Assembly: GCF_027532945.1 (NCBI RefSeq)
Contig: NZ_JAPZTZ010000029.1
Location: 62,001 to 126,000 of the forward strand
DNA: 64,000 bases
Reading direction: 5' to 3'
DNA from: Phreatobacter sp.
Lineage (GTDB): Bacteria > Pseudomonadota > Alphaproteobacteria > Rhizobiales > Phreatobacteraceae
Translations under genes and position numbers: made by a program
Shown: positions 1-64,000 of the stretch, one piece after another
Layout of the letters: every line of letters starts with the position of its first letter
Position numbering within the stretch: the first letter of the stretch is position 1
The notes under the pieces: model-generated
What the model was told of the DNA's origin: nothing
The model's input: the letters and a program-made list of their open reading frames with translations, nothing else
Database searches by the model: none

Positions 1-1
1 T

Positions 2-436
2 AAGGGCACGGAAATCATCGTCTCGATCGTGGACCGCTTGCGGGCGGAGGGAGTCGCCTGCCGTCTGACCGTGGTCGAGAACCTCAAGCGCGATGAGGTG
101 CCTGCCCTTTTCGCCCGGCATGACGCGCTGATCGATCAGTTGCGCGTTGGTTGGTATGGCGGAGTCGCGGTCGAGGCGATGGCCGCTTGCCGGCCCGCCC
201 TCGCTCACATCGCGCCGCGCGACCTGCAGCACATACCGCACCAGATGGCGGCCGATCTTCCGGTAATCGCGGTGACAGCCGACACTCTTGCCGCCAAAAT
301 CCGTGAGCTCGCTGCGCTCGATTCCGCCGCGTTCCGCTCTCTGGGCCTGCGCTCACGAGCCTTCGCGCAGCACTGGCACGCGCCGGAAGCCGCGGCTCGG
401 CGTACCATCGCAGCCTATCGGTCGCAGCTCGGATAG
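2..436 (+). CDS. Glycosyltransferase, C-terminal part (cut by window edge)
   Basis: The reading frame is open to the left edge, so this is the last 144 codons of a longer gene. The visible part looks like the C-terminal Rossmann half of a GT-B-fold glycosyltransferase. It has a KGTE stretch near the edge where retaining GT4 enzymes have a similar turn, then DALIDQLRVGWYGGVAVEAM, which matches the nucleotide-sugar-binding segment with its conserved Glu (x-E-A-M/L). It ends in an amphipathic helix, as these enzymes do. It lies at the left of a polysaccharide locus and probably adds a sugar to the exported glycan. Donor and acceptor cannot be read from the fragment. The internal GTG at 29 is unlikely to be the real start. 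Confidence 0.7.
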   Translation, partial: KGTEIIVSIVDRLRAEGVACRLTVVENLKRDEVPALFARHDALIDQLRVGWYGGVAVEAMAACRPALAHIAPRDLQHIPHQMAADLPVIAVTADTLAAKIRELAALDSAAFRSLGLRSRAFAQHWHAPEAAARRTIAAYRSQLG

Positions 437-721
437 CACCTCGTATTTGATGAGACGGGCGCTGGCGCGAAGCGCGCCAGGGTCGGCCGTCAGACCAGAA
501 TGCGGGGTTGAACAGCAGTTGCTGGCGGCCGTGCGGTCCGCAACGTCGGACACCAATGCACCACCGGATGTACCGATGAAGGATGCGCATCACGCCGGCC
601 ATGGCCGCAATAGCCAGTCTTTGATCACTCATCTACGGACCGGGCATCGTGGTTCCCTTCGCGCAAACTTGCTAATGAAGGACTCACGAACTGCTCAAAA
701 AGCCGGAGAGACGGATCCAGC

Positions 722-1690
722 ATGTTGGAAGGCAAAAAGATCTTCATTACCGGGGGGGCGGGCTTCATTGGCTCTAATTTGGCCAAGCTGCTGCTGGGGG
801 CGAATGAGGTCGCCACCTATGACAACTACGTCCGCAACGCGGCCGACTCTATCCTCGGCGAAGATGTAAAGAAGCTGAAGATCTACACGGGTAACGTCAT
901 GGACGGTGAAGCTATTCACAAGGCGGTCACCGAATTCCAGCCGACGCATATCGTTCACTGTGCAGCGGTGGCTGGCATCGACACGGTACGTCAAAAGCCG
1001 GTTTCGACACTTGAGATCAACACGCTCGGCACCATCAACTTACTACGGGCAGCTCATAGTGTCGGCGATAACGTCGAGCGGGTCGTCACCTTCTCGACAT
1101 CCGAGATTTTCGGCTCGCATGCATACGGATCAAGTGAAACCTCCTCGGCCGTTATCGGCGCCGTCGGCGAGGCGCGTTGGACCTATGCCGTCTCGAAGCT
1201 CGCAACCGAACACCTCTCGCTCGCTTACTGGACACAGCACCGGCTGCCGACGGCTGTGGTACGGCCGTTCAACGTCTACGGCCCGGGCCAGGTTGGCGAG
1301 GGCGCACTCTCGACTTTCATAAAGAGGGCAATCCGCAACCAGGATCTCGTCATCCATGGCTCGGGCACGCAGATTCGCGCCTGGTGCTATGTCGACGACA
1401 TGATAGCCGGCATCATGGCCTGCCTTGAACACCCCAACGCGGTGGGCAAGGCTTTCAACATCGGCAATCAGCGCGCTGTGACGACGATTTATGGCCTCGC
1501 CAACACAGTGATCCGCCTCCTCGGCGCGACGTCGAAGATCACTTTCCAATGGAAGGACTATGCCGACATCGAACTGCGGGTGCCGGACGCCAACTGGGCG
1601 AAGTCACAGATCGATTTCGAGGCCAAGGTGGATCTCGAAGAGGGCATCCCGCTGACAGCGGATTTTTATCGAAGCCAAGCGAAGGCCTGA
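722..1690 (+). CDS. NAD-dependent epimerase/dehydratase (extended SDR)
   Basis: This 322-residue protein is an extended short-chain dehydrogenase of the nucleotide-sugar type. The N-terminus carries the dinucleotide-binding motif GGAGFIGS (residues 11-18), the middle has the catalytic pair in YAVSK, and RPFNVYGPGQ follows as in UDP-glucose 4-epimerases and dTDP-glucose 4,6-dehydratases. Length is normal for the family. The ATG follows a purine-rich GGAGAG stretch about 14 bases upstream. It sits alone between a glycosyltransferase and the export permease and probably makes or epimerises a sugar nucleotide for the same glycan. Family-level function is secure. Which of epimerase, dehydratase or reductase it is cannot be decided from motifs. 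Confidence 0.85.
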   Translation: MLEGKKIFITGGAGFIGSNLAKLLLGANEVATYDNYVRNAADSILGEDVKKLKIYTGNVMDGEAIHKAVTEFQPTHIVHCAAVAGIDTVRQKPVSTLEINTLGTINLLRAAHSVGDNVERVVTFSTSEIFGSHAYGSSETSSAVIGAVGEARWTYAVSKLATEHLSLAYWTQHRLPTAVVRPFNVYGPGQVGEGALSTFIKRAIRNQDLVIHGSGTQIRAWCYVDDMIAGIMACLEHPNAVGKAFNIGNQRAVTTIYGLANTVIRLLGATSKITFQWKDYADIELRVPDANWAKSQIDFEAKVDLEEGIPLTADFYRSQAKA

Positions 1691-1944
1691 CGTCGTTGCA
1701 AGGTCAAAGCCTGCCCATGCGGGACTTACGCAACGTGGCAACCCAGCGCCCTTGATCGCGCCGAGCCAGATCCGAACCCGCGTCGCATGATCGGGCATTA
1801 ATGAGTGAGTGCGAAGACTACAAGAATGATCTCGGACCGTTGGAACTGTCCTTGAGTTCCGTCTTCACCAACGTTATGGCCGGAAGGAACAGCTAGGGCG
1901 GGGCGGTGGCGTCCGGCAATTGCGAACACGGCGCAAGCGCAAAG

Positions 1945-2790
1945 ATGTCCGACGAAGTCACCCGGCGGCGGATCGGCAAGACGCCTGTGAGCGTCTTGGC
2001 GTTCCTGCGGCTCATCATCGAGCGGAGGGCGCTTCTCCGGGAACTGGTAATCCGCGACCTACGCGACGGCTACCAAGGCTCCACCTTCGCACGCTGGTGG
2101 GCGTTGTTTCATCCTTTGGCTCTCATTTCCCTCTACCTGTTCGTGTTTGGCAATGTATTCACGCCTCGGCTTGGTGAGAAGCTGCCGGAAGCGCCTGACT
2201 TCGCTGTGTTCTTGCTAAGCGGACTCTCGGTCTGGCTCACAGTACAGATGTCACTGGTGAAATCGGCAAGTGCGGTAGTCGGCTCGACAAATCTTGTAAA
2301 GCAGGTCGTATTCCCGATCGAACTACTACCAGTTCGGGCCGTATTGGCGTCCTTGATGCCCATGATACTGGCGATGGCCGCTACTGCCCTCTATTCAGCG
2401 CTGCGCTTCGGCATCGTCAGCCCGATGTTACCGCTGGCTTTTCTGGTGGTGTTCTTCCTGGCCATGACGCTGATGGGGCTGGGCCTGTTCTTCGCGGCGC
2501 TCACCGTGTTCATCCGAGACACGCGCGAGGTGCTGCAGCTCTTCACTGCAGCGGGCTTGTTCCTGACCCCGGTCCTCTATCTTCCGGGCACATTGCCTGG
2601 CTGGTTCGAGACGGCGATCTACCTCAATCCTTTCTCGCATCATGTCTGGTGCCTACAGGACGTCTTCTTCCATCAGGGCCTGATGCATCCGACGGCGTGG
2701 ATCGGGATGTTTGCTGTTGGCCCACTCGCGCTCTGGCTCGGCGTGGCCTTCTTCGAGCGGACGCGCCACAACTTCGGGGACGCGCTATGA
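1945..2790 (+). CDS. ABC-2 type polysaccharide export permease (Wzm-like)
   Basis: This inner-membrane protein of about 281 residues has roughly six hydrophobic segments and the N-terminal pattern LLRELVIRDLRDGYQGS typical of Wzm/RfbD/KpsM permeases, which move O-antigen or capsule chains across the membrane. The partner ATPase (Wzt/KpsE type) is not in the window, so it must be to the left or elsewhere. The start at ATG 1945 gives the natural N-terminus MSDEVTRRR. A GTG at 1906 would add 13 residues and cannot be excluded. The stop overlaps the next ATG by four bases (ATGA), so the two genes are translationally coupled. Confidence 0.85.
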   Translation: MSDEVTRRRIGKTPVSVLAFLRLIIERRALLRELVIRDLRDGYQGSTFARWWALFHPLALISLYLFVFGNVFTPRLGEKLPEAPDFAVFLLSGLSVWLTVQMSLVKSASAVVGSTNLVKQVVFPIELLPVRAVLASLMPMILAMAATALYSALRFGIVSPMLPLAFLVVFFLAMTLMGLGLFFAALTVFIRDTREVLQLFTAAGLFLTPVLYLPGTLPGWFETAIYLNPFSHHVWCLQDVFFHQGLMHPTAWIGMFAVGPLALWLGVAFFERTRHNFGDAL

Positions 2791-4382
2791 GGTCTGGAGA
2801 GAAGGCCCGGCAGCTCAGGGTGCTGCACATCGGAAACGTTGCCAACTATGCGTATAACATCGCCAAGGTGCTGCAGACGGACCGAATCCGCAGCGATGCA
2901 ATCTCTTGGGACTATTATCATATTAATGCCCGCCCCATATGGGAGGAGGGTGACTTCGACGCCTCGTTGGCCGGAGACCATTTCTTTCCCGCGCTGCCAA
3001 GCGGAGCGGAAGCCCGGTTCGACGAGCCGGATTGGTACTGGCACGGGCCGCGCCGGCTCGCCTGCCTAGGGCTGATCGCGCATAACGAGGGCCACCCTAG
3101 GCTCGCAGCCATGATACGCCGGATGTGCGAGCGGCATCTTCGACGCATCGCTGACCCCAGCCGGCGCGCTCGAGACGTTGAGCGCGGCGACGTGCGCATC
3201 TTGGAGATCCTGGCAGGGGACCTGCTTGGCGGCTTCGGACCGGCCGACAGCCCGCGGCAGGTCCAACGCTGGCTGAATGGACGATGCTGGGGCCGGCCGC
3301 TCGTGCCGTTGGCGGAACGGTTCATGGCTGTGGCCACACGACGCCGCGAAGGTCCGGTCTGGGAAGAAGCCGGTGCGGGTGCCTATTTTGGCGGATTGGT
3401 CGAGCGTCTCCTCTCAGAATACCAGACTGCTTGGCCGGATCGGGCGATCGATCCGATGCTGCTGCATCAATTCGCCAGCGATATCGGTCTCATGCGTCGG
3501 TTGCTCAAGCCTTACGACGTGGTCATCGGCTACGCCATCGACGGCATCTGGCCGCTGCTCGCCGGCCGCAAGTATATTGCCTACGAGTTTGGCACGATCC
3601 GGAACTTGCCCTTTGAAGACAACCCGATGGGCCAGTTGGCCTCAATGGTCTACCGGAATTCGGAGCTCACTATCGTTACAAACTGCGACAACGAGGCGCC
3701 GGCGCGCCGCTTGGGTCGGCCCTACCGATTCCTACCTCATGTGATCAACGAGAGCGGTCTGATTGAGAGCCGCGACGGGTTGCGTGCCGAGCTTGAGGCC
3801 CGCCATGGCGGCTCCTTCTACATCTTTCATCCCCCCCGGCAGCATTGGGACGAAACGCGCAACACGAATTGGGACAAGGGCAACGACAAGCTCTTCCAAG
3901 CGCTGGCGATCCTCGTCCACGACCGGGGTTTGGATGCACGGTGCATTGCGGTGAACTGGGGCGCGACACTCGCGAGCAGTAAGGCGCTCATCTCCGCGCT
4001 CGGCATCGAGCGAAACGTGATCTGGATCGAGCCTCAGCCTCATCGGCGGATGATGCGATGGATCGCTGCGGCCGACGTCGTGGCCGACCAGTTCACCATC
4101 CCGACCTTTGGAGGCATCCCGCCGAAGGCCTTCCTGGCGGGCCGGCCGGTTGTGACCCGCTTCGATCCCGCGCTTCATCGTTGGTGCTTTGAGAACTTGC
4201 CGCCGTTCTTGCCAGCATCAGAGCCGGAGGAGATCGCCTCGGCACTCCAAAGACTAGCCAGCGACCCCGCTTTTGCTGCCGAGTTGTCGGCGCGGGGACG
4301 AGCCTGGTACCGGATGGAGAACTCCAACGACCGGATCCGTTCCATCTTGGTCGATATGGTCGAGAAGAGCGTCGCAGCCTGA
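2787..4382 (+). CDS. Glycosyltransferase-like protein of the polysaccharide locus
   Basis: This 531-residue cytoplasmic protein starts at the ATG that overlaps the permease stop. An in-frame extension to 2649 lies inside the permease gene and is rejected. The N-terminus MRSGEKARQLRVLHIGNVAN looks like the first strand of a GT-B fold. The C-terminal part (PQPHRRMMRWIAAADVVADQ, then FGGIPPKAFLAGRPV) resembles the donor-binding half of GT4 glycosyltransferases and the fragment at the left edge of the window. A long middle region (about residues 60-200) has no recognisable domain. Coupling to an export permease supports a role in building or capping the exported glycan. The glycosyltransferase assignment is by fold pattern, not by a certain family match. 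Confidence 0.6.
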   Translation: MRSGEKARQLRVLHIGNVANYAYNIAKVLQTDRIRSDAISWDYYHINARPIWEEGDFDASLAGDHFFPALPSGAEARFDEPDWYWHGPRRLACLGLIAHNEGHPRLAAMIRRMCERHLRRIADPSRRARDVERGDVRILEILAGDLLGGFGPADSPRQVQRWLNGRCWGRPLVPLAERFMAVATRRREGPVWEEAGAGAYFGGLVERLLSEYQTAWPDRAIDPMLLHQFASDIGLMRRLLKPYDVVIGYAIDGIWPLLAGRKYIAYEFGTIRNLPFEDNPMGQLASMVYRNSELTIVTNCDNEAPARRLGRPYRFLPHVINESGLIESRDGLRAELEARHGGSFYIFHPPRQHWDETRNTNWDKGNDKLFQALAILVHDRGLDARCIAVNWGATLASSKALISALGIERNVIWIEPQPHRRMMRWIAAADVVADQFTIPTFGGIPPKAFLAGRPVVTRFDPALHRWCFENLPPFLPASEPEEIASALQRLASDPAFAAELSARGRAWYRMENSNDRIRSILVDMVEKSVAA

Positions 4383-4440
4383 CAAGAAGCGCTCGCTGCG
4401 GAATGATGAGCCGGCTACTTCCCCACTTACTGGATATCCA

Positions 4441-5358
4441 ATGAATAACGCAGCCCCCTCCGGCCGCATTCTGATCACCGGTGGTAGCGGGTTCCTGGGC
4501 CGCGCCTTCATCGCCGCAATGGGGGCCGAAGGGCGGGAGGTCATATCCATAGGGCGATCGCCGGCGCCTGGGGCGCGCCACGCGCCGGCCGATCTTGCCG
4601 ATCCCGCATCGCTCCGGGCTGCTCTGGCCAGCTTGCGCAACGAGCCGGCCCCTGACGCGATCGTCCATCTCGCCGTCTCGCGCCATCATCGCGATTTCCC
4701 TGCCAAGGCACTCGACCTTTTCCATGTCAATGCCAGCACAGCGGCGGAACTCCTCGACTTCGGTTGCGCGAGAGGTGTTCGGCAGGTCGTTTTCGGCTCC
4801 ACGGGCACGGTCTATGGCGCGGGCGTGACATCGCCGGAAAAGGCCAGCCTGCGCGCGTCGGAGGATACCTTCCAACGACCATCCTCGTATTTCGCGGCCA
4901 GCAAGCTCTTCGCTGACACTATGGCCGAGCTGTATCGCGGATACATGTCGGTGGCGGTGCTACGATTCTATGCTCCTTACGGACCCGGACTGAGAAATCG
5001 AATGCTCGCTGATCTCGTCGAGCGAGTTCGCGAAGGCAGGCCGCTCAGCCTGCCGTCTTCCGGCGGCGGGCTGACCTTCAGCGCGATCCATATTGACGAT
5101 GCGGTCGCGGTGCTGAGGGCAGCGCTGGATCTAGGCTGGCGCGACACGGTCAATGTGGCTTCACCAGAAGTCTGGTCCATTGAGAGCGCGGGCCACCTCA
5201 TTGGGCGGCTGGTGGGGACAGAAGCGAAGTTTGAGCGGGATTCGAACACCTTAGCGCTGCGCCTGGTGCCGGCTGTTGATCTGCTTCAAACCCTCATGCC
5301 TGGACGTGACTGGATCCGGCTGGAGGATGGCCTGGCGGGGATGATTGCAGGACTCTGA
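4441..5358 (+). CDS. NAD-dependent epimerase/dehydratase (extended SDR)
   Basis: This 305-residue extended SDR starts at ATG 4441. The longer frame from 4273 runs inside the preceding gene and is not used. It shows ILITGGSGFLG (nucleotide-binding glycine motif near residues 10-20), the serine of FGSTGTVYG, and the Tyr/Lys pair in YFAASK. FYAPYGPG follows, as in nucleotide-sugar epimerases. It is a second, divergent member of the family seen at 722-1690 and is probably another sugar-nucleotide modifying enzyme of this locus. It is the last plus-strand gene before the minus-strand operon, with which it is convergent. The exact substrate is unknown. Confidence 0.82.
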   Translation: MNNAAPSGRILITGGSGFLGRAFIAAMGAEGREVISIGRSPAPGARHAPADLADPASLRAALASLRNEPAPDAIVHLAVSRHHRDFPAKALDLFHVNASTAAELLDFGCARGVRQVVFGSTGTVYGAGVTSPEKASLRASEDTFQRPSSYFAASKLFADTMAELYRGYMSVAVLRFYAPYGPGLRNRMLADLVERVREGRPLSLPSSGGGLTFSAIHIDDAVAVLRAALDLGWRDTVNVASPEVWSIESAGHLIGRLVGTEAKFERDSNTLALRLVPAVDLLQTLMPGRDWIRLEDGLAGMIAGL

Positions 5359-5472
5359 TGTCGTGCAGTAACAAGGGCTGCGCCAGTCATAGACCTGATC
5401 TCGAAGATCCCGCGGTGATCCTCCAGCCGAAAGGCAAGCGACTGTCCGGCACCGAGGGCCTATAGCTGGCCA

Positions 5473-7359
5473 TCACAGTGTGACGGCAAACCTTTCTCCC
5501 CAAATGCCCACGTTCGCAATGCGCCAGAGCGTGAAGTCGAAGGGCCGGCGACCATCCAGCATGTCGTCTCGCAGCGCGCGGACGCCCGCCGGATTGAACA
5601 GATCCGGATAGCGCACGAGCGTTTCCTCGATGCCTTCGTGGATCAGGGGGCGCAACGGGCCACGGAACCAGATCTCCTCGGGCGTCGCAAAGCCGAGCTT
5701 GTCCCGCCGCTCACGGACCGCCGCGGGCAGAACGTCGTGCATCGCCCGACGCAGCACGCGCTTGGTATCGCCGCCGACGACCTTGTGATCGTCTCCGAGC
5801 GCCAGAGAGAACTCCACTAGCGGATGGTCCAGGAACGGTACCCGTGCCTCAATGGAGTGCGCCATGGAGTTGCGGTCTTCCCAGTGAAGCAACATCGGCA
5901 GGTTCGTGGCATAAGTCGACGCTAGGCATAGGCTACGCAGGTCTGTAGGCGGAGCCAGGCCAAGCGATTGCGTAGCTGTTGTGAACGCGTCGGCCGTATT
6001 GCCTATGGCGCGCAACAAGTCAGAACCTAGCCAGTTATGCTGGGTGAGCGAGGCGCGCTGACGGCGGAGCGTAGCGCCAACAGACCAAGGCAGGAGTGTC
6101 AGCAGGAGGCGTCGCAACTGCGCCGGAATCGGCGAGCCGTGATACCGGCGACGCTCAGCGAGCGTGCGCAGAAACTGCGCGAACTTCCCTTCGCGCACCA
6201 GCGCAGCCATGTAAAAGTCGAAGCTTGAATGGTAGCCGGCGAGCAGTTCATCAGCGCCCTGCCCATCGAGCATGACCTTCACGCCGACCCTTCGCGCCTC
6301 CTCAAAGACGCACCACTGCGCGAAGATCGACGTCGACCCGAACGGTTCGTCCTGATGCCAGGTGATGTCGGCCGCGCGCTGAAACACGTCATCCGCGCGG
6401 GGAAAAGTGAAGTGCGGCCTTGTGCCGGCGTGTGCCACGACCGCATTCACGAACGGCCGCTCGTCGGCGCTCTTCTCGGCGTGACATGACGAGATTGTCT
6501 GCAGCTGCTCGCCGGGCGGCAACAGGCCGGACGCCAGGCAGACGATTGATGAGGAGTCCAGCCCGCCTGAGAGGCAGGAGCCGACCGGCACGTCCGACCG
6601 CAAATGAAGCCGGACGGATTCGAGCAGAAGAGAGCGAAATCGCTCGGCCGCTTCATTCTCGGAGAGTCGCAGGTCACGCGCTGCGGTCGGATACCAACGC
6701 CGTTTTGTGGCGACGGGGAGGGCCGACGCGGCTTCCACAGTCATGCACTCTCCGCCCCGAAGCTGCATGACGCCATCGAACATCGTTTCTTCGGTATGGT
6801 CGCTGATGCCGTAGGCAAGGAAGTCATGCAGTCGCACGACGTTCATGCGGCCCCTAAGCCCTGGGAGGCCCACAAGCTGCTTGATTTCTGAGGCCAAGGC
6901 GATTTCCCGCGGCCGGACCACGGTATAGAGCGGCTTGATCCCGAAACGATCTCGGGCGGCGAACAGCCGTTTATCGCGCTCGTCCCAGACGATAAATGCG
7001 AACATGCCCCGCAGCTGATCCAGGCAGCCCTGGCCCCAGAGCATGTAAGCCCTCAGTAGGACCTCGGCGTCTGTCGCCGTCGCGAAGGCCTCCCCTCGCG
7101 CCTCCATCTCGGCGCGCAGCTCAACATGATTGTAGATCTCGCCGTTGAAGATTAGGTGATAGCGCCTGGACGCATCCTGCATGGGCTGCAGACCGGCATC
7201 GGATACGTCGATGATTGCCAGTCTCCGATGGCCGAGTGCAACCGGCCCCGCCGCACTCGCGAATGTGCGCCAACCGCGCCCGTCAGGCCCGCGATGCGCC
7301 ACCATGTCGATACGGGCGACGTCGGGCGCGAAGCCAATGGAGGCATAAAGTCCGCACAT
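5473..7359 (-). CDS. asnB: AsnB-type glutamine-dependent amidotransferase
   Basis: This 628-residue protein has the class II glutamine amidotransferase domain first and the ATP-dependent synthetase domain second. The start is set by the catalytic Cys2: the ATG at 7359 gives MCGLYASIGF, whereas the longer frame from 7458 would bury this cysteine. HRGPDGRG and GEIYNH are the expected glutaminase motifs. LSGGLDSSSIV is the pyrophosphate-binding loop. The family forms asparagine. In surface-polysaccharide clusters, relatives amidate the carboxyl group of uronic acids. As the last gene of an operon for a diacetamido-uronic acid type sugar, it more likely amidates that sugar. This role is inferred from context. 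Confidence 0.88.
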   Translation of the reverse strand: MCGLYASIGFAPDVARIDMVAHRGPDGRGWRTFASAAGPVALGHRRLAIIDVSDAGLQPMQDASRRYHLIFNGEIYNHVELRAEMEARGEAFATATDAEVLLRAYMLWGQGCLDQLRGMFAFIVWDERDKRLFAARDRFGIKPLYTVVRPREIALASEIKQLVGLPGLRGRMNVVRLHDFLAYGISDHTEETMFDGVMQLRGGECMTVEAASALPVATKRRWYPTAARDLRLSENEAAERFRSLLLESVRLHLRSDVPVGSCLSGGLDSSSIVCLASGLLPPGEQLQTISSCHAEKSADERPFVNAVVAHAGTRPHFTFPRADDVFQRAADITWHQDEPFGSTSIFAQWCVFEEARRVGVKVMLDGQGADELLAGYHSSFDFYMAALVREGKFAQFLRTLAERRRYHGSPIPAQLRRLLLTLLPWSVGATLRRQRASLTQHNWLGSDLLRAIGNTADAFTTATQSLGLAPPTDLRSLCLASTYATNLPMLLHWEDRNSMAHSIEARVPFLDHPLVEFSLALGDDHKVVGGDTKRVLRRAMHDVLPAAVRERRDKLGFATPEEIWFRGPLRPLIHEGIEETLVRYPDLFNPAGVRALRDDMLDGRRPFDFTLWRIANVGIWGERFAVTL

Positions 7360-7489
7360 TCCCTGTCCGTGTCCTCGTCGTGCACCGATGGCGCGTCCAA
7401 GCGATTGGACGGACGGCCTCCACCGAAGATCCTCGCTGAATGCAGGCCGGCGCATCAAACTCGTGCGATACGCGCCAACTCACGAAACT

Positions 7490-8707
7490 TCATTCCTTCC
7501 ACCGCGGTGCGAGGCCGGCACGAGCGCAGGCGCCATGCAAAACCTCCGCTAATCTGCGCTTCTCATGTTCCCAGACCAGTTCCCGAGCCGCTGCGCGTGA
7601 AGCCGCCTTAAAGCGCGCTACCACCTCTGGCGTCAGCCGCGCGATCGCAGCTGCGATCGCCTCGACGCCAGCGTCACGGCTGACCACGCCGACACCATAT
7701 GTCTCGACCAGCTCTTTGAGATCGTCGCCTGGAGATACGACGACGGCTAGTCCCGCAGCGATGTATTCGAACAACTTGTTGGGCAGGCTCAGGCGTTGTT
7801 GAGGGGTTCGCAGGGGCGGCGTGAAGACACCGACATCGGAACTGGCGGCCGCTGCGTCAACGACCTCCCACGGCTCCACGGACGGCTCGAAGCGGACAAG
7901 ACCAGCCACCCCAGCTTCCGCCGCGAGGTTTTTGAGTTCACACAGGTACTGGTCAGGACCGGAACCGCGGATCAAAAGTGTATTGCGCTCTGGGAGCGCC
8001 GCTAATGCCAGGATTAGCATGTCGATGCCGCGATCTGGCCGGATCAGGCCATGATAGAGAAGCCGCGGCGGCCAGAAAGTCTGTTCCTCGCGGAACGTAG
8101 CATGCTTTTCAGGCACGGAGCGCACGGTCGCAGGAAGGCGATGGAGGCCATAGAGATCCTGCAGCGCTCGAGCGAGACTTGGGCCGACCGTCGAAACGCT
8201 GTCCGCCGCACCAATTGCCGCGCGCTCCAGATGCGTCACGAAGGGCTTGTGCACCAGCCGCCACCACGGCCTGTCGTCGAATTCGTGCACTGAGAATTCG
8301 TGCGAATCGTAATGGACCGCTGCGCCTGTCTCCGCGCGCCAGCGGGCCGCGACGACGAGGGCTGGCCAGTCATTGGCCAGAACGAGGCGAGGCCGGATCT
8401 CGCGAAGGCGACCCAAGGCCCAGCGATGACGCTGAGCCGCCCAAAAGCCGTACCCAGCCGCGGCTTCACCCCAGGGTCTTGGAAGATGCGCGGGAAGCTG
8501 CCTTAGAACCGTCGGCAGCCGATGCTGCCAGGTCGGACGCGGCTCCGGATAGGAACAGAAAGGCAGGCTTATGGCATCATCAGGCTCGCCGAAGCCGACT
8601 GCGCAGGTCGTCAGGCCCATATTCACCAGCAACGCGCCTTGCCGCAGGACGCGCCAGTCCCGCGCGACCCGCGAGAACGAAAGGATGACGGCGTCGGCGC
8701 GGCTCAC
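7490..8707 (-). CDS. Glycosyltransferase family 4
   Basis: This 405-residue GT-B glycosyltransferase begins at a GTG whose last two bases lie in the stop of the upstream gene (GTGA overlap), so the two are coupled. The longer frame to 8782 is rejected. The N-terminal half has RLVLANDWPALV and YDSHEFS, where acceptor-binding residues lie. The C-terminal half has LLYHGLIRPDRGIDMLI and RLSLPNKLFEYIAAGLAVVV, the latter being the classic GT4 nucleotide-sugar site with its conserved Glu (LFEY). There is no signal peptide, so it acts on the cytoplasmic side. It probably adds one residue to the repeat unit. Sugar specificity is unknown. Confidence 0.85.
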   Translation of the reverse strand: MSRADAVILSFSRVARDWRVLRQGALLVNMGLTTCAVGFGEPDDAISLPFCSYPEPRPTWQHRLPTVLRQLPAHLPRPWGEAAAGYGFWAAQRHRWALGRLREIRPRLVLANDWPALVVAARWRAETGAAVHYDSHEFSVHEFDDRPWWRLVHKPFVTHLERAAIGAADSVSTVGPSLARALQDLYGLHRLPATVRSVPEKHATFREEQTFWPPRLLYHGLIRPDRGIDMLILALAALPERNTLLIRGSGPDQYLCELKNLAAEAGVAGLVRFEPSVEPWEVVDAAAASSDVGVFTPPLRTPQQRLSLPNKLFEYIAAGLAVVVSPGDDLKELVETYGVGVVSRDAGVEAIAAAIARLTPEVVARFKAASRAAARELVWEHEKRRLAEVLHGACARAGLAPRWKE

Positions 8708-9834
8708 GGCGCGTCTCGGGCGAGACGGCTGGCCGCCACCTGGTCCAGCACTGAATGCAGCCGGCTTACCTGCTGCCGCCAACTCGCCTCAGCCTGGACA
8801 TGAGCTGCGCCGTTAAGCCCCATGGCCCGGGCGCGGGCCTTATCCCCTGCGAGCTCCGCGACCGCGGCGGCTAGGGCGGCGGCATCGCCCATTGGCACGA
8901 CCAGCCCTGCATCGAGCCGGCGCACCAGATCCGATTGTCCCGGCAGGTCGCTGACGATGACCGGAGCGCCGCAGGCCATGGCCTCGAGCAGTTTGAGCGG
9001 AGCAACACCGGTGCTGGAGCGCCTGTCAGGATCATCAAGAACGCATAGTACGCTGACCGCTCCCCGCAAAAGGGGCGCGATCTCGGCCTGCTTCCGAAGG
9101 CCGAGATAGACGAGGCGCGGATGCCCGGCCTTACGAACCAACTGGTCGCGTTCGACGCCGTCACCAACAATGACGAGGCGCACGCTGGCCGGCCATGCCG
9201 GATCCTCGAGTGCGAACAGCATCTGACCGATGCCATGCCAAGCGACCAGGCCGCCCACGAAGACCACGAAGGGCGCCAGCTCCGCATCGGCCGGCCCGGC
9301 CGGGTTGAAGATATCGGTGTTGGCACCGTTCGACACCATGGATACACGGTCATGGCCAGCGAAGGCTTTCGCCCAGACAGCTAGCCCCTCCGTCACGGCC
9401 ACTAGGTGGGCAGCGCGACGATACTGGCCGCGATAGGAGCGTTGGATTAGCCAGGAAAGCATGCGCAAGGCAGGGTATGTAATGACCACGTCGCGCGGAG
9501 TGCCGTTGATTTCGTGCACGACTGGAACGCCGCAGAGGTGCGCAAACCATGTCACGGGCCATGCCATGAAGTGGCTGCGGACGTAAAGCACGTCATAACT
9601 CGCGACCCGGCGCGCCAACGCGATCTGCAACGCGAGCTGCTCGATCACGCGCCCCGCGAGCGACGTCCCGCTACTGGCCCCGCCGCCACGGCTCGCATGG
9701 AGGTCCACCGCCCATCCCAGCGCGCGCAATCCCGCGACTACCTCGCCCACTTTCGTGTAGCTGGCTTGACCTTCCCTTGGCGTTTCCAAGGAGAGGTAGG
9801 CAAGGCGCGCCAAGTCAGGCAGCCTTAACGCCAC
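8704..9834 (-). CDS. Glycosyltransferase family 4
   Basis: This GT4 enzyme has about 376 residues. It has LAYLSLETPREGQASYTKVG near the N-terminus, GVPVVHEINGTPRD in the middle, FVGGLVAWHGIGQMLFAL at the start of the second Rossmann domain, and LKLLEAMACGAPVIVSDLPG as the donor site with the conserved Glu. Two starts are possible: GTG 9834 (used here) or TTG 9861. Both lie inside the 3' end of the decayed aminotransferase gene, so in the ancestral operon the genes overlapped. The stop overlaps the next start by four bases. Confidence 0.82.
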   Translation of the reverse strand: MALRLPDLARLAYLSLETPREGQASYTKVGEVVAGLRALGWAVDLHASRGGGASSGTSLAGRVIEQLALQIALARRVASYDVLYVRSHFMAWPVTWFAHLCGVPVVHEINGTPRDVVITYPALRMLSWLIQRSYRGQYRRAAHLVAVTEGLAVWAKAFAGHDRVSMVSNGANTDIFNPAGPADAELAPFVVFVGGLVAWHGIGQMLFALEDPAWPASVRLVIVGDGVERDQLVRKAGHPRLVYLGLRKQAEIAPLLRGAVSVLCVLDDPDRRSSTGVAPLKLLEAMACGAPVIVSDLPGQSDLVRRLDAGLVVPMGDAAALAAAVAELAGDKARARAMGLNGAAHVQAEASWRQQVSRLHSVLDQVAASRLARDAP

Positions 9835-10396
9835 CCCTGAGGGCAGCCCGCGCCGTGTCAACGATGCTGCCCTGCATACCGACGTAGAGGTAGGTGCTCG
9901 TTGAAATCGCGCTGACCTCCGAAACTACGCGGTCCGAAACGGGCAATTCGTTGCCCGCCGGTGGGCAGCGCCGGTGGTCCATTTGCTGGTACGGTGACCT
10001 TGGGTCGTTGAGGGCGGTCGGCACACTGTTGGCCTTGAACTGGTCGACACTCGGGCGAAGCAGGATAGGGCTATAGACGATACACGAAGCCCATATGGAG
10101 GCGCAGCCATTTTGTCATCTGCGTGACCACCGCGACACCGACGACGCGCGCCGCTTAACCGTCCGCCATGATCGGGCGCCTGCTAAACTCCTCATCGAAG
10201 GCAGCTAGGCTCTCGATAAGCACGGCGGCCCAGACCGTATTGGGTAGCGAGTTCACGCCGATACGAGTCTAGTCGCGGATGCAGTGCCATTCGTCTGCGA
10301 CTTGACGATCGCCTCCCCCATGCGTTGACCGGTATGGCGGCGCTGAGCCTCGAGATCGATGAAGTCGATCGCCGGAAGGGAGGGAGCGGCGATCAT
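9815..10396 (-). pseudogene. Decayed WbpE-type (DegT/DnrJ/EryC1/StrS) aminotransferase
   Basis: Three separate pieces of one protein family lie in order on the minus strand. Piece 1 (10396-10301) starts with an ATG in a TGATG overlap with the upstream gene and reads PAIDFIDLEAQRR, the usual start of these enzymes. Piece 2 (10262-10155), in another frame, reads IGVNSLPNTVWAAVLIESLA then FDEEFSRR, matching the family motif GVNSRLDTxQAAxL with loss of key residues, and ends in TAA. Piece 3 (about 9997-9815), in a third frame position, reads PPAGNELPVSDRVVSEV and a YLYVGMQGSIVDTARAAL-like end, as in the family C-terminus. Some 200 residues, including the PLP-lysine region, are missing between pieces 1 and 2. 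Intact relatives have about 360-390 residues. I conclude it is non-functional; it once supplied the 3-amino group step between WbpB and WbpD. Confidence 0.8.
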
Positions 10397-11997
10397 CAAG
10401 TGATCTCCGTGAGATCGTCGGGTGCGGCCTCGCGGTAACGCCGCCCGGTCTCCGGGCACACGAGATCCGCGCCTAGCCGGATGCCCGCATGACTCATCCA
10501 CCCGATCCGCCGCGCCGGAACCCCTGCCATCAGGGCGAAGGGCGGTACGTCATCAACTACCACTGCCCCAGCGGCTATGAAGCAGTAGGCTCCGAGTTCA
10601 TGGCCGCAGACTATCGTTGCGTTCGCACCGATTGTCGCGCCGCGACGAACATATGTCGGTCGATATTGCGTTTTCCTGACGATTTCTGCGCGAGGGTTGT
10701 TGACATTCGTAAACACGCACGATGGGCCACAGAAAACACCATCTTCCAGGATAACGCCTTCGTATACGGACACATTATTCTGTATCTTGACATTAGAGCC
10801 GACACTAACATTCGGCCCAATCACCACATTTTGTCCAATATTACAGCCATCACCGATCGCAACATCACTCAAGACATGACTGAAATGCCAGATCTTGCTC
10901 CCGGAGCCGATCGAGACGCGGTCATCAATATAGGCCGATTCGTGCACCAGGACGCCTGCTGCCAGCCTTGCGCCGGGGTGGACACGAGGCAGACACTGCG
11001 GTTCCCCTTTCGGCCCCCTAAGCGCGGCGGAGGCACGCTCGAGCACGGCGAGGACCCTTAGCCCTTCGTCGCCGTCTGTGCGAGGCACGGACCCTTTGGC
11101 AATCACCTCCAGGAAGTGGCGACACTCGTCCTTGAGCGGGTTGCCCGTATCGTACGGTAGGGCTACCCCCTCCTCCTTTTCGGCCTTGACGGCGTGCGGC
11201 GTGCCGTCCGACCACTCTACCTTGTGCTCGTAGAGCCGCAGCTTGGCCGTCGCGTCTTTGGCTGAGTCCTCAAACACTAGCATTCCGCGCTCGCCCACCG
11301 CGACGATCCGCTGCTCCTTGAACGGGTGCAGCCAAGAGCAGAACACATGGGCGCGCACGCCCGAGGGGAAGCTCATCTGAACCTGGCAGAAATCACCGAC
11401 GGTAGGATGAAGCGTGGATGCGCCAAAGGCGCTGACGTCCGACGGCTCCTCGCCGGTCAGGCCTAGTATCATCGAGATGTCGTGGGGAGCGAAGGACCAC
11501 AGCACGTCCTCCTCTCGTCGCAGGATGCCGAACGATAGGCGATTTGAGTAGATGTAGGTTAGGCGGCCAAGGCTGCCCCGAGCGATAAAGGCCTTCATCG
11601 CAAGATAGGCCGGATGAAACTGAAGCAGATGACCGACCATAAGCCTTCTGCCAACGCGCGCCGCCAACGTCACAAGCTCTGCACCGTCTCGCGTCGAGAG
11701 CGCGAGCGGCTTCTCGACATAGACATGCTTGCCCGCCTCAAGCGCTTCCTTGGCTAGAGCGTAATGGGCTTTCGCCGGTGCAGCGATGGCAACGCCTTCA
11801 ATACGCGGATCGGCGAGCGCCTCGGCAAGCGAGGCTGAGCGAGTGCCGTACTGATGGCAAAGCGCCCGCGCAACATCCTGATCGGGCTCAACGATCGCCT
11901 CGAGTGCACCCAGCGCCGCGAAGTCGCGTACCAGGTTCTTACCCCAATAACCGCAGCCGATCACCGCCACGCGGGGGCCCGCGCCTTCTGCCCTCAT
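10396..11997 (-). CDS. Fusion: Gfo/Idh/MocA sugar-nucleotide dehydrogenase (WbpB) + N-acetyltransferase (WbpD)
   Basis: One 533-residue protein joins two enzymes. Residues about 10-330 are an NAD-dependent Gfo/Idh/MocA oxidoreductase with [12 protein letters not shown] and the EKPLAL motif near residue 95, as in WbpB. From about residue 336 there is a left-handed beta-helix of hexapeptide repeats ([36 protein letters not shown]), as in WbpD. WbpB oxidises C3 of UDP-GlcNAcA and WbpD acetylates the 3-amino product; the aminotransferase step lies between. Start choice: a GGAGG sits 6 bases before ATG 11997 but directly abuts the ATG at 12003, so 11997 is preferred. The stop overlaps the ATG of the decayed aminotransferase (TGATG). 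Confidence 0.88.
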
Positions 11998-12022
11998 CGC
12001 CATCCTCCAACTCAGTGCGTCG

Positions 12023-13384
12023 TCAGGCCTTGACGACGTTCACCGCCCTCACCCCCGCGCGTTCGCAGGCGTTGCGGGTGTCCAGGACCACCTTCGAGGC
12101 GGCGGCGACGGTGTGGTAGTCTACGTGGTCGTGATCGGTGGCGATCAGCACAGCGTCGTAGCGTGATAGGCTTTCACGATTGATCGGCACCGAGCTGCGC
12201 CCGGCAAGGTCCATGTGCTCGCGAGTCGCAGGGATCACCGGGATCAAGGGGTCGTGATAGTCGACATGCGCGCCTCTTTTCTGGATCAGCTCGATGAGCT
12301 TTAGCGCAGGGCTCTCACGCATATCGTCAACGTTCTTCTTGTAGGCTATGCCTAGGATCAGCACGCGCGCGCCGCTGAGTCCTTTGCCAACCATTGCGTC
12401 GACCGCCTCAGCCAGCCGTTCAACCACCAGGTACGGCATGCGTGTATTGATCTGGCCTGCCAGCTCGATGAAGCGCGTCGAGATGTCATACTCGCGCGCT
12501 TTCCAGGTCAGATAGAAGGGATCTATGGGAACGCAGTGCCCGCCGAGACCGGGCCCGGGATAGAAAGGCATGTAGCCGAAGGGCTTAGTCTTCGCCGCCT
12601 CGACCACCTCCCATATGTCCAGTCCCATTGCGTTGTAGACGACCTTAAGCTCGTTCACCAAGGCAATGTTGACAGCTCGGAAGATATTCTCGGTGAGCTT
12701 CACCGCCTCTGCGGTAGTGGCGGACGAGACGGGCACGGTGCGTACGACGATCGCGGAGTAAAAGGCATCCGCCATCCTAAGCGCGCCCGCGCTGTCGCCG
12801 CCTATCACCTTGGGGATATTGCCAGTGTTGAACTGGTCATTGCCCGGATCCTCTCGCTCGGGCGAATAGGCTAGGAAGAAGTCCTTGCCGCTCCTGAGGC
12901 CGCTAAGGGCCTCGAGTTGAGGGCGGATTACTTCAGCTGTGGTTCCGGGATAGGTAGTGGACTCCAGAACGACAAGCTGGCCGCGCCGCAGGGTTTTGCC
13001 GATCGCCTCGACCGTCGTGATCACATAGGACAGGTCTGGCTCGCGGTACCTGTTAAGCGGGGTCGGTACAGCAATCAGGATGGCGTCGAGCTCTGCAAGG
13101 CGCGAGAAGTCTGCTGTCGCTTCGAAGCGCCCCTCGGCGAGGCCCTGCTTAATCTCCGTCATGTCGATGTGGGAAATCGATCGGAGGCCGGAATTGAGGC
13201 CGTCGACCCGGTTCCGATCGATGTCGAAACCGATCACCCGGAAGCCTTTGGAGAGCGCCGACAGGGCCAGTGGAATGCCGACATATCCCATGCCCACGAT
13301 TCCAACGACGAGGGACCGGCTTGCGACCCTGGCACAGAACTCCTCGACTTCCCGAGGCACGTGATGACGATCCAGCATTTGCAT
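12023..13384 (-). CDS. wbpA: UDP-N-acetylglucosamine 6-dehydrogenase type enzyme (WbpA-like)
   Basis: This 453-residue UDP-sugar dehydrogenase oxidises C6 of an N-acetylhexosamine nucleotide to the uronic acid with two NAD+. The N-terminal domain has [14 protein letters not shown] (residues about 28-40). The active-site cysteine lies in [10 protein letters not shown] near residue 283, preceded by the central-domain helix with [12 protein letters not shown]. The C-terminal domain has [18 protein letters not shown]. It lies 25 bases upstream of the WbpB-WbpD fusion on the same strand, giving the first step of the UDP-2,3-diacetamido-2,3-dideoxy-uronic acid pathway. WbpO/WecC-type enzymes share these motifs, so the symbol rests mainly on context. 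Confidence 0.87.
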
Positions 13385-13842
13385 CTTCAGAAACGATTAG
13401 TGCCCCGTAGAGCGCTTACGACAGGGGACTCTAACTACGCACCAAATGACCTGCCACTGGTTTGTCATCCAGCGGCGGTCAGAGCCTCGGCGGCTGTTAG
13501 TCTTGTCCCGGACCTGGTCCAAGGTCTCTGCCTCCCTCTCCGCCAATCTTCTTTGATATTGCTGGGGAAATTGCGCTGCCGGGCGGCTTACCCTAACGGC
13601 TGCCATCACGGGCCTCGATCGTCGATGCTCTGAGAAATCGACAAGCGGGTGCTGGACCAAGAGCTTGTCGCCGACCTCGTGGCTGATGAACGCCATTCGC
13701 ACGTGGGGCGGTGGGGTCGGCGTGTCAGGTGTCTCACCGAGCCGTCGGCTTTTGGGCCCGCAGTTGTCGCCACGGGCTGATGCCTTTCCCAGCGCGCGAG
13801 AGCACAGAAAGACCTCACAGGCCGCGAAACTGTTCTGCGGGC
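13385..13842. other. 458-bp intergenic stretch, no gene recognised
   Basis: Between the start of the wbpA-like gene and the end of the SbmA-like gene, both on the minus strand, no frame gives a recognisable protein. The minus-strand frame running through 13397-14098 overlaps the neighbouring gene and has no family pattern. The right-hand part of this stretch should hold the promoter of the sugar operon, but I cannot point to convincing -35/-10 elements. Confidence 0.4.
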
Positions 13843-15633
13843 TCATGGTTGCGGCGCGTCTCCCGTCGTCGCCAGCGCGATGCGGCGGGTGAAAATCGAG
13901 GCTGCCATGGTCCGGTGGGACATCGTGATCAGCACTGAAAGCGGCAAAGCCTCCCGGATCTTCCGGAAAAGCAGGGTTTCGGTCTCCTGTGACAGAGCGC
14001 TGGAGGCGTCGTGCGTGAGGATCCAGCGCGGTTGATGGACAAGCAGCCTGGCAAAGCCAAGTCTCTGCTGGTCCTCGATCCCCAGTTCCTGCGCCCATAA
14101 AGACGTTGTCACAACCTGCGCGGCAAGATGGACCAAGCCGACATCGGTCGGGGCGCGGCAGACCAGATCATGAGAGACGTCGTCGGGGCCGAGGGGCTCG
14201 GCAATCACCTCGAGCAATGTCGCCTCGGGCAGATAGGGCTTATCCGTCAGGAAGAAGATGTCGCCGTCGTTCGGAAGCACGATTGCCCCTGCGCCGTCGG
14301 TCGGCAGGCCGGCAATGGCACCGATCAGGGCCGTTGAGGCCTGCGGCGTCGCCTCGATCAAGACGCGCTCGCCTTGACGGACCTCGGTCGTCAGATCGTT
14401 CACCAGTCTGTCGCCAGATGGACCGACGATGGTGAGAGCGGAGAATGTGAGGACCGGCCCGTCACCGATCGTCCGCGACACCAGGCCCGAGGAGGCTCCC
14501 TCCCCTACCCGGAGCCGATCGATGGCGTCGCCTAAGGCGAGCACGCGGGATGCCGAGGCCTGCCATTGGGCGATCATCGCATAGTTCGCCGACAGCCAGG
14601 ACAGCGCCATCGTAACCTGGCCGAAGGCGATCGCCACCTGCATCAGCGTGCCGAGGGTGATCGCACCATTCAGGTATCTCGGTGCCATGATGAGGAGGGG
14701 CAGAGTGCCGGTCAGCAGCGCCAGGCCCGACGAGAAGAACATGAGATTGCGGAACGAGGCAGTTTGAACCGCCCATGCCCGCCGGATCGCGTCGAAGGAG
14801 CGTGCCAGCCGACGCCTCTCGCCAGCCTCTGATCCTGTGAGCGCAATGGCGGGCGCCTGAGCCACGATATTGACGAGGCGTGACCGATATTGGGCCTCGG
14901 CCGCCTGTCGGAGATCTGTGGCCTTCACCAGCGGATGACCCACGACGGTGATCAGGGTCGAAGCGATGATGGCATACGCGATCGCGACGAAGACCATATG
15001 CCCCGGCACAGTTACGGATATGGTCCCGGCACTGACGGTGAGCGGGCCTGAATAGAGCCAGAGGACCCCTGCGAACAGGACGAGCTGCACGAGGGCGTAG
15101 AGCAGCGACACCGCAAACTCGACGGCCATCTCGCAGACGATGCGAATGTCCTCTGCGATGCGGGCATCCTCGTTGGTGTGGTCGCCCGCCATCGACCTCA
15201 GGCGATAGTAGTGTCCCTCTGACATCCATCTGTCGCGCACCAACGTCGTCAGATGTGATCTCAGTGCCATCTGCAGCTTCATCTTCGTCTGCAGGCTCAG
15301 GCCCTGGAGAGTCATCATGCCCAGGAGCAGGCCCGCGAGGATCCAGATCTGGCTGTGCAGGCTCGCGTAGGATCGCGCCTCCAGGACGTCGAAGAAATCC
15401 GCGTTCCAGGTGGCGAGCCGCAAGACGACCAGCACCTCGACAACGGTCACTGTTCCGACGAGAACCGTAAGCGCCAGAATGCGCCAACGACCGGGTTTGC
15501 GAGCGACACCGGCGATCAAGGCGAGCATCCGGAGAGACGACCGACCTGGACGCGGGCTCGAAGCAAGACGAGCACGAACCGCAGCATTGGCGGCAAGCTG
15601 TTCCCTCAGAGCGGTGAGGTCGTTGAACAGCAT
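13843..15633 (-). CDS. SbmA/BacA/YddA-like ABC transporter with degenerate ATPase domain
   Basis: This 596-residue protein has an N-terminal membrane domain of the SbmA/BacA-like ABC type (pfam ABC_membrane_2): LATWNADFFDVLEARS, then HYYRLRSMAGDHTNEDARIA and EDIRIVCE, with about six hydrophobic segments in the first 330 residues. The C-terminal part (about 380-596) aligns with an ABC ATPase but its motifs are broken. Walker A is replaced by ATPQASTALIGA with no GK(S/T), the Q-loop glutamine is lost (FFLTDKPYLP), the signature reads LGIEDQQRLGFAR, and Walker B reads WILTHDASSAL where LDEATSAL is expected. Only the H-loop His (MSHR) is kept. The frame is intact. It may work without ATP hydrolysis, as SbmA does with the proton gradient, or it may be an early relic. 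Confidence 0.75.
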   Translation of the reverse strand: MLFNDLTALREQLAANAAVRARLASSPRPGRSSLRMLALIAGVARKPGRWRILALTVLVGTVTVVEVLVVLRLATWNADFFDVLEARSYASLHSQIWILAGLLLGMMTLQGLSLQTKMKLQMALRSHLTTLVRDRWMSEGHYYRLRSMAGDHTNEDARIAEDIRIVCEMAVEFAVSLLYALVQLVLFAGVLWLYSGPLTVSAGTISVTVPGHMVFVAIAYAIIASTLITVVGHPLVKATDLRQAAEAQYRSRLVNIVAQAPAIALTGSEAGERRRLARSFDAIRRAWAVQTASFRNLMFFSSGLALLTGTLPLLIMAPRYLNGAITLGTLMQVAIAFGQVTMALSWLSANYAMIAQWQASASRVLALGDAIDRLRVGEGASSGLVSRTIGDGPVLTFSALTIVGPSGDRLVNDLTTEVRQGERVLIEATPQASTALIGAIAGLPTDGAGAIVLPNDGDIFFLTDKPYLPEATLLEVIAEPLGPDDVSHDLVCRAPTDVGLVHLAAQVVTTSLWAQELGIEDQQRLGFARLLVHQPRWILTHDASSALSQETETLLFRKIREALPLSVLITMSHRTMAASIFTRRIALATTGDAPQP

Positions 15634-15756
15634 GGCGTGGCTCCGGGCCGAGGGGTCGCCGACATGCGCAACGGCAATGCAACAATTGCCGCAGTTGGCA
15701 GTTCATGGCCCATACGATCGCGCTAGTCAAAACTATTGGCGCAGCATTTTCGATCC

Positions 15757-15770
15757 TTGATGCACATCAA
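15757..15770. promoter_or_regulatory. Perfect FNR/FixK-type box
   Basis: TTGAT-GCAC-ATCAA matches the FNR consensus TTGAT-N4-ATCAA at all ten positions, and the dyad extends by two bases each side (CCTTGAT-GCAC-ATCAAGG). It lies 112 bases before the DUF3309 start and about 125 bases before the divergent SbmA-like start. If it acts at -41.5 on the plus strand, transcription would start near 15805. Which side it controls is unknown. Confidence 0.65.
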
Positions 15771-15875
15771 GGCGATGGCTTCAAAATATGTCTCACCTAT
15801 GCGAGCCGAAATGCGCCGCCCGAATGCGTTGGTCTGGCCGTCATGTCGACAGGTCTCCGGCCAAGGAGAAGTTCC

Positions 15876-16040
15876 ATGTCTATCGGCACCATTCTCGTTA
15901 TCATCCTGATCGTCTTTCTACTCGGTGGCTTTAGCGGCCGCTTCGGTGGCTACGGTTATGGCTTCGGCCACGGCGGCGTGGGCGCGCTCGGCACCATCCT
16001 CATCATCGTCCTTGTCCTGATGCTCCTCGGCCGCCTGTGA
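15876..16040 (+). CDS. DUF3309 family small membrane protein
   Basis: This 54-residue protein is almost entirely two hydrophobic segments (IGTILVIILIVFLLGG and LGTILIIVLVLMLLGRL) joined by a Gly/Tyr/Phe-rich loop, as in the DUF3309 family common in Proteobacteria. The start is set by an AAGGAG ribosome-binding site nine bases before ATG 15876. An in-frame extension to 15705 reads through the promoter region and is rejected. It is probably an inner-membrane protein of unknown function. It follows an FNR box and precedes cytochrome b561. Confidence 0.8.
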   Translation: MSIGTILVIILIVFLLGGFSGRFGGYGYGFGHGGVGALGTILIIVLVLMLLGRL

Positions 16041-16158
16041 CCGTCGCCCCGCGCAGCGATATCGGGACTGCCGTTCCGATGCTGGCCATCGGTGATCTTG
16101 CGACAATTGACGACCGCTCGGGAGCGGGGCCACGGCAACTGCCGGATGGAGAGATGCG

Positions 16159-16719
16159 ATGACCGACCTTCGACCCAGCCTAACCGCCCCCGCCACGGAG
16201 CTTCGCCACGACGGATTGTCGATCGCGCTGCACTGGGCAATGCTCGCCGCTGTGGTGCTGACCTACGCGCTGGGCATCGGACGCGAAGCCGTGCCGCGCG
16301 GCCCGGCCCGCGACATGGTGCTGCTGCTCCACATCTCCACGGGGCTGCTCGTGCTGGCCGGAGCTGTCCTCCGTATCGCCTGGCACGCCGGACGGAACGG
16401 CTTCGGCTTCCGCTCACCCCCGACGCCTTGGGCTGGCAGGCTGGCTCACCTTGGCCTTTATGCCGGCATGATCCTTGTGCCGCTCGCAGGTCTCGTTGCG
16501 GTCTGGACCCGCGGCCAGGCTGCACCCTTCTTCGGGATCGCGGAGTTGCCACAGCTGCTGCCGACGAACCGCGCGGCGGCGGCGTTCCTCGCAGAGGCGC
16601 ACGAGGTGCTCGCTCACGGCCTGATCGCCCTGGCCGGACTGCACGCGCTGGCCGCCCTGGTCCACCATTTCGTGCTCAGGGACGGCGTTCTGCGCGGCAT
16701 GCTGCCCCGCTTCCGGTAA
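16159..16719 (+). CDS. Cytochrome b561
   Basis: This 186-residue membrane protein has four hydrophobic helices and the conserved histidines of bacterial b561: SIALHWAMLAAVV (helix 1), LLLHISTGLLVL (helix 2), and HEVLAHGLIALAGLHALAALVHH (helices 3-4). These bind two b-type haems. The family passes electrons between quinol and other acceptors, including superoxide in CybB. A GGAGAG site precedes the ATG. It is 118 bases after the DUF3309 gene and 50 bases before the VIT1-type gene, so the three may form one redox- or oxygen-linked unit downstream of the FNR box. Confidence 0.88.
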   Translation: MTDLRPSLTAPATELRHDGLSIALHWAMLAAVVLTYALGIGREAVPRGPARDMVLLLHISTGLLVLAGAVLRIAWHAGRNGFGFRSPPTPWAGRLAHLGLYAGMILVPLAGLVAVWTRGQAAPFFGIAELPQLLPTNRAAAAFLAEAHEVLAHGLIALAGLHALAALVHHFVLRDGVLRGMLPRFR

Positions 16720-16769
16720 GCCCTCTTGCCGGGAAGCGGCGCCTCCCCCTCTCGGCCCAGGAGATCCCG

Positions 16770-17465
16770 ATGCTGCCGCATGCACCCGAACGTCACCTGG
16801 TCGATCGGATTGGCTGGCTGCGCGCCGCCGTGCTCGGAGCCAATGACGGAATCATTTCGACGGCCAGCCTCATGGTGGGCGTGGCGAGCGCCTCGACGTC
16901 GCCTCACGAGGTCGTCGTGGCCGGAATTGCTGGCCTTGTCGCCGGCGCCATGTCGATGGCGGCTGGAGAATATGTGTCGGTCAGTTCGCAGGCGGACACC
17001 GAAAGGGCGGACACCCATCGCGAACGGCAGGAACTGCTCTCCCAGCCTGACTTTGAACTGGCCGAACTTGCCGGGATCTACGAAGCCCGGGGGCTCGATC
17101 CGGTCCTGGCGCGCGAGGTTGCGACCCAGCTGATGGCCCGTGACGCGCTCGCCAGCCATTCCCGCGACGAGCTCGGGATCACCGACATCGGGACGGCCAG
17201 ACCGGTCCAGGCGGCGCTGACATCCGCCGCCACGTTCTCGATGGGCAGCATCCTGCCGGTGATCGTCGCGATGGCCGCTCCGGCCTCCCTCGCATCCGCT
17301 GCCATCACCGCGTCGTCGCTCGCCATGCTCGGGATCCTCGGCGCCATCAGCGCAAGGGCCGGAGGGGCCGGAACCGGCCGGCCGACGTTCCGGGTCCTCT
17401 TTTGGGGAGCGCTGGCCATGGCGACCTCGGCCGCGGTGGGTATGCTGATCGGGCGGGCGGTCTGA
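16770..17465 (+). CDS. VIT1/CCC1-family iron/manganese transporter
   Basis: This 231-residue membrane protein starts at ATG 16770, just after a GGAG site; the long upstream extension in the same frame crosses the cytochrome gene and is rejected. VLGANDGIISTASLMVGVA is the first helix, with the metal-coordinating Asp, followed by AGAMSMAAGEYVSVSSQADTE, the Met/Glu segment diagnostic of the family. The cytoplasmic insert (about residues 75-140) is the metal-binding region. There are five hydrophobic helices. The family exports or sequesters Fe2+ and Mn2+ by proton antiport. It lies downstream of a b-type cytochrome and an FNR box. Confidence 0.9.
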   Translation: MLPHAPERHLVDRIGWLRAAVLGANDGIISTASLMVGVASASTSPHEVVVAGIAGLVAGAMSMAAGEYVSVSSQADTERADTHRERQELLSQPDFELAELAGIYEARGLDPVLAREVATQLMARDALASHSRDELGITDIGTARPVQAALTSAATFSMGSILPVIVAMAAPASLASAAITASSLAMLGILGAISARAGGAGTGRPTFRVLFWGALAMATSAAVGMLIGRAV

Positions 17466-17788
17466 TCAGTCAGGCTTCGCGCACCTGATCGCCCCGGCGC
17501 GCCAGTCCGGAGCTTGGCGAAGCGGACTGCAATCCTGACAATGCTAGGCCTCCTCCTGGACGAGAATGATTGCCAGACTCCAAGTTCGGTCACGCGCCGG
17601 AATGACACCGAAAGGACTGGCCCCGCATCTGCGCCAACCAGGTCACAAACTGCAGCTGGTGGCGAAAGGATCACGGGCCAAATGCATTGTGGACCGCCTA
17701 ACCGCCTCATTGCCTGTGCCGTGGCTGCCTGCGTTCGGCTACCTTCAGACCCGCCAGCGAAGTGGCGGCGCCCGCTTGCCGGCGCGGC
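17466..17788. other. 323-bp convergent intergenic stretch, no gene recognised
   Basis: The VIT1-type gene (plus) and the dppC-like gene (minus) converge here. No frame shows a known protein, and I see no clear stem-loop with a T-run that would serve as a shared terminator. Confidence 0.4.
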
Positions 17789-18655
17789 CTATCGCAGCGT
17801 CGGATCGAGCCGGTCGCGCAGCCAGTCGCCGAGGATCGACACGGCGAGGGTGGTCACCACGATGGTCAGGGCCGGCGCCAGCATGATCCAGGGCGCGCGG
17901 GTGATGTATTCGCGGCCATAGCCAACCATGTTGCCGAGGCTGGTCATGGGCGGCTGGACGCCGAGGCCGAGGAAGGACAGTCCGCTTTCGAGGAGGATCA
18001 CCTCGGGAAAGACCAGCGTCATGGAGACGATCAGGGTCGAGGCGATGTTGGGCAGGATGTGCTTGAGATAGACCCGCGTCGGCGACGCGCCGAGCTGCGT
18101 CACCGCCGAGGCATAGCCCTGGGCGCTGGCCGCAATGGCGAGGCCGCGGGAGATACGGGCATAGCGCTCCCAGCCGAACAGGCCCATCAGCCCGATCAGC
18201 AGCGGCAGCGACGAGCCGAAGAAGGCGAGCACGGCGAGGGCCATGATGAGGAAGGGCATGCTCGCCTGGAAGTCCGCCAGCATCAGCACGACCTGCTCGA
18301 CGAAGCCGCGGAAATAGGCCGCGAGGAAGCCGAGCGTCGTGCCGACAACCGCCGACATCAAACTCGCGCCGAAGGCGATGAGCAGCGAGATGCGGATCGA
18401 GGCGATGAGGCGGGAGAGCACGTCGCGGCCGAGTTCGTCTGTGCCGAGCCAGTGCAGCGGATGGCCGGGCGCCACGAGCCGGTTGCGCAGGTTCGGCGCG
18501 GTGTAGGAATAGGGGCTGACGAGGTCGGCGAGCAGGGCCACGGCGATCATGCCGCCGAGCCAGGCGAGGGCGAGCCAGACGAGGAGCGGCACGCCGGCGA
18601 GCCGCTGGCGCAGGCCGGGGGACGCAGCGGCCGTGTCGATGGCGCGATCGGTCAT
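17789..18655 (-). CDS. Peptide ABC transporter permease (DppC/OppC type)
   Basis: This 288-residue permease begins MTDRAIDTAAASPGLR at ATG 18655, which overlaps the stop of the DppB-like gene by four bases. HPLHWLGTDELGRDVLSRLI is the signature found early in DppC/OppC proteins. LGASPTRVYLKHILPNIAS is the EAA loop that docks on the ATPases. LESGLSFLGLGVQPPMTSLG completes the family pattern. There are about six hydrophobic segments. A longer frame on this strand reaching 19657 crosses the neighbour in the wrong frame and is an artefact. It is the last gene of a complete peptide/nickel-type importer operon. Confidence 0.93.
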   Translation of the reverse strand: MTDRAIDTAAASPGLRQRLAGVPLLVWLALAWLGGMIAVALLADLVSPYSYTAPNLRNRLVAPGHPLHWLGTDELGRDVLSRLIASIRISLLIAFGASLMSAVVGTTLGFLAAYFRGFVEQVVLMLADFQASMPFLIMALAVLAFFGSSLPLLIGLMGLFGWERYARISRGLAIAASAQGYASAVTQLGASPTRVYLKHILPNIASTLIVSMTLVFPEVILLESGLSFLGLGVQPPMTSLGNMVGYGREYITRAPWIMLAPALTIVVTTLAVSILGDWLRDRLDPTLR

Positions 18656-19587
18656 GAGCCGCTCCTGCCGCCGGCATGACGCAGGCGCGGATCGAGGAAG
18701 CCATAAAGGAAGTCGACGATCAGGTTCGAGACGACCATGGTCGCGGCCACCAGCAGCAGGATGCACTGGACCACCGCGAGGTCCCGGTTGGAGACGGCGA
18801 CCACCAGCAGCCGGCCGACGCCCGGCCAGGAGAAGACGCTCTCCACCACCACCGCGCCGGCGATGAGCGAGCCGACCATGAAGCCGATGATGGTGACGGT
18901 GGGGATCGTCGCATTGGGCAGGGCATGGCCGATGACGACCTGCCGCCACGGGACCCCCTTGGCCGAGGCGGTGCGCACATAGGGCTGGCCGAGCACTTCC
19001 AGCATGGCGCTGCGGGTGAAGCGCGCCAGCACTGCCGCGCCGCCGATGCCGAGCGTGGCGATGGGCAGGATGGCGTGGCGCCAGCTGTCCTGGCCGCCCG
19101 AGGGCAGCCAGCCCAGATGCACCGCGAAGATCAGCACCAGGACGAGGCCGAGGACGAAGCTCGGCACGGTGAAGCCGGCGACCGAGAGCAGCATGACGAG
19201 GCGGTCGGTGAGGCTGCCGCGGTTGAGGGCGGCGATGATCCCGGCGGGAATGCCGATGCCGATCTTGATGATCAGGGCGGGAATCGTGAGCGCCAGCGTC
19301 GCCGGGATGCGCTCGGCGACGAGGTCCATGGCGGCACGGCCATCGCGCATGGAGCGGCCGAGCTCTCCCTGGGCGATCGCGCCGAAATAGCTGAAGTACT
19401 GGCGCCACAGCGGCTCGTCGAGGCCCCAGGCCTTGCGGAAGGCGGCGATGGCCTCGGGCGCCGATTCCGGGCCGAGGATGATGAGCGCGGGATCGCCGGA
19501 CAGGCGCAGGACCACGAAGGCGAAAGTGACCACGAGGCCGATCGTGATGAGGGCGCGCAGCAGGCGCAGGGCGAAGAAGCGGAGCAT
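18652..19587 (-). CDS. Peptide ABC transporter permease (DppB/OppB type)
   Basis: This 311-residue permease starts [20 protein letters not shown] at ATG 19587, one base overlapping the stop of the OppF-like gene (TGATG). RLSGDPALIILGPESAP is the usual DppB segment after helix 1. YVRTASAKGVPWRQVVIGHA is the EAA loop. VVVESVFSWPGVGRLLV is the C-terminal family motif. With the DppC-like partner it forms the membrane channel. The frame can be extended upstream to 19710, but that part lies inside oppF and lacks a ribosome-binding site. Confidence 0.93.
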   Translation of the reverse strand: MLRFFALRLLRALITIGLVVTFAFVVLRLSGDPALIILGPESAPEAIAAFRKAWGLDEPLWRQYFSYFGAIAQGELGRSMRDGRAAMDLVAERIPATLALTIPALIIKIGIGIPAGIIAALNRGSLTDRLVMLLSVAGFTVPSFVLGLVLVLIFAVHLGWLPSGGQDSWRHAILPIATLGIGGAAVLARFTRSAMLEVLGQPYVRTASAKGVPWRQVVIGHALPNATIPTVTIIGFMVGSLIAGAVVVESVFSWPGVGRLLVVAVSNRDLAVVQCILLLVAATMVVSNLIVDFLYGFLDPRLRHAGGRSGS

Positions 19588-20573
19588 CAGGCGGCCTCGC
19601 GGTTCGCGGCAGCGGGTCCCGCCACGACATGGCAGGCGACGCGGCGACCGCCGCCAAGCGTCGTCAGGGCCGGCGTCGCCTCGCGGCAGCGGCCTTCCGC
19701 CAGCGGGCATCGCGGATGGAAGGCGCAGCCTGGCGGGCGCGCCGCCGGGTTCGGCGGCTCGCCGGTGAGGATGATGCGCTCGCGCTTCGATCCGGGCGCC
19801 GGGGCGGCGGAGACGAGGGCGCGGGTGTAGGGGTGCTGCGGTGTTGCAAAAAGCTCGTCGGCGTCGCCCTCCTCGACGATGCGGCCGAGATACATGACGG
19901 CGACGCGCCGGCTCACCTGGCGCACGACCCGCAGGTCGTGGCTGATGAAGAGCATGGCGATGCCGAGGCTCTCCTGCAGGTCGACCAGCAGGTTCACCAC
20001 CTGCGCCTGGATCGAAACGTCGAGGGCGGAGACCGGCTCGTCGCAGACGAGGAAGGCCGGGTCGGTCATCAGCGCCCGGGCAAGGACGACGCGCTGACGC
20101 TGGCCGCCGGAGAGTTCGTGCGGATAGCGCATGACCACATGGCGGGAGAGGCCGACGCGGCCGAGCATGGCGAGTGCCTTCTCGTTGCGTTCAACGGCAA
20201 GGCCGCGGCCGTGGATGGCGAGCGGCTCGGCCACCTGGTCAAGGACCGTGAGACGGCGGTCGAGCGCCCCGAGCGGGTCCTGGTAGATCATCTGCATGCG
20301 GGCCCGCGCGCGCCGCCAGGCCGCCGTGAATGGTTCGGGCATGGGGGCGCCGTCGAAGGCGACCGTGCCGCCATCCGGCTTTTCCAGCCCGAGCACCATG
20401 CGGCCGAGCGTCGACTTGCCCGAGCCGGATTCGCCGACGATGCCGAGCGTCTCGCCGGCGCCGACATGCAGGCTGACGCCATCGACGGCGCGGACGGCAA
20501 CCGGGCGGCCGAAGAGACCGCGGCGAAGCTGGTAGGTGCGCGCCAGGTCGCGGGCGGTGACGAGGCTGATCAT
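19587..20573 (-). CDS. Peptide ABC transporter ATPase (OppF/DppF type)
   Basis: This 328-residue ATPase has Walker [21 protein letters not shown], the signature [15 protein letters not shown], Walker [13 protein letters not shown] and the switch His in LLFISHD-type context ([12 protein letters not shown]). Its C-terminus has [20 protein letters not shown] with the cysteine-rich oligopeptide-transporter extension, which may bind an Fe-S cluster in this family. The start overlaps the OppD-like stop by four bases. It pairs with the OppD-like ATPase to drive peptide import. Confidence 0.94.
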
Positions 20574-21631
20574 GGGGTGAGCGCCAGGGCGGGGGTCGCG
20601 GCGCTCGTGGGAGCGGTCGCCACATCGGCCGGCACCGGCACGGCGGTCTCGGCGCCCGGATGGAGGCAGGCGACCCGATGGACCTCACCCGCCGCCGCAA
20701 GGCGCGGATCGGTGTCGCGGCATCCGCCGCTGGCGACGGCGCAACGCGGCGCGAAGGCGCAGCCAGCCGGCAGGTGACGCGGATCGGGAACGGTGCCGGG
20801 GATGGAGGTCAGCCGCCGCCGCGGTCCGTCGAGCGGCGGCAGCGAGCCGACCAGGCCGCGTGTGTAGGGATGCAGCGCCTCGCCGAACAGGGTGGCCACC
20901 GGCGCCTCCTCGACGATGCGGCCGGCATACATGACGGCGACGCGCTCGCAGGTCTCGGCGATGACGCCGAGGTCATGACTGATGAGCACCAGCGCCATGC
21001 CGAACTCACGGCGCACGGCGCGCAAGAGGTCGAGGATCTGCGCCTGGATCGTGACGTCGAGGGCGGTGGTCGGCTCGTCGGCAACGAGGAGGTCGGGCTT
21101 GCCGGCCAAGGCCATGGCGATCATCACCCGCTGGTTCTGGCCGCCGGAGAATTCATGCGGATAGGCGTCGAGCCGGCGGGCGGCGTCGGGAATGCCGACG
21201 AGCTCCATCAGCCGCTTCGCCTCGGCCCGCAGGGCGCCGCCCGAGAGCCCGGCATGAAGCGCCAGCGCCTCGCCGATCTGGCGGCCGACGGTCAGCACGG
21301 GGTTGAGGGCGCTCGCCGGGTCCTGGAAGATCATGGCGACCCGGCCGCCGCGCACGTCGTCGAGCCGGGAGGGCGGCGCAGCGAGCAGCTCCTCGCCGGC
21401 GAGACGCACGCTTCCCGCCACCCTCGCCTTGGGGGGCAGGAGACCGAGTGCGGCGAGCCAGGTGACGGACTTGCCCGATCCGGATTCGCCGACCAGGCCG
21501 ACGGCCTCGCCAGGCGCGACGGTGAGGTCAATGCCGCGCAAGGCGGGCACGCCCGCAAAACTGACGGTGAGATCGCGGATGGCGACGAGGGGCACATCCC
21601 CCGGGGCTATTGTCGTCTGAATGAGGGACAT
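20570..21631 (-). CDS. Peptide ABC transporter ATPase (OppD/DppD type)
   Basis: This 353-residue ATPase carries Walker [21 protein letters not shown], signature [15 protein letters not shown], Walker [15 protein letters not shown] and [11 protein letters not shown]. The C-terminal extension [17 protein letters not shown] has the cysteines typical of oligopeptide ATPases. The final 25 residues are Ala/Pro/Thr-rich and look like an unstructured tail. It lies 67 bases downstream of the binding-protein gene, with a GC-rich stem-loop in the gap. Confidence 0.94.
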
Positions 21632-21658
21632 TGCGGCCCTTTTTCGATCAACGCGGCG

Positions 21659-21685
21659 GAGCCGGCCGCGGGCGGCGGCCGGCTC
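21659..21685 (-). other. Stem-loop between binding protein and OppD-like genes
   Basis: An 11-bp perfect stem (GAGCCGGCCGC paired with GCGGCCGGCTC) has a 5-base loop. No T-run follows on the minus strand, so it is not a classical terminator. Its place right after a binding-protein gene suggests an mRNA-stabilising or attenuating element. Confidence 0.6.
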
Positions 21686-21698
21686 GAGGCCAGAGGGA

Positions 21699-23336
21699 TC
21701 AGGCGCCGTAATTGCCGGGACGGAAGTCCATGGCGAAGGCCGGGGCGGTCTTCCAGCGGATGGATTTCGCCTTGGCGGTGAAGGTCGCGTTCTGGTGGAG
21801 CACCGTGTAGGCGGGGTCCTCGCGCTCGCAGATCTCCAGCATGCGGCGGAAGGACTTGCGGCGGAGATCCCGGTCGGTCGAGGTCTCCAGCACCTCGCAG
21901 AGCTGGTTCATCTCGGCATTGGTCCATTCGCCGATCTGCTGCTGCTGGCCGTTGGGGCCGTGCTGGTTGACGATCGAGGAGACCGGATCGTTGAAGGGCG
22001 CCGAGTTCGACCAGTCGCGCACGGCGCGCGCCGGCCCGCGCTCCATGATCTGGCTCCAGTTCTCCACCGTCTGCATCTGCACGTTCAGGCCGACCGAGCG
22101 CCACATCTCCGTGAGGATCTGCGAGGTCGGGTTCTGGTTGGTGTAGTAGTTGTTGAGCACGCGGTAGACGATAGGATCGCCGCGATAACCAGCCTGGCGG
22201 AGCAGGTCGCGGGCGATCTTCGGGTCGTAGTCCGGCACCTTCCAGTCGGCATGGAACATGTCGCCGTAGAACTCCCACTGCAGGCCCGCCGGCACCTTGG
22301 TGCGGCCGGCCCAGAGCGTCTCGACGATGGCCTGACGGTCGATGGCATGGGTGAAGGCGCGGCGCACGAGCGGATTGGCGAGCTGGGCGTTGTTCTTGTC
22401 GAAGACGGTGAGGCGGTGGTTCTGGATGGTGCCGCCCTGGACCTCGAAGGCGGCGTTCTTCTCGATCTCGCCGATCTGGTCCGGCGGGATGTCGCAGGCG
22501 AACTGGTACTGGCCTGACAGCAGGCCGGCGACACGGCTCGCCACTTCCGGCACCTCGACGAAGCGGATGGACTTCAGCGGCGGGCGGCCACCCCAGTACT
22601 CGTCATGAGCCTCGAGGGTGAGCGACACGTCGGGGCGGAACTCGACGACCTTGTAGGGGCCGGTGGTGATCGGCTTGCGCGCCCAGTCGAGATAGCTTGC
22701 CGCCTCGTCCCAGCCGCGGCGGCTCATGATGTCCGAGCCGTAGCGGGACAGGCGGCCCTCCAGCGTCACGTCGGGCGTCGCATTGATGAAGCGCACGGTA
22801 TAGCGGTCGACGATGTCGATGCGCAGCAGGTCGGGCCAGATGCGGCGGGCCGTCGCCGCAATATCCGGGGGCAGCTCCTTGCCGGCGCGCGGGGTCGGGA
22901 TCTGCTCGAAGGCCCTGATGGTGGAGCGGTTCTTCGCCTCGGTATTGGCGAACATGCGCTCGCGCGAGAAGGTGAAGACCACGTCCTCGGCGGTCATCTC
23001 GTCGCCGTTGTGGAACTTCACGCCCTGACGGAGCTTCAGCTCGACCGTCTGGTCGTTGACGCGGCGCCACTCGGTGGCAAGGCCGGGGCGCGGCGCGAGA
23101 TTGCCGAGCCAGTCACGGCCGATCAGGCTCTCCCAGAGCGAGGTGTAGAACACGCGCTCGCCGACATTCGACTGCTCGCGCAGCACGTCGAGCACGTTGG
23201 AATTGACGATTTTCTGCACCGCGATGGTGATGCGCGGGCGGTTGTCGGCCTGGGCCACGGCAAAGCGCGGCACGAGGGGCGCGGCGACGGCGGCGCCGCC
23301 GAGGAGAAGCACGGAACGACGTGAGGTCTGGCTCAT
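21699..23336 (-). CDS. Peptide ABC transporter substrate-binding protein (SBP family 5)
   Basis: This 545-residue periplasmic protein starts at ATG 23336 with a twin-arginine-like leader (SQTSRRSVLLLGGAAVAAP, cleavage probably after AVAQA). KLRQGVKFHNGDEMTAEDVV is the family 5 signature found in DppA, OppA and NikA. TKVPAGLQWEFYGDMF and the C-terminal domain match the family. The ligand may be peptides, nickel complexes or other small solutes; the binding pocket cannot be read by eye. It heads the four-gene transporter set and is preceded by an isomerase gene on the same strand. Confidence 0.9.
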   Translation of the reverse strand: MSQTSRRSVLLLGGAAVAAPLVPRFAVAQADNRPRITIAVQKIVNSNVLDVLREQSNVGERVFYTSLWESLIGRDWLGNLAPRPGLATEWRRVNDQTVELKLRQGVKFHNGDEMTAEDVVFTFSRERMFANTEAKNRSTIRAFEQIPTPRAGKELPPDIAATARRIWPDLLRIDIVDRYTVRFINATPDVTLEGRLSRYGSDIMSRRGWDEAASYLDWARKPITTGPYKVVEFRPDVSLTLEAHDEYWGGRPPLKSIRFVEVPEVASRVAGLLSGQYQFACDIPPDQIGEIEKNAAFEVQGGTIQNHRLTVFDKNNAQLANPLVRRAFTHAIDRQAIVETLWAGRTKVPAGLQWEFYGDMFHADWKVPDYDPKIARDLLRQAGYRGDPIVYRVLNNYYTNQNPTSQILTEMWRSVGLNVQMQTVENWSQIMERGPARAVRDWSNSAPFNDPVSSIVNQHGPNGQQQQIGEWTNAEMNQLCEVLETSTDRDLRRKSFRRMLEICEREDPAYTVLHQNATFTAKAKSIRWKTAPAFAMDFRPGNYGA

Positions 23337-23408
23337 GGACGGAAGCTCCTGCTGGGGGAGGGCTGCGGCATTCCGCCGCCGGTCATCCGCACAGCTAGAC
23401 CTCCCGGA

Positions 23409-23435
23409 CGACACGGCGGTGAACCCGCCGTGTCG
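23409..23435. other. Stem-loop upstream of the peptide-binding protein
   Basis: An 11-bp perfect stem (CGACACGGCGG with CCGCCGTGTCG) has a 5-base loop, between the isomerase stop and the binding-protein start. No T-run follows on either strand. It could be a processing or attenuation signal in a shared transcript. Confidence 0.55.
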
Positions 23436-23472
23436 GATCAATGACGGGTCGATCCCGCCCCGCGGGACGGCC

Positions 23473-24288
23473 TCAGACGGCGAGGCCGAGCCCGATCAGA
23501 TGCTCGGCGCCGGCGCGGACCAGGTCCTTGTTGCGGACCTCGAGGATCAGTCGGGGGTTGCTGCTGAGCGTGCCCAGGGTGCGGAAAACCTGCGGCCAGA
23601 CGATGCTGCCCTCGCCGGGATTCCAGTGGCGGTCAGCATAACCGTCGGAGTCCTGCAGGTGGACGTGGTGGAGCATGTCGCCGGCGGCCGTCACGTAGAA
23701 ATCGACCGGCGGTGCGCCGGTGGAGACATGGGCGTAATGGGCGTGGCCGGTGTCGATCGAGACCCGCACGGCCGGGCTGTCGAAGGACTTGGCGAGGGCC
23801 ACGCGGTCGGCCGGGTCGCAGTCCTCGATGTTCTCGATGACGAGGGTGACGCCCATGTCCTCGGCGCGGCGCACGGCCTCGGCGAGCGTGTCGTGGGTGC
23901 GTTCGACCACCTTGGCGCGGGCGCCGGGATTATAGTCGAGATTGTTGTAGTCCCAGGTCGTGTAGGGCGAGTGGATGACCATCTGCGTGGCGCCGAGCGC
24001 GGCGCAGACGTCGAGGCCCTGGGCCATGCGCCGGCTCACGAGGGCGCGCACATCGGGATCGAGGCTGGCGATGGTGAAGCCCCAGAAGGGCCCGTGGATG
24101 CCGAGCCTGCCGTGGTAGCCGTCGAGCTCCTTGCGGATCGCCTCGGCGAGCGGCGCCCAGTCGCTGTTGAGCACCTCGGCCCAGAAGAAGTCCTGGATCT
24201 CGAGATCGCGCTGGCTGTCGATGATCCAGGAGCGGTGCTGGCGCAGGCCGTCGAGCGGCAGCGCGACGCCAAGTTTGGGCAGGGACAT
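23473..24288 (-). CDS. Sugar phosphate isomerase/epimerase (AP-endonuclease-2 TIM barrel)
   Basis: This 271-residue protein begins MSLPKLGVALPLDGLRQ at ATG 24288; the 26-residue upstream extension has no family similarity. The pattern fits the xylose-isomerase-like TIM-barrel family. LGIHGPFWGF and MVIHSPYTTWD hold barrel-edge histidines, LVIENIEDCDP the metal-binding Glu, SIDTGHAHYAH the Asp and His, and LHHVHLQDSDG the next His. These are the usual metal ligands. Such enzymes isomerise or epimerise keto-sugars and inositol derivatives. Linkage to the downstream ABC operon hints that the imported solute is sugar-like, or contains a sugar, rather than a plain peptide. Confidence 0.82.
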   Translation of the reverse strand: MSLPKLGVALPLDGLRQHRSWIIDSQRDLEIQDFFWAEVLNSDWAPLAEAIRKELDGYHGRLGIHGPFWGFTIASLDPDVRALVSRRMAQGLDVCAALGATQMVIHSPYTTWDYNNLDYNPGARAKVVERTHDTLAEAVRRAEDMGVTLVIENIEDCDPADRVALAKSFDSPAVRVSIDTGHAHYAHVSTGAPPVDFYVTAAGDMLHHVHLQDSDGYADRHWNPGEGSIVWPQVFRTLGTLSSNPRLILEVRNKDLVRAGAEHLIGLGLAV

Positions 24289-24384
24289 GGGTGTGATCCG
24301 TCGATAGGCGGCCCTCGGCCGCGGCGCTCCCGGGCATCGCGCCGCCAGACGACGGGGGAATGACAAAGGGACGCGCAGGAGCCG

Positions 24385-24412
24385 TGTCGAAATCGGGGGA
24401 GCTGGCCCGTCA
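24385..24412 (+). promoter_or_regulatory. Candidate ECF-sigma promoter
   Basis: TGTCGA at 24385-24390 and CGTCA at 24408-24412 are separated by 17 bases, in the form of an ECF -35/-10 pair. As I recall, TGTCGA is the -35 element reported for ECF42 factors, and an ECF42 gene lies in the operon downstream. The first start codon is about 50 bases away. Confidence 0.4.
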
Positions 24413-24461
24413 TGGCGTCGGGAGGCTCGTGGTGAGCCTGCCCGAAACGATGGAGCCTTCC

Positions 24462-25070
24462 ATGACGTGCAATCCTCGCCTCTCGCGGCGCTGGGCGGCC
24501 GGCATCTTCGCCGGTGTCGCTCTTGCCGCCCTTCCCGCCCTCGCCGGCGACCGCTTCGGTCCGCGCGCCGATCTGGAGCGCCTGTCCGGCACCTATGCCA
24601 GCGCGGCGCCCGAGCCCTGGTACGGCGGCTACGGCACCCGCCGGTTCACCTTCGAGAATGGCCGCTGGAGCCTCGTCTTCACCCATGCGCTGGATCCGGC
24701 GATGCAGCGGCGCACCTTCTCCTTCCGCACCGACGGCCCCTACCGCGTCGGCGCGCCGTCGGGGAGCGTCGCCGGTGCCTTCGAGGCCGTGTTCTCCGAG
24801 GACGTGAAGCGGGTGACGCTGCTCACCGACGATCCCGCCATTATCCAGGCCTTCGGCTTTGCCGGCTGCGGCCTGACGTTCAATGTCGAGGTCGATATCT
24901 CCGCCAGGGGCTGCGCGGGCTGGAAGCCCGTCTCGGTCTGCCGCGACGATCACGACCTGATCGCCATCGACGCGGCGGGCCTCTACTTTGGCGTCAGGCC
25001 GCGCGACAATGACATGTGCAGCGCCGAGCGGCGTCCGACCGCGCTGCTGATGCCCGTCGTCCGGCAGTGA
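24462..25070 (+). CDS. Secreted protein of unknown function
   Basis: This 202-residue protein starts MTCNPRLSRRWAAGIFAG and has a signal peptide ending near PALAGD. ATG 24462 follows a TGGAG site; ATG 24450 is an alternative four codons upstream. The mature part has DLERLSGTYAS and RRFTFENGRWSLVFTHAL, beta-strand-rich and lipocalin-like in feel, plus four cysteines in the second half (AGCG, RGCAG, SVCRD, DMCS) that could form two disulphides. I do not recognise the family. It is 11 bases upstream of the YCII/DGPF gene and so appears to be in the ECF42 operon, possibly as a periplasmic target of that system. Confidence 0.6.
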   Translation: MTCNPRLSRRWAAGIFAGVALAALPALAGDRFGPRADLERLSGTYASAAPEPWYGGYGTRRFTFENGRWSLVFTHALDPAMQRRTFSFRTDGPYRVGAPSGSVAGAFEAVFSEDVKRVTLLTDDPAIIQAFGFAGCGLTFNVEVDISARGCAGWKPVSVCRDDHDLIAIDAAGLYFGVRPRDNDMCSAERRPTALLMPVVRQ

Positions 25071-25081
25071 GGGAGGCTCCG

Positions 25082-25426
25082 ATGCGCTTCGCCATTCTGA
25101 ACTATGTGAAGCCGGATGGTTTCGCTGATCGTTTGCCGGACAATGGTCCGGACGGGCCAGCCTGGGGCGCCTATACCAAGGCGCTGATCGAGGCGGGCGT
25201 GCTGGTCGGCGGAGCGGCGCTGGTGTCATCCCACGCCGCAACCACGCTCCGCCTCGTCGAGGGGCGCCGCGACATCCATGACGGCCCCTATGCGGAGACC
25301 AAGGAGCAGCTCGGCGGCTTCTACCTCATCGAGGTGCCGGATATCGACACCGCGCTGGAATGGGCCGCTCGCAACCCGGCGGCTGCCACCGGCGCCGTCG
25401 AGGTGCGGCCGGTCCATTCGGCCTGA
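25082..25426 (+). CDS. YCII/DGPF-domain protein
   Basis: This 114-residue protein of the YCII-related family carries the diagnostic motif DGPYAETKEQLGGFYLIEV (DGPF class) in the middle. Proteins of this class are small ferredoxin-like-fold proteins of poorly known function and are the usual genomic partners of ECF42 sigma factors. The ATG at 25082 gives MRFAILNYVKPDG. The gene is three bases upstream of the ECF gene, so co-translation is likely. Confidence 0.88.
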   Translation: MRFAILNYVKPDGFADRLPDNGPDGPAWGAYTKALIEAGVLVGGAALVSSHAATTLRLVEGRRDIHDGPYAETKEQLGGFYLIEVPDIDTALEWAARNPAAATGAVEVRPVHSA

Positions 25427-25429
25427 GCC

Positions 25430-26731
25430 ATGGGGGACGCGGCGGCGAGAGCGGTCGAGCGGGCGGCACGCCTGTCCTATGGGCGGCTGCTGGCGCTACT
25501 CGCCGCGCGCGGCCGCGACCTCGCCTCCGCCGAGGACGCCCTCGGCGGGGCTCTGCTGCGGGCGCTGGAGACCTGGCCGCGGACGGGCGTGCCGGACAAT
25601 CCGGAGGCCTGGCTGCTCGCCACCGGGCGGCGTCTTGCCGTCGATGCCTGGCGCCGGCAGGCGACCGCCGCAACCCATGCACCGGAGGTCACGCTGCTCG
25701 ATGAGGAGCGGTTCGCCCGGCAGGAGGGTGCCTTTCCCGATCGGCGATTGGCGCTGATGCTCGCCTGCGCCCATCCGGCCATCGATCCCGGCATCCGCAC
25801 GCCGCTGATCCTCCAGACGATCCTCGGCATCGACGTGCGCCGGATGGCCTCGGCCTTCCTCGTCAAGCCCGCCACGCTCGGTCAGGGCCTCGTGCGCGCC
25901 AAGGCCCGCATCCGCGACCTCGCCATCGGTTTCGAGCTTCCCGGGCCCGAAGCGCTGCCGGAGCGGATCGACGCGGTTCTCGGTGCCGTCTACGCTGCCT
26001 ACACGCTCGGCTGGGACGATGCTTTCGCCGGCGAGGACGCCCGCGGCGACCTGACGGAAGAAGCCTGCTGGCTTGCGCGGATCGTGGCCGACTGCGCCCC
26101 GGCCCATGCCGAGGCCAATGCCCTTCTGGCGCTGCTGCTGTTTTCGGAGGCGCGGAAATCCGCCCGCCGCGACCGGCTGACCGGCGCCTTCGTGCCGCTG
26201 TCGGACCAGGACCCCGCGACCTGGGACGCGGCGCTCCTCACCGAGGCAGAGGACCGGCTGCGCCGCGCCCGGCCTGAAGCCAAGCCCGGCCGTTTCGGCC
26301 TCGAGGCGGCGATCCAGGCCGTCCATGCCGAGCGTCGTCGCACCGGGCGGACCGACTGGCCAGCGATCGAGCATCTCTATCGCGGGCTGGTGGCGCTGGT
26401 GCCGACGGTGGGTGCGCGGATCGGCCATGCCGCCGCGCGGGCGGCGGTGTCGGGGCCGGCGGAGGGCCTCGCCCTGCTCGACGCCCTGGGCGTCGAGGCC
26501 ATTGCCACGCATCAGCCCTATTGGGCGACGCGGGCCCATCTGCTGGCCGAGCTCGGCCGGCCCGTCGAGGCGGCCGAGGCCTTCGAGCGTGCCATCGGGC
26601 TCAGCCGCGACCCGGCGGTGCGGCAGTTCCTGACCGAGAAGGCCCGCCATCCCCCGCTGCGGACCGAACCCGCCCGGATCGCTCCGGGCGGGACTGGGAC
26701 AGGGCCGATCAGCCCTGGCGGCGCGGGATGA
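25430..26731 (+). CDS. ECF42-group RNA polymerase sigma factor
   Basis: This 433-residue protein has short sigma-70 regions 2 and 4 in the first 170 residues (LSYGRLLALLAARGRDLASA, then AWLLATGRRLAVDAWRR; region 4 with RRMASAFLVKPATLGQGLVRAK), then a long C-terminal extension (about 180-420) rich in helical pairs like tetratricopeptide repeats (DUF6596 type). That extension defines the ECF42 group, which in studied cases acts without an anti-sigma factor and controls neighbouring DGPF genes. The last 20 residues are Pro/Gly-rich, and the 3' end overlaps the convergent binding-protein gene by 23 bases. Confidence 0.88.
   Translation: MGDAAARAVERAARLSYGRLLALLAARGRDLASAEDALGGALLRALETWPRTGVPDNPEAWLLATGRRLAVDAWRRQATAATHAPEVTLLDEERFARQEGAFPDRRLALMLACAHPAIDPGIRTPLILQTILGIDVRRMASAFLVKPATLGQGLVRAKARIRDLAIGFELPGPEALPERIDAVLGAVYAAYTLGWDDAFAGEDARGDLTEEACWLARIVADCAPAHAEANALLALLLFSEARKSARRDRLTGAFVPLSDQDPATWDAALLTEAEDRLRRARPEAKPGRFGLEAAIQAVHAERRRTGRTDWPAIEHLYRGLVALVPTVGARIGHAAARAAVSGPAEGLALLDALGVEAIATHQPYWATRAHLLAELGRPVEAAEAFERAIGLSRDPAVRQFLTEKARHPPLRTEPARIAPGGTGTGPISPGGAG
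26669..26692. terminator. Stem-loop inside the 3' end of the sigma-factor gene
   Basis: A 10-bp perfect stem (CCCGCCCGGA with TCCGGGCGGG) has a TCGC loop in the last codons of the sigma gene, just past the stop of the convergent binding-protein gene. It is placed where a terminator for the minus-strand operon would be, but there is no T-run, so Rho-independent action is uncertain. Confidence 0.4.
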
Positions 26732-28010
26732 GGCGCGTGACCTCGCGGGCCATGTCGCGCACGACCTCTTCCGGAGAGGCCTTCTGCTCGGCGATGCGGG
26801 CGAGGTTGTCGACCATGACCTGGGTGACACGCACCGAGTTCTGGCCGGGGAAGGCGTACCAAGGCACCATCAGGTGGACCTGCTTGGTGGCGGCGACGAA
26901 GAGCGGGTTCGCCTTGTAGAACTCGGCGAGATAGGACTGGTCGTCGATGGCGAGCTGGTTGCACGGCACATAGCCGGTGTTCTTCACCATCAGCGACGTG
27001 CCCTCGGCGGAGGTGGCGAACTTGATGAACTCCCAGGCCGCGTCCTGACGGGCGGGATCCTTGGCGGTCATCATGGCGCCAGCGCCACCGGTCGGCAGGC
27101 GACCCTTGACGGGATCGATCACCGGCAGGGTGGTGGTCTGCAGCTCGAAATTGTTGCCGACCATGCCGGAGATCTGGCGGACCTGGGCGGTGGTGCGGAA
27201 CATCATGCCCATCTTGCCGGCGCCGAAGGCCTGGAGATCGGCGGTCGCGGTGGCGGAGGCGCCGAAGTTCGGCATCTTGCCTTCCTTGACCATGCGATCG
27301 AGCAGGCGGACGGCGGCGATGCCCTCGGGACCGTCGAAAGCGACCTTGGTCTCGTCCTCGGTTAGCATGCGGCCGCCGAAGCCGTAGAGCAGGGCGGAGA
27401 ACATCCAGTCGTCGCCCGGCCAGCGGAAGAACATGCCGGTATTGCCGTCACCGAGGGCGGCGATCTTCGCCGAGAGGGCGATGACGTCGTCCCAGTTCTT
27501 CGGGAAGGCCTCGGCGCTGGAGCCGACCTTCTTGAGCAGGTCGACGTTCAGGTAGCTGATCGGGTTCGACGTGGCGAAGGCGAGGCCACACTGGACGCCG
27601 CCATGGAAGCCGAGGCCGAGGATCGGGCGCGAATAGCCGAGCTTGCCGAGATCGGACTCACGGTCGAGGAAAGGCTTGAGGTCGGCAGCAATGCCGCGCT
27701 CGGCGAAGAGACGCAGGCGGTTGAGGCCCTGGAACGAGACGTCCGGCAGGCCGCCGGTGGTTGCCTGGCGGAGGATGAGCTGGGCGCCGTCCTCGTAGTT
27801 CGGCGTGGGGTTCACATAGGTGACCTTCACGCGCGAGCTCTGCTTGTTGAAGGCCTCGGCGACGGCCTCCTGGGCGGCCTTGAAGATCGGCGGCATGGAA
27901 TAGTGCGCGACGACCTCGATGGTCTGGGCGCGCACGACATTGGGCATGGCGAGCGTGGCGGCACCGGCCATCAGGCCGAGCGTCGAGCGACGGGAGAGTT
28001 TCGTGGACAT
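26709..28010 (-). CDS. Carbohydrate-type ABC transporter substrate-binding protein (SBP family 1), copy 1
   Basis: This 433-residue periplasmic protein has a twin-arginine-like leader (KLSRRSTLGLMAGAATLA, cleavage after VVRAQ) and the family 1 pattern of UgpB/MalE-like proteins: FGAGKMGMMFRTTAQV, GRLPTGGAGAMM and the C-terminal VPWYAFPGQNSVRVTQVMVD. It is closely related to the protein at 28086-29360, with shared blocks along the whole length. It is the last gene of the operon and converges on the sigma-factor gene with a 23-base overlap. The likely ligand is glycerol-3-phosphate, a glycerophosphodiester or a sugar, judged only from neighbours. Confidence 0.87.
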   Translation of the reverse strand: MSTKLSRRSTLGLMAGAATLAMPNVVRAQTIEVVAHYSMPPIFKAAQEAVAEAFNKQSSRVKVTYVNPTPNYEDGAQLILRQATTGGLPDVSFQGLNRLRLFAERGIAADLKPFLDRESDLGKLGYSRPILGLGFHGGVQCGLAFATSNPISYLNVDLLKKVGSSAEAFPKNWDDVIALSAKIAALGDGNTGMFFRWPGDDWMFSALLYGFGGRMLTEDETKVAFDGPEGIAAVRLLDRMVKEGKMPNFGASATATADLQAFGAGKMGMMFRTTAQVRQISGMVGNNFELQTTTLPVIDPVKGRLPTGGAGAMMTAKDPARQDAAWEFIKFATSAEGTSLMVKNTGYVPCNQLAIDDQSYLAEFYKANPLFVAATKQVHLMVPWYAFPGQNSVRVTQVMVDNLARIAEQKASPEEVVRDMAREVTRLIPRRQG

Positions 28011-28045
28011 GACGACCTCGGTTCCGGGGCTTGTCGTGGGAGGAA

Positions 28046-28075
28046 CCCCGCCGGCCGGCCCCTCCGGCCGCGGGG
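28046..28075 (-). other. Stem-loop between the two binding-protein genes
   Basis: A GC-rich imperfect hairpin (CCCCGCCGGCCGG against CCGGCCGCGGGG, one bulge) lies in the 75-base gap between the tandem binding-protein genes. No T-run follows. It may protect or separate the two messages. Confidence 0.5.
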
Positions 28076-28085
28076 GTATGAAAGA

Positions 28086-29360
28086 TCAGACGCGTGGCAG
28101 CAGGCGGGTCACCTCGCGCGCCATGTCGGCGAGCGCGGTGTCGACGGAGGCCTTCTGCTCGACGACGCGGGTGACGTTGTCGGTGATGACGGAGGAGATG
28201 CGGACCCCGTTCGGGCCGGGGAAGGCGTACCAGGGCACCATGATCGGCATCTGGCGGACGCCGGTCATGAACAGGGGGTTGTCGCGGTAGAAATCACCGA
28301 GCCAGCGGGGGTCCTGCGCGGCGATGGCGTTCACCGGCACGTAGCCGGTACCCTTGACCATGATGGCGCAGCCCTCGGGGCCGGTGGCGAAGCGCAGGAA
28401 GCGGAAGGCGGCCTGCTGCTTTGCGGGATCGCGGGCGAGCACCATGCCGGCCGAGCCGCCGGTCGGCAGGCGGCCGCGGGCGGGTTCACCGAGCGGGAAC
28501 TCCCAGGTCACGAGGCGGAAGTTCTGCCCGAGGGCGTTCATCGCCTGCCGCAGGAAGGCGGTCGACCAGAAATACATGCCGACCTTGCCGGCGGCGAAGG
28601 CCTGGGCGCCGGCCTCGCCCGACAGGGCGGGCATGCCGCCCTCCCTGACCAGGCGCTCCAGCACCGTCAGCGAGGCGCGCCCTTCGCGGCCGGCGAAGCC
28701 GATCTCGCGCTCGGCCGCGTCCATCATCGTGCCGCCGAACCCGAAGAGCAACGCGGAATAGATCCAGTCGCCCTGCCAGCGGTAATAGGCGCCATGGATG
28801 CCGTCGCCCAGGGTGGAGATGCGGCGGGAGGCATCGACCACCTCGTCCCAGGTCGTGAGGCGCCGCTCGGGGTCGAGCCCGGCCCGGCGGAACAGGTCGG
28901 CATTGACGAAGACGATAGGATTGGAAGTGGCGAAGGCGAGGCCCACCTGAATGCCAGCTGCCTGACCGAGGCCGAGGATTTCCGGTGTGTAACCGAAGGA
29001 GGCGGCATCGCCTTCCGCCGCGAGCAGCGGCTTCAGATCGACCGCGAGGCCGCGCTCGGCGACGACGCGCAGGCGGTTCAGGCCCTGGAAGACGATGTCC
29101 GGCTGCCGGCCGGTGATGGCCTCGCGCAGGACGAGCTGGGTAGCGTCGTCATAGCTGGCGCTGGCCTGTCGCCAGGTGACCTTCACGTCGGGATGGGTGG
29201 CCATGAAGGCCGCGGCGATGCGGTCCTTCACATCCTTGAACACCGATGGCATGGCGTAATGCGCTTCGATCTCCACGGGCGCGGCACGGGCGACCGTGGG
29301 GGCGAGCACCATGGTGGCGCTTCCGGCGAGGGCCGCGCGGCGGGTCAGGCGGACGGTCAT
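28086..29360 (-). CDS. Carbohydrate-type ABC transporter substrate-binding protein (SBP family 1), copy 2
   Basis: This 424-residue paralogue of the preceding protein starts MTVRLTRRAALAGSATMVLA at ATG 29360, after a GGAGAG site. It carries VARAAPVEIEAHYAMPSVFK at the mature N-terminus, DIVFQGLNRLRVVAERGLAV, GRLPTGGSAGMVLARDPAKQ and VPWYAFPGPNGVRISSVITD. All of these have near-matching blocks in copy 1, so the pair arose by duplication. It is 35 bases downstream of the permease gene. Two binding proteins on one permease pair would widen the range of imported ligands. Confidence 0.87.
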   Translation of the reverse strand: MTVRLTRRAALAGSATMVLAPTVARAAPVEIEAHYAMPSVFKDVKDRIAAAFMATHPDVKVTWRQASASYDDATQLVLREAITGRQPDIVFQGLNRLRVVAERGLAVDLKPLLAAEGDAASFGYTPEILGLGQAAGIQVGLAFATSNPIVFVNADLFRRAGLDPERRLTTWDEVVDASRRISTLGDGIHGAYYRWQGDWIYSALLFGFGGTMMDAAEREIGFAGREGRASLTVLERLVREGGMPALSGEAGAQAFAAGKVGMYFWSTAFLRQAMNALGQNFRLVTWEFPLGEPARGRLPTGGSAGMVLARDPAKQQAAFRFLRFATGPEGCAIMVKGTGYVPVNAIAAQDPRWLGDFYRDNPLFMTGVRQMPIMVPWYAFPGPNGVRISSVITDNVTRVVEQKASVDTALADMAREVTRLLPRV

Positions 29361-29395
29361 GGCGCTCTCCGTCGGAACAGGGGATCCGTCCGGGC

Positions 29396-30244
29396 TCATC
29401 CCTTGAGCCCGGTCATGGTGATGCCTTCGATGAAGCGGCGCTGGGCGAGGAGGAAGGCGGCGACCAGCGGGATGGTGGTCAGCGTCGCGGCGGCCATGAG
29501 CGCGCCGAAATCGTCGCCGGCCTCCTCGGTGCGGAAATAGATGACGCCGAGCGCGGGGGTGGCGAGGTCGCCCTTCCCCGACACGGCGATGAGCGGCCAG
29601 AACAGGTCGTTCCAGTGGGCGACGACGGAGAAGATCGCGAAGGCGGTGGCGGCCGGCCAGGCATTCGGCACGATGATGCGCCAGACGATGGACCATTCGC
29701 CGAGGCCGTCCATGCGGGCCGCCTGGATCAGCTCGTCCGGCATGGCGCGGAAGAACTGGCGGAACATGAAGATGGCGAAGACCGAGATAGTGGAGGGCGC
29801 GATCAGCGCAGCATAGGTGTTGAGGACGCCGGTCTTGGCGAAGGCGATGTAGAGCGGGATCGCCGGTACATGGGCGGGGATCAGCAGGCCCAGCATGACA
29901 AAGGCGAAGAGCGTCTCGCGGCCGCGGAAGTTCAGCTTGGCGAGGGCGTAGCCGGCGGGCAGGGCGAAGGCGAGCTGGAAGACGAGGATGCCGGCGCAGA
30001 CGATGGCGCCGTTGAGCAGATAGCGGCCGATTGGCACCTCGCGGAAGACGCGGCCATAGTTCTTGTCGATGGCGAGTGTCTCGGGGATCAGCGACATGGA
30101 GGCGCGCCAGACCTCGTCCAGCGGCTTCAGCGACACCGACACCATCCAGATGTAGGGCATCAGGAAGAGCAGGCCGAGCAGCGACAGGATGGCGAGGCGC
30201 GGCAGGTCGGCGAGAAGGCTGCGGTCGTTCGAACCGGGGATCAT
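29396..30244 (-). CDS. ABC transporter permease (UgpE/MalG type)
   Basis: This 282-residue permease starts MIPGSNDRSLLADL at ATG 30244; the upstream in-frame extension overlaps the neighbour and is rejected. It has about six helices. YIWMVSVSLKPLDEVW follows helix 1 as in MalG-type permeases, and ELIQAARMDGLGEWSIVWRI is the EAA loop that contacts the ATPase. The C-terminus AAFLLAQRRFIEGITMTGLKG is the common G-type ending (Q-x-x-x-x-G-x-T-x-G-x-x-K). It lies 7 bases downstream of its partner permease. Confidence 0.93.
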   Translation of the reverse strand: MIPGSNDRSLLADLPRLAILSLLGLLFLMPYIWMVSVSLKPLDEVWRASMSLIPETLAIDKNYGRVFREVPIGRYLLNGAIVCAGILVFQLAFALPAGYALAKLNFRGRETLFAFVMLGLLIPAHVPAIPLYIAFAKTGVLNTYAALIAPSTISVFAIFMFRQFFRAMPDELIQAARMDGLGEWSIVWRIIVPNAWPAATAFAIFSVVAHWNDLFWPLIAVSGKGDLATPALGVIYFRTEEAGDDFGALMAAATLTTIPLVAAFLLAQRRFIEGITMTGLKG

Positions 30245-30251
30245 CGCCGCC

Positions 30252-31184
30252 TCACCCGTAATGGACGCGCCGGTCGATGAGGCGCGTCTGGAGCAGCATG
30301 AGAACGACCACCACGGCGAGGAACACCACTGTAATGGCGGCGGAATAGCCCATGCGGAAGAAGGTGAAGCCCTCCGTGTACATGGTGTAGAGCAGCACCT
30401 CGGAGGCCTTGTTCGGACCGCCCTGGGTGAGTGTCGCGACGATGTCGAAGACACGCAGCGAGCGGATCATGGTGATGGTCAGGACGAAGAGCGTGGTGGG
30501 GCCGAGCAGCGGCCAGGTCACCGTCCAGAAGCGCGACCAGCCCGACCGCACGCCATCCACCTCCGCCGCGGCATAGAGGTCGCGTGGGATCGCCGTCAGG
30601 CCGGCGAGGAACAGCACCATGTTGAAGCCGACCTGTTCCCACACGCCGATGATGGAGAGGGTCCACATGACGCTGTCGGAGGAGCCGAGCCAGTTCGGGC
30701 CGGCGACGCCGATGCTGCGCAACAGCGCGTTCACCGGGCCGATGGTCGGGTGGAACATGTACTGGAAGGCCGTCGCCATCGCGACCATCAGCGAGACGAC
30801 AGGCAGGAAGAACACGGCGCGGAAAAAGGTCCGCCCGCGCCGCCCGCCCTCGATGGCCAGCGCCAGGGCGAGGCCGCCGATCACAGAGGCCGGCGTCGTT
30901 ACCGCGACGAAGAAGGCGGTGTTGCGGAAGGAGGTGACGAAGCCGCGGTCCTCCATCAGCTCGGCGAAATTGGCGAGGCCGATGAAGCGCAGCGAGGTGG
31001 CGCCGAGCTCGTAGTCGGTGAAGGCGATGGCGACCACCGCGAGGGTCGGCACCAGCAGCATCAGGACGAAGGCGATGATGGCCGGGGCGGTGAGCAGCCA
31101 GGCGGCGATGGCCTCGCCGCGGCCGATGCGGTCCGCCTGAGGCGCCGTCGCCGCGAGGGCCGAGGGCAGCGCGAGGTCAGACAT
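30252..31184 (-). CDS. ABC transporter permease (UgpA/MalF type)
   Basis: This 310-residue permease has six hydrophobic helices. FTDYELGATSLRFIGLANFA is the MalF/UgpA periplasmic segment, and DLYAAAEVDGVRSGWSRFW is the EAA loop. The start at 31184 overlaps the end of the ATPase gene by eight bases, so translation is probably coupled. With the UgpE-like protein it makes the channel used by both binding proteins. Confidence 0.93.
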   Translation of the reverse strand: MSDLALPSALAATAPQADRIGRGEAIAAWLLTAPAIIAFVLMLLVPTLAVVAIAFTDYELGATSLRFIGLANFAELMEDRGFVTSFRNTAFFVAVTTPASVIGGLALALAIEGGRRGRTFFRAVFFLPVVSLMVAMATAFQYMFHPTIGPVNALLRSIGVAGPNWLGSSDSVMWTLSIIGVWEQVGFNMVLFLAGLTAIPRDLYAAAEVDGVRSGWSRFWTVTWPLLGPTTLFVLTITMIRSLRVFDIVATLTQGGPNKASEVLLYTMYTEGFTFFRMGYSAAITVVFLAVVVVLMLLQTRLIDRRVHYG

Positions 31185-32358
31185 AGCGCGGCACCCGCAC
31201 GACGGGCTGTGCGGGTTCCTGGACCTGCCGGGCTGCGGCGGCGCTGATCAGCCCGACACGATGTCCGCCTGCATCAAAGGCGAGGAGGCGGCCGGCGAGC
31301 GGGGCGACGCGGACGGTCTCGCGCGACGGCGCGGCCTCCCAGGCGGCGGGATCGAGGCGGATGATCAGCGGCGTGCCGTCCGTCTGCGTCTGGCCATAGA
31401 CCAGCACCTCGGCGCCGAGAAACTCGACGTGGCGCACGGTGACGGCGAGGCCCTCGGTGGCGAGGGCGAGATGCTCGGGGCGGATGCCGAGCTGAAGTGG
31501 CCCCGCGGCGCGCGGCGCAACCTCGTCCGTCGCCTGGCCTGCCAGGCTGATGCGGCCCTCGGCGCCCGCCTCGCCGGGCAGGATGTTGATGCGCGGCGAG
31601 CCGATGAACTTCGCCACGTCGATGGTCGACGGCTGCTCGTAGATCTCGCGCGGCGTGCCGAATTGCAGCACCACGCCGCCGAGCATGACCGCAACCCGGT
31701 CGGACATGGTCATGGCCTCGGCCTGGTCGTGCGTCACATAGACGGTCGTGACGCCGACGCGCCGGTGCAGATCGACGAGCTCCCGGCGCATGTCGTGGCG
31801 CAGGGCCGCATCGAGGTTCGACAGCGGCTCGTCCATCAGGAAGGCGCGGGGATGGCGGACGATGGCGCGGCCCAGCGCGACGCGCTGGCGCTGGCCGCCG
31901 GAGAGCTGGCCGGGGCGGCGCGCCATGAGATGGTCAATGGAGAGGAGCTTCGCCGCCTCCTCCACCTCGCGGCGGATGGCGGCGCGGCGCTCACCGGTGC
32001 CGGAGACGAGGCGACCGAGGAAGGGCGCCCGCTCCATCGCCGAAAGCCGCCGCATGACCAGCGGCAGGGCGATGTTCTGCTCGACCGTCATGTGCGGGTA
32101 GTGCGCGTCGTTCTGGAACACCATGGCGACGGCGCGGTCGGCGGCGCGCCGGCCGGTCACGTCGGCGCCGCCGATGACGACGCGGCCGCGGTCGGCGCTC
32201 TCGAGCCCGGCGATGATGCGCAGCAGGGTGGTCTTGCCGCAGCCCGAAGGACCGACCAGCGACACGAAGGCGCCGGGATCGAAGGCCAACGACACGCCCT
32301 TGAGGACGCGCGTCTCGCCAAACGCCTTTTCGATGCCGTCGAGACTGATGCCGGCCAT
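31177..32358 (-). CDS. ABC transporter ATPase (UgpC/MalK type)
   Basis: This 393-residue ATPase begins MAGISLDGIEKAFGETRVLK at ATG 32358. It has Walker A GPSGCGKTTLLRIIAGL, signature [15 protein letters not shown], Walker B FLMDEPLSNLD and VYVTHDQAEAMTMSDRVAV. After about residue 240 comes the MalK-type regulatory (TOBE) domain, with FIGSPRINILPG and LQLGIRPEHL. It is the first gene of a five-gene importer operon and diverges from the phosphodiesterase gene across a 180-base control region. Confidence 0.94.
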   Translation of the reverse strand: MAGISLDGIEKAFGETRVLKGVSLAFDPGAFVSLVGPSGCGKTTLLRIIAGLESADRGRVVIGGADVTGRRAADRAVAMVFQNDAHYPHMTVEQNIALPLVMRRLSAMERAPFLGRLVSGTGERRAAIRREVEEAAKLLSIDHLMARRPGQLSGGQRQRVALGRAIVRHPRAFLMDEPLSNLDAALRHDMRRELVDLHRRVGVTTVYVTHDQAEAMTMSDRVAVMLGGVVLQFGTPREIYEQPSTIDVAKFIGSPRINILPGEAGAEGRISLAGQATDEVAPRAAGPLQLGIRPEHLALATEGLAVTVRHVEFLGAEVLVYGQTQTDGTPLIIRLDPAAWEAAPSRETVRVAPLAGRLLAFDAGGHRVGLISAAAARQVQEPAQPVVRVPRYV

Positions 32359-32419
32359 GCCAACCCCGTGTGATGATCGGGCTGGCCTACGCTGCTTGAG
32401 CGACGAAACAGCAAAGAGC

Positions 32420-32462
32420 GGGTGACGGTTCACCGACGATTGGACGACGATTCGGTGACGGT
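32420..32462. promoter_or_regulatory. Repeated GGTGACGGT motif in divergent control region
   Basis: GGTGACGGT occurs at 32421-32429 and 32454-32462, 33 bases apart (about three helical turns), with an inverted CGGTGA half-site (TCACCG) at 32430-32435. This lies between the divergent UgpC-like and GpdQ-like genes. It is a candidate operator for a shared regulator that is not in the window. Confidence 0.35.
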
Positions 32463-32539
32463 CGCCGCCATGGCGGCTGTCGTCGCCGCGTCATGGGAGG
32501 CGCTTAGGCAGCCGGCGAACGAGGTCAGGACCCCACGCC

Positions 32540-33361
32540 ATGCTGCTTGCCCATCTCACCGATCTGCACATCCGCCCGCACGGGCTTCCCGCCTACCGCA
32601 TGGCGGAGACCAATATGCTGACCGAGCGGGCCATCGACGCGGTGCTGGCGCTCGATCCGCGGCCCGACGCTGTGCTCATCACCGGTGACCTCACCGACAA
32701 CGGCCTGCCGTCGGAATACGAGAACCTCAAGCGGATGCTCTCCCGCCTGCCGATGCCGGTCTGGCTGATCCCCGGCAACCACGACCGCCGCGAGAACCTC
32801 AAGGCGATGCTCAGCGACTTCCCCGGCCTGTCCGACCATCCGCATTTCGCCCAGTGGGCGACCGATCTCGGCCCGGTGCGCCTCATTGGCCTCGACACCG
32901 TCGTGCCTGGTTCCGGCGCGGGCAAGCTCTGCGCCGACCGGCTCGCCTGGCTCGAGGAGCAGCTTTCGGCCTCGACCAAGCCGACCATCGTCGCCATGCA
33001 TCATCCGGCCTTCATCTGCGGCATCCACCACATGGACCGCATCAGCCTGATCGAGGGCACGGCCGAGTTCGAGGCGATCATCCGCCGCCATCCCCAGGTC
33101 GTGCGGGTCCTGTCCGGCCATCATCACCGGCCGATCCAGGCGCTCTTTGCCGGCACGCTCGCGATGGTGGCGCCGTCCGTCGCCCACCAGGTGGTGCTCG
33201 ACCTGGTCGACCGGCCGCCGGCCCAGTTCAATCTCGAGCCGGCCGCCTTCCACCTGCACCTGTGGACAGAGGCCGCCGGCCTCGTGAGCCACACCGCCTA
33301 TGTCGAGAAGGCGCCGGGCCCCTATCCCTTCCTGCGCGACCCGGACTATCCGGGCGCCTGA
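32540..33361 (+). CDS. Metallophosphodiesterase, GpdQ/CpdA type
   Basis: This 273-residue binuclear metallophosphodiesterase has ligands that fall almost exactly where GpdQ of Enterobacter has them: D8 and H10 (LTDLH), D50 (TGD), N80 and H81 (GNHD), H154 (HHP), H194 and H196 (GHHH). GpdQ cleaves glycerophosphodiesters; CpdA cleaves cyclic AMP, and the family motifs are shared. The N-terminus MLLAHLTDLHIRP and the total length match GpdQ. Its divergent neighbour is a Ugp-like importer, which favours a glycerophosphodiester or related phosphodiester substrate. This is inference from context. There is no signal peptide, so it acts in the cytoplasm. Confidence 0.85.
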   Translation: MLLAHLTDLHIRPHGLPAYRMAETNMLTERAIDAVLALDPRPDAVLITGDLTDNGLPSEYENLKRMLSRLPMPVWLIPGNHDRRENLKAMLSDFPGLSDHPHFAQWATDLGPVRLIGLDTVVPGSGAGKLCADRLAWLEEQLSASTKPTIVAMHHPAFICGIHHMDRISLIEGTAEFEAIIRRHPQVVRVLSGHHHRPIQALFAGTLAMVAPSVAHQVVLDLVDRPPAQFNLEPAAFHLHLWTEAAGLVSHTAYVEKAPGPYPFLRDPDYPGA

Positions 33362-33370
33362 GATGCGGAC

Positions 33371-33408
33371 GGGCATCCGTGACGCGGTGGCGTCAACGGA
33401 TGCCCTTT
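33371..33408. terminator. Bidirectional terminator
   Basis: A long stem-loop lies between two convergent genes. The outer arms GGGCATCCGT and ACGGATGCCC and the inner arms GACGC and GCGTC pair perfectly around a GGTG loop, with one unpaired A. A short TTT follows on the plus strand. It is placed to end both the phosphodiesterase and RND-pump transcripts. Confidence 0.75.
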
Positions 33409-33451
33409 CCCGAGGCCGTGTTGACGGGCGGGATGCCCGCTGACGACCCCG

Positions 33452-36400
33452 CTATCCCTTGGCGTGGGTCGCGACCTCCCGGGGCGCATCGGCGCCAGTT
33501 CCCTGCGTCGTCTCCGCCTCCGGAGCCAGAGAGGTTGTGAGCCCCTGCGCCGCGGCGGGCGCCATCCCGGCGGTGCCGACATGCCCTTCGGCGTCGTCGG
33601 CCAGCCGCGCGTCATGCGCCGCCTTCTCCGCTGCCGCGCAGCCGAAGCGCTCGTAGAGGATCGGCAGCAGGACGAGGGTCAGCAGCGTCGCGGTGAACAG
33701 GCCACCGATGACCACGATGGCCAGCGGCTGCTGGATTTCGGCGCCGGGCCCGGTCGCGAAGAGGAAGGGCACCAGGCCGAGCGCGGCGATGGTGGCGGTG
33801 AGGGCCACCGGCCGCAGGCGCCGCCGCGCGCCTTCCAGTACCGACTCGCGGAAGGTGAGGGTCCCGCGCGCCACGACCTCGTTGATGTAGGAGACGAGGA
33901 CGACGCCGTTGAGCACGGCGATGCCGACCAGCGCAATGAAGCCGACCGAGGCGGGAACCGACAGGAACTCGCCCGAGGCCCAGAGCGCGACGATGCCGCC
34001 AATGCTGGCGAAAGGCACGATGCAGAAGACGAGCAGGGCCTGCCGCAGCGAGCCGAACGTCATGTAGAGCAGGAGGAAGATGACCCCGAGCGCAATGGGC
34101 ACGACGATGGCAAGGCGCGCCGAGGCGCGCTGCTGGTTCTCGAACTGGCCGCCCCAGTCCAGCGTGTAGGAGGCGGGCATCTGCACCGAGGCCGCCACCG
34201 CTGCCTCGGCATCGGCGACGAAGGAGACGAGGTCGCGACCGCGAACATTGGCGAGGACCGTGGCAAAGCGCTGGCCCTGCTCGCGGGTGACCTGGATCGG
34301 TCCATCCTCGAGGCGGATCTCGGCGACCTGGCCGAGCTCGACCGTGCCGCCCGTCGGGGTGACGAGCTGGACGCGCTCGAGATCGGCCGCGGATTCCCGC
34401 AAGGCCTGCTCGCCCCTGAGGACCAGCGGCGTTCGCACGGTACCCTCCAGCACGATCCCGAGCCGGCGGCCATCGACCCAGACGCGGATGGCCTCCTGCA
34501 CCTCGGTGGCGTTGAGGCCGAGCCGGCCTGCCTTCAGCCGGTCGATGCTGACGGTCAGGTACTTCATGCCGCCGTTGCGCATGGCGAAGACGTCCGCCGC
34601 GCCCGGCAATGCGCGGATCCGCGCCGCAGCCTCGGAGGCGATGCGGTTGAGCTCGTCGATATCGTCGCCGAAGACCTTGAGCACCACGTCGCCGCGGGCG
34701 CCGATGATCATCTCCTGCACGCGCATGTCGATCGGCTGGGCGAAGGCGTAGGAGATGCCGGGCATGGCGTCGAGAACCTGGCGGACCTCGCGCTGCAGCC
34801 AGGCCATGTCTGGACCACGCCAGCGCTCTTTCGGGGCCAGCGTCAGGAACATGTCGCTCTCGTTGAGGCCGACCGGGTCGAGGCCGAGTTCGTCGGCGCC
34901 GGCACGGGCCATGATGCGCCGGATCTCGGGGATCGCCGTCATCAACTCGCGCTGGATGCGCAGGTCCGTCTGGGCTGTTTCCTCCACCGAGATGGTCGGA
35001 TGCTTGCGGATCGTGATGATCGGCGTGCCCTCGTCCATGGTCGGCATGAAGGTGGCGCCGATGCGCGGATAGGCCCAGGCGGCGGCGCCAAGGCCAAGCG
35101 CCACGGCGACGAAGACCGGAAGCGGCTTGGCGATGACCCGCGCGATGAACGGGTCATAGACCGCGTGCATCTTGCGAATGAGCCAGGGCTCGTGGTGGAC
35201 GCCGGCCCGCAGCAGATAGGCCGACAGGACGGGCACGATGGTCAGCGACAGCACCAGCGCCGCGGCAAGCGCGAAGCCGATGGTCAGCGCAACGGGCCCG
35301 AACAAGCGGCCTTCCAGGCCCTCCAGCGCCAGAAGCGGCGTGAAGACGATGGCGATGATCAGGAAGCCGGTAAACAGCGGCGAAGCCACCTCGCGGGTCG
35401 CCTCCAGCGTGGCGTCGAGCCGGTCGCGGAAGCTCGGCTTGGACAGATGCGCGAGCCGGTGCTCGACGTTCTCCACCACGACCACTGCGAAATCGACCAA
35501 GAGGCCGATGGCGATGGCGAGGCCGCCGAGCGACATGATGTTCGCGGACAGGCCGTAGAGGCTCATGATGCCGAAGGTCGCCAGCACCGCCAACGGCAGG
35601 ATCAGCGAGACGACGACGGCGGCACGCAGGTTGCCGAGAAAGAGCAGCAGGATGATGACGACGAAGGCAATCGCCTCCAGCAGCACCTTCTGCACCGTCC
35701 ACACTGCCTTGGAGATGAGCTCCGAACGGTCGTAGAAGATCTCGACGCGGACGCCCTGGGGCAGCTGCGGCTTGATCGCCTCCAGCCGCGCCTTGACGCC
35801 GTCGACGACGGTACGGGCATTGGCGCCCCTGAGGCCGAGCACCAGGGCCCAGATTGCCTCGCCCTCGCCATTGGCGGTGACGACGCCGTTGCGCGGCAGC
35901 TCGCCGAAGCGGACATCGGCGATGTCGCCGACCCGCACGATGCCCGACGGCCGGGCGACGACAACGATCGCCCGGACATCCTCGAGCGTCCGGATGCGGC
36001 CCTCGGACCGGACGAGCAGCGCCTCCTCGCCATCGCGGACGCGGCCGGCGCCATCGTTTCGGTTATTCGCCTGCAGCGCCTGTTCGAGAATGGTGGTGGT
36101 GATGCCGCGGGCCGCCATGGCGGTTGGCGAGGGAACAACCTCGAAGGTGCGGACGAAGCCGCCGAGGACGTTGACGTCGGCAACGCCCGGCACACCGCGC
36201 AACGCCGGACGGATGGTCCAGTCCACAAGGCTGCGCTGCTCCTGCGTGCTCATGCCCTCGGCGACGAGGGTGAACATCAGCATTTCCGCCAGCGGCGTGA
36301 CGATGGGGGCGAGGCCTCCTTCGGTGCCGGACGGCAATTGATCGCGGACCTCCTGCAGCCGTTCGTTCACCTGGGCGCGGGCCCAGAAAATGTCGGTGCC

Positions 36401-36697
36401 GGCGGAAAACTCGAAGGTGAGCAGCGCCACCGAGTAGCGCGTCACCGAACGCATGTGGACGAGGTTGGGAATGCCGCGGGCGGCGATCTCGATGGGAGCA
36501 GTGACGCGGCTCTCCAGCTCCTCCGGAGTCAGGCCCGCGGCCCGCATGGAAACGAGGACCTGTGTCGGCGCGACGTCCGGAAATGCGTCGATCGGCAGCT
36601 TGAGATAGGCGTTGGCGCCCCAGGCGATGAGCGCGATGGCGGCAATGAAGGCGATGAGGCGCTGGCGCAGGGCCAGCTCGGTCAGGCGTCCAAGCAT
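33452..36697 (-). CDS. RND efflux pump, heavy-metal type (CzcA/CusA family)
   Basis: This 1081-residue inner-membrane pump starts MLGRLTELALRQRLIAFIAA at ATG 36697; the extension to 36940 lies inside the adaptor gene. It has the two-fold RND layout. Helix 1 is followed by a large periplasmic loop (KLPIDAFPDVAPTQVLV and GLTPEELESRVTAPIE, typical of CzcA-like proteins). Helix 4 carries the acidic pair in GLLVDFAVVVVEN, used in proton relay. A second loop and the C-terminal helices follow. The final 50 residues are Ala/Thr-rich and unlikely to be structured. HME-RND pumps export divalent or monovalent metal ions, but the substrate cannot be told from motifs. The adaptor is four bases upstream. 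Confidence 0.9.
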   Translation of the reverse strand: MLGRLTELALRQRLIAFIAAIALIAWGANAYLKLPIDAFPDVAPTQVLVSMRAAGLTPEELESRVTAPIEIAARGIPNLVHMRSVTRYSVALLTFEFSAGTDIFWARAQVNERLQEVRDQLPSGTEGGLAPIVTPLAEMLMFTLVAEGMSTQEQRSLVDWTIRPALRGVPGVADVNVLGGFVRTFEVVPSPTAMAARGITTTILEQALQANNRNDGAGRVRDGEEALLVRSEGRIRTLEDVRAIVVVARPSGIVRVGDIADVRFGELPRNGVVTANGEGEAIWALVLGLRGANARTVVDGVKARLEAIKPQLPQGVRVEIFYDRSELISKAVWTVQKVLLEAIAFVVIILLLFLGNLRAAVVVSLILPLAVLATFGIMSLYGLSANIMSLGGLAIAIGLLVDFAVVVVENVEHRLAHLSKPSFRDRLDATLEATREVASPLFTGFLIIAIVFTPLLALEGLEGRLFGPVALTIGFALAAALVLSLTIVPVLSAYLLRAGVHHEPWLIRKMHAVYDPFIARVIAKPLPVFVAVALGLGAAAWAYPRIGATFMPTMDEGTPIITIRKHPTISVEETAQTDLRIQRELMTAIPEIRRIMARAGADELGLDPVGLNESDMFLTLAPKERWRGPDMAWLQREVRQVLDAMPGISYAFAQPIDMRVQEMIIGARGDVVLKVFGDDIDELNRIASEAAARIRALPGAADVFAMRNGGMKYLTVSIDRLKAGRLGLNATEVQEAIRVWVDGRRLGIVLEGTVRTPLVLRGEQALRESAADLERVQLVTPTGGTVELGQVAEIRLEDGPIQVTREQGQRFATVLANVRGRDLVSFVADAEAAVAASVQMPASYTLDWGGQFENQQRASARLAIVVPIALGVIFLLLYMTFGSLRQALLVFCIVPFASIGGIVALWASGEFLSVPASVGFIALVGIAVLNGVVLVSYINEVVARGTLTFRESVLEGARRRLRPVALTATIAALGLVPFLFATGPGAEIQQPLAIVVIGGLFTATLLTLVLLPILYERFGCAAAEKAAHDARLADDAEGHVGTAGMAPAAAQGLTTSLAPEAETTQGTGADAPREVATHAKG

Positions 36698-36701
36698 GGC
36701 C

Positions 36702-37841
36702 TCACTCCTCCCCGGTCTCGGCGAGTTCGGCGACGAGGGCGAGGAGGCCGCGCGTGGCGATCTCGGTGCCCGGAGCGAGCTCCGCCCGGATGGCGACGCC
36801 GCGCGCCGTCTCGGCGACGACCTGCACCGGCACGGCGAGGAAGCCGCTGGCATTGCGCGTGAAGACCCATGTGCGGTCGCGGTGGCGGACGACGCCCGAC
36901 GACGGCGCAAGCCACTGGGCAAGGCCATTCTGCTCGACACGGACGGAGACGTTCACCGCGAGGCCAGGCCGCACGCTGCCGCCATTGGTATCGACCTCGG
37001 CAACGACCGCAACCGATTGGGTCGCGGCATCGACCGTCCGGCCAATGCGGATGACGCGGCCCTGCGCGCCCTGTGTCGGCAGGATGACGCGCGAGCCGAC
37101 CTGCAGGGCGCCGAGGCGGGTGGCGGGCACCTGGATATTGACCCAGAGCGGGCTGAGGTCGGCGATGGTGAAGATCGGCGAAGATGCGACGACGCGCTCG
37201 CCCGCACTGGCGTGACGAATGGTGACGACGCCGTCCATCGGCGCGCGCATCTCGATGGAGGCCATGAGCCTGCGCGTCCGCCGCAGCGTTTCGACCCCCT
37301 CGTCCGCCATGCCGATAAGCTTCAGCAACTGGATCTGCTCGTCGAGCTTCGCCGCAGCGTTCGTCGCCTCCGTCTCGGCGACACGCAGGTCGCGCTCGGG
37401 GATCACCCGGCTTTCGTGGAGCGAGCGGGAGCGGCGCAGCCGATCCTGGGCGAGGCTCTCGTCGGCAATGGCGGTGAGGAATCCGCGCTGCGCCTCGATC
37501 AGGTCCGGCGAGCGCATCGTGGCGATGACCTGGCCCTGACGCACGGTCTCATCGGGCGCCACCAGCACCGTTTCGACCAGTCCGGCGGCGGGCGCCGCCA
37601 CGACACGGATCTGCTGGGGCGGGACAGCTACCATCGCGGGGAACGACAGGTCCGTCGCGCCCGATTCCGGCTGGATCGGGCTCAACTGGATGCCGGCTGC
37701 GCGAACGGCCCTTTCGTCGATGGAGAGGGAAATCGGGCGAAGGGCGGAGGCGGCGGGTGAATCGGCGGCCCGCGCAGGGGCGAGAGCGGCGAGGGCCAGC
37801 AGCAGGGAGCCGGTCGATAAACGGAGGACGGAAGGGGTCAT
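36702..37841 (-). CDS. RND efflux periplasmic adaptor subunit
   Basis: This 379-residue membrane-fusion protein starts MTPSVLRLSTGSLLLALAAL at ATG 37841 with a signal peptide ending near PARA. It shows the lipoyl half-motif VAAPAAGLVETVLVAPDETV, a helical hairpin (about residues 130-200, DLIEAQRGFLTAIADESLAQ), the second lipoyl half MRAPMDGVVTIRHASAGERV, then beta-barrel and membrane-proximal domains. These link the pump to an outer-membrane channel. No outer-membrane factor gene follows or precedes it here, so that part must come from elsewhere. Confidence 0.9.
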   Translation of the reverse strand: MTPSVLRLSTGSLLLALAALAPARAADSPAASALRPISLSIDERAVRAAGIQLSPIQPESGATDLSFPAMVAVPPQQIRVVAAPAAGLVETVLVAPDETVRQGQVIATMRSPDLIEAQRGFLTAIADESLAQDRLRRSRSLHESRVIPERDLRVAETEATNAAAKLDEQIQLLKLIGMADEGVETLRRTRRLMASIEMRAPMDGVVTIRHASAGERVVASSPIFTIADLSPLWVNIQVPATRLGALQVGSRVILPTQGAQGRVIRIGRTVDAATQSVAVVAEVDTNGGSVRPGLAVNVSVRVEQNGLAQWLAPSSGVVRHRDRTWVFTRNASGFLAVPVQVVAETARGVAIRAELAPGTEIATRGLLALVAELAETGEE

Positions 37842-38590
37842 GGCTTTGCCAATCAGGAAGCGCGCCCGTCGCGGAGCGGCGGGCCTTGGGACGGGGATGA
37901 CAGGTGGAAACGGCTCAGCCGCGGAGCGGGCCCGCAGGCGGATGCAGGCAGGGCGGCCGCGCGCCGGGAGGCTCCGGCCTGCGGCCAACGGGCCGCGACG
38001 GGACGGGATCGCCTGCACGGCGGAAGTGGAATCGGTCAGTCATGGTCTCGCCAATCGGACCGGCGCAGAGACGGGTCGTCAGGTCGCGACATCACGAGAT
38101 CGCCGGTGATCTCGCGAGAGGGGCCCGCGCCTCGCGGCACATGCAGGATGCGCCGTGTGCTGCGGCTTGCCGAGCGTGCGAGAGCGAGGATGCGTCCCGC
38201 ACGCGATCGTTTGTGGCAAGTCTAACGCAGCTTGGTTTGCTTATACGCTCTGTAACGAGGCAAAAAACCCGTCACTGAATCGGTACTGCAAATCACATTG
38301 ATTGAGAGTATTATCAGGCCTCTGCGGATCTTGGAATGAGACATTGCGCCGCTGCCTATCACAGTCTCCTCGCAGAAGCGTGATCTTCAATCTTTCGTTA
38401 AGATGTCTCGGCGCGCGGCGTGATGATCTGTTAGTATTCGGCTTATACTGGAATACCACACTGATTGCCGCGATGGCCTCGGCGTCCGGCTGTCGAGGCT
38501 GAAGGGTTGGCTGCTCGGCCATGGACGCCCCGGACATGGTCCGGAGTGCAGGTCGTGTCGAACGCGGTCACGGCACGACGAAGCGGGCGC
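37842..38590. other. 749-bp stretch without a recognised gene
   Basis: It lies between the adaptor gene and the YciI-like gene. The left part (to about 38150) is GC-rich and holds an inverted repeat CGAGATC-GCCGGT-GATCTCG at 38095-38114. The right part (about 38200-38480) is clearly richer in A and T than its surroundings. A 98-codon minus-strand frame (38241-38537) and a 66-codon plus-strand frame (38302-38502) occur but resemble nothing I know and lack good ribosome-binding sites. The pump promoter should lie at the left end. Confidence 0.45.
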
Positions 38591-38884
38591 TCAGCCCTGG
38601 CGGCGCAGGAACCGGGTAATCGTCACCGCCCGCCAAATGCCTGCGGCATGGAACGGGTCGGCGCGGTTGAACGACTCGACGGCGGCCCGGCCCGCTGCCT
38701 CCACGAGGAACAGGCTGCCGATCATCTGCTCGCCATCGTCGCTCATCAGCGGACCGGACATGACGATCCGCACATTGAAGGCCGAGGTGTCGGCGAGAAA
38801 GGCCTTGTGGGCGTCGTAATGGGCAAGGCGGGTGGGCAGGGCGCCGTCGCGGTCGAGGGCGTGGATGGCGAAGAGCGTGCTCAT
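38591..38884 (-). CDS. YciI-like domain protein
   Basis: This 97-residue protein starts at ATG 38884 (MSTLFAIHALDRDG), which overlaps the TetR stop by four bases. LAHYDAHKAFLADT carries the conserved His/Asp pair of YciI proteins, and VMSGPLMSDDGEQMIGSLFL the rest of the ferredoxin-like core, followed by FNRADPFHAAGIW. Relatives act as small isomerases or dehalogenases or have unknown roles. Being in an operon with the regulator of an aromatic-type catabolic cluster, it may act in that pathway. Confidence 0.85.
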   Translation of the reverse strand: MSTLFAIHALDRDGALPTRLAHYDAHKAFLADTSAFNVRIVMSGPLMSDDGEQMIGSLFLVEAAGRAAVESFNRADPFHAAGIWRAVTITRFLRRQG

Positions 38885-39531
38885 GGGGACGGGCTCCGGG
38901 GAGCGGCTTTGGCCGGCAGATCGATGCTGAAACCGCCGAGGAAGCGATCGATCGCGCGCTCGATGACGGGCATCACGTCGTCGGGGGTCGGCAGGTGGTA
39001 GATGTGACGGCGGATGCCGAGATAGATGATCCCGCCATGGAGGTTCCACAGGTCCTCCATCTCCGGTTGGGCATTGTGCCGCGCGGCGAAGCGGATCTCT
39101 TCCAGGAGCGGCGCCAGCAGCAGATCGCGCACATGGTCGAGATAGCGGCGGTTCAGCGCCTCACCAGCGAGGCCGGCCGCCATGAAGATGCGTAGCCACT
39201 CATAGGAAAAGATGGCACCTGAATATTCCGCGTAGAAGGTCAGCATGCGCTCGCGGAGCGGGCGGTTGCGGTCTGTGATCAGCCCAGGCCAGTGCGGCGA
39301 CATCCTGTCGAGATAGACGCGGGCGAAGACGGCATCCAGCAGCTCGGCCTTGCTGCGGAAATATTGGTAGAGCAGCGCCTGGGTGATGCCCGCGCGCTTG
39401 GCGAGGTCGCGCGTGGTGCCAGCGAGCCCGACCTCGGCGAAATAGCAGACAGCCGCGTCGACGATCTGCTCGCGCCGCGCCTCGGGCGCGAGGCGCCTCC
39501 GCCTGACCATCGTGTCCGGGCCGTCGGACAT
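38881..39531 (-). CDS. TetR-family transcriptional regulator
   Basis: This 216-residue regulator has an N-terminal helix-turn-helix: REQIVDAAVCYFAEVGLAGT, then DLAKRAGITQALLYQYFRSK, the recognition helix. The ligand-binding C-terminal part (about 70-216) is unlike well-known subclasses. ATG 39531 is preferred because GGAGGG lies nine bases upstream of it, while the ATG at 39540 directly abuts that site. It diverges from the molybdenum-hydroxylase operon and likely represses it, with release by a pathway intermediate. This is inferred from layout. Confidence 0.88.
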   Translation of the reverse strand: MSDGPDTMVRRRRLAPEARREQIVDAAVCYFAEVGLAGTTRDLAKRAGITQALLYQYFRSKAELLDAVFARVYLDRMSPHWPGLITDRNRPLRERMLTFYAEYSGAIFSYEWLRIFMAAGLAGEALNRRYLDHVRDLLLAPLLEEIRFAARHNAQPEMEDLWNLHGGIIYLGIRRHIYHLPTPDDVMPVIERAIDRFLGGFSIDLPAKAAPRSPSP

Positions 39532-39567
39532 GAAATGCATCCCTCCGCTGCCGCCTGGGAAAGCCTC

Positions 39568-39611
39568 TTGACTTCCGCGTCGGCCCTAGCTGATCATTTG
39601 ACCAATTAAAC
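39568..39611 (+). promoter_or_regulatory. Divergent promoter and TetR operator candidate
   Basis: TTGACT (39568-39573) is followed after 17 bases by TGATCA (39591-39596), a weak -35/-10 pair for the plus-strand operon. TGATCA and TGACCA (39599-39604) are direct repeats two bases apart and could be half-sites for the divergent TetR protein. An AT-rich stretch to 39611 follows. Confidence 0.35.
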
Positions 39612-39667
39612 AGAACGGGGTCGTCGTCGGCAAGGCGAAGAGGTGTCCCGACACGAGGAGACGTACC

Positions 39668-40543
39668 ATGAAGTGGCCGGCGATGGGCTATGCCCGCGTC
39701 GAGAGCCTCGACGAGCTCTGGCGCGCGCTCGACGCGGCCGGGCCCGAGGCGCAGATCCTGGCCGGCGGTCAGAGCCTGCTGGCGACCCTCGCCTTCCGCC
39801 TCTCGGCGCCGTCGACCCTCATCGACATCACCCGCATCGCCGCGCTGAAGGGCGTTTCGGTCGCCGGCGACGTGCTGCGCATCGGCGCTCTCACCCGCCA
39901 TGCCGACCTTGCCCGCGACGCGCTCGTCGCCCGCCACGCGCCCATGCTGGCCAAGGCCGCACCGCTCATCGCCCATCCCGCCATCCGCAACCGCGGCACG
40001 ATCGGCGGCAGCCTGGCGCTGGCTGATCCCGCCGCGGAATTGCCGGCCTGCGCCGTGGCGCTGGGCGCAACCGTCGTCCTCGCCGCGCCCACCGGCGAGC
40101 GGCGGGTCGCGGCCTCCGACTTCTTCCAAGGCCTTTTCACCGCCGCCCTTGAACCGGGCGAGATCATCACCGCCGTCGAGGTGCCGGTGGCCACCGCGTC
40201 GAGCCGCCAGACCATCGTCGAGGTGACGCGCCGCTCCGGCGACTACGCCATGGCGGGCCTCGCTGCGGCGCTGGAGATGGATGGGGCCGGCATCGTCACC
40301 AGCGCCCGCCTCGTCTTCTTCGGCATCGGCTCGGGAGCGGAGGTCGCCCGCGGCGCCTCGGCCACCCTCACCGGCAAGGCGCTCTCGGCCGAAACCATCG
40401 CGGCAGCGCAGGCTGCGCTCGACGGCGACCTCGACCCGCCGACCGACCTCCATGGCGGCCCGGAGATGAAACGCCACCTTGCGCGCGTGCTCACCCGCCG
40501 CGCCCTCACCGCCTTCCTTGTTCCCTCGGAGCAGGCCGCATGA
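39668..40543 (+). CDS. Molybdenum hydroxylase, FAD-binding (medium) subunit
   Basis: This 291-residue CoxM/CutM-type subunit of the xanthine dehydrogenase family has AQILAGGQSLLATLAFRLSA, the FAD-binding glycine motif (AGGQS-L), then HPAIRNRGTIGGSLALADPA, the second FAD-binding motif (TIGG). It carries electrons from the Fe-S subunit to the final acceptor. The stop overlaps the next ATG by four bases, so the three subunits are coupled. It is the first gene of the catabolic operon. Confidence 0.93.
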   Translation: MKWPAMGYARVESLDELWRALDAAGPEAQILAGGQSLLATLAFRLSAPSTLIDITRIAALKGVSVAGDVLRIGALTRHADLARDALVARHAPMLAKAAPLIAHPAIRNRGTIGGSLALADPAAELPACAVALGATVVLAAPTGERRVAASDFFQGLFTAALEPGEIITAVEVPVATASSRQTIVEVTRRSGDYAMAGLAAALEMDGAGIVTSARLVFFGIGSGAEVARGASATLTGKALSAETIAAAQAALDGDLDPPTDLHGGPEMKRHLARVLTRRALTAFLVPSEQAA

Positions 40544-41031
40544 CGACCCGCATCGACATCACGCTGACGGTCAATGGCGAGCGCGTGTCGCGCAGCGTCG
40601 ACACGCGGTCGCATCTCGTCGATTTCCTGCGGGGCGATCTCGGCCTTGCCGGCGCCCATACGGGCTGCGAACACGGCGTCTGCGGCGCCTGCACCGTGCG
40701 GCTCGACGGCGAGCCGGTGCGCGGCTGCCTTGTCATGGCGGCGAGCCTGGACGGCGCGGTGGTCGAAACCATCGAGGGCCTGTCCGACAGCGGCGAGATC
40801 CGCGACCTGCAAGAAGCCTTCGTTGCCCGCAATGCCTGCCAGTGCGGCTATTGCACCCCGGGCATGCTGGTCACCGCCGCCGATATCCTCGTCCAGTCGC
40901 CTGAGGCGACGCGCGAGGAGATCCGCGAGCACATTTCCGGCAATTACTGCCGCTGCACCGGCTACCAGGCCATTGTCGACGCGGTCGAGGACGTGCTGAA
41001 GGCGCGGGCCGCCAAGCGCGAGGCCGCCTGA
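40540..41031 (+). CDS. Molybdenum hydroxylase, 2Fe-2S (small) subunit
   Basis: This 163-residue small subunit has two [2Fe-2S] sites. The plant-ferredoxin-type site is C43, C48, C51 and C63 (GCEHGVCGACTV, then GCLV). The C-terminal site uses C102, C105, C137 and C139 (QCGYCTPGM and NYCRCTGY). All eight ligands are present, so electron transfer from molybdenum to FAD should be intact. Its stop and the next start share one base (TGATG). Confidence 0.95.
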   Translation: MTTRIDITLTVNGERVSRSVDTRSHLVDFLRGDLGLAGAHTGCEHGVCGACTVRLDGEPVRGCLVMAASLDGAVVETIEGLSDSGEIRDLQEAFVARNACQCGYCTPGMLVTAADILVQSPEATREEIREHISGNYCRCTGYQAIVDAVEDVLKARAAKREAA

Positions 41032-43430
41032 TGAACGAGATCGTCACGCCCCAGTCGCTCGGCCTGTCCCGCGAGGACCTGCCGAACTCCTACATTGGCC
41101 GCTCGGTGCCGCGCCCCAACGCGCGCAAGCTGGTGGAGGGCCGCGCCAGCTACACGGACGATGTCGACCTGCCGCGGCTCGTCCATGCCGCCTTCTATCG
41201 CTCGCCCCATGCCCATGCGCGCATCGTGTCGATCGACACCAGCGCGGCGATGAAAGTGCCGGGCGTCGTGCGCGTCTTCACCGGCGCGGATCTCGCCAAG
41301 GTCTGTGACCCCTGGGTCGCGGTGCTCGCCCATCTCAAGGGCATGAAATCCGCACCGCAATATCCGCTGCCGCTGGAGCGCGCGACCTGGCAGGGCGAGG
41401 CGGTGGTCGCCGTCGTCGCCGAGAGCCGCGCCGCGGCCGAGGATGGCGTCGCGGCGCTGGCGGTCGAGTTCGAGCCGCTGCCGGCGCAGGTCGACATGGA
41501 AACGGCGCTGAGCCCCGGTACGGTGGTCATCCATCCCGAGCTCGGCGACAATCTCGTCTTCACCCGCACCGCCGAGACCGGCGACATCGCCGCGGCCATG
41601 GCCGCAGCGCACAGGATCGTCGAGGCGACCTTCCATACCGGCCGCCACACGGGCGTGACGCTGGAGCCGCGCTCCATCATTGCCGACTACAATCGCGCCG
41701 ACGGCACGCTGACCGTGCATCATTCGACGCAGGCGCCGCACATGATGCAGAACGTCTTCGCCACGCAGCTCAGGCTGGCGGAGAGCGACGTGCGCGTCAT
41801 CTGCAAGGATGTCGGTGGCTCCTATGGCATCAAGGTCCACGTCTATCCCGACGAGATGGCGGTGGCCTGCATGTCGCGGATCATGGGCCGTCCGGTGAAG
41901 TTCATCGCCGACCGCTTCGAGGCCTTCGGCAGCGACATCCATGCCCGCGACCACCGCATCAAGGGCCGCCTCGCGGTGGATGCCGAGGGGCGCTTCCTCG
42001 CCTTCGACATCGACGATCTCACGGGCATCGGACCCTATTCGGTCTATCCGCGCACCAGCGCGGTGGAGGGCAACCAGGTCGTCAATCTCTGCGGCGGCCC
42101 CTACAGCTTCCCGAACTACCGCTGCACCACGACGGTCGTGCTGCAGAACAAGGCGCCGACCTGCCAGTACCGCGCCGTCGGCCATCCGATCGCCACCGCC
42201 GTGACCGAGGGCCTCGTGGACCTCGCAGCCGAGGCGCTTGGCATGGATCCGGTGGAGATCCGCCGCAAGAACCTCATCCCCGACGATGCCTATCCCTGCA
42301 CCTCGCCGGCCGGCATGAAGTTCGAGGGCCTTTCCCACCACCAGTCGCTAAAGACGCTGCTGGACATGGTGCCGGTTGACAGGATCCGTGCCGACCAGGC
42401 CGAGCAGCGCAAGCGAGGCGTCTATCGCGGCCTCGGCTTTGCCAGCTTCATCGAGCTGACCAATCCCTCGCCCTTCATGTACGGCATCGGCGGTGCCAAG
42501 ATCTCGGCGCAGGACGGCTGCACGGTCCGCATGGACCCGGACGGTTCCGTCGTCGCCATGTCCGGCGTCACCGAGCAGGGCCAGGGCACGGAAGCCATCC
42601 TCGCCCAGATCGTCGCCCACGGCGTCGGCGTGCCGGTCTCGAAGGTGCGCATCGTCACCGGCGATACCCGCACCGTCCCCTATGGCGGCGGCACCTGGGC
42701 CTGCCGCGGCGCGGGCATCGGCGGCGAGGCGGCGCTGCTATCGGCCATTGCCCTGAAAGAACAGATCCTCGAGGTCGCCGGCGCCATGCTGCAAGCGCAA
42801 GGGCCGAGCCTCGACATCGTCATGGGCGAGGTGGTCGACAAGGCCACAGGCCAGGCGCGCATGCCGCTCTCCGAGCTCGGGCGTATCGTCTACTACCGCG
42901 GCGATACGCTGCCGAAGGAGCTCTCGCGCGAGCTCGTCCAGACCCGGCACTTCATCACCAAGGAGTACCCCTTCGCCTTCACCAACGGCATCCAGGCGAG
43001 CTGGCTGGAGGTCGACGTGGAGACCGGCATGGTGAAGCTCCTGGAGCACTGGTGCGTCGAGGATTGCGGCCGCGTCATCAACCCGCTGCTCGTCGACGAG
43101 CAGGTGCGCGGCGGCATCGTCCAGGGCATTGGCGGCGCGCTCTACGAGCACTGCATCTACAACGAGGACGGCCAGCTGCTGACCACGACGCTCGCCGATT
43201 ATCTCGTCCCCATGGCCGCCGAGATGCCCGACATGCATGTCGGCCATGTCGAGACGCCGACGAAGGAGTCGCTGCTCGGCGCCAAGGGCGCAGGCGAGGC
43301 CGGCACGGCCGGTGCGCCCGCCGCCATCATGAATGCCATCAACGATGCCCTGAAGCCCCTCGGCGCCAAGGTCTTCGCCCAGCCCTTCACCCCCGAGCGT
43401 ATCCTGAAAGCGCTCGGGACCATTGCATGA
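41031..43430 (+). CDS. Molybdenum hydroxylase, molybdopterin-binding (large) subunit
   Basis: This 799-residue large subunit of the CoxL/xanthine dehydrogenase type has an N-terminal GRSVPRPNARKLVEGRASYT segment, the molybdopterin-binding DVGGSYGIKVHVYPDEM, the active-site loop CQYRAVGHPIATAVTE, and GAKGAGEAGTAGAP near the C-terminus, where the catalytic Glu of the family lies. The loop is not AYRCSFR, so it is not a form I CO dehydrogenase. It should hydroxylate an aromatic, N-heterocyclic or aldehyde carbon using water. The TRAP importer and ring-cleavage dioxygenase downstream support an aromatic or heteroaromatic substrate. Confidence 0.92.
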   Translation: MNEIVTPQSLGLSREDLPNSYIGRSVPRPNARKLVEGRASYTDDVDLPRLVHAAFYRSPHAHARIVSIDTSAAMKVPGVVRVFTGADLAKVCDPWVAVLAHLKGMKSAPQYPLPLERATWQGEAVVAVVAESRAAAEDGVAALAVEFEPLPAQVDMETALSPGTVVIHPELGDNLVFTRTAETGDIAAAMAAAHRIVEATFHTGRHTGVTLEPRSIIADYNRADGTLTVHHSTQAPHMMQNVFATQLRLAESDVRVICKDVGGSYGIKVHVYPDEMAVACMSRIMGRPVKFIADRFEAFGSDIHARDHRIKGRLAVDAEGRFLAFDIDDLTGIGPYSVYPRTSAVEGNQVVNLCGGPYSFPNYRCTTTVVLQNKAPTCQYRAVGHPIATAVTEGLVDLAAEALGMDPVEIRRKNLIPDDAYPCTSPAGMKFEGLSHHQSLKTLLDMVPVDRIRADQAEQRKRGVYRGLGFASFIELTNPSPFMYGIGGAKISAQDGCTVRMDPDGSVVAMSGVTEQGQGTEAILAQIVAHGVGVPVSKVRIVTGDTRTVPYGGGTWACRGAGIGGEAALLSAIALKEQILEVAGAMLQAQGPSLDIVMGEVVDKATGQARMPLSELGRIVYYRGDTLPKELSRELVQTRHFITKEYPFAFTNGIQASWLEVDVETGMVKLLEHWCVEDCGRVINPLLVDEQVRGGIVQGIGGALYEHCIYNEDGQLLTTTLADYLVPMAAEMPDMHVGHVETPTKESLLGAKGAGEAGTAGAPAAIMNAINDALKPLGAKVFAQPFTPERILKALGTIA

Positions 43431-43547
43431 CCGGGGCGGAAGGGTGCTAGCCTACCCGCCACGCCGAAGGCCGGAACAACCGGCCACCAACAAAGACTGA
43501 ACGGAAACGCCGGCCCTCGTGGCCATCCCCAGGAGAGGAATGCCCCC

Positions 43548-44666
43548 ATGTCTGACATCAAAAGGACGGCAGAGACCACCAAGGCTCTTCGCGCCACCCG
43601 CCGCACCTTCCTCGCCGGCGCTGCCGGCGCCGCAGCGCTCCCTGTCTTCTCGATCAGGGCCTCGGCGCAGCAGACGCTGAACGTCACCATCGCCGCGAGC
43701 CACCCGGTCCAGAACTTCTGGGTCTCGATGATGAAGAACGTGTTCCAGCCGGAGGTCGAGAAGCATCTGCGCGACAATGGCAATCAGGTTCGCGTCAACT
43801 GGCGCGAGGCCTATGGCGGCACGCTCTACAAGTTCCAGGACACGATGGAGGCGGTGCGCGATAACATCACCGATATCGGCTATGTCGGCACGCTCTGGGA
43901 GGGCTCGACCATGCCGCTCCAGAACGTCACCTATTTCACGCCCTTCAGCACCGGTGACCACGGCCTGATCGCCCGCACCTTCGACCAGCTGAACGAGAGC
44001 GTTCCGGCGATCAAGCAGAACTGGAACGGCCTCAACATGGTGCCGCTCTCCTCGTTCATCACCGACACCTACCACATCTGGTCGACCTTCCCGGTCCGCA
44101 CCCTCGACGACCTGCGCAACAAGAAGATCTCGGCGCCCGGCACCTCGGCCAACTGGCTGCAGGGCACCGGCGCCACCCCGGTCGACGGCGCGCTGACCAC
44201 CTACTACACCGACATCCAGACCGGCGTGTCGGAAGGCGCCCTGTCCTTCTTCGTCGGCATCCTGCCGACCCGCGTCTACGAGGTGGCGAAATACGTCACC
44301 AAGTGCGATGTCGGCGCCATGTATGTCGGCGGCATCGCCGCCAACAAGCAGCGCCACGACCGCTGGCCGGCCGCTTTCCAGAAGGCGGTGGCCGAGGCCG
44401 GTAAGATCACCACGCAGAAGCACGTCGAGGACGTGTCCTCGCGCATCGCCGCGGCCGAGAAGGAGATGGTGGACAAGGGCGCCATCATCACCACCCTCGC
44501 CGATGCCGAGCGCAAGCGCTGGATCACCGGCCTGCCGAACATTGCCAAGACCTGGGTCGACACCTCCGGCGCTGCCTCGCGCGACGTGCTGCGGGCCTAT
44601 TTCGCCTCCATCCGCGCGGCCGGCCAGACGCCGGGCCGCGAATGGGATCGCGAAGCCACCAGCTGA
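43548..44666 (+). CDS. TRAP transporter substrate-binding protein (DctP type)
   Basis: This 372-residue periplasmic protein has a twin-arginine leader (ATRRTFLAGAAGAAALPVFS, cleavage after RASAQ). The mature part begins TLNVTIAASHPVQNFWVSMM. The conserved TRAP binding region, with an Arg that pairs with a substrate carboxylate, falls near TFPVRTLDDLRNKKISAPG. TRAP systems mostly carry organic acids, so the ligand is probably an aromatic or heteroaromatic carboxylate. A GGAGAGG site precedes the ATG. It follows the hydroxylase genes by 117 bases. Confidence 0.9.
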   Translation: MSDIKRTAETTKALRATRRTFLAGAAGAAALPVFSIRASAQQTLNVTIAASHPVQNFWVSMMKNVFQPEVEKHLRDNGNQVRVNWREAYGGTLYKFQDTMEAVRDNITDIGYVGTLWEGSTMPLQNVTYFTPFSTGDHGLIARTFDQLNESVPAIKQNWNGLNMVPLSSFITDTYHIWSTFPVRTLDDLRNKKISAPGTSANWLQGTGATPVDGALTTYYTDIQTGVSEGALSFFVGILPTRVYEVAKYVTKCDVGAMYVGGIAANKQRHDRWPAAFQKAVAEAGKITTQKHVEDVSSRIAAAEKEMVDKGAIITTLADAERKRWITGLPNIAKTWVDTSGAASRDVLRAYFASIRAAGQTPGREWDREATS

Positions 44667-44680
44667 TCCCCGACATGATC

Positions 44681-44707
44681 GCGGGCGCCGGTCACTCCGG
44701 CGCCCGC
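44681..44707 (+). other. Stem-loop after the TRAP binding-protein gene
   Basis: An 11-bp perfect stem (GCGGGCGCCGG with CCGGCGCCCGC) and a 5-base loop lie just past the DctP-like stop, before the permease gene. No T-run follows. It probably raises binding-protein message over permease message. Confidence 0.6.
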
Positions 44708-44741
44708 ACCCGTTTCAGACAGGCATACCCGGAGACAGACC

Positions 44742-45302
44742 ATGGCCGACGACATCGACATGTCGGCGCTCGAGCGCGAAGCGGCGCCCCAGCCCTTCGA
44801 TCCGATCCGGATGCTGCTCGACGCGCTGGCCGCCATCGGCACGGTCTGGACCTTCGGGCTGATGCTGTTGATCTGCGCCGACGTGATCGGCCGCTCCTTC
44901 CTCAGCATGCCGATCACCGGCGTCGCCGAGATCGCGGCCCATTCCATCGTCGGCATCGTCTTCCTGCAGATCGGCGCGACGATCTACGCCAAGCGCATGA
45001 CCCGCGCCGACTTCCTCATCGACGGCATTCTCTCGCAGCGCGCGCCGGGTCTTGCCTGGGCCATCGAGGCGCTCTTCCTGCTGATCGGCGCCGCGGTCAT
45101 GGCCTTCGTCGCCTGGGCGGCCTGGCCGGGGGTCTGGACCTCACTCGCCGCCCGCGAATTCTTCGGCGTCCAGGGCCTCTTCACCTTCCCGACCTGGCCC
45201 TTCCGCGCCCTTATCGTCCTCGGCGGGGCCGCCGGGGCACTTGCCTACATCATGCTGTTCGTCGCCGAGATCGGCGGCCGGCGCAAACCGGCCGAGGGCT
45301 GA
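44742..45302 (+). CDS. TRAP transporter small permease (DctQ type)
   Basis: This 186-residue inner-membrane protein has four hydrophobic helices. The first carries TVWTFGLMLLICADVIGRSF, the usual DctQ helix 1-2 pattern (with D-V-x-G-R), followed by PITGVAEIAAHSIVGIVFLQ. It stabilises the large permease and docks the binding protein. It lies four bases upstream of the large permease gene. Confidence 0.9.
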   Translation: MADDIDMSALEREAAPQPFDPIRMLLDALAAIGTVWTFGLMLLICADVIGRSFLSMPITGVAEIAAHSIVGIVFLQIGATIYAKRMTRADFLIDGILSQRAPGLAWAIEALFLLIGAAVMAFVAWAAWPGVWTSLAAREFFGVQGLFTFPTWPFRALIVLGGAAGALAYIMLFVAEIGGRRKPAEG

Positions 45303-45306
45303 TCCC

Positions 45307-46626
45307 ATGGATGACGTCACGCTTGGATTCCTGCTGATCGGCGCGATGGTCGCGCTGATCGTCCTCGGCCTGCCTATCGGCCTGTCGCTCATCGGCACCG
45401 GCGCCATCGGTGTCTGGCTGATCCGCGAGAATGTCGACCTTGCCTTCCGCTTCACTGCGCTGGCGACCTATTCCGGCATCCAGGACTATCTCTTCGCCAC
45501 CATTCCGCTCTTCGTGCTGATGGGCCTGCTGGTGTCCATATCCGATGTGGGCAAGGACACGTTCGAGGTGGCGCAGGCGCTGCTGCGCCGCATCCGCGGC
45601 GGCCTCGGCATGGCAACGGTCGCCGCCAACGCCGTCTTCGCCGCGGTCACCGGCGTCTCCATTGCCTCCGCCGCGGTCTTCACCAAGGTGGCGGTGCCGG
45701 AAATGGTCCGCCATGGCTACACGATGCGGTTCGCCGCCGGCACGGTCGCGGGCTCTTCCATCCTCGGCATGCTCATCCCGCCGAGCCTCCTGATGATCGT
45801 CTACGGCGTCCTCTCCGAGGTCTCGATCGGCAAGATGTTCGTCGCCGGTGTCATCCCCGGCATCATCATCGCCATCGGCTTCACGATCATGATCTGGTTC
45901 TACGCCATCGTCTGGCCGCACAAGATCTTTGTCGATGCGGCTAAGTCCGATGCCGACGACGTGCCGCCCATGCCGGTCGGCGAAATGATCATCAAGTCAG
46001 TGCCCATCGCCTGCCTCGTGGTGCTGATCCTCGGCGGTCTCTATACTGGCTTCTTCACGCCGACCGAGGCGGGCGCCGTCGGTGCCGCGGGTGCCCTCGT
46101 CATCGCCCTCATCCGCCGCCGGCTGGACTGGCCGAAGTTCTGGCGGGTGCTGAAGGAAGCCGGCATCGTCTCGGCCTCGATCCTCTTCCTGCTGATCGCG
46201 GCGAGCCTCTATTCGCGGATGCTCTCCATGGCGGGCGTGCCCAATGCCATCGGCGATTTCGTCGAGCATCTCGGCCTTGGGCCCTACGGCTTCCTCCTGG
46301 CCTTCGTCGTGGTCATCCTGCTGATGGGCATGATCCTCGATTCCACCTCGATCCTGCTGATCATGGTGCCGATCGGCGCGCCCATCGCCTCCGCCATGGG
46401 CTTCGACCTCATCCATTTCGGCATCGTCACCATCATCGCCGTGGAGATGGGCCTGCTGACGCCGCCCTTCGGCATCTCGGTCTTCACGGTGAAGGCGACG
46501 CTCGGGGATCCGAAGGTGCGAATCGAGACGATCTTTGCGGGCTCCATGCCCTATGTGACGGTGATGGGCATCGCGCTGTTCTTCATCGCGATCTTCCCGC
46601 CGCTCTCGACCATCCTCGTGCGCTGA
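45307..46626 (+). CDS. TRAP transporter large permease (DctM type)
   Basis: This 439-residue permease starts MDDVTLGFLLIGAMVALIVL. It has about 12 hydrophobic segments, with IPLFVLMGLLVSISDVGKDT and ILGMLIPPSLLMIVYGVLSE, the elevator-domain signatures of DctM. LTPPFGISVFTVKATLGDPK near the C-terminus is also typical. It is powered by a sodium gradient in characterised relatives. The downstream dioxygenase gene is nine bases away, so transport and ring cleavage are in one operon. Confidence 0.93.
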   Translation: MDDVTLGFLLIGAMVALIVLGLPIGLSLIGTGAIGVWLIRENVDLAFRFTALATYSGIQDYLFATIPLFVLMGLLVSISDVGKDTFEVAQALLRRIRGGLGMATVAANAVFAAVTGVSIASAAVFTKVAVPEMVRHGYTMRFAAGTVAGSSILGMLIPPSLLMIVYGVLSEVSIGKMFVAGVIPGIIIAIGFTIMIWFYAIVWPHKIFVDAAKSDADDVPPMPVGEMIIKSVPIACLVVLILGGLYTGFFTPTEAGAVGAAGALVIALIRRRLDWPKFWRVLKEAGIVSASILFLLIAASLYSRMLSMAGVPNAIGDFVEHLGLGPYGFLLAFVVVILLMGMILDSTSILLIMVPIGAPIASAMGFDLIHFGIVTIIAVEMGLLTPPFGISVFTVKATLGDPKVRIETIFAGSMPYVTVMGIALFFIAIFPPLSTILVR

Positions 46627-46635
46627 GGGCTCGCC

Positions 46636-47496
46636 ATGCTGTCCTTCGACGAACACAACCTGACCGACGAGGTGGTGAAGCGCTTCGCCGAGTGCCCCGA
46701 TCCGCGCCTCAAGCAGGTGATCCAGGCGCTTGTGCGCCATGCCCATGCCTTCGTGAAGGAGGTGGAGCTGACCGAGCAGGAATGGTTCACCGCCATCCAG
46801 TTCCTCACCCGCACCGGCCAGACATGCGATGACAAGCGGCAGGAGTTCATCCTGCTGTCGGACGTGCTCGGCGTTTCGATGCTGGTCGACGCGATCAACC
46901 ACCGGATGCCGGACGGGGCGACCGAGAGCACTGTGCTCGGCCCGTTCTATCTTGGCGAGCACCGCGTGACGCCCTTCGGCGCCGACATTGCCGGGGACGA
47001 GCCGGGCGAGCGCCTCTTCGTCGAGGGCACGGTGTCATCGCCCGGCGGCGTGCCCATCGCGGGGGCAGCGGTGGACATCTGGCACTCCGACGATGACGGC
47101 TTCTACGATGCCCAGAAGGGGCTGGAGCAGCCCTCGCTGCGCGCCCGTTTCATCACCGATGATCAGGGACGGTTCGGCTTCCGCTCCATCGTGCCGTCGA
47201 GCTATCCGATCCCCCATGACGGGCCGGTGGGCGAACTGCTGGAGGCGACGAAGCGCCATCCGATGCGCCCTGCCCATATCCATTTCAAGATCGCCGCGCC
47301 GGGCCACGAGACACTGGTGACCCATCTCTTCATGCCCGGCGATCCGTGGCTGGAGAGCGATGCGGTGTTCGGCGTGAAGGAAAGCCTCATCGCCACGCTC
47401 AGCGAGCGCCAGGGCGGCACCTATCCCGATGGTGGCGCGGCGCCGGCCACATGGACCCATCTCGCGCATGATTTCGGCCTGAAGCCGACGGCGTGA
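46636..47496 (+). CDS. Intradiol ring-cleavage dioxygenase, hydroxyquinol 1,2-dioxygenase-like
   Basis: This 286-residue non-haem Fe(III) dioxygenase has an N-terminal helical dimer domain (residues 1-110) like catechol 1,2-dioxygenases. The beta-sandwich carries the iron ligands Y157 (DGFYDAQ), Y190 (SSYPIPHDG), H214 and H216 (RPAHIHF). The spacing 33-24-2 between ligands matches, as I recall, the Nocardioides hydroxyquinol 1,2-dioxygenase (Y164, Y197, H221, H223), while catechol enzymes have a wider first gap. It would open a dihydroxylated or trihydroxylated ring between two hydroxyls, giving maleylacetate from hydroxyquinol. The next enzyme, a maleylacetate reductase, is not in the window. 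Confidence 0.87.
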   Translation: MLSFDEHNLTDEVVKRFAECPDPRLKQVIQALVRHAHAFVKEVELTEQEWFTAIQFLTRTGQTCDDKRQEFILLSDVLGVSMLVDAINHRMPDGATESTVLGPFYLGEHRVTPFGADIAGDEPGERLFVEGTVSSPGGVPIAGAAVDIWHSDDDGFYDAQKGLEQPSLRARFITDDQGRFGFRSIVPSSYPIPHDGPVGELLEATKRHPMRPAHIHFKIAAPGHETLVTHLFMPGDPWLESDAVFGVKESLIATLSERQGGTYPDGGAAPATWTHLAHDFGLKPTA

Positions 47497-47544
47497 CGGC
47501 CGACGGTGGGCCGAAAGCGAGGCCGTCCGCGTTGTTCAATCTAT

Positions 47545-47611
47545 TTGACGCTACCAATCATAAAACAAAAGAGAATTTTTTCGTAATTTTACGTAGTTAA
47601 GGAACGCTTCA
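47545..47611 (+). promoter_or_regulatory. AT-rich promoter region of the chemoreceptor gene
   Basis: GC content falls sharply here. There is a TTGACG (47545-47550), a palindrome CGTAA-TT-TTACG (47582-47593), and TTAA-N7-TTCA (47597-47611), which differs by one base from the CtrA box TTAA-N7-TTAA. CtrA controls motility genes in many alphaproteobacteria. No clear -10 box is visible. Confidence 0.3.
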
Positions 47612-47657
47612 TTGGATTTTCTGTAGCGTAAATGGGTCGCTGTTGTCGAGGTTCCCC

Positions 47658-50090
47658 ATGTCGCTGTCCCGCTTGAGCCTGCGCATCAAGATTCCGGCCT
47701 TGGTGGTCGGTGCCGCCATGACCACCGCCGCCGTGCTCGGCGTCTCCTCGTATATCGCTGCGCGCAGCAATGCGCTGACGATGATCCAGGAATCGCTCTC
47801 GGCGGTGGCCACGGAGCGGCAGAAGGCGCTGGAGAGCTATTTCAGTGCGATCCGCGAGGATACGCTCCTGATCGCGTCGAGTGACATGGCGCGCGACGCG
47901 CTTGTGTCGTTCTCCGCCGGCTATCGCGAGCTTGGCCCCACGGCCGAAGAGCGGCTGCAGCGCCTCTATATCGACGAGAATCCCCACCCGACGGGCAAGA
48001 AGGACGAACTCCAGACGTCCCCGGATGGCTCGGCCTATTCGCGCCATCACGCGCGCCTGCACCCCTGGTTCAACCGGCTGCAGCGCGAGCGCGGCTATTA
48101 CGACGTCTTCGTCTTCGATGCGGCCGGCAACCTCGTCTACACGGTGTTCAAGGAGCGCGACTTCGCGACCAATCTGGTCTCCGGGCAATGGCGCGACACC
48201 GACCTCGGCGTCGCCTTCCGCAAGGGCCTCGCGGCGGCGCCCGGCACGGTTCACCTCACCGATTTCCGCGCTTATGCGCCCTCCGAGGACGCCCCGGCGG
48301 CCTTCATTTCGACCCCCATCCTCGATGTTGCCGGCAAGACGATCGGCGTCTTCGCCTTCCAGATGCCCGTCGACCGCATCAATGCCGTGATGACCGCGAC
48401 GCACGGCCTTGGCACCACGGGCGATGCCATCATCGTCGGCGGTGACGGGCTGATGCGCTCGAACTCGCGCTTCACCGCCACCGGCCAGACAGACATCCTC
48501 AAGACCCAGGTCCGTTCCGGCGTCGTCGACACGGCGTTGCGGGGCAACCCTGCCATTGGCGAGACCGCCTATCGCGATGCCGCCAGCCTCGTGGCCGCGC
48601 GCCCCTTCGCCTTCGGTGACCTGCGCTGGTCGGTGACCGCTCTCCAGGCCGAGGACGAGGCCCTCGCGCCGGTCAATGCGTTGAAGCGCAACCTCATCAT
48701 CATCGCGCTTCTGGTGCTGCTCGGCGTCGGGCTTCTGGGCTATCTCGTCGCGCAGACGCTGACCCGCCCGATCGTCGCCCTGGTCGCCGACATGGGCGAC
48801 CTTGCCCGCGGCCGCCACGACATCAAGCTGGCCGGCATGGATCGCGGCGACGAGATCGGCCTGATGTCGCGCGCTGTCGGAGTGTTCCGCGACAGTGCCA
48901 TCAAGCGCGAACGCCTCGAGGCGCAGCAGCGCCGCCAGCGCGAACGTGACGTCGCCCGCCGCGCCAATATGGAAATGCTGGTCGAGCAGTTCCGCGGCGA
49001 GGTCTCGGGGGTCATCCACAATCTCTCCGATGGCACCACCTCGATGCGGTCAGCTGCCACCGTGCTGTCGCGCGTCGCGTCCACGACACTCGACCAGGCG
49101 ACGCAGGCCCGCTCCGCCACGACCGAGTCCAACTCCAATGCCCAGACCATTGCCAGCGCGTCGGAGGAGCTCGGCGCCTCGATCCGCGAGATTGCCGGGC
49201 AGGCACACAAGGCCAGCGCCATCGTCAACGAGGTGCGCCAGCAGGCGCTGTCAAGCAACGCGGACGTCGCGGCCCTTGCCGAGGGAGCCAAGAGCATCGG
49301 ACGCGTGGTCGAGCTGATCCGTTCGATCGCCGACCAGACCAACCTCCTTGCCCTCAATGCCACGATCGAGGCGGCTCGCGCCGGCGAGGCGGGACGCGGC
49401 TTCGCGGTGGTCGCAAGCGAGGTGAAGAGCCTGGCGACGCAGACCGCGCGGGCAACCGACGAGATTGCCGCGCAGATCTATGCGATCCAGTCCTCGACCG
49501 ACACGGCGGTGTCGTCGATCGGCGCCATTGCCCAGCGCATCGACGACATCTCCTCGCTCAATGCGGCCATCGCCGCCGCGATCGAGCAGCAGGACGCTGC
49601 GACGCGCGAGATCGCCGCCAATGTGGCCCGGGCGGCTGATGGCAGCCGCGTCATCTCGTCGAATGTCGACGGCGTCGCGACCTCCGCCTCCGACACGACC
49701 AGCGAGGCCTCGCGGGTGATGAACACCGCCACTGTGCTTGGCGAAGCGTCCGAGGCGCTTGCAACTTCCGTGTCCACTTTCCTCGATGGCATGGGCGCCG
49801 ACCTCGACGAACGCCGCCGCAGCAGCCGTACCACCCTCTGTGAGCCTGGATCGCTGGAGGTGAATGGCCAGGAGATCGCCGTGGAGGTGGTGGACATCAG
49901 CTCGGAGGGAGCGCGCACGGACCAGCCGCTGAGCGTGCCCATCGGCACGCGGGTACGTCTGCGCATCGCCAAGGTTGAAGTGGCTGGAAAAGTAGCTTGG
50001 TCTAGCGACATCGGGACCGGGATTGAGTTCGACGCGCCGCTCGCAGTGCTCCCGCCAACGGCGGACGCTTCCCTCTCCCAGGCGGCCTGA
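47658..50090 (+). CDS. Methyl-accepting chemotaxis protein with C-terminal PilZ domain
   Basis: This 810-residue chemoreceptor begins [20 protein letters not shown] at ATG 47658, after GAGG; an in-frame TTG at 47643 is less likely. Order: helix 1 (about 10-32), a large periplasmic Cache-like sensor (about 40-335, with [20 protein letters not shown]), helix 2 (about 345-365), HAMP (about 365-415), coiled-coil signalling domain with the conserved tip [20 protein letters not shown] (about 560), and a C-terminal PilZ domain (about 715-800) with RRRSSR and DISSEGA, the two c-di-GMP-binding motifs (R-x-x-x-R and D/N-x-S-x-x-G). It should couple an external signal to CheA and respond to c-di-GMP. 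Confidence 0.9.
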
Positions 50091-50147
50091 TCGAGGGCGA
50101 TTGAACGCTTCGTCCCATGGCTCGGCGGCACTGTCACCGCAGGGCGG

Positions 50148-50591
50148 TCACGCCGCCTTCCGGCTGACCATCAGCGCGGCGGTGCCGGTCTGTACCGTCT
50201 CGCCGCGCTGGTTCACCACGTCGAGGCGCAGGTCGACGACGCCGCGATCCTCCTTGCGGGTCGGGCGCTTGCCGACGACCGTCACCACCACATGCACCGT
50301 GTCCTGCGCCCGCACCGGGCCGGTGAAGGTCCAGGTGATGCCGAGGAGGCCCATCACCGTGCCGTCGAGCAGGCCGGCGCGGGAGGCGAGGCCGAAGGCC
50401 ATGCCGACGAGCATCGGGCCGTGCGCGATGCGGCTGCCGAACTGGCTCGCCGCAGCATGGACCTCGTCGACATGCAGCGGATTGAAGTCGGCGGTGAGGC
50501 CGGCGAACTGGGTGATGTCCGCCTCGATGATGGTCCGCCGCGGCGTCGTATAGGTCGCGCCGGGTTCAAAGGCGTCGTAGCTGAGGCCCAT
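50148..50591 (-). CDS. MaoC-family hydratase/dehydratase
   Basis: This 147-residue hot-dog-fold protein has the hydratase motif in FAGLTADFNPLHVDEVHAAA, with the catalytic Asp and His (D-x-N-P-x-H) present, then GSRIAHGPMLVGMAFGLASR. Such enzymes add water to trans-enoyl-CoA to give (R)-3-hydroxyacyl-CoA. It is the last gene of the minus-strand acyl-CoA operon, 14 bases after a second MaoC gene. Confidence 0.88.
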   Translation of the reverse strand: MGLSYDAFEPGATYTTPRRTIIEADITQFAGLTADFNPLHVDEVHAAASQFGSRIAHGPMLVGMAFGLASRAGLLDGTVMGLLGITWTFTGPVRAQDTVHVVVTVVGKRPTRKEDRGVVDLRLDVVNQRGETVQTGTAALMVSRKAA

Positions 50592-50605
50592 GGTGATCCT
50601 CTCCC

Positions 50606-51061
50606 TCAGGCAGCCGGACGGCAGCGCATCAGCGCCGCGCGCAGGCAGGAGGCGACCTCGACGCCGTCCTGGTTGAAGGCCTTGTGCTCGAAGGTGACAA
50701 TGCCCTGTTCCGGGCGCGAGCGGCTGCGGCGCACCTCGCGCACCCAGGTCTCGGCGCGGACGGAGTCGCCGGGGAAGACCGGGGCCGGGAACTTCACGTC
50801 GGTGAAGCCGAGATTGGCGACGGTGGTGTTCAGCGTCGTGTCGGCCACGGTGAGGCCCACCAGCAGGCCGAGGGTGAAGAGGCTGTTGACGATCGGCCGA
50901 CCGTATTCGCTGCGGGCGGCCGCGTGGCTGTCGATGTGCAGCGGCTGCGGGTTCAGCGTCAGGCAGGAGAACCAGATGTTGTCCGCCTCCGTGATGGTGC
51001 GCGTCACCTCATGGGCGAAATGCTGGCCGACAGTGAAGTCGTCGAAATAGAGCCCGGGCAT
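50606..51061 (-). CDS. MaoC-family protein, mesaconyl/itaconyl-CoA hydratase-like
   Basis: This 151-residue hot-dog protein has [20 protein letters not shown], where the catalytic Asp of the usual D-x-N-P-x-H motif is replaced by Asn-Pro-Gln, and [20 protein letters not shown] in place of HG-x-x-x. Both changes are typical of the mesaconyl-CoA/itaconyl-CoA hydratase branch of MaoC proteins. [20 protein letters not shown] supports this. It may hydrate a carboxylated, branched enoyl-CoA made by the neighbouring carboxylase. Confidence 0.83.
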
Positions 51062-51071
51062 GGTCGTCTCC

Positions 51072-53069
<1,998 letters not shown>

Positions 53070-53077
53070 GACGCGGC

Positions 53078-54649
53078 TCACATCCGGTAGACCGGGCGGG
53101 GGGAAGTGTCGCGCGGCTCGCCATGGGAGAGGGCGAGGCAGAGGCCGAGCACGTCACGCGTCTGGTCGGGCTCGATGATGCCGTCGTCCCAGAGCCGCGC
53201 CGTGGCGTAGTAGGGGTCGCTCTGCTCCTCGAACTGCGCGCGTGTGCGGCGGTCAAGCGCCGCGATGGCCTCCTCGTCGGCGCCGCCCTTGAGGCTGGCG
53301 CGGCGAAGGTCGGTGACGACGGTGGCGGCGACGTCCGGGCTCATGGTGGCGATGCGGCTGTTCGGCCAGGCGAAGAGGAAGCGCGGGCGGAAGCCGCGGC
53401 CGCACATGCCGTAATTGCCGGCGCCATAGGAGCCGCCGATGATGACGGTGAGCTTCGGCACGCGGGCGTTGGAGACGGCATAGACGAGCTTGGCCGAATG
53501 TTTGGCGATGCCGCCGCGCTCGGCCTCGGTGCCGACCATGAAGCCGGTGATGTTCTGCAGGAAGATGAGGGGGATGTGGCGCTGGTCGGCGAGCTCGATG
53601 AAATGCGCGCCCTTCACCGCCGATTCCGAGAAGAGCACGCCATTGTTGGCGAGGATCGCGACGGGATAGCCGTGGATGCGGGCGAAGGCGGTGACGAGGC
53701 TCGAACCGTAGTCCGGCTTGAAGGCCTGAAGCGTGCCGCCGTCGACGATGGCCGAAAGCGCCTCGGTCACGTCGTAGGGACGCTTGAGATCCGTGGGCAC
53801 GATCTCGGCGAGGGGTCGGGTGACCCCGGGCGTCGACGCGGCGAAGGGCGGGGGCGAAATCCGCCTGGCCTCCCCGAAGCCTGAGACGATGGAGCGCAGC
53901 TTCGCCAGCGCCGCCCGCTCGTCAGTGGCGATATGGTCGGAGACGCCGGAGACGCGGGTGTGCATGTCGGCGCCGCCCAGCGTCTCGCCGTCCACCACCT
54001 CGTTGATGGCGGCCTTGACGATCGGCGGTCCGCCCAGATGGATGCGCCCGGTGCCCGCGACCATAACCACCTCGTCGGAGAGGGCCGGGATATAGGCCCC
54101 GCCGGCGGTGCAGCCGCCGAAGACGGCCGAGGCCTGCGGGATGCCGGCGGCCGAGAGGCGGCACTGGTTGTAGAAGGTGCCGCCGAAATGGTCGCGGTCG
54201 GGGAAGACGCGGTCCTGCTCGGGCAGGAAAGCGCCGCCGCAATCGACGAGATAGAGGCAGGGGAGCCGGTGCTCCTCGGCGATCTCCTGCGCACGCAGGT
54301 GCTTCCTCACCGTCTCGGCGAAGAAGGAACCGCCCTTCACCGTCGCATCGTTGGCGATGATCATGCAGGGCGTGTCGTGGACCAGGCCGATCCCCGTGAC
54401 GATGCCGGCGGCCGGCACCTCGCCGCCATAGAGGCCGTTTGCGGCGAGCGGCGAGAGTTCGAGGAAGGGGCTGCCGGGATCGAGCAGGTGATCGATGCGG
54501 TCGCGCACCAGGATCTTGCCGCGGGCGTGGTGGCGGTCGACCTGCGCCTTGCCACCACCGGCAAGCACGGCACCGTGGTGCTGGCGCAATCGCTCGATCA
54601 GGTCGGCGAAGGGCTCGGGGCCCGGGCGTTGGAGGCTGGCGGCGGTCAT
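53078..54649 (-). CDS. Acyl-CoA carboxylase beta subunit (carboxyltransferase), MccB/AtuC type
   Basis: This 523-residue carboxyltransferase has ARGKILVRDRIDHLLDPGSP at the N-terminus, GAFLPEQDRVFPDRDHFGGT and GIPQASAVFGGCTAGGAYIP as in methylcrotonyl-CoA carboxylase beta subunits, and GGSYGAGNYGMCGRGFRPRF in the second crotonase-like domain. It transfers the carboxyl group from biotin to a branched 2-enoyl-CoA. Its short gap to the alpha subunit fits one operon. It diverges from the acyl-CoA dehydrogenase gene across 74 bases. Confidence 0.9.
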   Translation of the reverse strand: MTAASLQRPGPEPFADLIERLRQHHGAVLAGGGKAQVDRHHARGKILVRDRIDHLLDPGSPFLELSPLAANGLYGGEVPAAGIVTGIGLVHDTPCMIIANDATVKGGSFFAETVRKHLRAQEIAEEHRLPCLYLVDCGGAFLPEQDRVFPDRDHFGGTFYNQCRLSAAGIPQASAVFGGCTAGGAYIPALSDEVVMVAGTGRIHLGGPPIVKAAINEVVDGETLGGADMHTRVSGVSDHIATDERAALAKLRSIVSGFGEARRISPPPFAASTPGVTRPLAEIVPTDLKRPYDVTEALSAIVDGGTLQAFKPDYGSSLVTAFARIHGYPVAILANNGVLFSESAVKGAHFIELADQRHIPLIFLQNITGFMVGTEAERGGIAKHSAKLVYAVSNARVPKLTVIIGGSYGAGNYGMCGRGFRPRFLFAWPNSRIATMSPDVAATVVTDLRRASLKGGADEEAIAALDRRTRAQFEEQSDPYYATARLWDDGIIEPDQTRDVLGLCLALSHGEPRDTSPRPVYRM

Positions 54650-54684
54650 CCTGCGATCCCCTGCTTGACCTGGCCAGTCTGCCT

Positions 54685-54702
54685 ACCTAACGTCTGTTAG
54701 GT
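54685..54702. promoter_or_regulatory. Perfect palindrome in divergent promoter (likely TetR operator)
   Basis: ACCTAAC-GTCT-GTTAGGT is a perfect 7-4-7 palindrome between the carboxylase operon and the acyl-CoA dehydrogenase gene. TTGACC (54665-54670, plus strand) and GGTCAA (54700-54705, giving TTGACC on the minus strand) could serve as the two -35 elements. A TetR gene follows the dehydrogenase and is the best candidate to bind here. Confidence 0.6.
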
Positions 54703-54723
54703 CAAGATCGCCGAGGGACCGCC

Positions 54724-55905
54724 ATGACCATCCGTCAAAATCCCGCCGAGCTCACCGCCGGGGCACGCTCGCCCTTCTTCGAGACCGAGCACGAGATGCT
54801 GCGCGACCAGGTCCGCCGCTTCGTCGAGGAGGAGGTAAAGCCGCACGCGGAAGCCTGGGAGGAGGCGGGCTTCGTGCCGCGCGGCGTGCTCAGGCGCATG
54901 GGCAGCCTCGGCTTCTTCGGCATTCGCTACCCCGAAGCCTTCGGCGGCTCGGCAATGAATGCGCTGGCGACCGTCGTCTATGCGGAGGAGCTGGGACGCT
55001 CGACCTTCAGCGGCGTCGCCATCACCGCGCTGGTCCATACCGACATGGCCTCGGTCCATGTGTTCAACGCCGGGACGGAAGCCCAGAAGGCGAAATGGAT
55101 GCCGGGCATTGTCGCGGGCGAGGTCATCACCGCCGTGGCGGTGACGGAGCCGGATGCGGGCTCGGACGTGAAAGGCATCCGCACCACCGCGCGGCGGGTG
55201 GAGGGCGGCTACCTGCTCAACGGCACGAAGCTCTACATCACCAACGGCGTCCACGCCGACCTCTACTGCGTCGCCGCGAAGAGCGGCACGGACGGACCGG
55301 CCTCCAAGTCGGTGACCATGTTCCTGGTGGAAAAGGGCACGCCCGGCTTCCGCGTCGGCCGCGCGCTCGACAAGCATGGCTGGCGCTCCTCCGATACGGC
55401 GGAGCTCGTCTTCGAGGATTGTTTCGTTCCCGAGAGCGCCATCCTCGGCGAGGAGGGCCGCGGCTTCTATGCCATCATGAAGAACTTCCAGAACGAGCGT
55501 CTGGTGCTCGGCGCCATGGCGGTCGGGGAATCGCAGGCGGCCATCGACCTGACGCTGGACTATGTGAAGACCCGCAAGGCCTTCGGCGCGCCGCTCTGGG
55601 ACAAGCAGGCGATCCGCCAGAAGCTGTCGCTGCTCGCCGCCCGCACCGAGGCCTGCCGGCAGCTCGTCTATGCCACCGCCTGGCGCGAGACGCGCGGTGA
55701 GGAGGTGACGCGCGAGGTGTCGATGATCAAGGCGCTCTGCGGCGAGCTGGTCAACGAGGTCATGTATGGCTGCCTGCAATTCCATGGTGGCTTCGGCTTC
55801 ATGCGCGGCAGCGCCATCGAGCGGATGGCGCGCGACGCCCGCGTCCAGTCCATCGGCGGCGGCGCGACCGAGGTCATGCTCGAAGAGGTGGCCAAGCGCC
55901 TCTGA
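54724..55905 (+). CDS. Acyl-CoA dehydrogenase
   Basis: This 393-residue flavoprotein shows VAVTEPDAGSDVKGIRTTAR (FAD-binding signature 1), RLVLGAMAVGESQAAIDLTL and the C-terminal QFHGGFGFMRGSAIERMARD (signature 2). The usual catalytic base region (about residue 240-380) is intact in length. It introduces a 2,3-double bond into an acyl-CoA and passes electrons to ETF. Next to a biotin carboxylase it would supply the enoyl-CoA to be carboxylated, as isovaleryl-CoA dehydrogenase does in leucine degradation. The true acyl chain is not readable by eye. A GAGGGA site precedes the ATG. Confidence 0.92.
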   Translation: MTIRQNPAELTAGARSPFFETEHEMLRDQVRRFVEEEVKPHAEAWEEAGFVPRGVLRRMGSLGFFGIRYPEAFGGSAMNALATVVYAEELGRSTFSGVAITALVHTDMASVHVFNAGTEAQKAKWMPGIVAGEVITAVAVTEPDAGSDVKGIRTTARRVEGGYLLNGTKLYITNGVHADLYCVAAKSGTDGPASKSVTMFLVEKGTPGFRVGRALDKHGWRSSDTAELVFEDCFVPESAILGEEGRGFYAIMKNFQNERLVLGAMAVGESQAAIDLTLDYVKTRKAFGAPLWDKQAIRQKLSLLAARTEACRQLVYATAWRETRGEEVTREVSMIKALCGELVNEVMYGCLQFHGGFGFMRGSAIERMARDARVQSIGGGATEVMLEEVAKRL

Positions 55906-55972
55906 CAGCGGTTGCCGGACGGCGTCCGGCATGGGACATCGCGGCGTGATGGCCTGAAGGGGAATGGACGGA

Positions 55973-56590
55973 ATGGACGGCGCCGACGAGGCCAGGGGAG
56001 CGGATGCGGCGCCGCGGGATGCGCGCCGGACCATCCTCGACGCCGCTGCGCGGATCCTGCGCCACAACGGCACCAAGGCAACGACGCTGCGCGACATCGC
56101 CGCCGCCGTCGGCATCAAGGCCGGCAGCATCTACTACCATTTCGCCTCCAAGGACGCGATCGTCGCCGCGGTGATGAACGACGGCGTCGAGCGCGTGCAC
56201 GAGACGGTGACGCGGGCGCTGGAGGGCCTGCCCCGGACGGCCGGGCCGGCGGAGCGGCTGGAGGCGGCGATCGCCGCCCATCTCCACGCGCTGCTCGATC
56301 ACAGCGACTACACCTCGGCCGGCCTCAAGGCCTTCACCGACGCGCCGGAGGCGGTCAGGGCCGCGGCGCGCCCGGTCCGCAAGCGCTACGAGGCGGTGTG
56401 GGACGGCATCGTCGCGGATCTTGCGACAGCGCGCCTTGTGCCGGATGACGTGCCGGCGGAGACGCTCGCCCTCGCCATTCTCGGCATGATGAACTGGTCG
56501 CCGGAATGGTATCGCGCCGACCGCCACGCCATCGACCGGCTGGCGCGCGACTTCGCGTCCATCGTGCTGCGGCCGCCGTCGCGGCTGTGA
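55973..56590 (+). CDS. TetR-family transcriptional regulator
   Basis: This 205-residue regulator has a helix-turn-helix at RTILDAAARILRHNGTKATT followed by LRDIAAAVGIKAGSIYYHFA. The C-terminal ligand domain resembles fatty-acid or acyl-CoA responsive TetR proteins (EAVRAAARPVRKRYEAVWDG). ATG 55973 is preferred to 55964 because AAGGGG then lies at ten bases rather than one. It is 67 bases after the dehydrogenase and probably controls both that gene and the divergent carboxylase operon through the palindrome at 54685-54702. Confidence 0.87.
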   Translation: MDGADEARGADAAPRDARRTILDAAARILRHNGTKATTLRDIAAAVGIKAGSIYYHFASKDAIVAAVMNDGVERVHETVTRALEGLPRTAGPAERLEAAIAAHLHALLDHSDYTSAGLKAFTDAPEAVRAAARPVRKRYEAVWDGIVADLATARLVPDDVPAETLALAILGMMNWSPEWYRADRHAIDRLARDFASIVLRPPSRL

Positions 56591-56597
56591 GCTGCGA

Positions 56598-57176
56598 TCA
56601 GCCGGGGCGCCGGCGGATCTCGAACCGGCATTCGGCAGCCCCCGCCGCGGCGCAGGCCGTCTCTCGGCAGCGGCAATCGGGCGCCACCAGCACGCGGTAG
56701 AGCCGCTCGAAGACCGCCGCGTGCCAGGCGCAGAGCGGCTCCCCGGCCTGTTCGCCACGCACCAGTGGATTATCGCGCAGCGTGAAGGTCCAGGAATCGA
56801 TCCGCCGGAATGATCCCGAGCCGGCAAATGTCCAGGCGTTGCGCTCGATGGCCCGCGACAGCAGCGGAGCGGCAAGGGCGGCGGGAAGTGCCTTCAGAAG
56901 ACGCTGCGCTGCCGCAGGGATGCGGTGGGCGAGGATGTAGTCGGCGGTCGCCGCGCCGGCCTCGCGTTCGAGGGCCTCCGCATCGGGCGCGGTGCGCAGG
57001 GCCCGGTGCAGGGCCGCGGCCTCGCCTTCCGGGATCATCGCGTCGCCCGTCGGCAGGCGAGAGAGCCGTGCCGCTGCCATCACCTGAGCGAGGCGGGCCT
57101 CACCGCCGTGGCGGCGGATCACCGCCGCGTGCTGGAGCACGGCATTGGGGCCGATGACGGCGCCGCCGCTTGCCAT
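56598..57176 (-). CDS. bchJ: BchJ-type protein (V4R domain), bacteriochlorophyll synthesis
   Basis: This 192-residue protein has GPNAVLQHAAVIRRHGGEAR at the N-terminus, a central alpha/beta segment, and a C-terminal V4R domain with CAWHAAVFERLYRVLVAPDC and the clustered cysteines CRCRETAC then ECRFEI. This matches BchJ, once called the bacteriochlorophyll 4-vinyl reductase and now thought to help tetrapyrrole intermediates along rather than catalyse that step. It follows bchE by 21 bases with an AGGAGG site between, the order found in purple phototrophs. Confidence 0.85.
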   Translation of the reverse strand: MASGGAVIGPNAVLQHAAVIRRHGGEARLAQVMAAARLSRLPTGDAMIPEGEAAALHRALRTAPDAEALEREAGAATADYILAHRIPAAAQRLLKALPAALAAPLLSRAIERNAWTFAGSGSFRRIDSWTFTLRDNPLVRGEQAGEPLCAWHAAVFERLYRVLVAPDCRCRETACAAAGAAECRFEIRRRPG

Positions 57177-57197
57177 GGCTGCCTCCTCCTGCCCCGC

Positions 57198-58820
57198 TTA
57201 CATTGCCGGCGCCGCGGGACCGCCGCCGCAGGCGCGGATCTCGGCGCGCTCCTTCATTTGGGTGCGCACGGCATCGCGGCGTTCGGCGGCACGCGCCGCT
57301 CGGTCGGCGGAGGCCTCCCAGTCCTCGAGCTGCGCCTCGGCGAGGGTGCGGGTCTCGTCGAAATGGAAGTCGACCGTCTTCTTCGTCTGCGGACCCCAAT
57401 AGCCGGCCTTGCCGAGGTCGTAGAAGCTGCGCTTGAAGCCGGCGCGCAGGAAGGCATAGAGGCATCCCAGCAGATAGCGGCGGCGGAAGCCGGTGCCGCG
57501 CCAGGGGTAATGCAGGAGCGCCTTCTTCATGTAGAAGCGGCGGTAATTGTTCATGACGCCGTCGAGCAGCTCGCCGCGCTCCATGGCCGCAGGCTTCATG
57601 ATCGGCGTGACGAAATTGTACTTGGAGAAGTCGAAGACCTCGACCTGGTCCTTGATCTCCTGGAACAGCGGCGTGAAGGGCCAGGGCGTGTACATGGACC
57701 AGTTGGCGAGGTCCGGCTGCCAGTCCCAGGCCATGCGGTAGGTCTCTTCCAGCGTCTGCGGCGTCTCGTTGTCGAGACCGACGATGAACTGCGCCTCGAC
57801 GAAGATGTCGGCCTCGCGCAGCAGGCGGATCGCCGTCTTGTTCTCGTCGACCTTGGTCTCCTTGTTGAACTGGTCGAGCTTCAGCTGCGCCGCGGCCTCC
57901 GTGCCGAGGCTGACATGGACGAGGCCGGCCTTGCGGTAGAACTTCAGGTCGTCGCGGTCGCGATAGATGTCGGTGACGCGGGTGTTGATGCCCCATTTCA
58001 CCTTGTCGGGCAGGCCGCGGGCGATCAGCTCCTCGCAGAAGGCGACGAACTTCTTCTTGTTGATGGTGGGCTCCTCGTCCGCGAGGATGAAGAAGCCGAC
58101 GCCATGGTTGACGACGAGATCCTCGATCTCGTCGACGACGTCCTTCGGGTCTCGGACCCGGTAGTCGCGCCAGAACTTCCACTGCGAGCAGAAGGAGCAG
58201 GTGAAGGGGCAGCCGCGCGCGAGGTTCGGGATGGCGACGCGGGTGCCGAGGGGGATGTAGATGTATTTGCTCCAGTCGAGGATCGACCAGTCCGGCTTGA
58301 TGGTCGCCATGTCCTTGACGGTTGCGGCCGCCGCCGTGGCGACGATCTGGTCGCCGTCGCGGAAGGCCAGGCCCTTGATGGAGGAGCGCGTTTCGGGCCA
58401 GCGGCCGTCGCGGATGGCGCTCATCAGCTCGGTGCAGATTTCCTCGCCCTCGCCGCGGACGATGACGTCCACCCAGGGCGCCTCGCTCAGCACCTGTTTG
58501 TACATGAAGGTGGCGTGGACCCCGCCGAGCACGCGCACGGCGTTCGGGACGGTCTCCTTGGCGATGCGCAGCACCTCCTCGGCCTTGTAGATCGACGGGG
58601 TGATGGAGGTGACGCCGATGGCGTCGGGCGTAAGCTCGGCCATGCGGCGGGCGAGGTCCTCGCTCGTCACGTTATCGGTCATGGCGTCGATGAAATGGAT
58701 ATCGTCGAAGCCGGCACGTCGCAGGTGGCCGGTCAGATAGGCGACCCACGACGGGGACCAGGTGCCGGCGATCTCCGCGCCACCGGAATGGTAGTTGGGG
58801 TGGACGAAGAGGATCCGCAT
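57198..58820 (-). CDS. bchE: Anaerobic Mg-protoporphyrin IX monomethyl ester oxidative cyclase (B12-binding radical SAM)
   Basis: This 540-residue enzyme forms the isocyclic ring of bacteriochlorophyll without oxygen. It opens [20 protein letters not shown], the BchE start. A cobalamin-binding Rossmann domain covers about residues 1-150 ([20 protein letters not shown]). The radical-SAM cluster ligands are C204, C208 and C211 (CPFTCSFC), followed by [35 protein letters not shown] and [20 protein letters not shown] match BchE at the C-terminus. It is preceded by a control region with two recognisable operators and followed by bchJ. Confidence 0.96.
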
Positions 58821-58836
58821 GGCATGCCTCCCTGTG

Positions 58837-58854
58837 TGTCAAATAAAGTTGACA
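58837..58854. promoter_or_regulatory. PpsR/CrtJ-type operator of bchE
   Basis: TGTCAA-ATAAAG-TTGACA is a perfect palindrome that fits the PpsR/CrtJ consensus TGT-N12-ACA exactly. It ends 17 bases before the bchE start codon, so it lies at or next to the transcription start, where binding would block it. Confidence 0.7.
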
Positions 58855-58873
58855 CGTGAGGCGACGCGACGGG

Positions 58874-58887
58874 TTGACGCAGATCAA
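58874..58887. promoter_or_regulatory. FNR/FnrL-type box of bchE
   Basis: TTGAC-GCAG-ATCAA matches TTGAT-N4-ATCAA at nine of ten positions. Its centre is about 60 bases before the bchE start and about 40 bases from the likely transcription start, the usual place for activation by FNR. Confidence 0.55.
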
Positions 58888-58903
58888 GAAAGCGGCCGTC
58901 GCC

Positions 58904-59497
58904 TCAGTCGGCTTCCACCGTGAGGCCGACTGGCCGGGCCGAGGCCTCCAGCCAGTGGAGCAGGCTGCCGGCAAGGCTGCGCGGGATGGCGAGGGTCACC
59001 GTGGCGCGGTCATCGCTCATCCACAGCGTGACGCCGACATGGGCGATGGCCGTCACGGCGACATCGTCGGCAGCGAAGGCGGCGGGGTGGAGGTCGAGGC
59101 GCAGGCCCTTCTCCAGCACATCCACGAGACGCGGTCCGGAGAGGTCGAGGATGGCGTTGGCATCGGACTGGTCGACCACGGCGGCGAGCCCGTCCAGCGC
59201 TGCCGTGAGGTCGGCGACCAGCGCCGGCCGGTCGCCGAAGACGAGCCAGGTGCCCGGCCCGGTGCCAAGGACGGTGACGTCTCCCCCAGACGTCCGCTTC
59301 CCGCCGTCCACGACAGGCGCGCCAAGCATCCGCCCGAGTGCCGTCGCCGCGTCTGCCGCCTTGCCGCGCCGCGCGATCACAGTCGCCGCGGCGAGCCCGG
59401 CGCGCTCCACGGCTTTCAAGCCCTCGCCGCTGCCGATGCGGCGGGAGAGGCCGGCAAAGCCGCCACGGTGGGTCCAGTCGCTGACAGGATCAGCCAT
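58904..59497 (-). CDS. soxG: Sarcosine oxidase subunit gamma
   Basis: This 197-residue protein starts MADPVSDWTHRGGFAGLSRR at ATG 59497, which overlaps the end of soxA by eight bases. The C-terminal part (LVFGDRPALVADLTAALDGL, then DQSDANAILDLSGPRLVDVL) has the GcvT-like fold of SoxG. It is the smallest conserved catalytic-complex subunit after delta and completes the heterotetramer. It is the last sox gene, 84 bases before bchE, with no obvious terminator between. Confidence 0.9.
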   Translation of the reverse strand: MADPVSDWTHRGGFAGLSRRIGSGEGLKAVERAGLAAATVIARRGKAADAATALGRMLGAPVVDGGKRTSGGDVTVLGTGPGTWLVFGDRPALVADLTAALDGLAAVVDQSDANAILDLSGPRLVDVLEKGLRLDLHPAAFAADDVAVTAIAHVGVTLWMSDDRATVTLAIPRSLAGSLLHWLEASARPVGLTVEAD

Positions 59498-62450
59498 GGA
59501 GGCGTGCTCCTTCCGGATCGACGAAGACGGGGGATACGATGGTCGCCACCACGTCGCCTGATCGGACGGGGTCGTGGATGCGCACCTCCTCGCCATGGCG
59601 GGCCGGGCCGTTCGCCACCAGCGCCAGGGCGATCCATGAGCCGAGCGTCGGACTATAGGCCGTGGATGTCACGTAGCCCTGGTCGTGCTCGGCGGTGGGC
59701 GGCACGCCAAGCGGCAGGACATGGGCACCGGAGCGCAGGCGGACGCCGGCAACGGTCGGCTTCAGGCCGACGAGGGTCGGGCGCGAGGCCTCGTTCAGCG
59801 CGGCACGTTCGGCCATGAGGCGGCCGACATAGTCCTTCTTCTTCGACAGCATCCGGCCGAGGCCGAGGTCGCGCGCTACCGTCTGGCCGTTGAGTTCGGC
59901 GCCGGCGACATGGCCCTTCTCGATGCGCATGACGGCCAGCGCCTCCGTGCCATAGGGCGTGACGCCGAGGTCCCGGCCGGCCGCCATGAGCGCGCGCGCG
60001 AGGGCGTCGCCATAGCCGGCCGGCACGGCGATCTCATAGGCGCGCTCGCCCGAGAAGGAGATGCGGAAGAGCCGCGCGCGCGTCGGCCCGAGGGCCAGGG
60101 TGGTGCAGCCGAGATAGGGCAGGGCGGCGTCGGAGACATCCGCCTCCGGCCCGAAGAGCGCCTCGAGAAGGTCGCGCGAGCGCGGTCCGGCGACGGCGAA
60201 CTGTGCCCATTGCTCGGTGACCGAGACCATCTGGACATCGAGCTCCGGCCATAGGACCTGATGGCAGAAGGCGAGGTGCTGCATGACCTTGCCGGCATTG
60301 GCGGTGGTCGTGGACATGACCCATTCGTCCGGACCCAGACGCGCCGTGGTGCCGTCGTCCATGACGAAGCCGTCCTCGCGCAGCATCAGGCCGTAGCGCA
60401 CCTTGCCGACGGGCAGGGTCGAGAAGGTGTTGGCATAGACGCGGTCGAGGAAGGTGCCGACATCGGGGCCCGAGAGCGCGATCTTGCCGAGGGTCGAGAC
60501 ATCGCAGATGCCGACGCCCGCGCGCACGGCCTCGACCTCGCGGGTGACGCTCTGCAGCCAGTCCGTCTCGCCGGCCTTCGGGAACCATTGCGCCCGAAGC
60601 CAGGGTCCTGATTCCACGAAGATCGCGCCCTGCTCCTTGGCCCAGCCATGGGCGGGGGTGAGGCGGGTCGGCTTGAAGTCGCGGCCACGGTGGAGGCCCG
60701 CCAGCGCGCCGATGGCCACCGGCACATGTGGCGGACGGGCACGCGTTGTCCCGGTCTCCGGGATGGTGCGGCCGGTCAGCGCCGCAAGGATGGCGAGGCC
60801 GTTGACGCTGGAGGTCCGACCCTGGTCGGTGGCCATGCCGAGCGTCGTGTAGCGCTTGAGGTGCTCGACCGAGACGAAGCCTTCGCGGGCGGCGAGCGCC
60901 ACATCGCTGTCGGTGACGTCGTTCTGGAGGTCGACGAAGGCCTTGCCGCGGCCGCCCTCCACATGGAACAGCGGCGCCACCGCGCAGGGCTCGTCGCCGG
61001 CGCGGAAAGCCGGCGTCTCGGCGGGCGTGTGACCGGCCTCGCGGGCGGCCTCCGCGCCGAGCCTTGCGCCGTCGGCAAGAGCCGCGGCGAGGGTGAAACG
61101 GCCGGCGGCGGCGCCGGCCACGGCGACATTCGCCGGCAGGTCGCCGGGAATGAAGGCCGCGCGCTCATCCGACCAGACGGGCTTGTGACCGAGATGGGTG
61201 GTGAGGGCGAGGTCCGGATTGAAACCGCCGGAGACAGCGAGGCCGTCCACGGCGAGGCGGCGGCGGCCATGGTCGCCGACGATGTCGATGGCCCTGAGCG
61301 ACTGTCCGCCGATGGCGTCGAGCACCCGCGCGCCGAGGAAGACCGGCACGTCGCCGGCCAGCGCCCGGACCGCCTCCGGCACCTCGCGCCGCGCATCGAT
61401 GATCGCGGCAAGCGGGGACCCGGCGCGGGCGAAGCTCGCGGCGGTCTGCCAGCCGTCATCGGTGGTGGTGAAGAGCGCCACTTGCCTGCCTGGCAGGGCG
61501 GCATAGCGCTCGACATAGGTCCTCATGGCGGAAGCGAGCATCACGCCTGGCCGGTCATTGCCGCCGAAGACGATGGGCCGCTCGATGGCTCCGGCGGCGA
61601 GAAGGATGCGCTTCGGCACGAGCGTCCAGAGCCGCTGTCGCGCCTCGCCGGCCGGCGTCACCGGGAGATGGTCGGTGAGCCGCTCCACTGCGCCGACCTC
61701 GCCGTCATAGAGGCCGAAGGCGCTGGTGCGGGTGAGGATGCGGACGTTGGACAGGCTCTTCAGCTCGGCTTCCACCTCGCCGGCCCAGACGGGACCGGGC
61801 ATGGCGTCGACCTCGACCCGCTCGCAGAGGAGCCGTCCGCCAAGGCGGAAATCCTGGTCGACGAGGATGACCCGCGCCCCGGCGCGCCCGGCCGTGAGCG
61901 CGGCAGCAAGGCCGGCAGGGCCTGCGCCGATCACCAGCAGGTCGCAGAAGGCATGGGCCTTCTCATAGGCGTCCGGATCGGCGGCGCCGGAGAGACGACC
62001 GAGGCCCGCGGCGCGGCGGATGGCGGGCTCGTAGAGCCGCTCCCAGAGCGCCGCCGGCCACATGAAGGTCTTGTAGTAGAAGCCCGCGCCGAGGATCGGC
62101 GCAGCGAACTGGGCGATGGCCTGGATATCGAAGGCAAGCGAGGGCCAGCGGTTCTGGCTCGCCGCGTCGAGGCCGGGATGGAGCTCGATGGTGGTGGCGC
62201 GGGTGTTGGGCTCGCGCCGGGGGCCACGGCCCTTCTCGACCAGCGCGTTCGGCTCCTCCGGCCCCGCCGAGACGATGCCGCGGGGGCGGTGATACTTGAA
62301 CGAGCGGCCGACGAGACGGATGCCGTTCGCCACCAGCGCCGAGGCCAGCGTGTCACCGGCATGGCCGGTGAGCGGCCGGCCGTCGAAGCTGAAGCCGATG
62401 GGGGTCGCGCGGTCGATCAGGCCGCCGGAGGCGAGGCGATGGCTGGTCAT
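59490..62450 (-). CDS. soxA: Sarcosine oxidase subunit alpha
   Basis: This 986-residue large subunit starts MTSHRLASGGLIDRATPIGF at ATG 62450; the longer frame to 62879 crosses soxD and soxB. The N-terminal part has a ferredoxin-like segment (FDGRPLTGHAGDTLASALVA). Then comes the NAD/FAD-type fold with LVIGAGPAGLAAALTAGRAG. The C-terminal third is a GcvT-like folate-binding domain (EVEAVRAGVGICDVSTLGKI and GLMLREDGFVMDDGTTARLG). It receives the methyl group of sarcosine as methylene-tetrahydrofolate. Length is normal for the heterotetrameric enzyme. Confidence 0.95.
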   Translation of the reverse strand: MTSHRLASGGLIDRATPIGFSFDGRPLTGHAGDTLASALVANGIRLVGRSFKYHRPRGIVSAGPEEPNALVEKGRGPRREPNTRATTIELHPGLDAASQNRWPSLAFDIQAIAQFAAPILGAGFYYKTFMWPAALWERLYEPAIRRAAGLGRLSGAADPDAYEKAHAFCDLLVIGAGPAGLAAALTAGRAGARVILVDQDFRLGGRLLCERVEVDAMPGPVWAGEVEAELKSLSNVRILTRTSAFGLYDGEVGAVERLTDHLPVTPAGEARQRLWTLVPKRILLAAGAIERPIVFGGNDRPGVMLASAMRTYVERYAALPGRQVALFTTTDDGWQTAASFARAGSPLAAIIDARREVPEAVRALAGDVPVFLGARVLDAIGGQSLRAIDIVGDHGRRRLAVDGLAVSGGFNPDLALTTHLGHKPVWSDERAAFIPGDLPANVAVAGAAAGRFTLAAALADGARLGAEAAREAGHTPAETPAFRAGDEPCAVAPLFHVEGGRGKAFVDLQNDVTDSDVALAAREGFVSVEHLKRYTTLGMATDQGRTSSVNGLAILAALTGRTIPETGTTRARPPHVPVAIGALAGLHRGRDFKPTRLTPAHGWAKEQGAIFVESGPWLRAQWFPKAGETDWLQSVTREVEAVRAGVGICDVSTLGKIALSGPDVGTFLDRVYANTFSTLPVGKVRYGLMLREDGFVMDDGTTARLGPDEWVMSTTTANAGKVMQHLAFCHQVLWPELDVQMVSVTEQWAQFAVAGPRSRDLLEALFGPEADVSDAALPYLGCTTLALGPTRARLFRISFSGERAYEIAVPAGYGDALARALMAAGRDLGVTPYGTEALAVMRIEKGHVAGAELNGQTVARDLGLGRMLSKKKDYVGRLMAERAALNEASRPTLVGLKPTVAGVRLRSGAHVLPLGVPPTAEHDQGYVTSTAYSPTLGSWIALALVANGPARHGEEVRIHDPVRSGDVVATIVSPVFVDPEGARLHG

Positions 62451-62707
62451 GCCGGGCTCCGCGTCGCGGCGAGGCGGGCGTTCGATATGGCGTGGTCGCG
62501 GGTGTCGCGTGTCACGACCAGCCAGGAGCGGCAGCCCTGCGCGTGGTACCAGAGTTCCTCCATCGGGCCGGCCGGATTGGCGCGCAGGTAGACATAATCC
62601 GCCATGGCCGCGGCGTTGCCAACCGCCGGGCGGCGCGGGGCCGCATCGCCGTGATAGGCGAATTCGGAACTGTCGCGCGGGCCGCAATAGGGGCAGGGAA
62701 TGCGCAT
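62447..62707 (-). CDS. soxD: Sarcosine oxidase subunit delta
   Basis: This 86-residue protein has the zinc ligands C5, C8 (CPYCG), H55 and C59 (WYHAQGC) of SoxD. The stop overlaps the soxA start by four bases. It binds zinc and holds the complex together. The spacing of six bases to soxB upstream completes the canonical soxBDAG order. Confidence 0.95.
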   Translation of the reverse strand: MRIPCPYCGPRDSSEFAYHGDAAPRRPAVGNAAAMADYVYLRANPAGPMEELWYHAQGCRSWLVVTRDTRDHAISNARLAATRSPA

Positions 62708-62713
62708 CGGGCC

Positions 62714-63964
62714 TCAGTGCAGGTTCGGTTGGGCGCCCTGGCCCTTCTCGTCGATGACGCGGCCGAGGGCGAAGCGGTCGAGGCGGAGCGCGGTCGCCGC
62801 CGGATGCGGCTCGTCGCGGGCGATGAGATGGGCGAAGGCATAGCCGGAGCCGGGAATGGCCTTGAAGCCGCCGTAGCACCAGCCGGTGTTGAGATAGAGC
62901 CCCTCGACCGGCGCATGGTCGATGATCGGCGAGCCGTCCATGGACATGTCCATGACGCCGCCCCAGCTGCGCAGCATCCGCGCCCGGCCGATGGCGGGCA
63001 TCAGCGCCATGCCGCCCTCGCAGACATCCTCGACCACGGGCAGGTTGCCGCGCTGGGCGTAGGAATTGTAGCCGTCGATGTCGCCGCCGAAGACGAGGCC
63101 GCCCTTGTCGGACTGGCTGATGTAGAAATGGCCGGCGCCGAAGGTGATGACCCCCGGAATGATCGGCTTCAGGCCCTCGGAGACGAAGGCCTGCAGAACG
63201 TGGCTCTCGATCGGCAGGCGGAAGCCGGCCATGTCGGCCACCTGCGACGAACTCCCGGCCACCGCCATGGCAACCTTGGCGGCGCGGATCGTGCCGCGGG
63301 TCGTCTCGACGCCGGTGATGCGGCCACCTTCACGCAGGAAGCCGGTGACGGCGCAGTTCTGGACGATATCGACGCCGCGGTCGCTTGCCGCGCGGGCATA
63401 GCCCCAGGCCACCGCGTCATGGCGCACCGTGCCGCCGCGCCGCTGCAGGAGCCCGCCCTGAATGGGGAAGCGGGCATTGTCGTAGTCGAGGAAGGGATAG
63501 AGCCGGCGCACGGCCCCCTGGTCGAGGAGTTCGGCATCGATGCCGTGCAGCCGCATGGCGTTGCCGCGGCGGGCATAGGCGTCGCGCTGGGCGTCGGAAT
63601 GGTAGAGGTTCAGGACGCCGCGCTGGCTGACCATGGCGTTGTAGTTGATGTCCTGCTCCAGCCCTTCCCACAGCTTCAGGGACAGTTCGTAGAGCGGGAT
63701 ATTGCCGGGCAGCAGGTAGTTCGAACGGATGATCGTGGTGTTGCGGCCCACATTGCCGCCGCCGATCCAGCCGCGCTCCAGCACCGCGACATTGGCGATG
63801 CCGTGGGTGCGGGCGAGGTAATAGGCGGTGGCGAGGCCGTGCCCGCCGCCGCCGATGACGATGACGTCATAGGCGGGCTTCGGCGCCGCATCCCGCCAGG
63901 CCGGCGTCCAGCGCCGGTTGCCGGTGAGCGCGCCGGCGAGAAGCGAGACGACCGAGTAGCGCAT
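62714..63964 (-). CDS. soxB: Sarcosine oxidase subunit beta
   Basis: This 416-residue FAD/FMN subunit demethylates sarcosine. It has VIVIGGGGHGLATAYYLART (FAD-binding glycine motif, residues 35-54), RNTTIIRSNY and RRGGTVRHDAVAWGYA, where H182 corresponds to the His that bonds covalently to FMN. NTGWCYGGFKAIPGSGYAFA is the C-terminal FAD contact. The start at 63964 is 36 bases from the window edge, so the promoter of the operon is mostly outside. Confidence 0.95.
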   Translation of the reverse strand: MRYSVVSLLAGALTGNRRWTPAWRDAAPKPAYDVIVIGGGGHGLATAYYLARTHGIANVAVLERGWIGGGNVGRNTTIIRSNYLLPGNIPLYELSLKLWEGLEQDINYNAMVSQRGVLNLYHSDAQRDAYARRGNAMRLHGIDAELLDQGAVRRLYPFLDYDNARFPIQGGLLQRRGGTVRHDAVAWGYARAASDRGVDIVQNCAVTGFLREGGRITGVETTRGTIRAAKVAMAVAGSSSQVADMAGFRLPIESHVLQAFVSEGLKPIIPGVITFGAGHFYISQSDKGGLVFGGDIDGYNSYAQRGNLPVVEDVCEGGMALMPAIGRARMLRSWGGVMDMSMDGSPIIDHAPVEGLYLNTGWCYGGFKAIPGSGYAFAHLIARDEPHPAATALRLDRFALGRVIDEKGQGAQPNLH

Positions 63965-64000
63965 GGCGGGGCGGGTTCTCCGGAGCGGCGACGCGAGCCT

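Follow-up and report, generated by a model that had tools for sequence, protein, structure and literature searches.

The bchE locus and its neighbourhood

The window, i.e., the whole stretch of 64,000 nucleotides analysed here, carries the bchEJ unit on the minus strand, and a sarcosine oxidase operon (sox beta, alpha and gamma) lies directly ahead of it on the same strand, within 58821-64000. The features that frame the region are as follows:

58904-59596, minus strand: soxG-like gene, end of the sarcosine oxidase operon, 83 bp upstream of bchE
58827-58833, minus strand: likely ribosome binding site AGGGAGG, from the sequence
57198-58820, minus strand: bchE (TIGR02026, 824 bits against a cut-off of 481)
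56598-57176, minus strand: bchJ, second gene of the bchEJ unit (TIGR02019)

A genome-wide profile search found one bchE copy above the family cut-off. Its ATG at 58820 is supported by the alignments of most relatives, which begin at query residue 1 among the matches listed; the nearest named BchE match among them was L007 (94%). Within the genus the gene is patchily present, being found above cut-off in four of the 12 genomes sampled. The genome also encodes PpsR (TIGR02040, 404 bits against a cut-off of 275) on another contig, C6, which contains at least five AT-rich palindromes among the TGTN12ACA matches listed; bchEJ is therefore apparently separate from the main photosynthesis cluster. 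Six Crp-type helix-turn-helix matches exceeded the cut-off in the genome, and of the two strongest, whose cysteines were checked, one has the FNR-type cluster C-x2-C-x7-C. The gene for this cysteine-bearing Crp/Fnr protein has an FNR box with one mismatch about 75 bases before its likely start. FnrL was reportedly studied in Rubrivivax by Ouchane et al. in 2007.

The regulatory elements described below all fall within the 83-bp gap between the soxG-like gene and bchE. Transcripts of the sarcosine oxidase operon could instead run on into bchE and supply most of its expression, with a minor local promoter. In favour, the soxG-like gene ends close by on the same strand, no terminator-like site was found in 58780-59000, and soxG also lies upstream of bchE in the congener L083. 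Against it, the congener L088 keeps both box and palindrome although no soxG match was found in the 1.5 kb upstream of its bchE. We consider such read-through very improbable.

An FNR box and a PpsR palindrome before bchE

Two recognizable sites were located between the ribosome binding site and the soxG-like gene:

58874-58887, minus strand: FNR-type box TTGATCTGCGTCAA, -67 to -54 from the ATG, centre -60, nine of ten consensus bases
58837-58854, minus strand: PpsR/CrtJ operator (position 2) TGTCAACTTTATTTGACA, -34 to -17, perfect 6+6 palindrome TGTCAA-N6-TTGACA

The first-pass annotation had claimed a perfect TGT-N12-ACA palindrome 17 bases before the bchE ATG, which is correct to the base, and a nine-of-ten FNR box about 35 bases further upstream, which is likewise correct, as the two centres are 35 bp apart (position 2 therefore being offset +35). 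The box has one mismatch to TTGAT-N4-ATCAA, and an activator with FNR-type cysteines is encoded in the genome, as expected of an FNR/FnrL promoter. Similarly, as expected of a PpsR/CrtJ operator, the palindrome is of the TGT-N12-ACA type, precedes a gene of bacteriochlorophyll synthesis and occurs in a genome with a PpsR/CrtJ gene; PpsR binding is published for the R. sphaeroides motif at the corresponding place (see below).

Each motif alone means little. TGTN12ACA matched the window six times against 3.8 expected, a number equalled or exceeded in 19 of 100 shuffles, and it was dropped as evidence in its bare form, since it is not enriched genome-wide (265 matches versus 253 for the reversed control). 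FNR boxes with at most two mismatches numbered 12 versus 8.1. The fuller pattern TGTCAA-N6-TTGACA, with up to two mismatches allowed, has a single match in the window, which is the bchE site and is exact; at least one match occurred in 40 of 100 shuffles. The combined pattern of FNR box, 18-20 bases and PpsR palindrome has a single match in the 4.13-Mb genome, and that match lies before bchE. The strong evidence is conservation.

Elsewhere in the window, a perfect FNR box, TTGATGCACATCAA, is present at 15757-15770, flanked by a transporter-like gene on the minus strand (13843-15633) and a short plus-strand open reading frame that starts at 15876.

Fixed spacing across bchE upstream regions

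bchE loci were gathered from named genome contigs (at least 80 loci) and from further genomes, the window's own included. The 112 BchE loci gave 101 distinct upstream regions, after leaving out eight without a match to the window protein at 1e-60, two without upstream sequence (L007 and L091) and one duplicate (L118, of L025). An FNR-like box with at most two mismatches was present in 95 of the 101 regions, which form the scored set, and absent from the other six. In each region the best-scoring box from -110 to -40 relative to the ATG was used, and some of those chosen (L119, L121) may therefore have arisen by chance.

Relative to the box centre, exact TGTN12ACA palindromes were concentrated at a few offsets: +35 in 43 rows, +34 in eight and +36 in six (57 of the 95 rows, the window's among them), +10 in 35 and -10 in four. 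The remaining 96 offsets between -40 and +60 held eight palindrome matches in all. We refer to +34 to +36 as position 2 and to +10 as position 1. By these labels, 43 rows (including the window) have position 2 only, 21 have position 1 only, 14 have both and 17 have neither, the last group counting one artefact, L077, which was scored at a box at -94 and really has both operators (box at -60, palindromes at -50 and -25). With one row per similarity group (65 groups at 65% identity), the corresponding numbers are 28, 16, 8 and 13. Where both operators occur, the palindromes lie 25-26 bp apart, leaving a gap of 7 bp in ten rows and 8 bp in four. The FNR-PpsR layout before bchE is not due to chance.

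The same layout was recovered by blind pattern searches. Among 248 Rhodobacteraceae genomes, one per genus, the FNR-N18-20-PpsR pattern gave 41 matches in 39 genomes, versus one for the reversed pattern; 30 of these lie before bchE, several being loci already among the 95 (e.g., L167, identical in sequence to L019), and the other 11 include BchC-like (L178), hemN-like (L199) and ccoN-like (L186) genes, named from their protein letters. The class-wide search of 385 genomes gave 14 matches, spread over 13 genomes, against three for the reversed pattern; four of the 14 lie before bchE. One of these four, a bchE at a contig end (L147, in G158), had been missed by the protein search at the strict limit.

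Plasmid-borne bchE genes of named organisms were also considered, in four of the six plasmid records with BchE (the other two are cyanobacterial). Three of the four have the layout, namely SC52 (-63/-53/-27), Roseinatronobacter (-59/-24) and Skermanella (-62/-26), and the gammaproteobacterial one (Thiodictyon, L165) has neither site within 130 bases. In the nine rows of the Erythrobacter/Sphingomonas clade, no exact palindrome was present in the 300 bases searched. Five Erythrobacter/Porphyrobacter-type rows (L033, L042, L053, L055, L068) keep TTGAT and have a box ending in CGCAA, lack exact PpsR palindromes, and have in common a CCCYCAC-TTGG-like stretch. Promoters of this type are possibly served by another regulator.

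The rows are related and not independent, and bchE and its promoter may have moved between lineages together. Both sites could then work while their spacing has no function and was inherited from one ancestral promoter travelling with bchE. Among the matches listed, the window's BchE shares 83-89% identity with proteins from genomes assigned by name to several other families, which would agree with a joint transfer of promoter and gene, and well-supported tree branches force few changes in operator position (see below). However, the distance from box centre to ATG is 55-69 bases in 85 rows and 71-100 in ten, and in four of these ten long-distance rows (L044, L047, L090, L123) the palindrome is still at +35 or +10; the spacer letters have diverged enough to split the 95 rows into the 65 groups; and the layout persists at 63-69% BchE identity (L114, L116, L123). 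In addition, operator positions change many times on the best tree, yet the sites are found at the same few offsets. A functionless, merely inherited spacing is thus quite improbable.

A half-site common to the FNR box and the PpsR operator

At position 1 the palindrome begins within the FNR box, in the form TTGATNNN-TGTCAA-N6-TTGACA, so that TGTCAA closes the FNR box as its right half and at the same time opens the PpsR palindrome as its left half (35 of the 95 rows). The corresponding place in the window is:

58862-58879, minus strand: position 1, CGTCAACCCGTCGCGTCG, CGT..TCG, three of the six defining bases off

Position 1 of the window is decayed or was never gained; the window has neither the shared half-site nor a tandem operator of the bchC type, and position 2 alone is intact. 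The congener L083 has CGTCAATTGGAGATGACG at position 1. A mirror form (-10) was seen in L061, L065 and L072; here the PpsR palindrome meets the FNR box from the other side, with its right half running into the left half of the box. By position, the form is also present in the same-phylum loci L121 and L122, the box of L122 having three mismatches.

The first-pass annotation knew of no description of its geometry of box and palindrome. That geometry proved to be real and conserved, but many relatives place the operator 25 bp further upstream, fused to the FNR box.

The position-1 pattern gave 30 matches in 129 Rhodobacteraceae genomes, 16 at bchE; of the other 14, one precedes a crtE-like gene (L218) and the rest have no obvious link. 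In the 385 genomes of the class it gave three matches, none at bchE (crtE-like, hemF-like and oxidoreductase genes, judged from the protein letters).

Outside bchE, the shared half-site pattern was seen before a hemF-like gene (L160, in G204) and before crtE-like genes (L159, in G342, and L218), and the FNR-PpsR fusion may accordingly serve beyond bchE. The BchC-like gene L178 (G982) has the full composite of FNR box, fused position-1 palindrome and position-2 palindrome.

Three further observations were set aside. (i) A G at box position 10 does not by itself prove a shared site, because many FnrL boxes reported for R. capsulatus have GTCAA at their end. (ii) Position-1 weight-matrix scores in rows with position 2 only have a second peak at +10, which is partly the FNR box itself. 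(iii) Covariation between the TG of the FNR box and the ACA of position 1 (35/21/5/34, p 9e-7) was not upheld on independent pairs (2.4 with versus 0.6 against, of six; median p 0.625).

The best BchE tree was built quickly and contains many poorly supported branches; it requires a minimum of 22 changes at position 1 and of 17 at position 2. When the branches with good support are considered by themselves, only 4 to 6 changes per label are needed. Turnover between the positions stands on the best tree. Compensation between them is not established: the raw table (14 both, 21 position 1 only, 43 position 2 only and 17 neither, of 95) gave an odds ratio of 0.26 (p 0.004), an effect that vanishes in a tree-aware analysis, with a median p of 1 for the eight tree-independent pairs on well-supported branches.

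Relation to the Rhodobacter sphaeroides promoter and its regulators

The bchE upstream region of genome G843 reads TTGACATGCATCAA-N19-TGTCAACTGAAATGGACA, with the box at -67 to -54 and the palindrome at -34 to -17, exactly as in the window. Its box TTGACATGCATCAA is the FnrL box reported for R. sphaeroides bchEJGP (PMC2908626), and its palindrome TGTCAACTGAAATGGACA is the PpsR ChIP-seq motif listed for R. sphaeroides bchEJ (PMC4344238). A base change at -57 in the FNR half-site removes about 90% of the FnrL-dependent reporter activity in R. sphaeroides (PMC4263372); this base is the T of TCAA in G843, and the T of TCAA in the window is also at -57. The identity of box, motif and mutated base suggests that G843 is R. 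sphaeroides. The R. sphaeroides bchEJGP promoter thus resembles that of the window in the gene, the two factors and the positions of box and palindrome, and differs in the letters of the box and in a second listed PpsR motif, which in G843 is about 550 bp upstream. A description of the FNR-PpsR spacing was not found in the parts of the published accounts of this promoter that were available.

That both regulators are known for bchE in purple bacteria, as stated in the first-pass annotation, agrees with the published binding of FnrL (PMC2908626) and PpsR (PMC4344238) in vivo at R. sphaeroides bchE. Transcripts of bchEJGP are higher in an R. sphaeroides fnrL deletion (PMC4263372), so that FnrL activation of bchE is visible in reporter fusions only. 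CrpK, too, binds and activates R. sphaeroides bchE (PMC4263372), and with six Crp-type matches in the Phreatobacter genome the box could serve a regulator of the FixK or CrpK type that has no iron-sulphur cluster, oxygen being sensed elsewhere. The FNR cysteine cluster in one of the two strongest of these proteins, and the FNR box before its gene, speak against such a regulator, which we consider distinctly unlikely.

The role of PpsR may be less simple. In R. capsulatus the CrtJ peaks at bchE are comparable whether or not oxygen is present (PMC5362033), and the effect on bchEJGP is altered by isoforms of AerR (PMC6199135). Rather than act as a simple oxygen repressor, PpsR/CrtJ could therefore remain on its site, respond to AerR or light, and be capable of activation too; this appears unlikely, as R. 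sphaeroides bchEJ is a PpsR target with a 9.6-fold change between ppsR mutant and parent (PMC4344238), and activation is hard to square with an operator over -15 to +3. The earlier proposal that activation without oxygen and repression with oxygen meet on one segment gains from the conserved geometry, found in G843 as well, but its oxygen-only repression may be too simple in view of the R. capsulatus peaks (PMC5362033).

Three other promoters invite comparison. At R. capsulatus bchC, two CrtJ palindromes 8 bp apart are bound cooperatively (PMC6199135), similar to the bchE rows with both operators and their gap of 7-8 bp; unlike bchC, the window has one exact palindrome, and the first palindrome of the bchE rows is fused to the FNR box. 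The same source places R. capsulatus bchEJGP among promoters with distant motifs (PMC6199135). At bchF of Dinoroseobacter shibae, PpsR motifs lie over the -10/start and over the -35, and the repressor over the -10/start is proposed to block polymerase (PMC10890935); the window likewise would have its repressor over the -10/start, but the available description of bchF, unlike the window, has no FNR box.

In class II FNR promoters the activator is centred at -41.5. The window would resemble these in the distance of the box to the predicted -10 and start, and would differ in that its predicted -10 coincides with a repressor half-site.

Proposed architecture and mechanism of the bchEJ promoter

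Two further elements were predicted in the window:

58846-58854, minus strand: predicted extended -10 (TGT CAACTT, -15 to -7), inside the left part of the PpsR operator, from base conservation
58839, minus strand: predicted start of transcription, an A 41.5 bp away from the centre of the FNR box, giving a 19-base leader

In the window, TGTCAACTT fits TGn-CAnnnT. The predicted -10 is poor, and a sigma-70 consensus scan found none. In the 21 rows with position 1 only, position 2 is better preserved in its left half than in its right in 17, less well in two and equally in two, with A at -11 in 86% and T at -7 in 71%. T at -7 is present in 45 of 57 position-2 operators versus 14 of 35 at the same palindrome place in position-1 operators (p 0.0003). 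The first-pass proposal, in which transcription begins some 41.5 bases downstream of the middle of the FNR box and PpsR lies over the -10 and +1, fits this base conservation and remains a prediction, with 58839 as the predicted start.

We propose that the bchEJ promoter is an activator/repressor promoter of fixed geometry, switched on by FNR without oxygen and off by PpsR with oxygen, and give this reading a probability of roughly 70%. Without oxygen, an FNR-type iron-sulphur activator on 58874-58887 would activate transcription from about -41.5, with a start near 58839. With oxygen, oxidised PpsR would occupy the palindrome, covering -15 to +3, and polymerase would presumably be blocked. The left part of the palindrome (TGTCAA plus CTT) may double as the extended -10, with TG at -15/-14 and CAnnnT at -12 to -7, and such a double use would explain why operator and activator site have been kept 34-36 bp apart. 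Across relatives, the repressor site is found over the predicted -10/start (position 2), 10 bp away from the centre of the FNR box (position 1) or at both places. As TGTCAA is common to the two sites at position 1, activator and repressor should exclude each other there. The start site, the -10 element, the occlusion and this mutual exclusion are all deduced from sequence.

A broader formulation is possible, although we hold it as tentative and somewhat doubtful: alphaproteobacterial bchE promoters would use one hexamer, TGTCAA/TTGACA, as FNR half-site, as PpsR half-site and, 25 bp on, as extended -10, and the repressor site would turn over between two fixed positions, so that the logic shifts (activator excluded versus start covered) while the output stays the same. 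The window would keep the start-covering form only.

Significance

The action of FnrL, CrpK and PpsR at bchE was already known, as were a PpsR motif over the -10/start (D. shibae bchF, PMC10890935) and paired CrtJ sites with an 8-bp gap (bchC, PMC6199135). In the accessible parts of the open-licence literature, no description was found of the fixed 35-bp spacing, of the half-site shared by FNR and PpsR, or of an operator half-site serving as -10. The window alone repeats the R. sphaeroides layout, and the new part is the rule across relatives. The composite layout helps to account for the degenerate appearance of the FnrL and PpsR sites of bchE when each is scored by itself. Fixed geometry, shared half-site and operator turnover together make these promoters a natural series for measuring operator position against oxygen response. 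bchE provides the oxygen-free route to ring E of bacteriochlorophyll, and its control sets when this oxygen-sensitive route runs.
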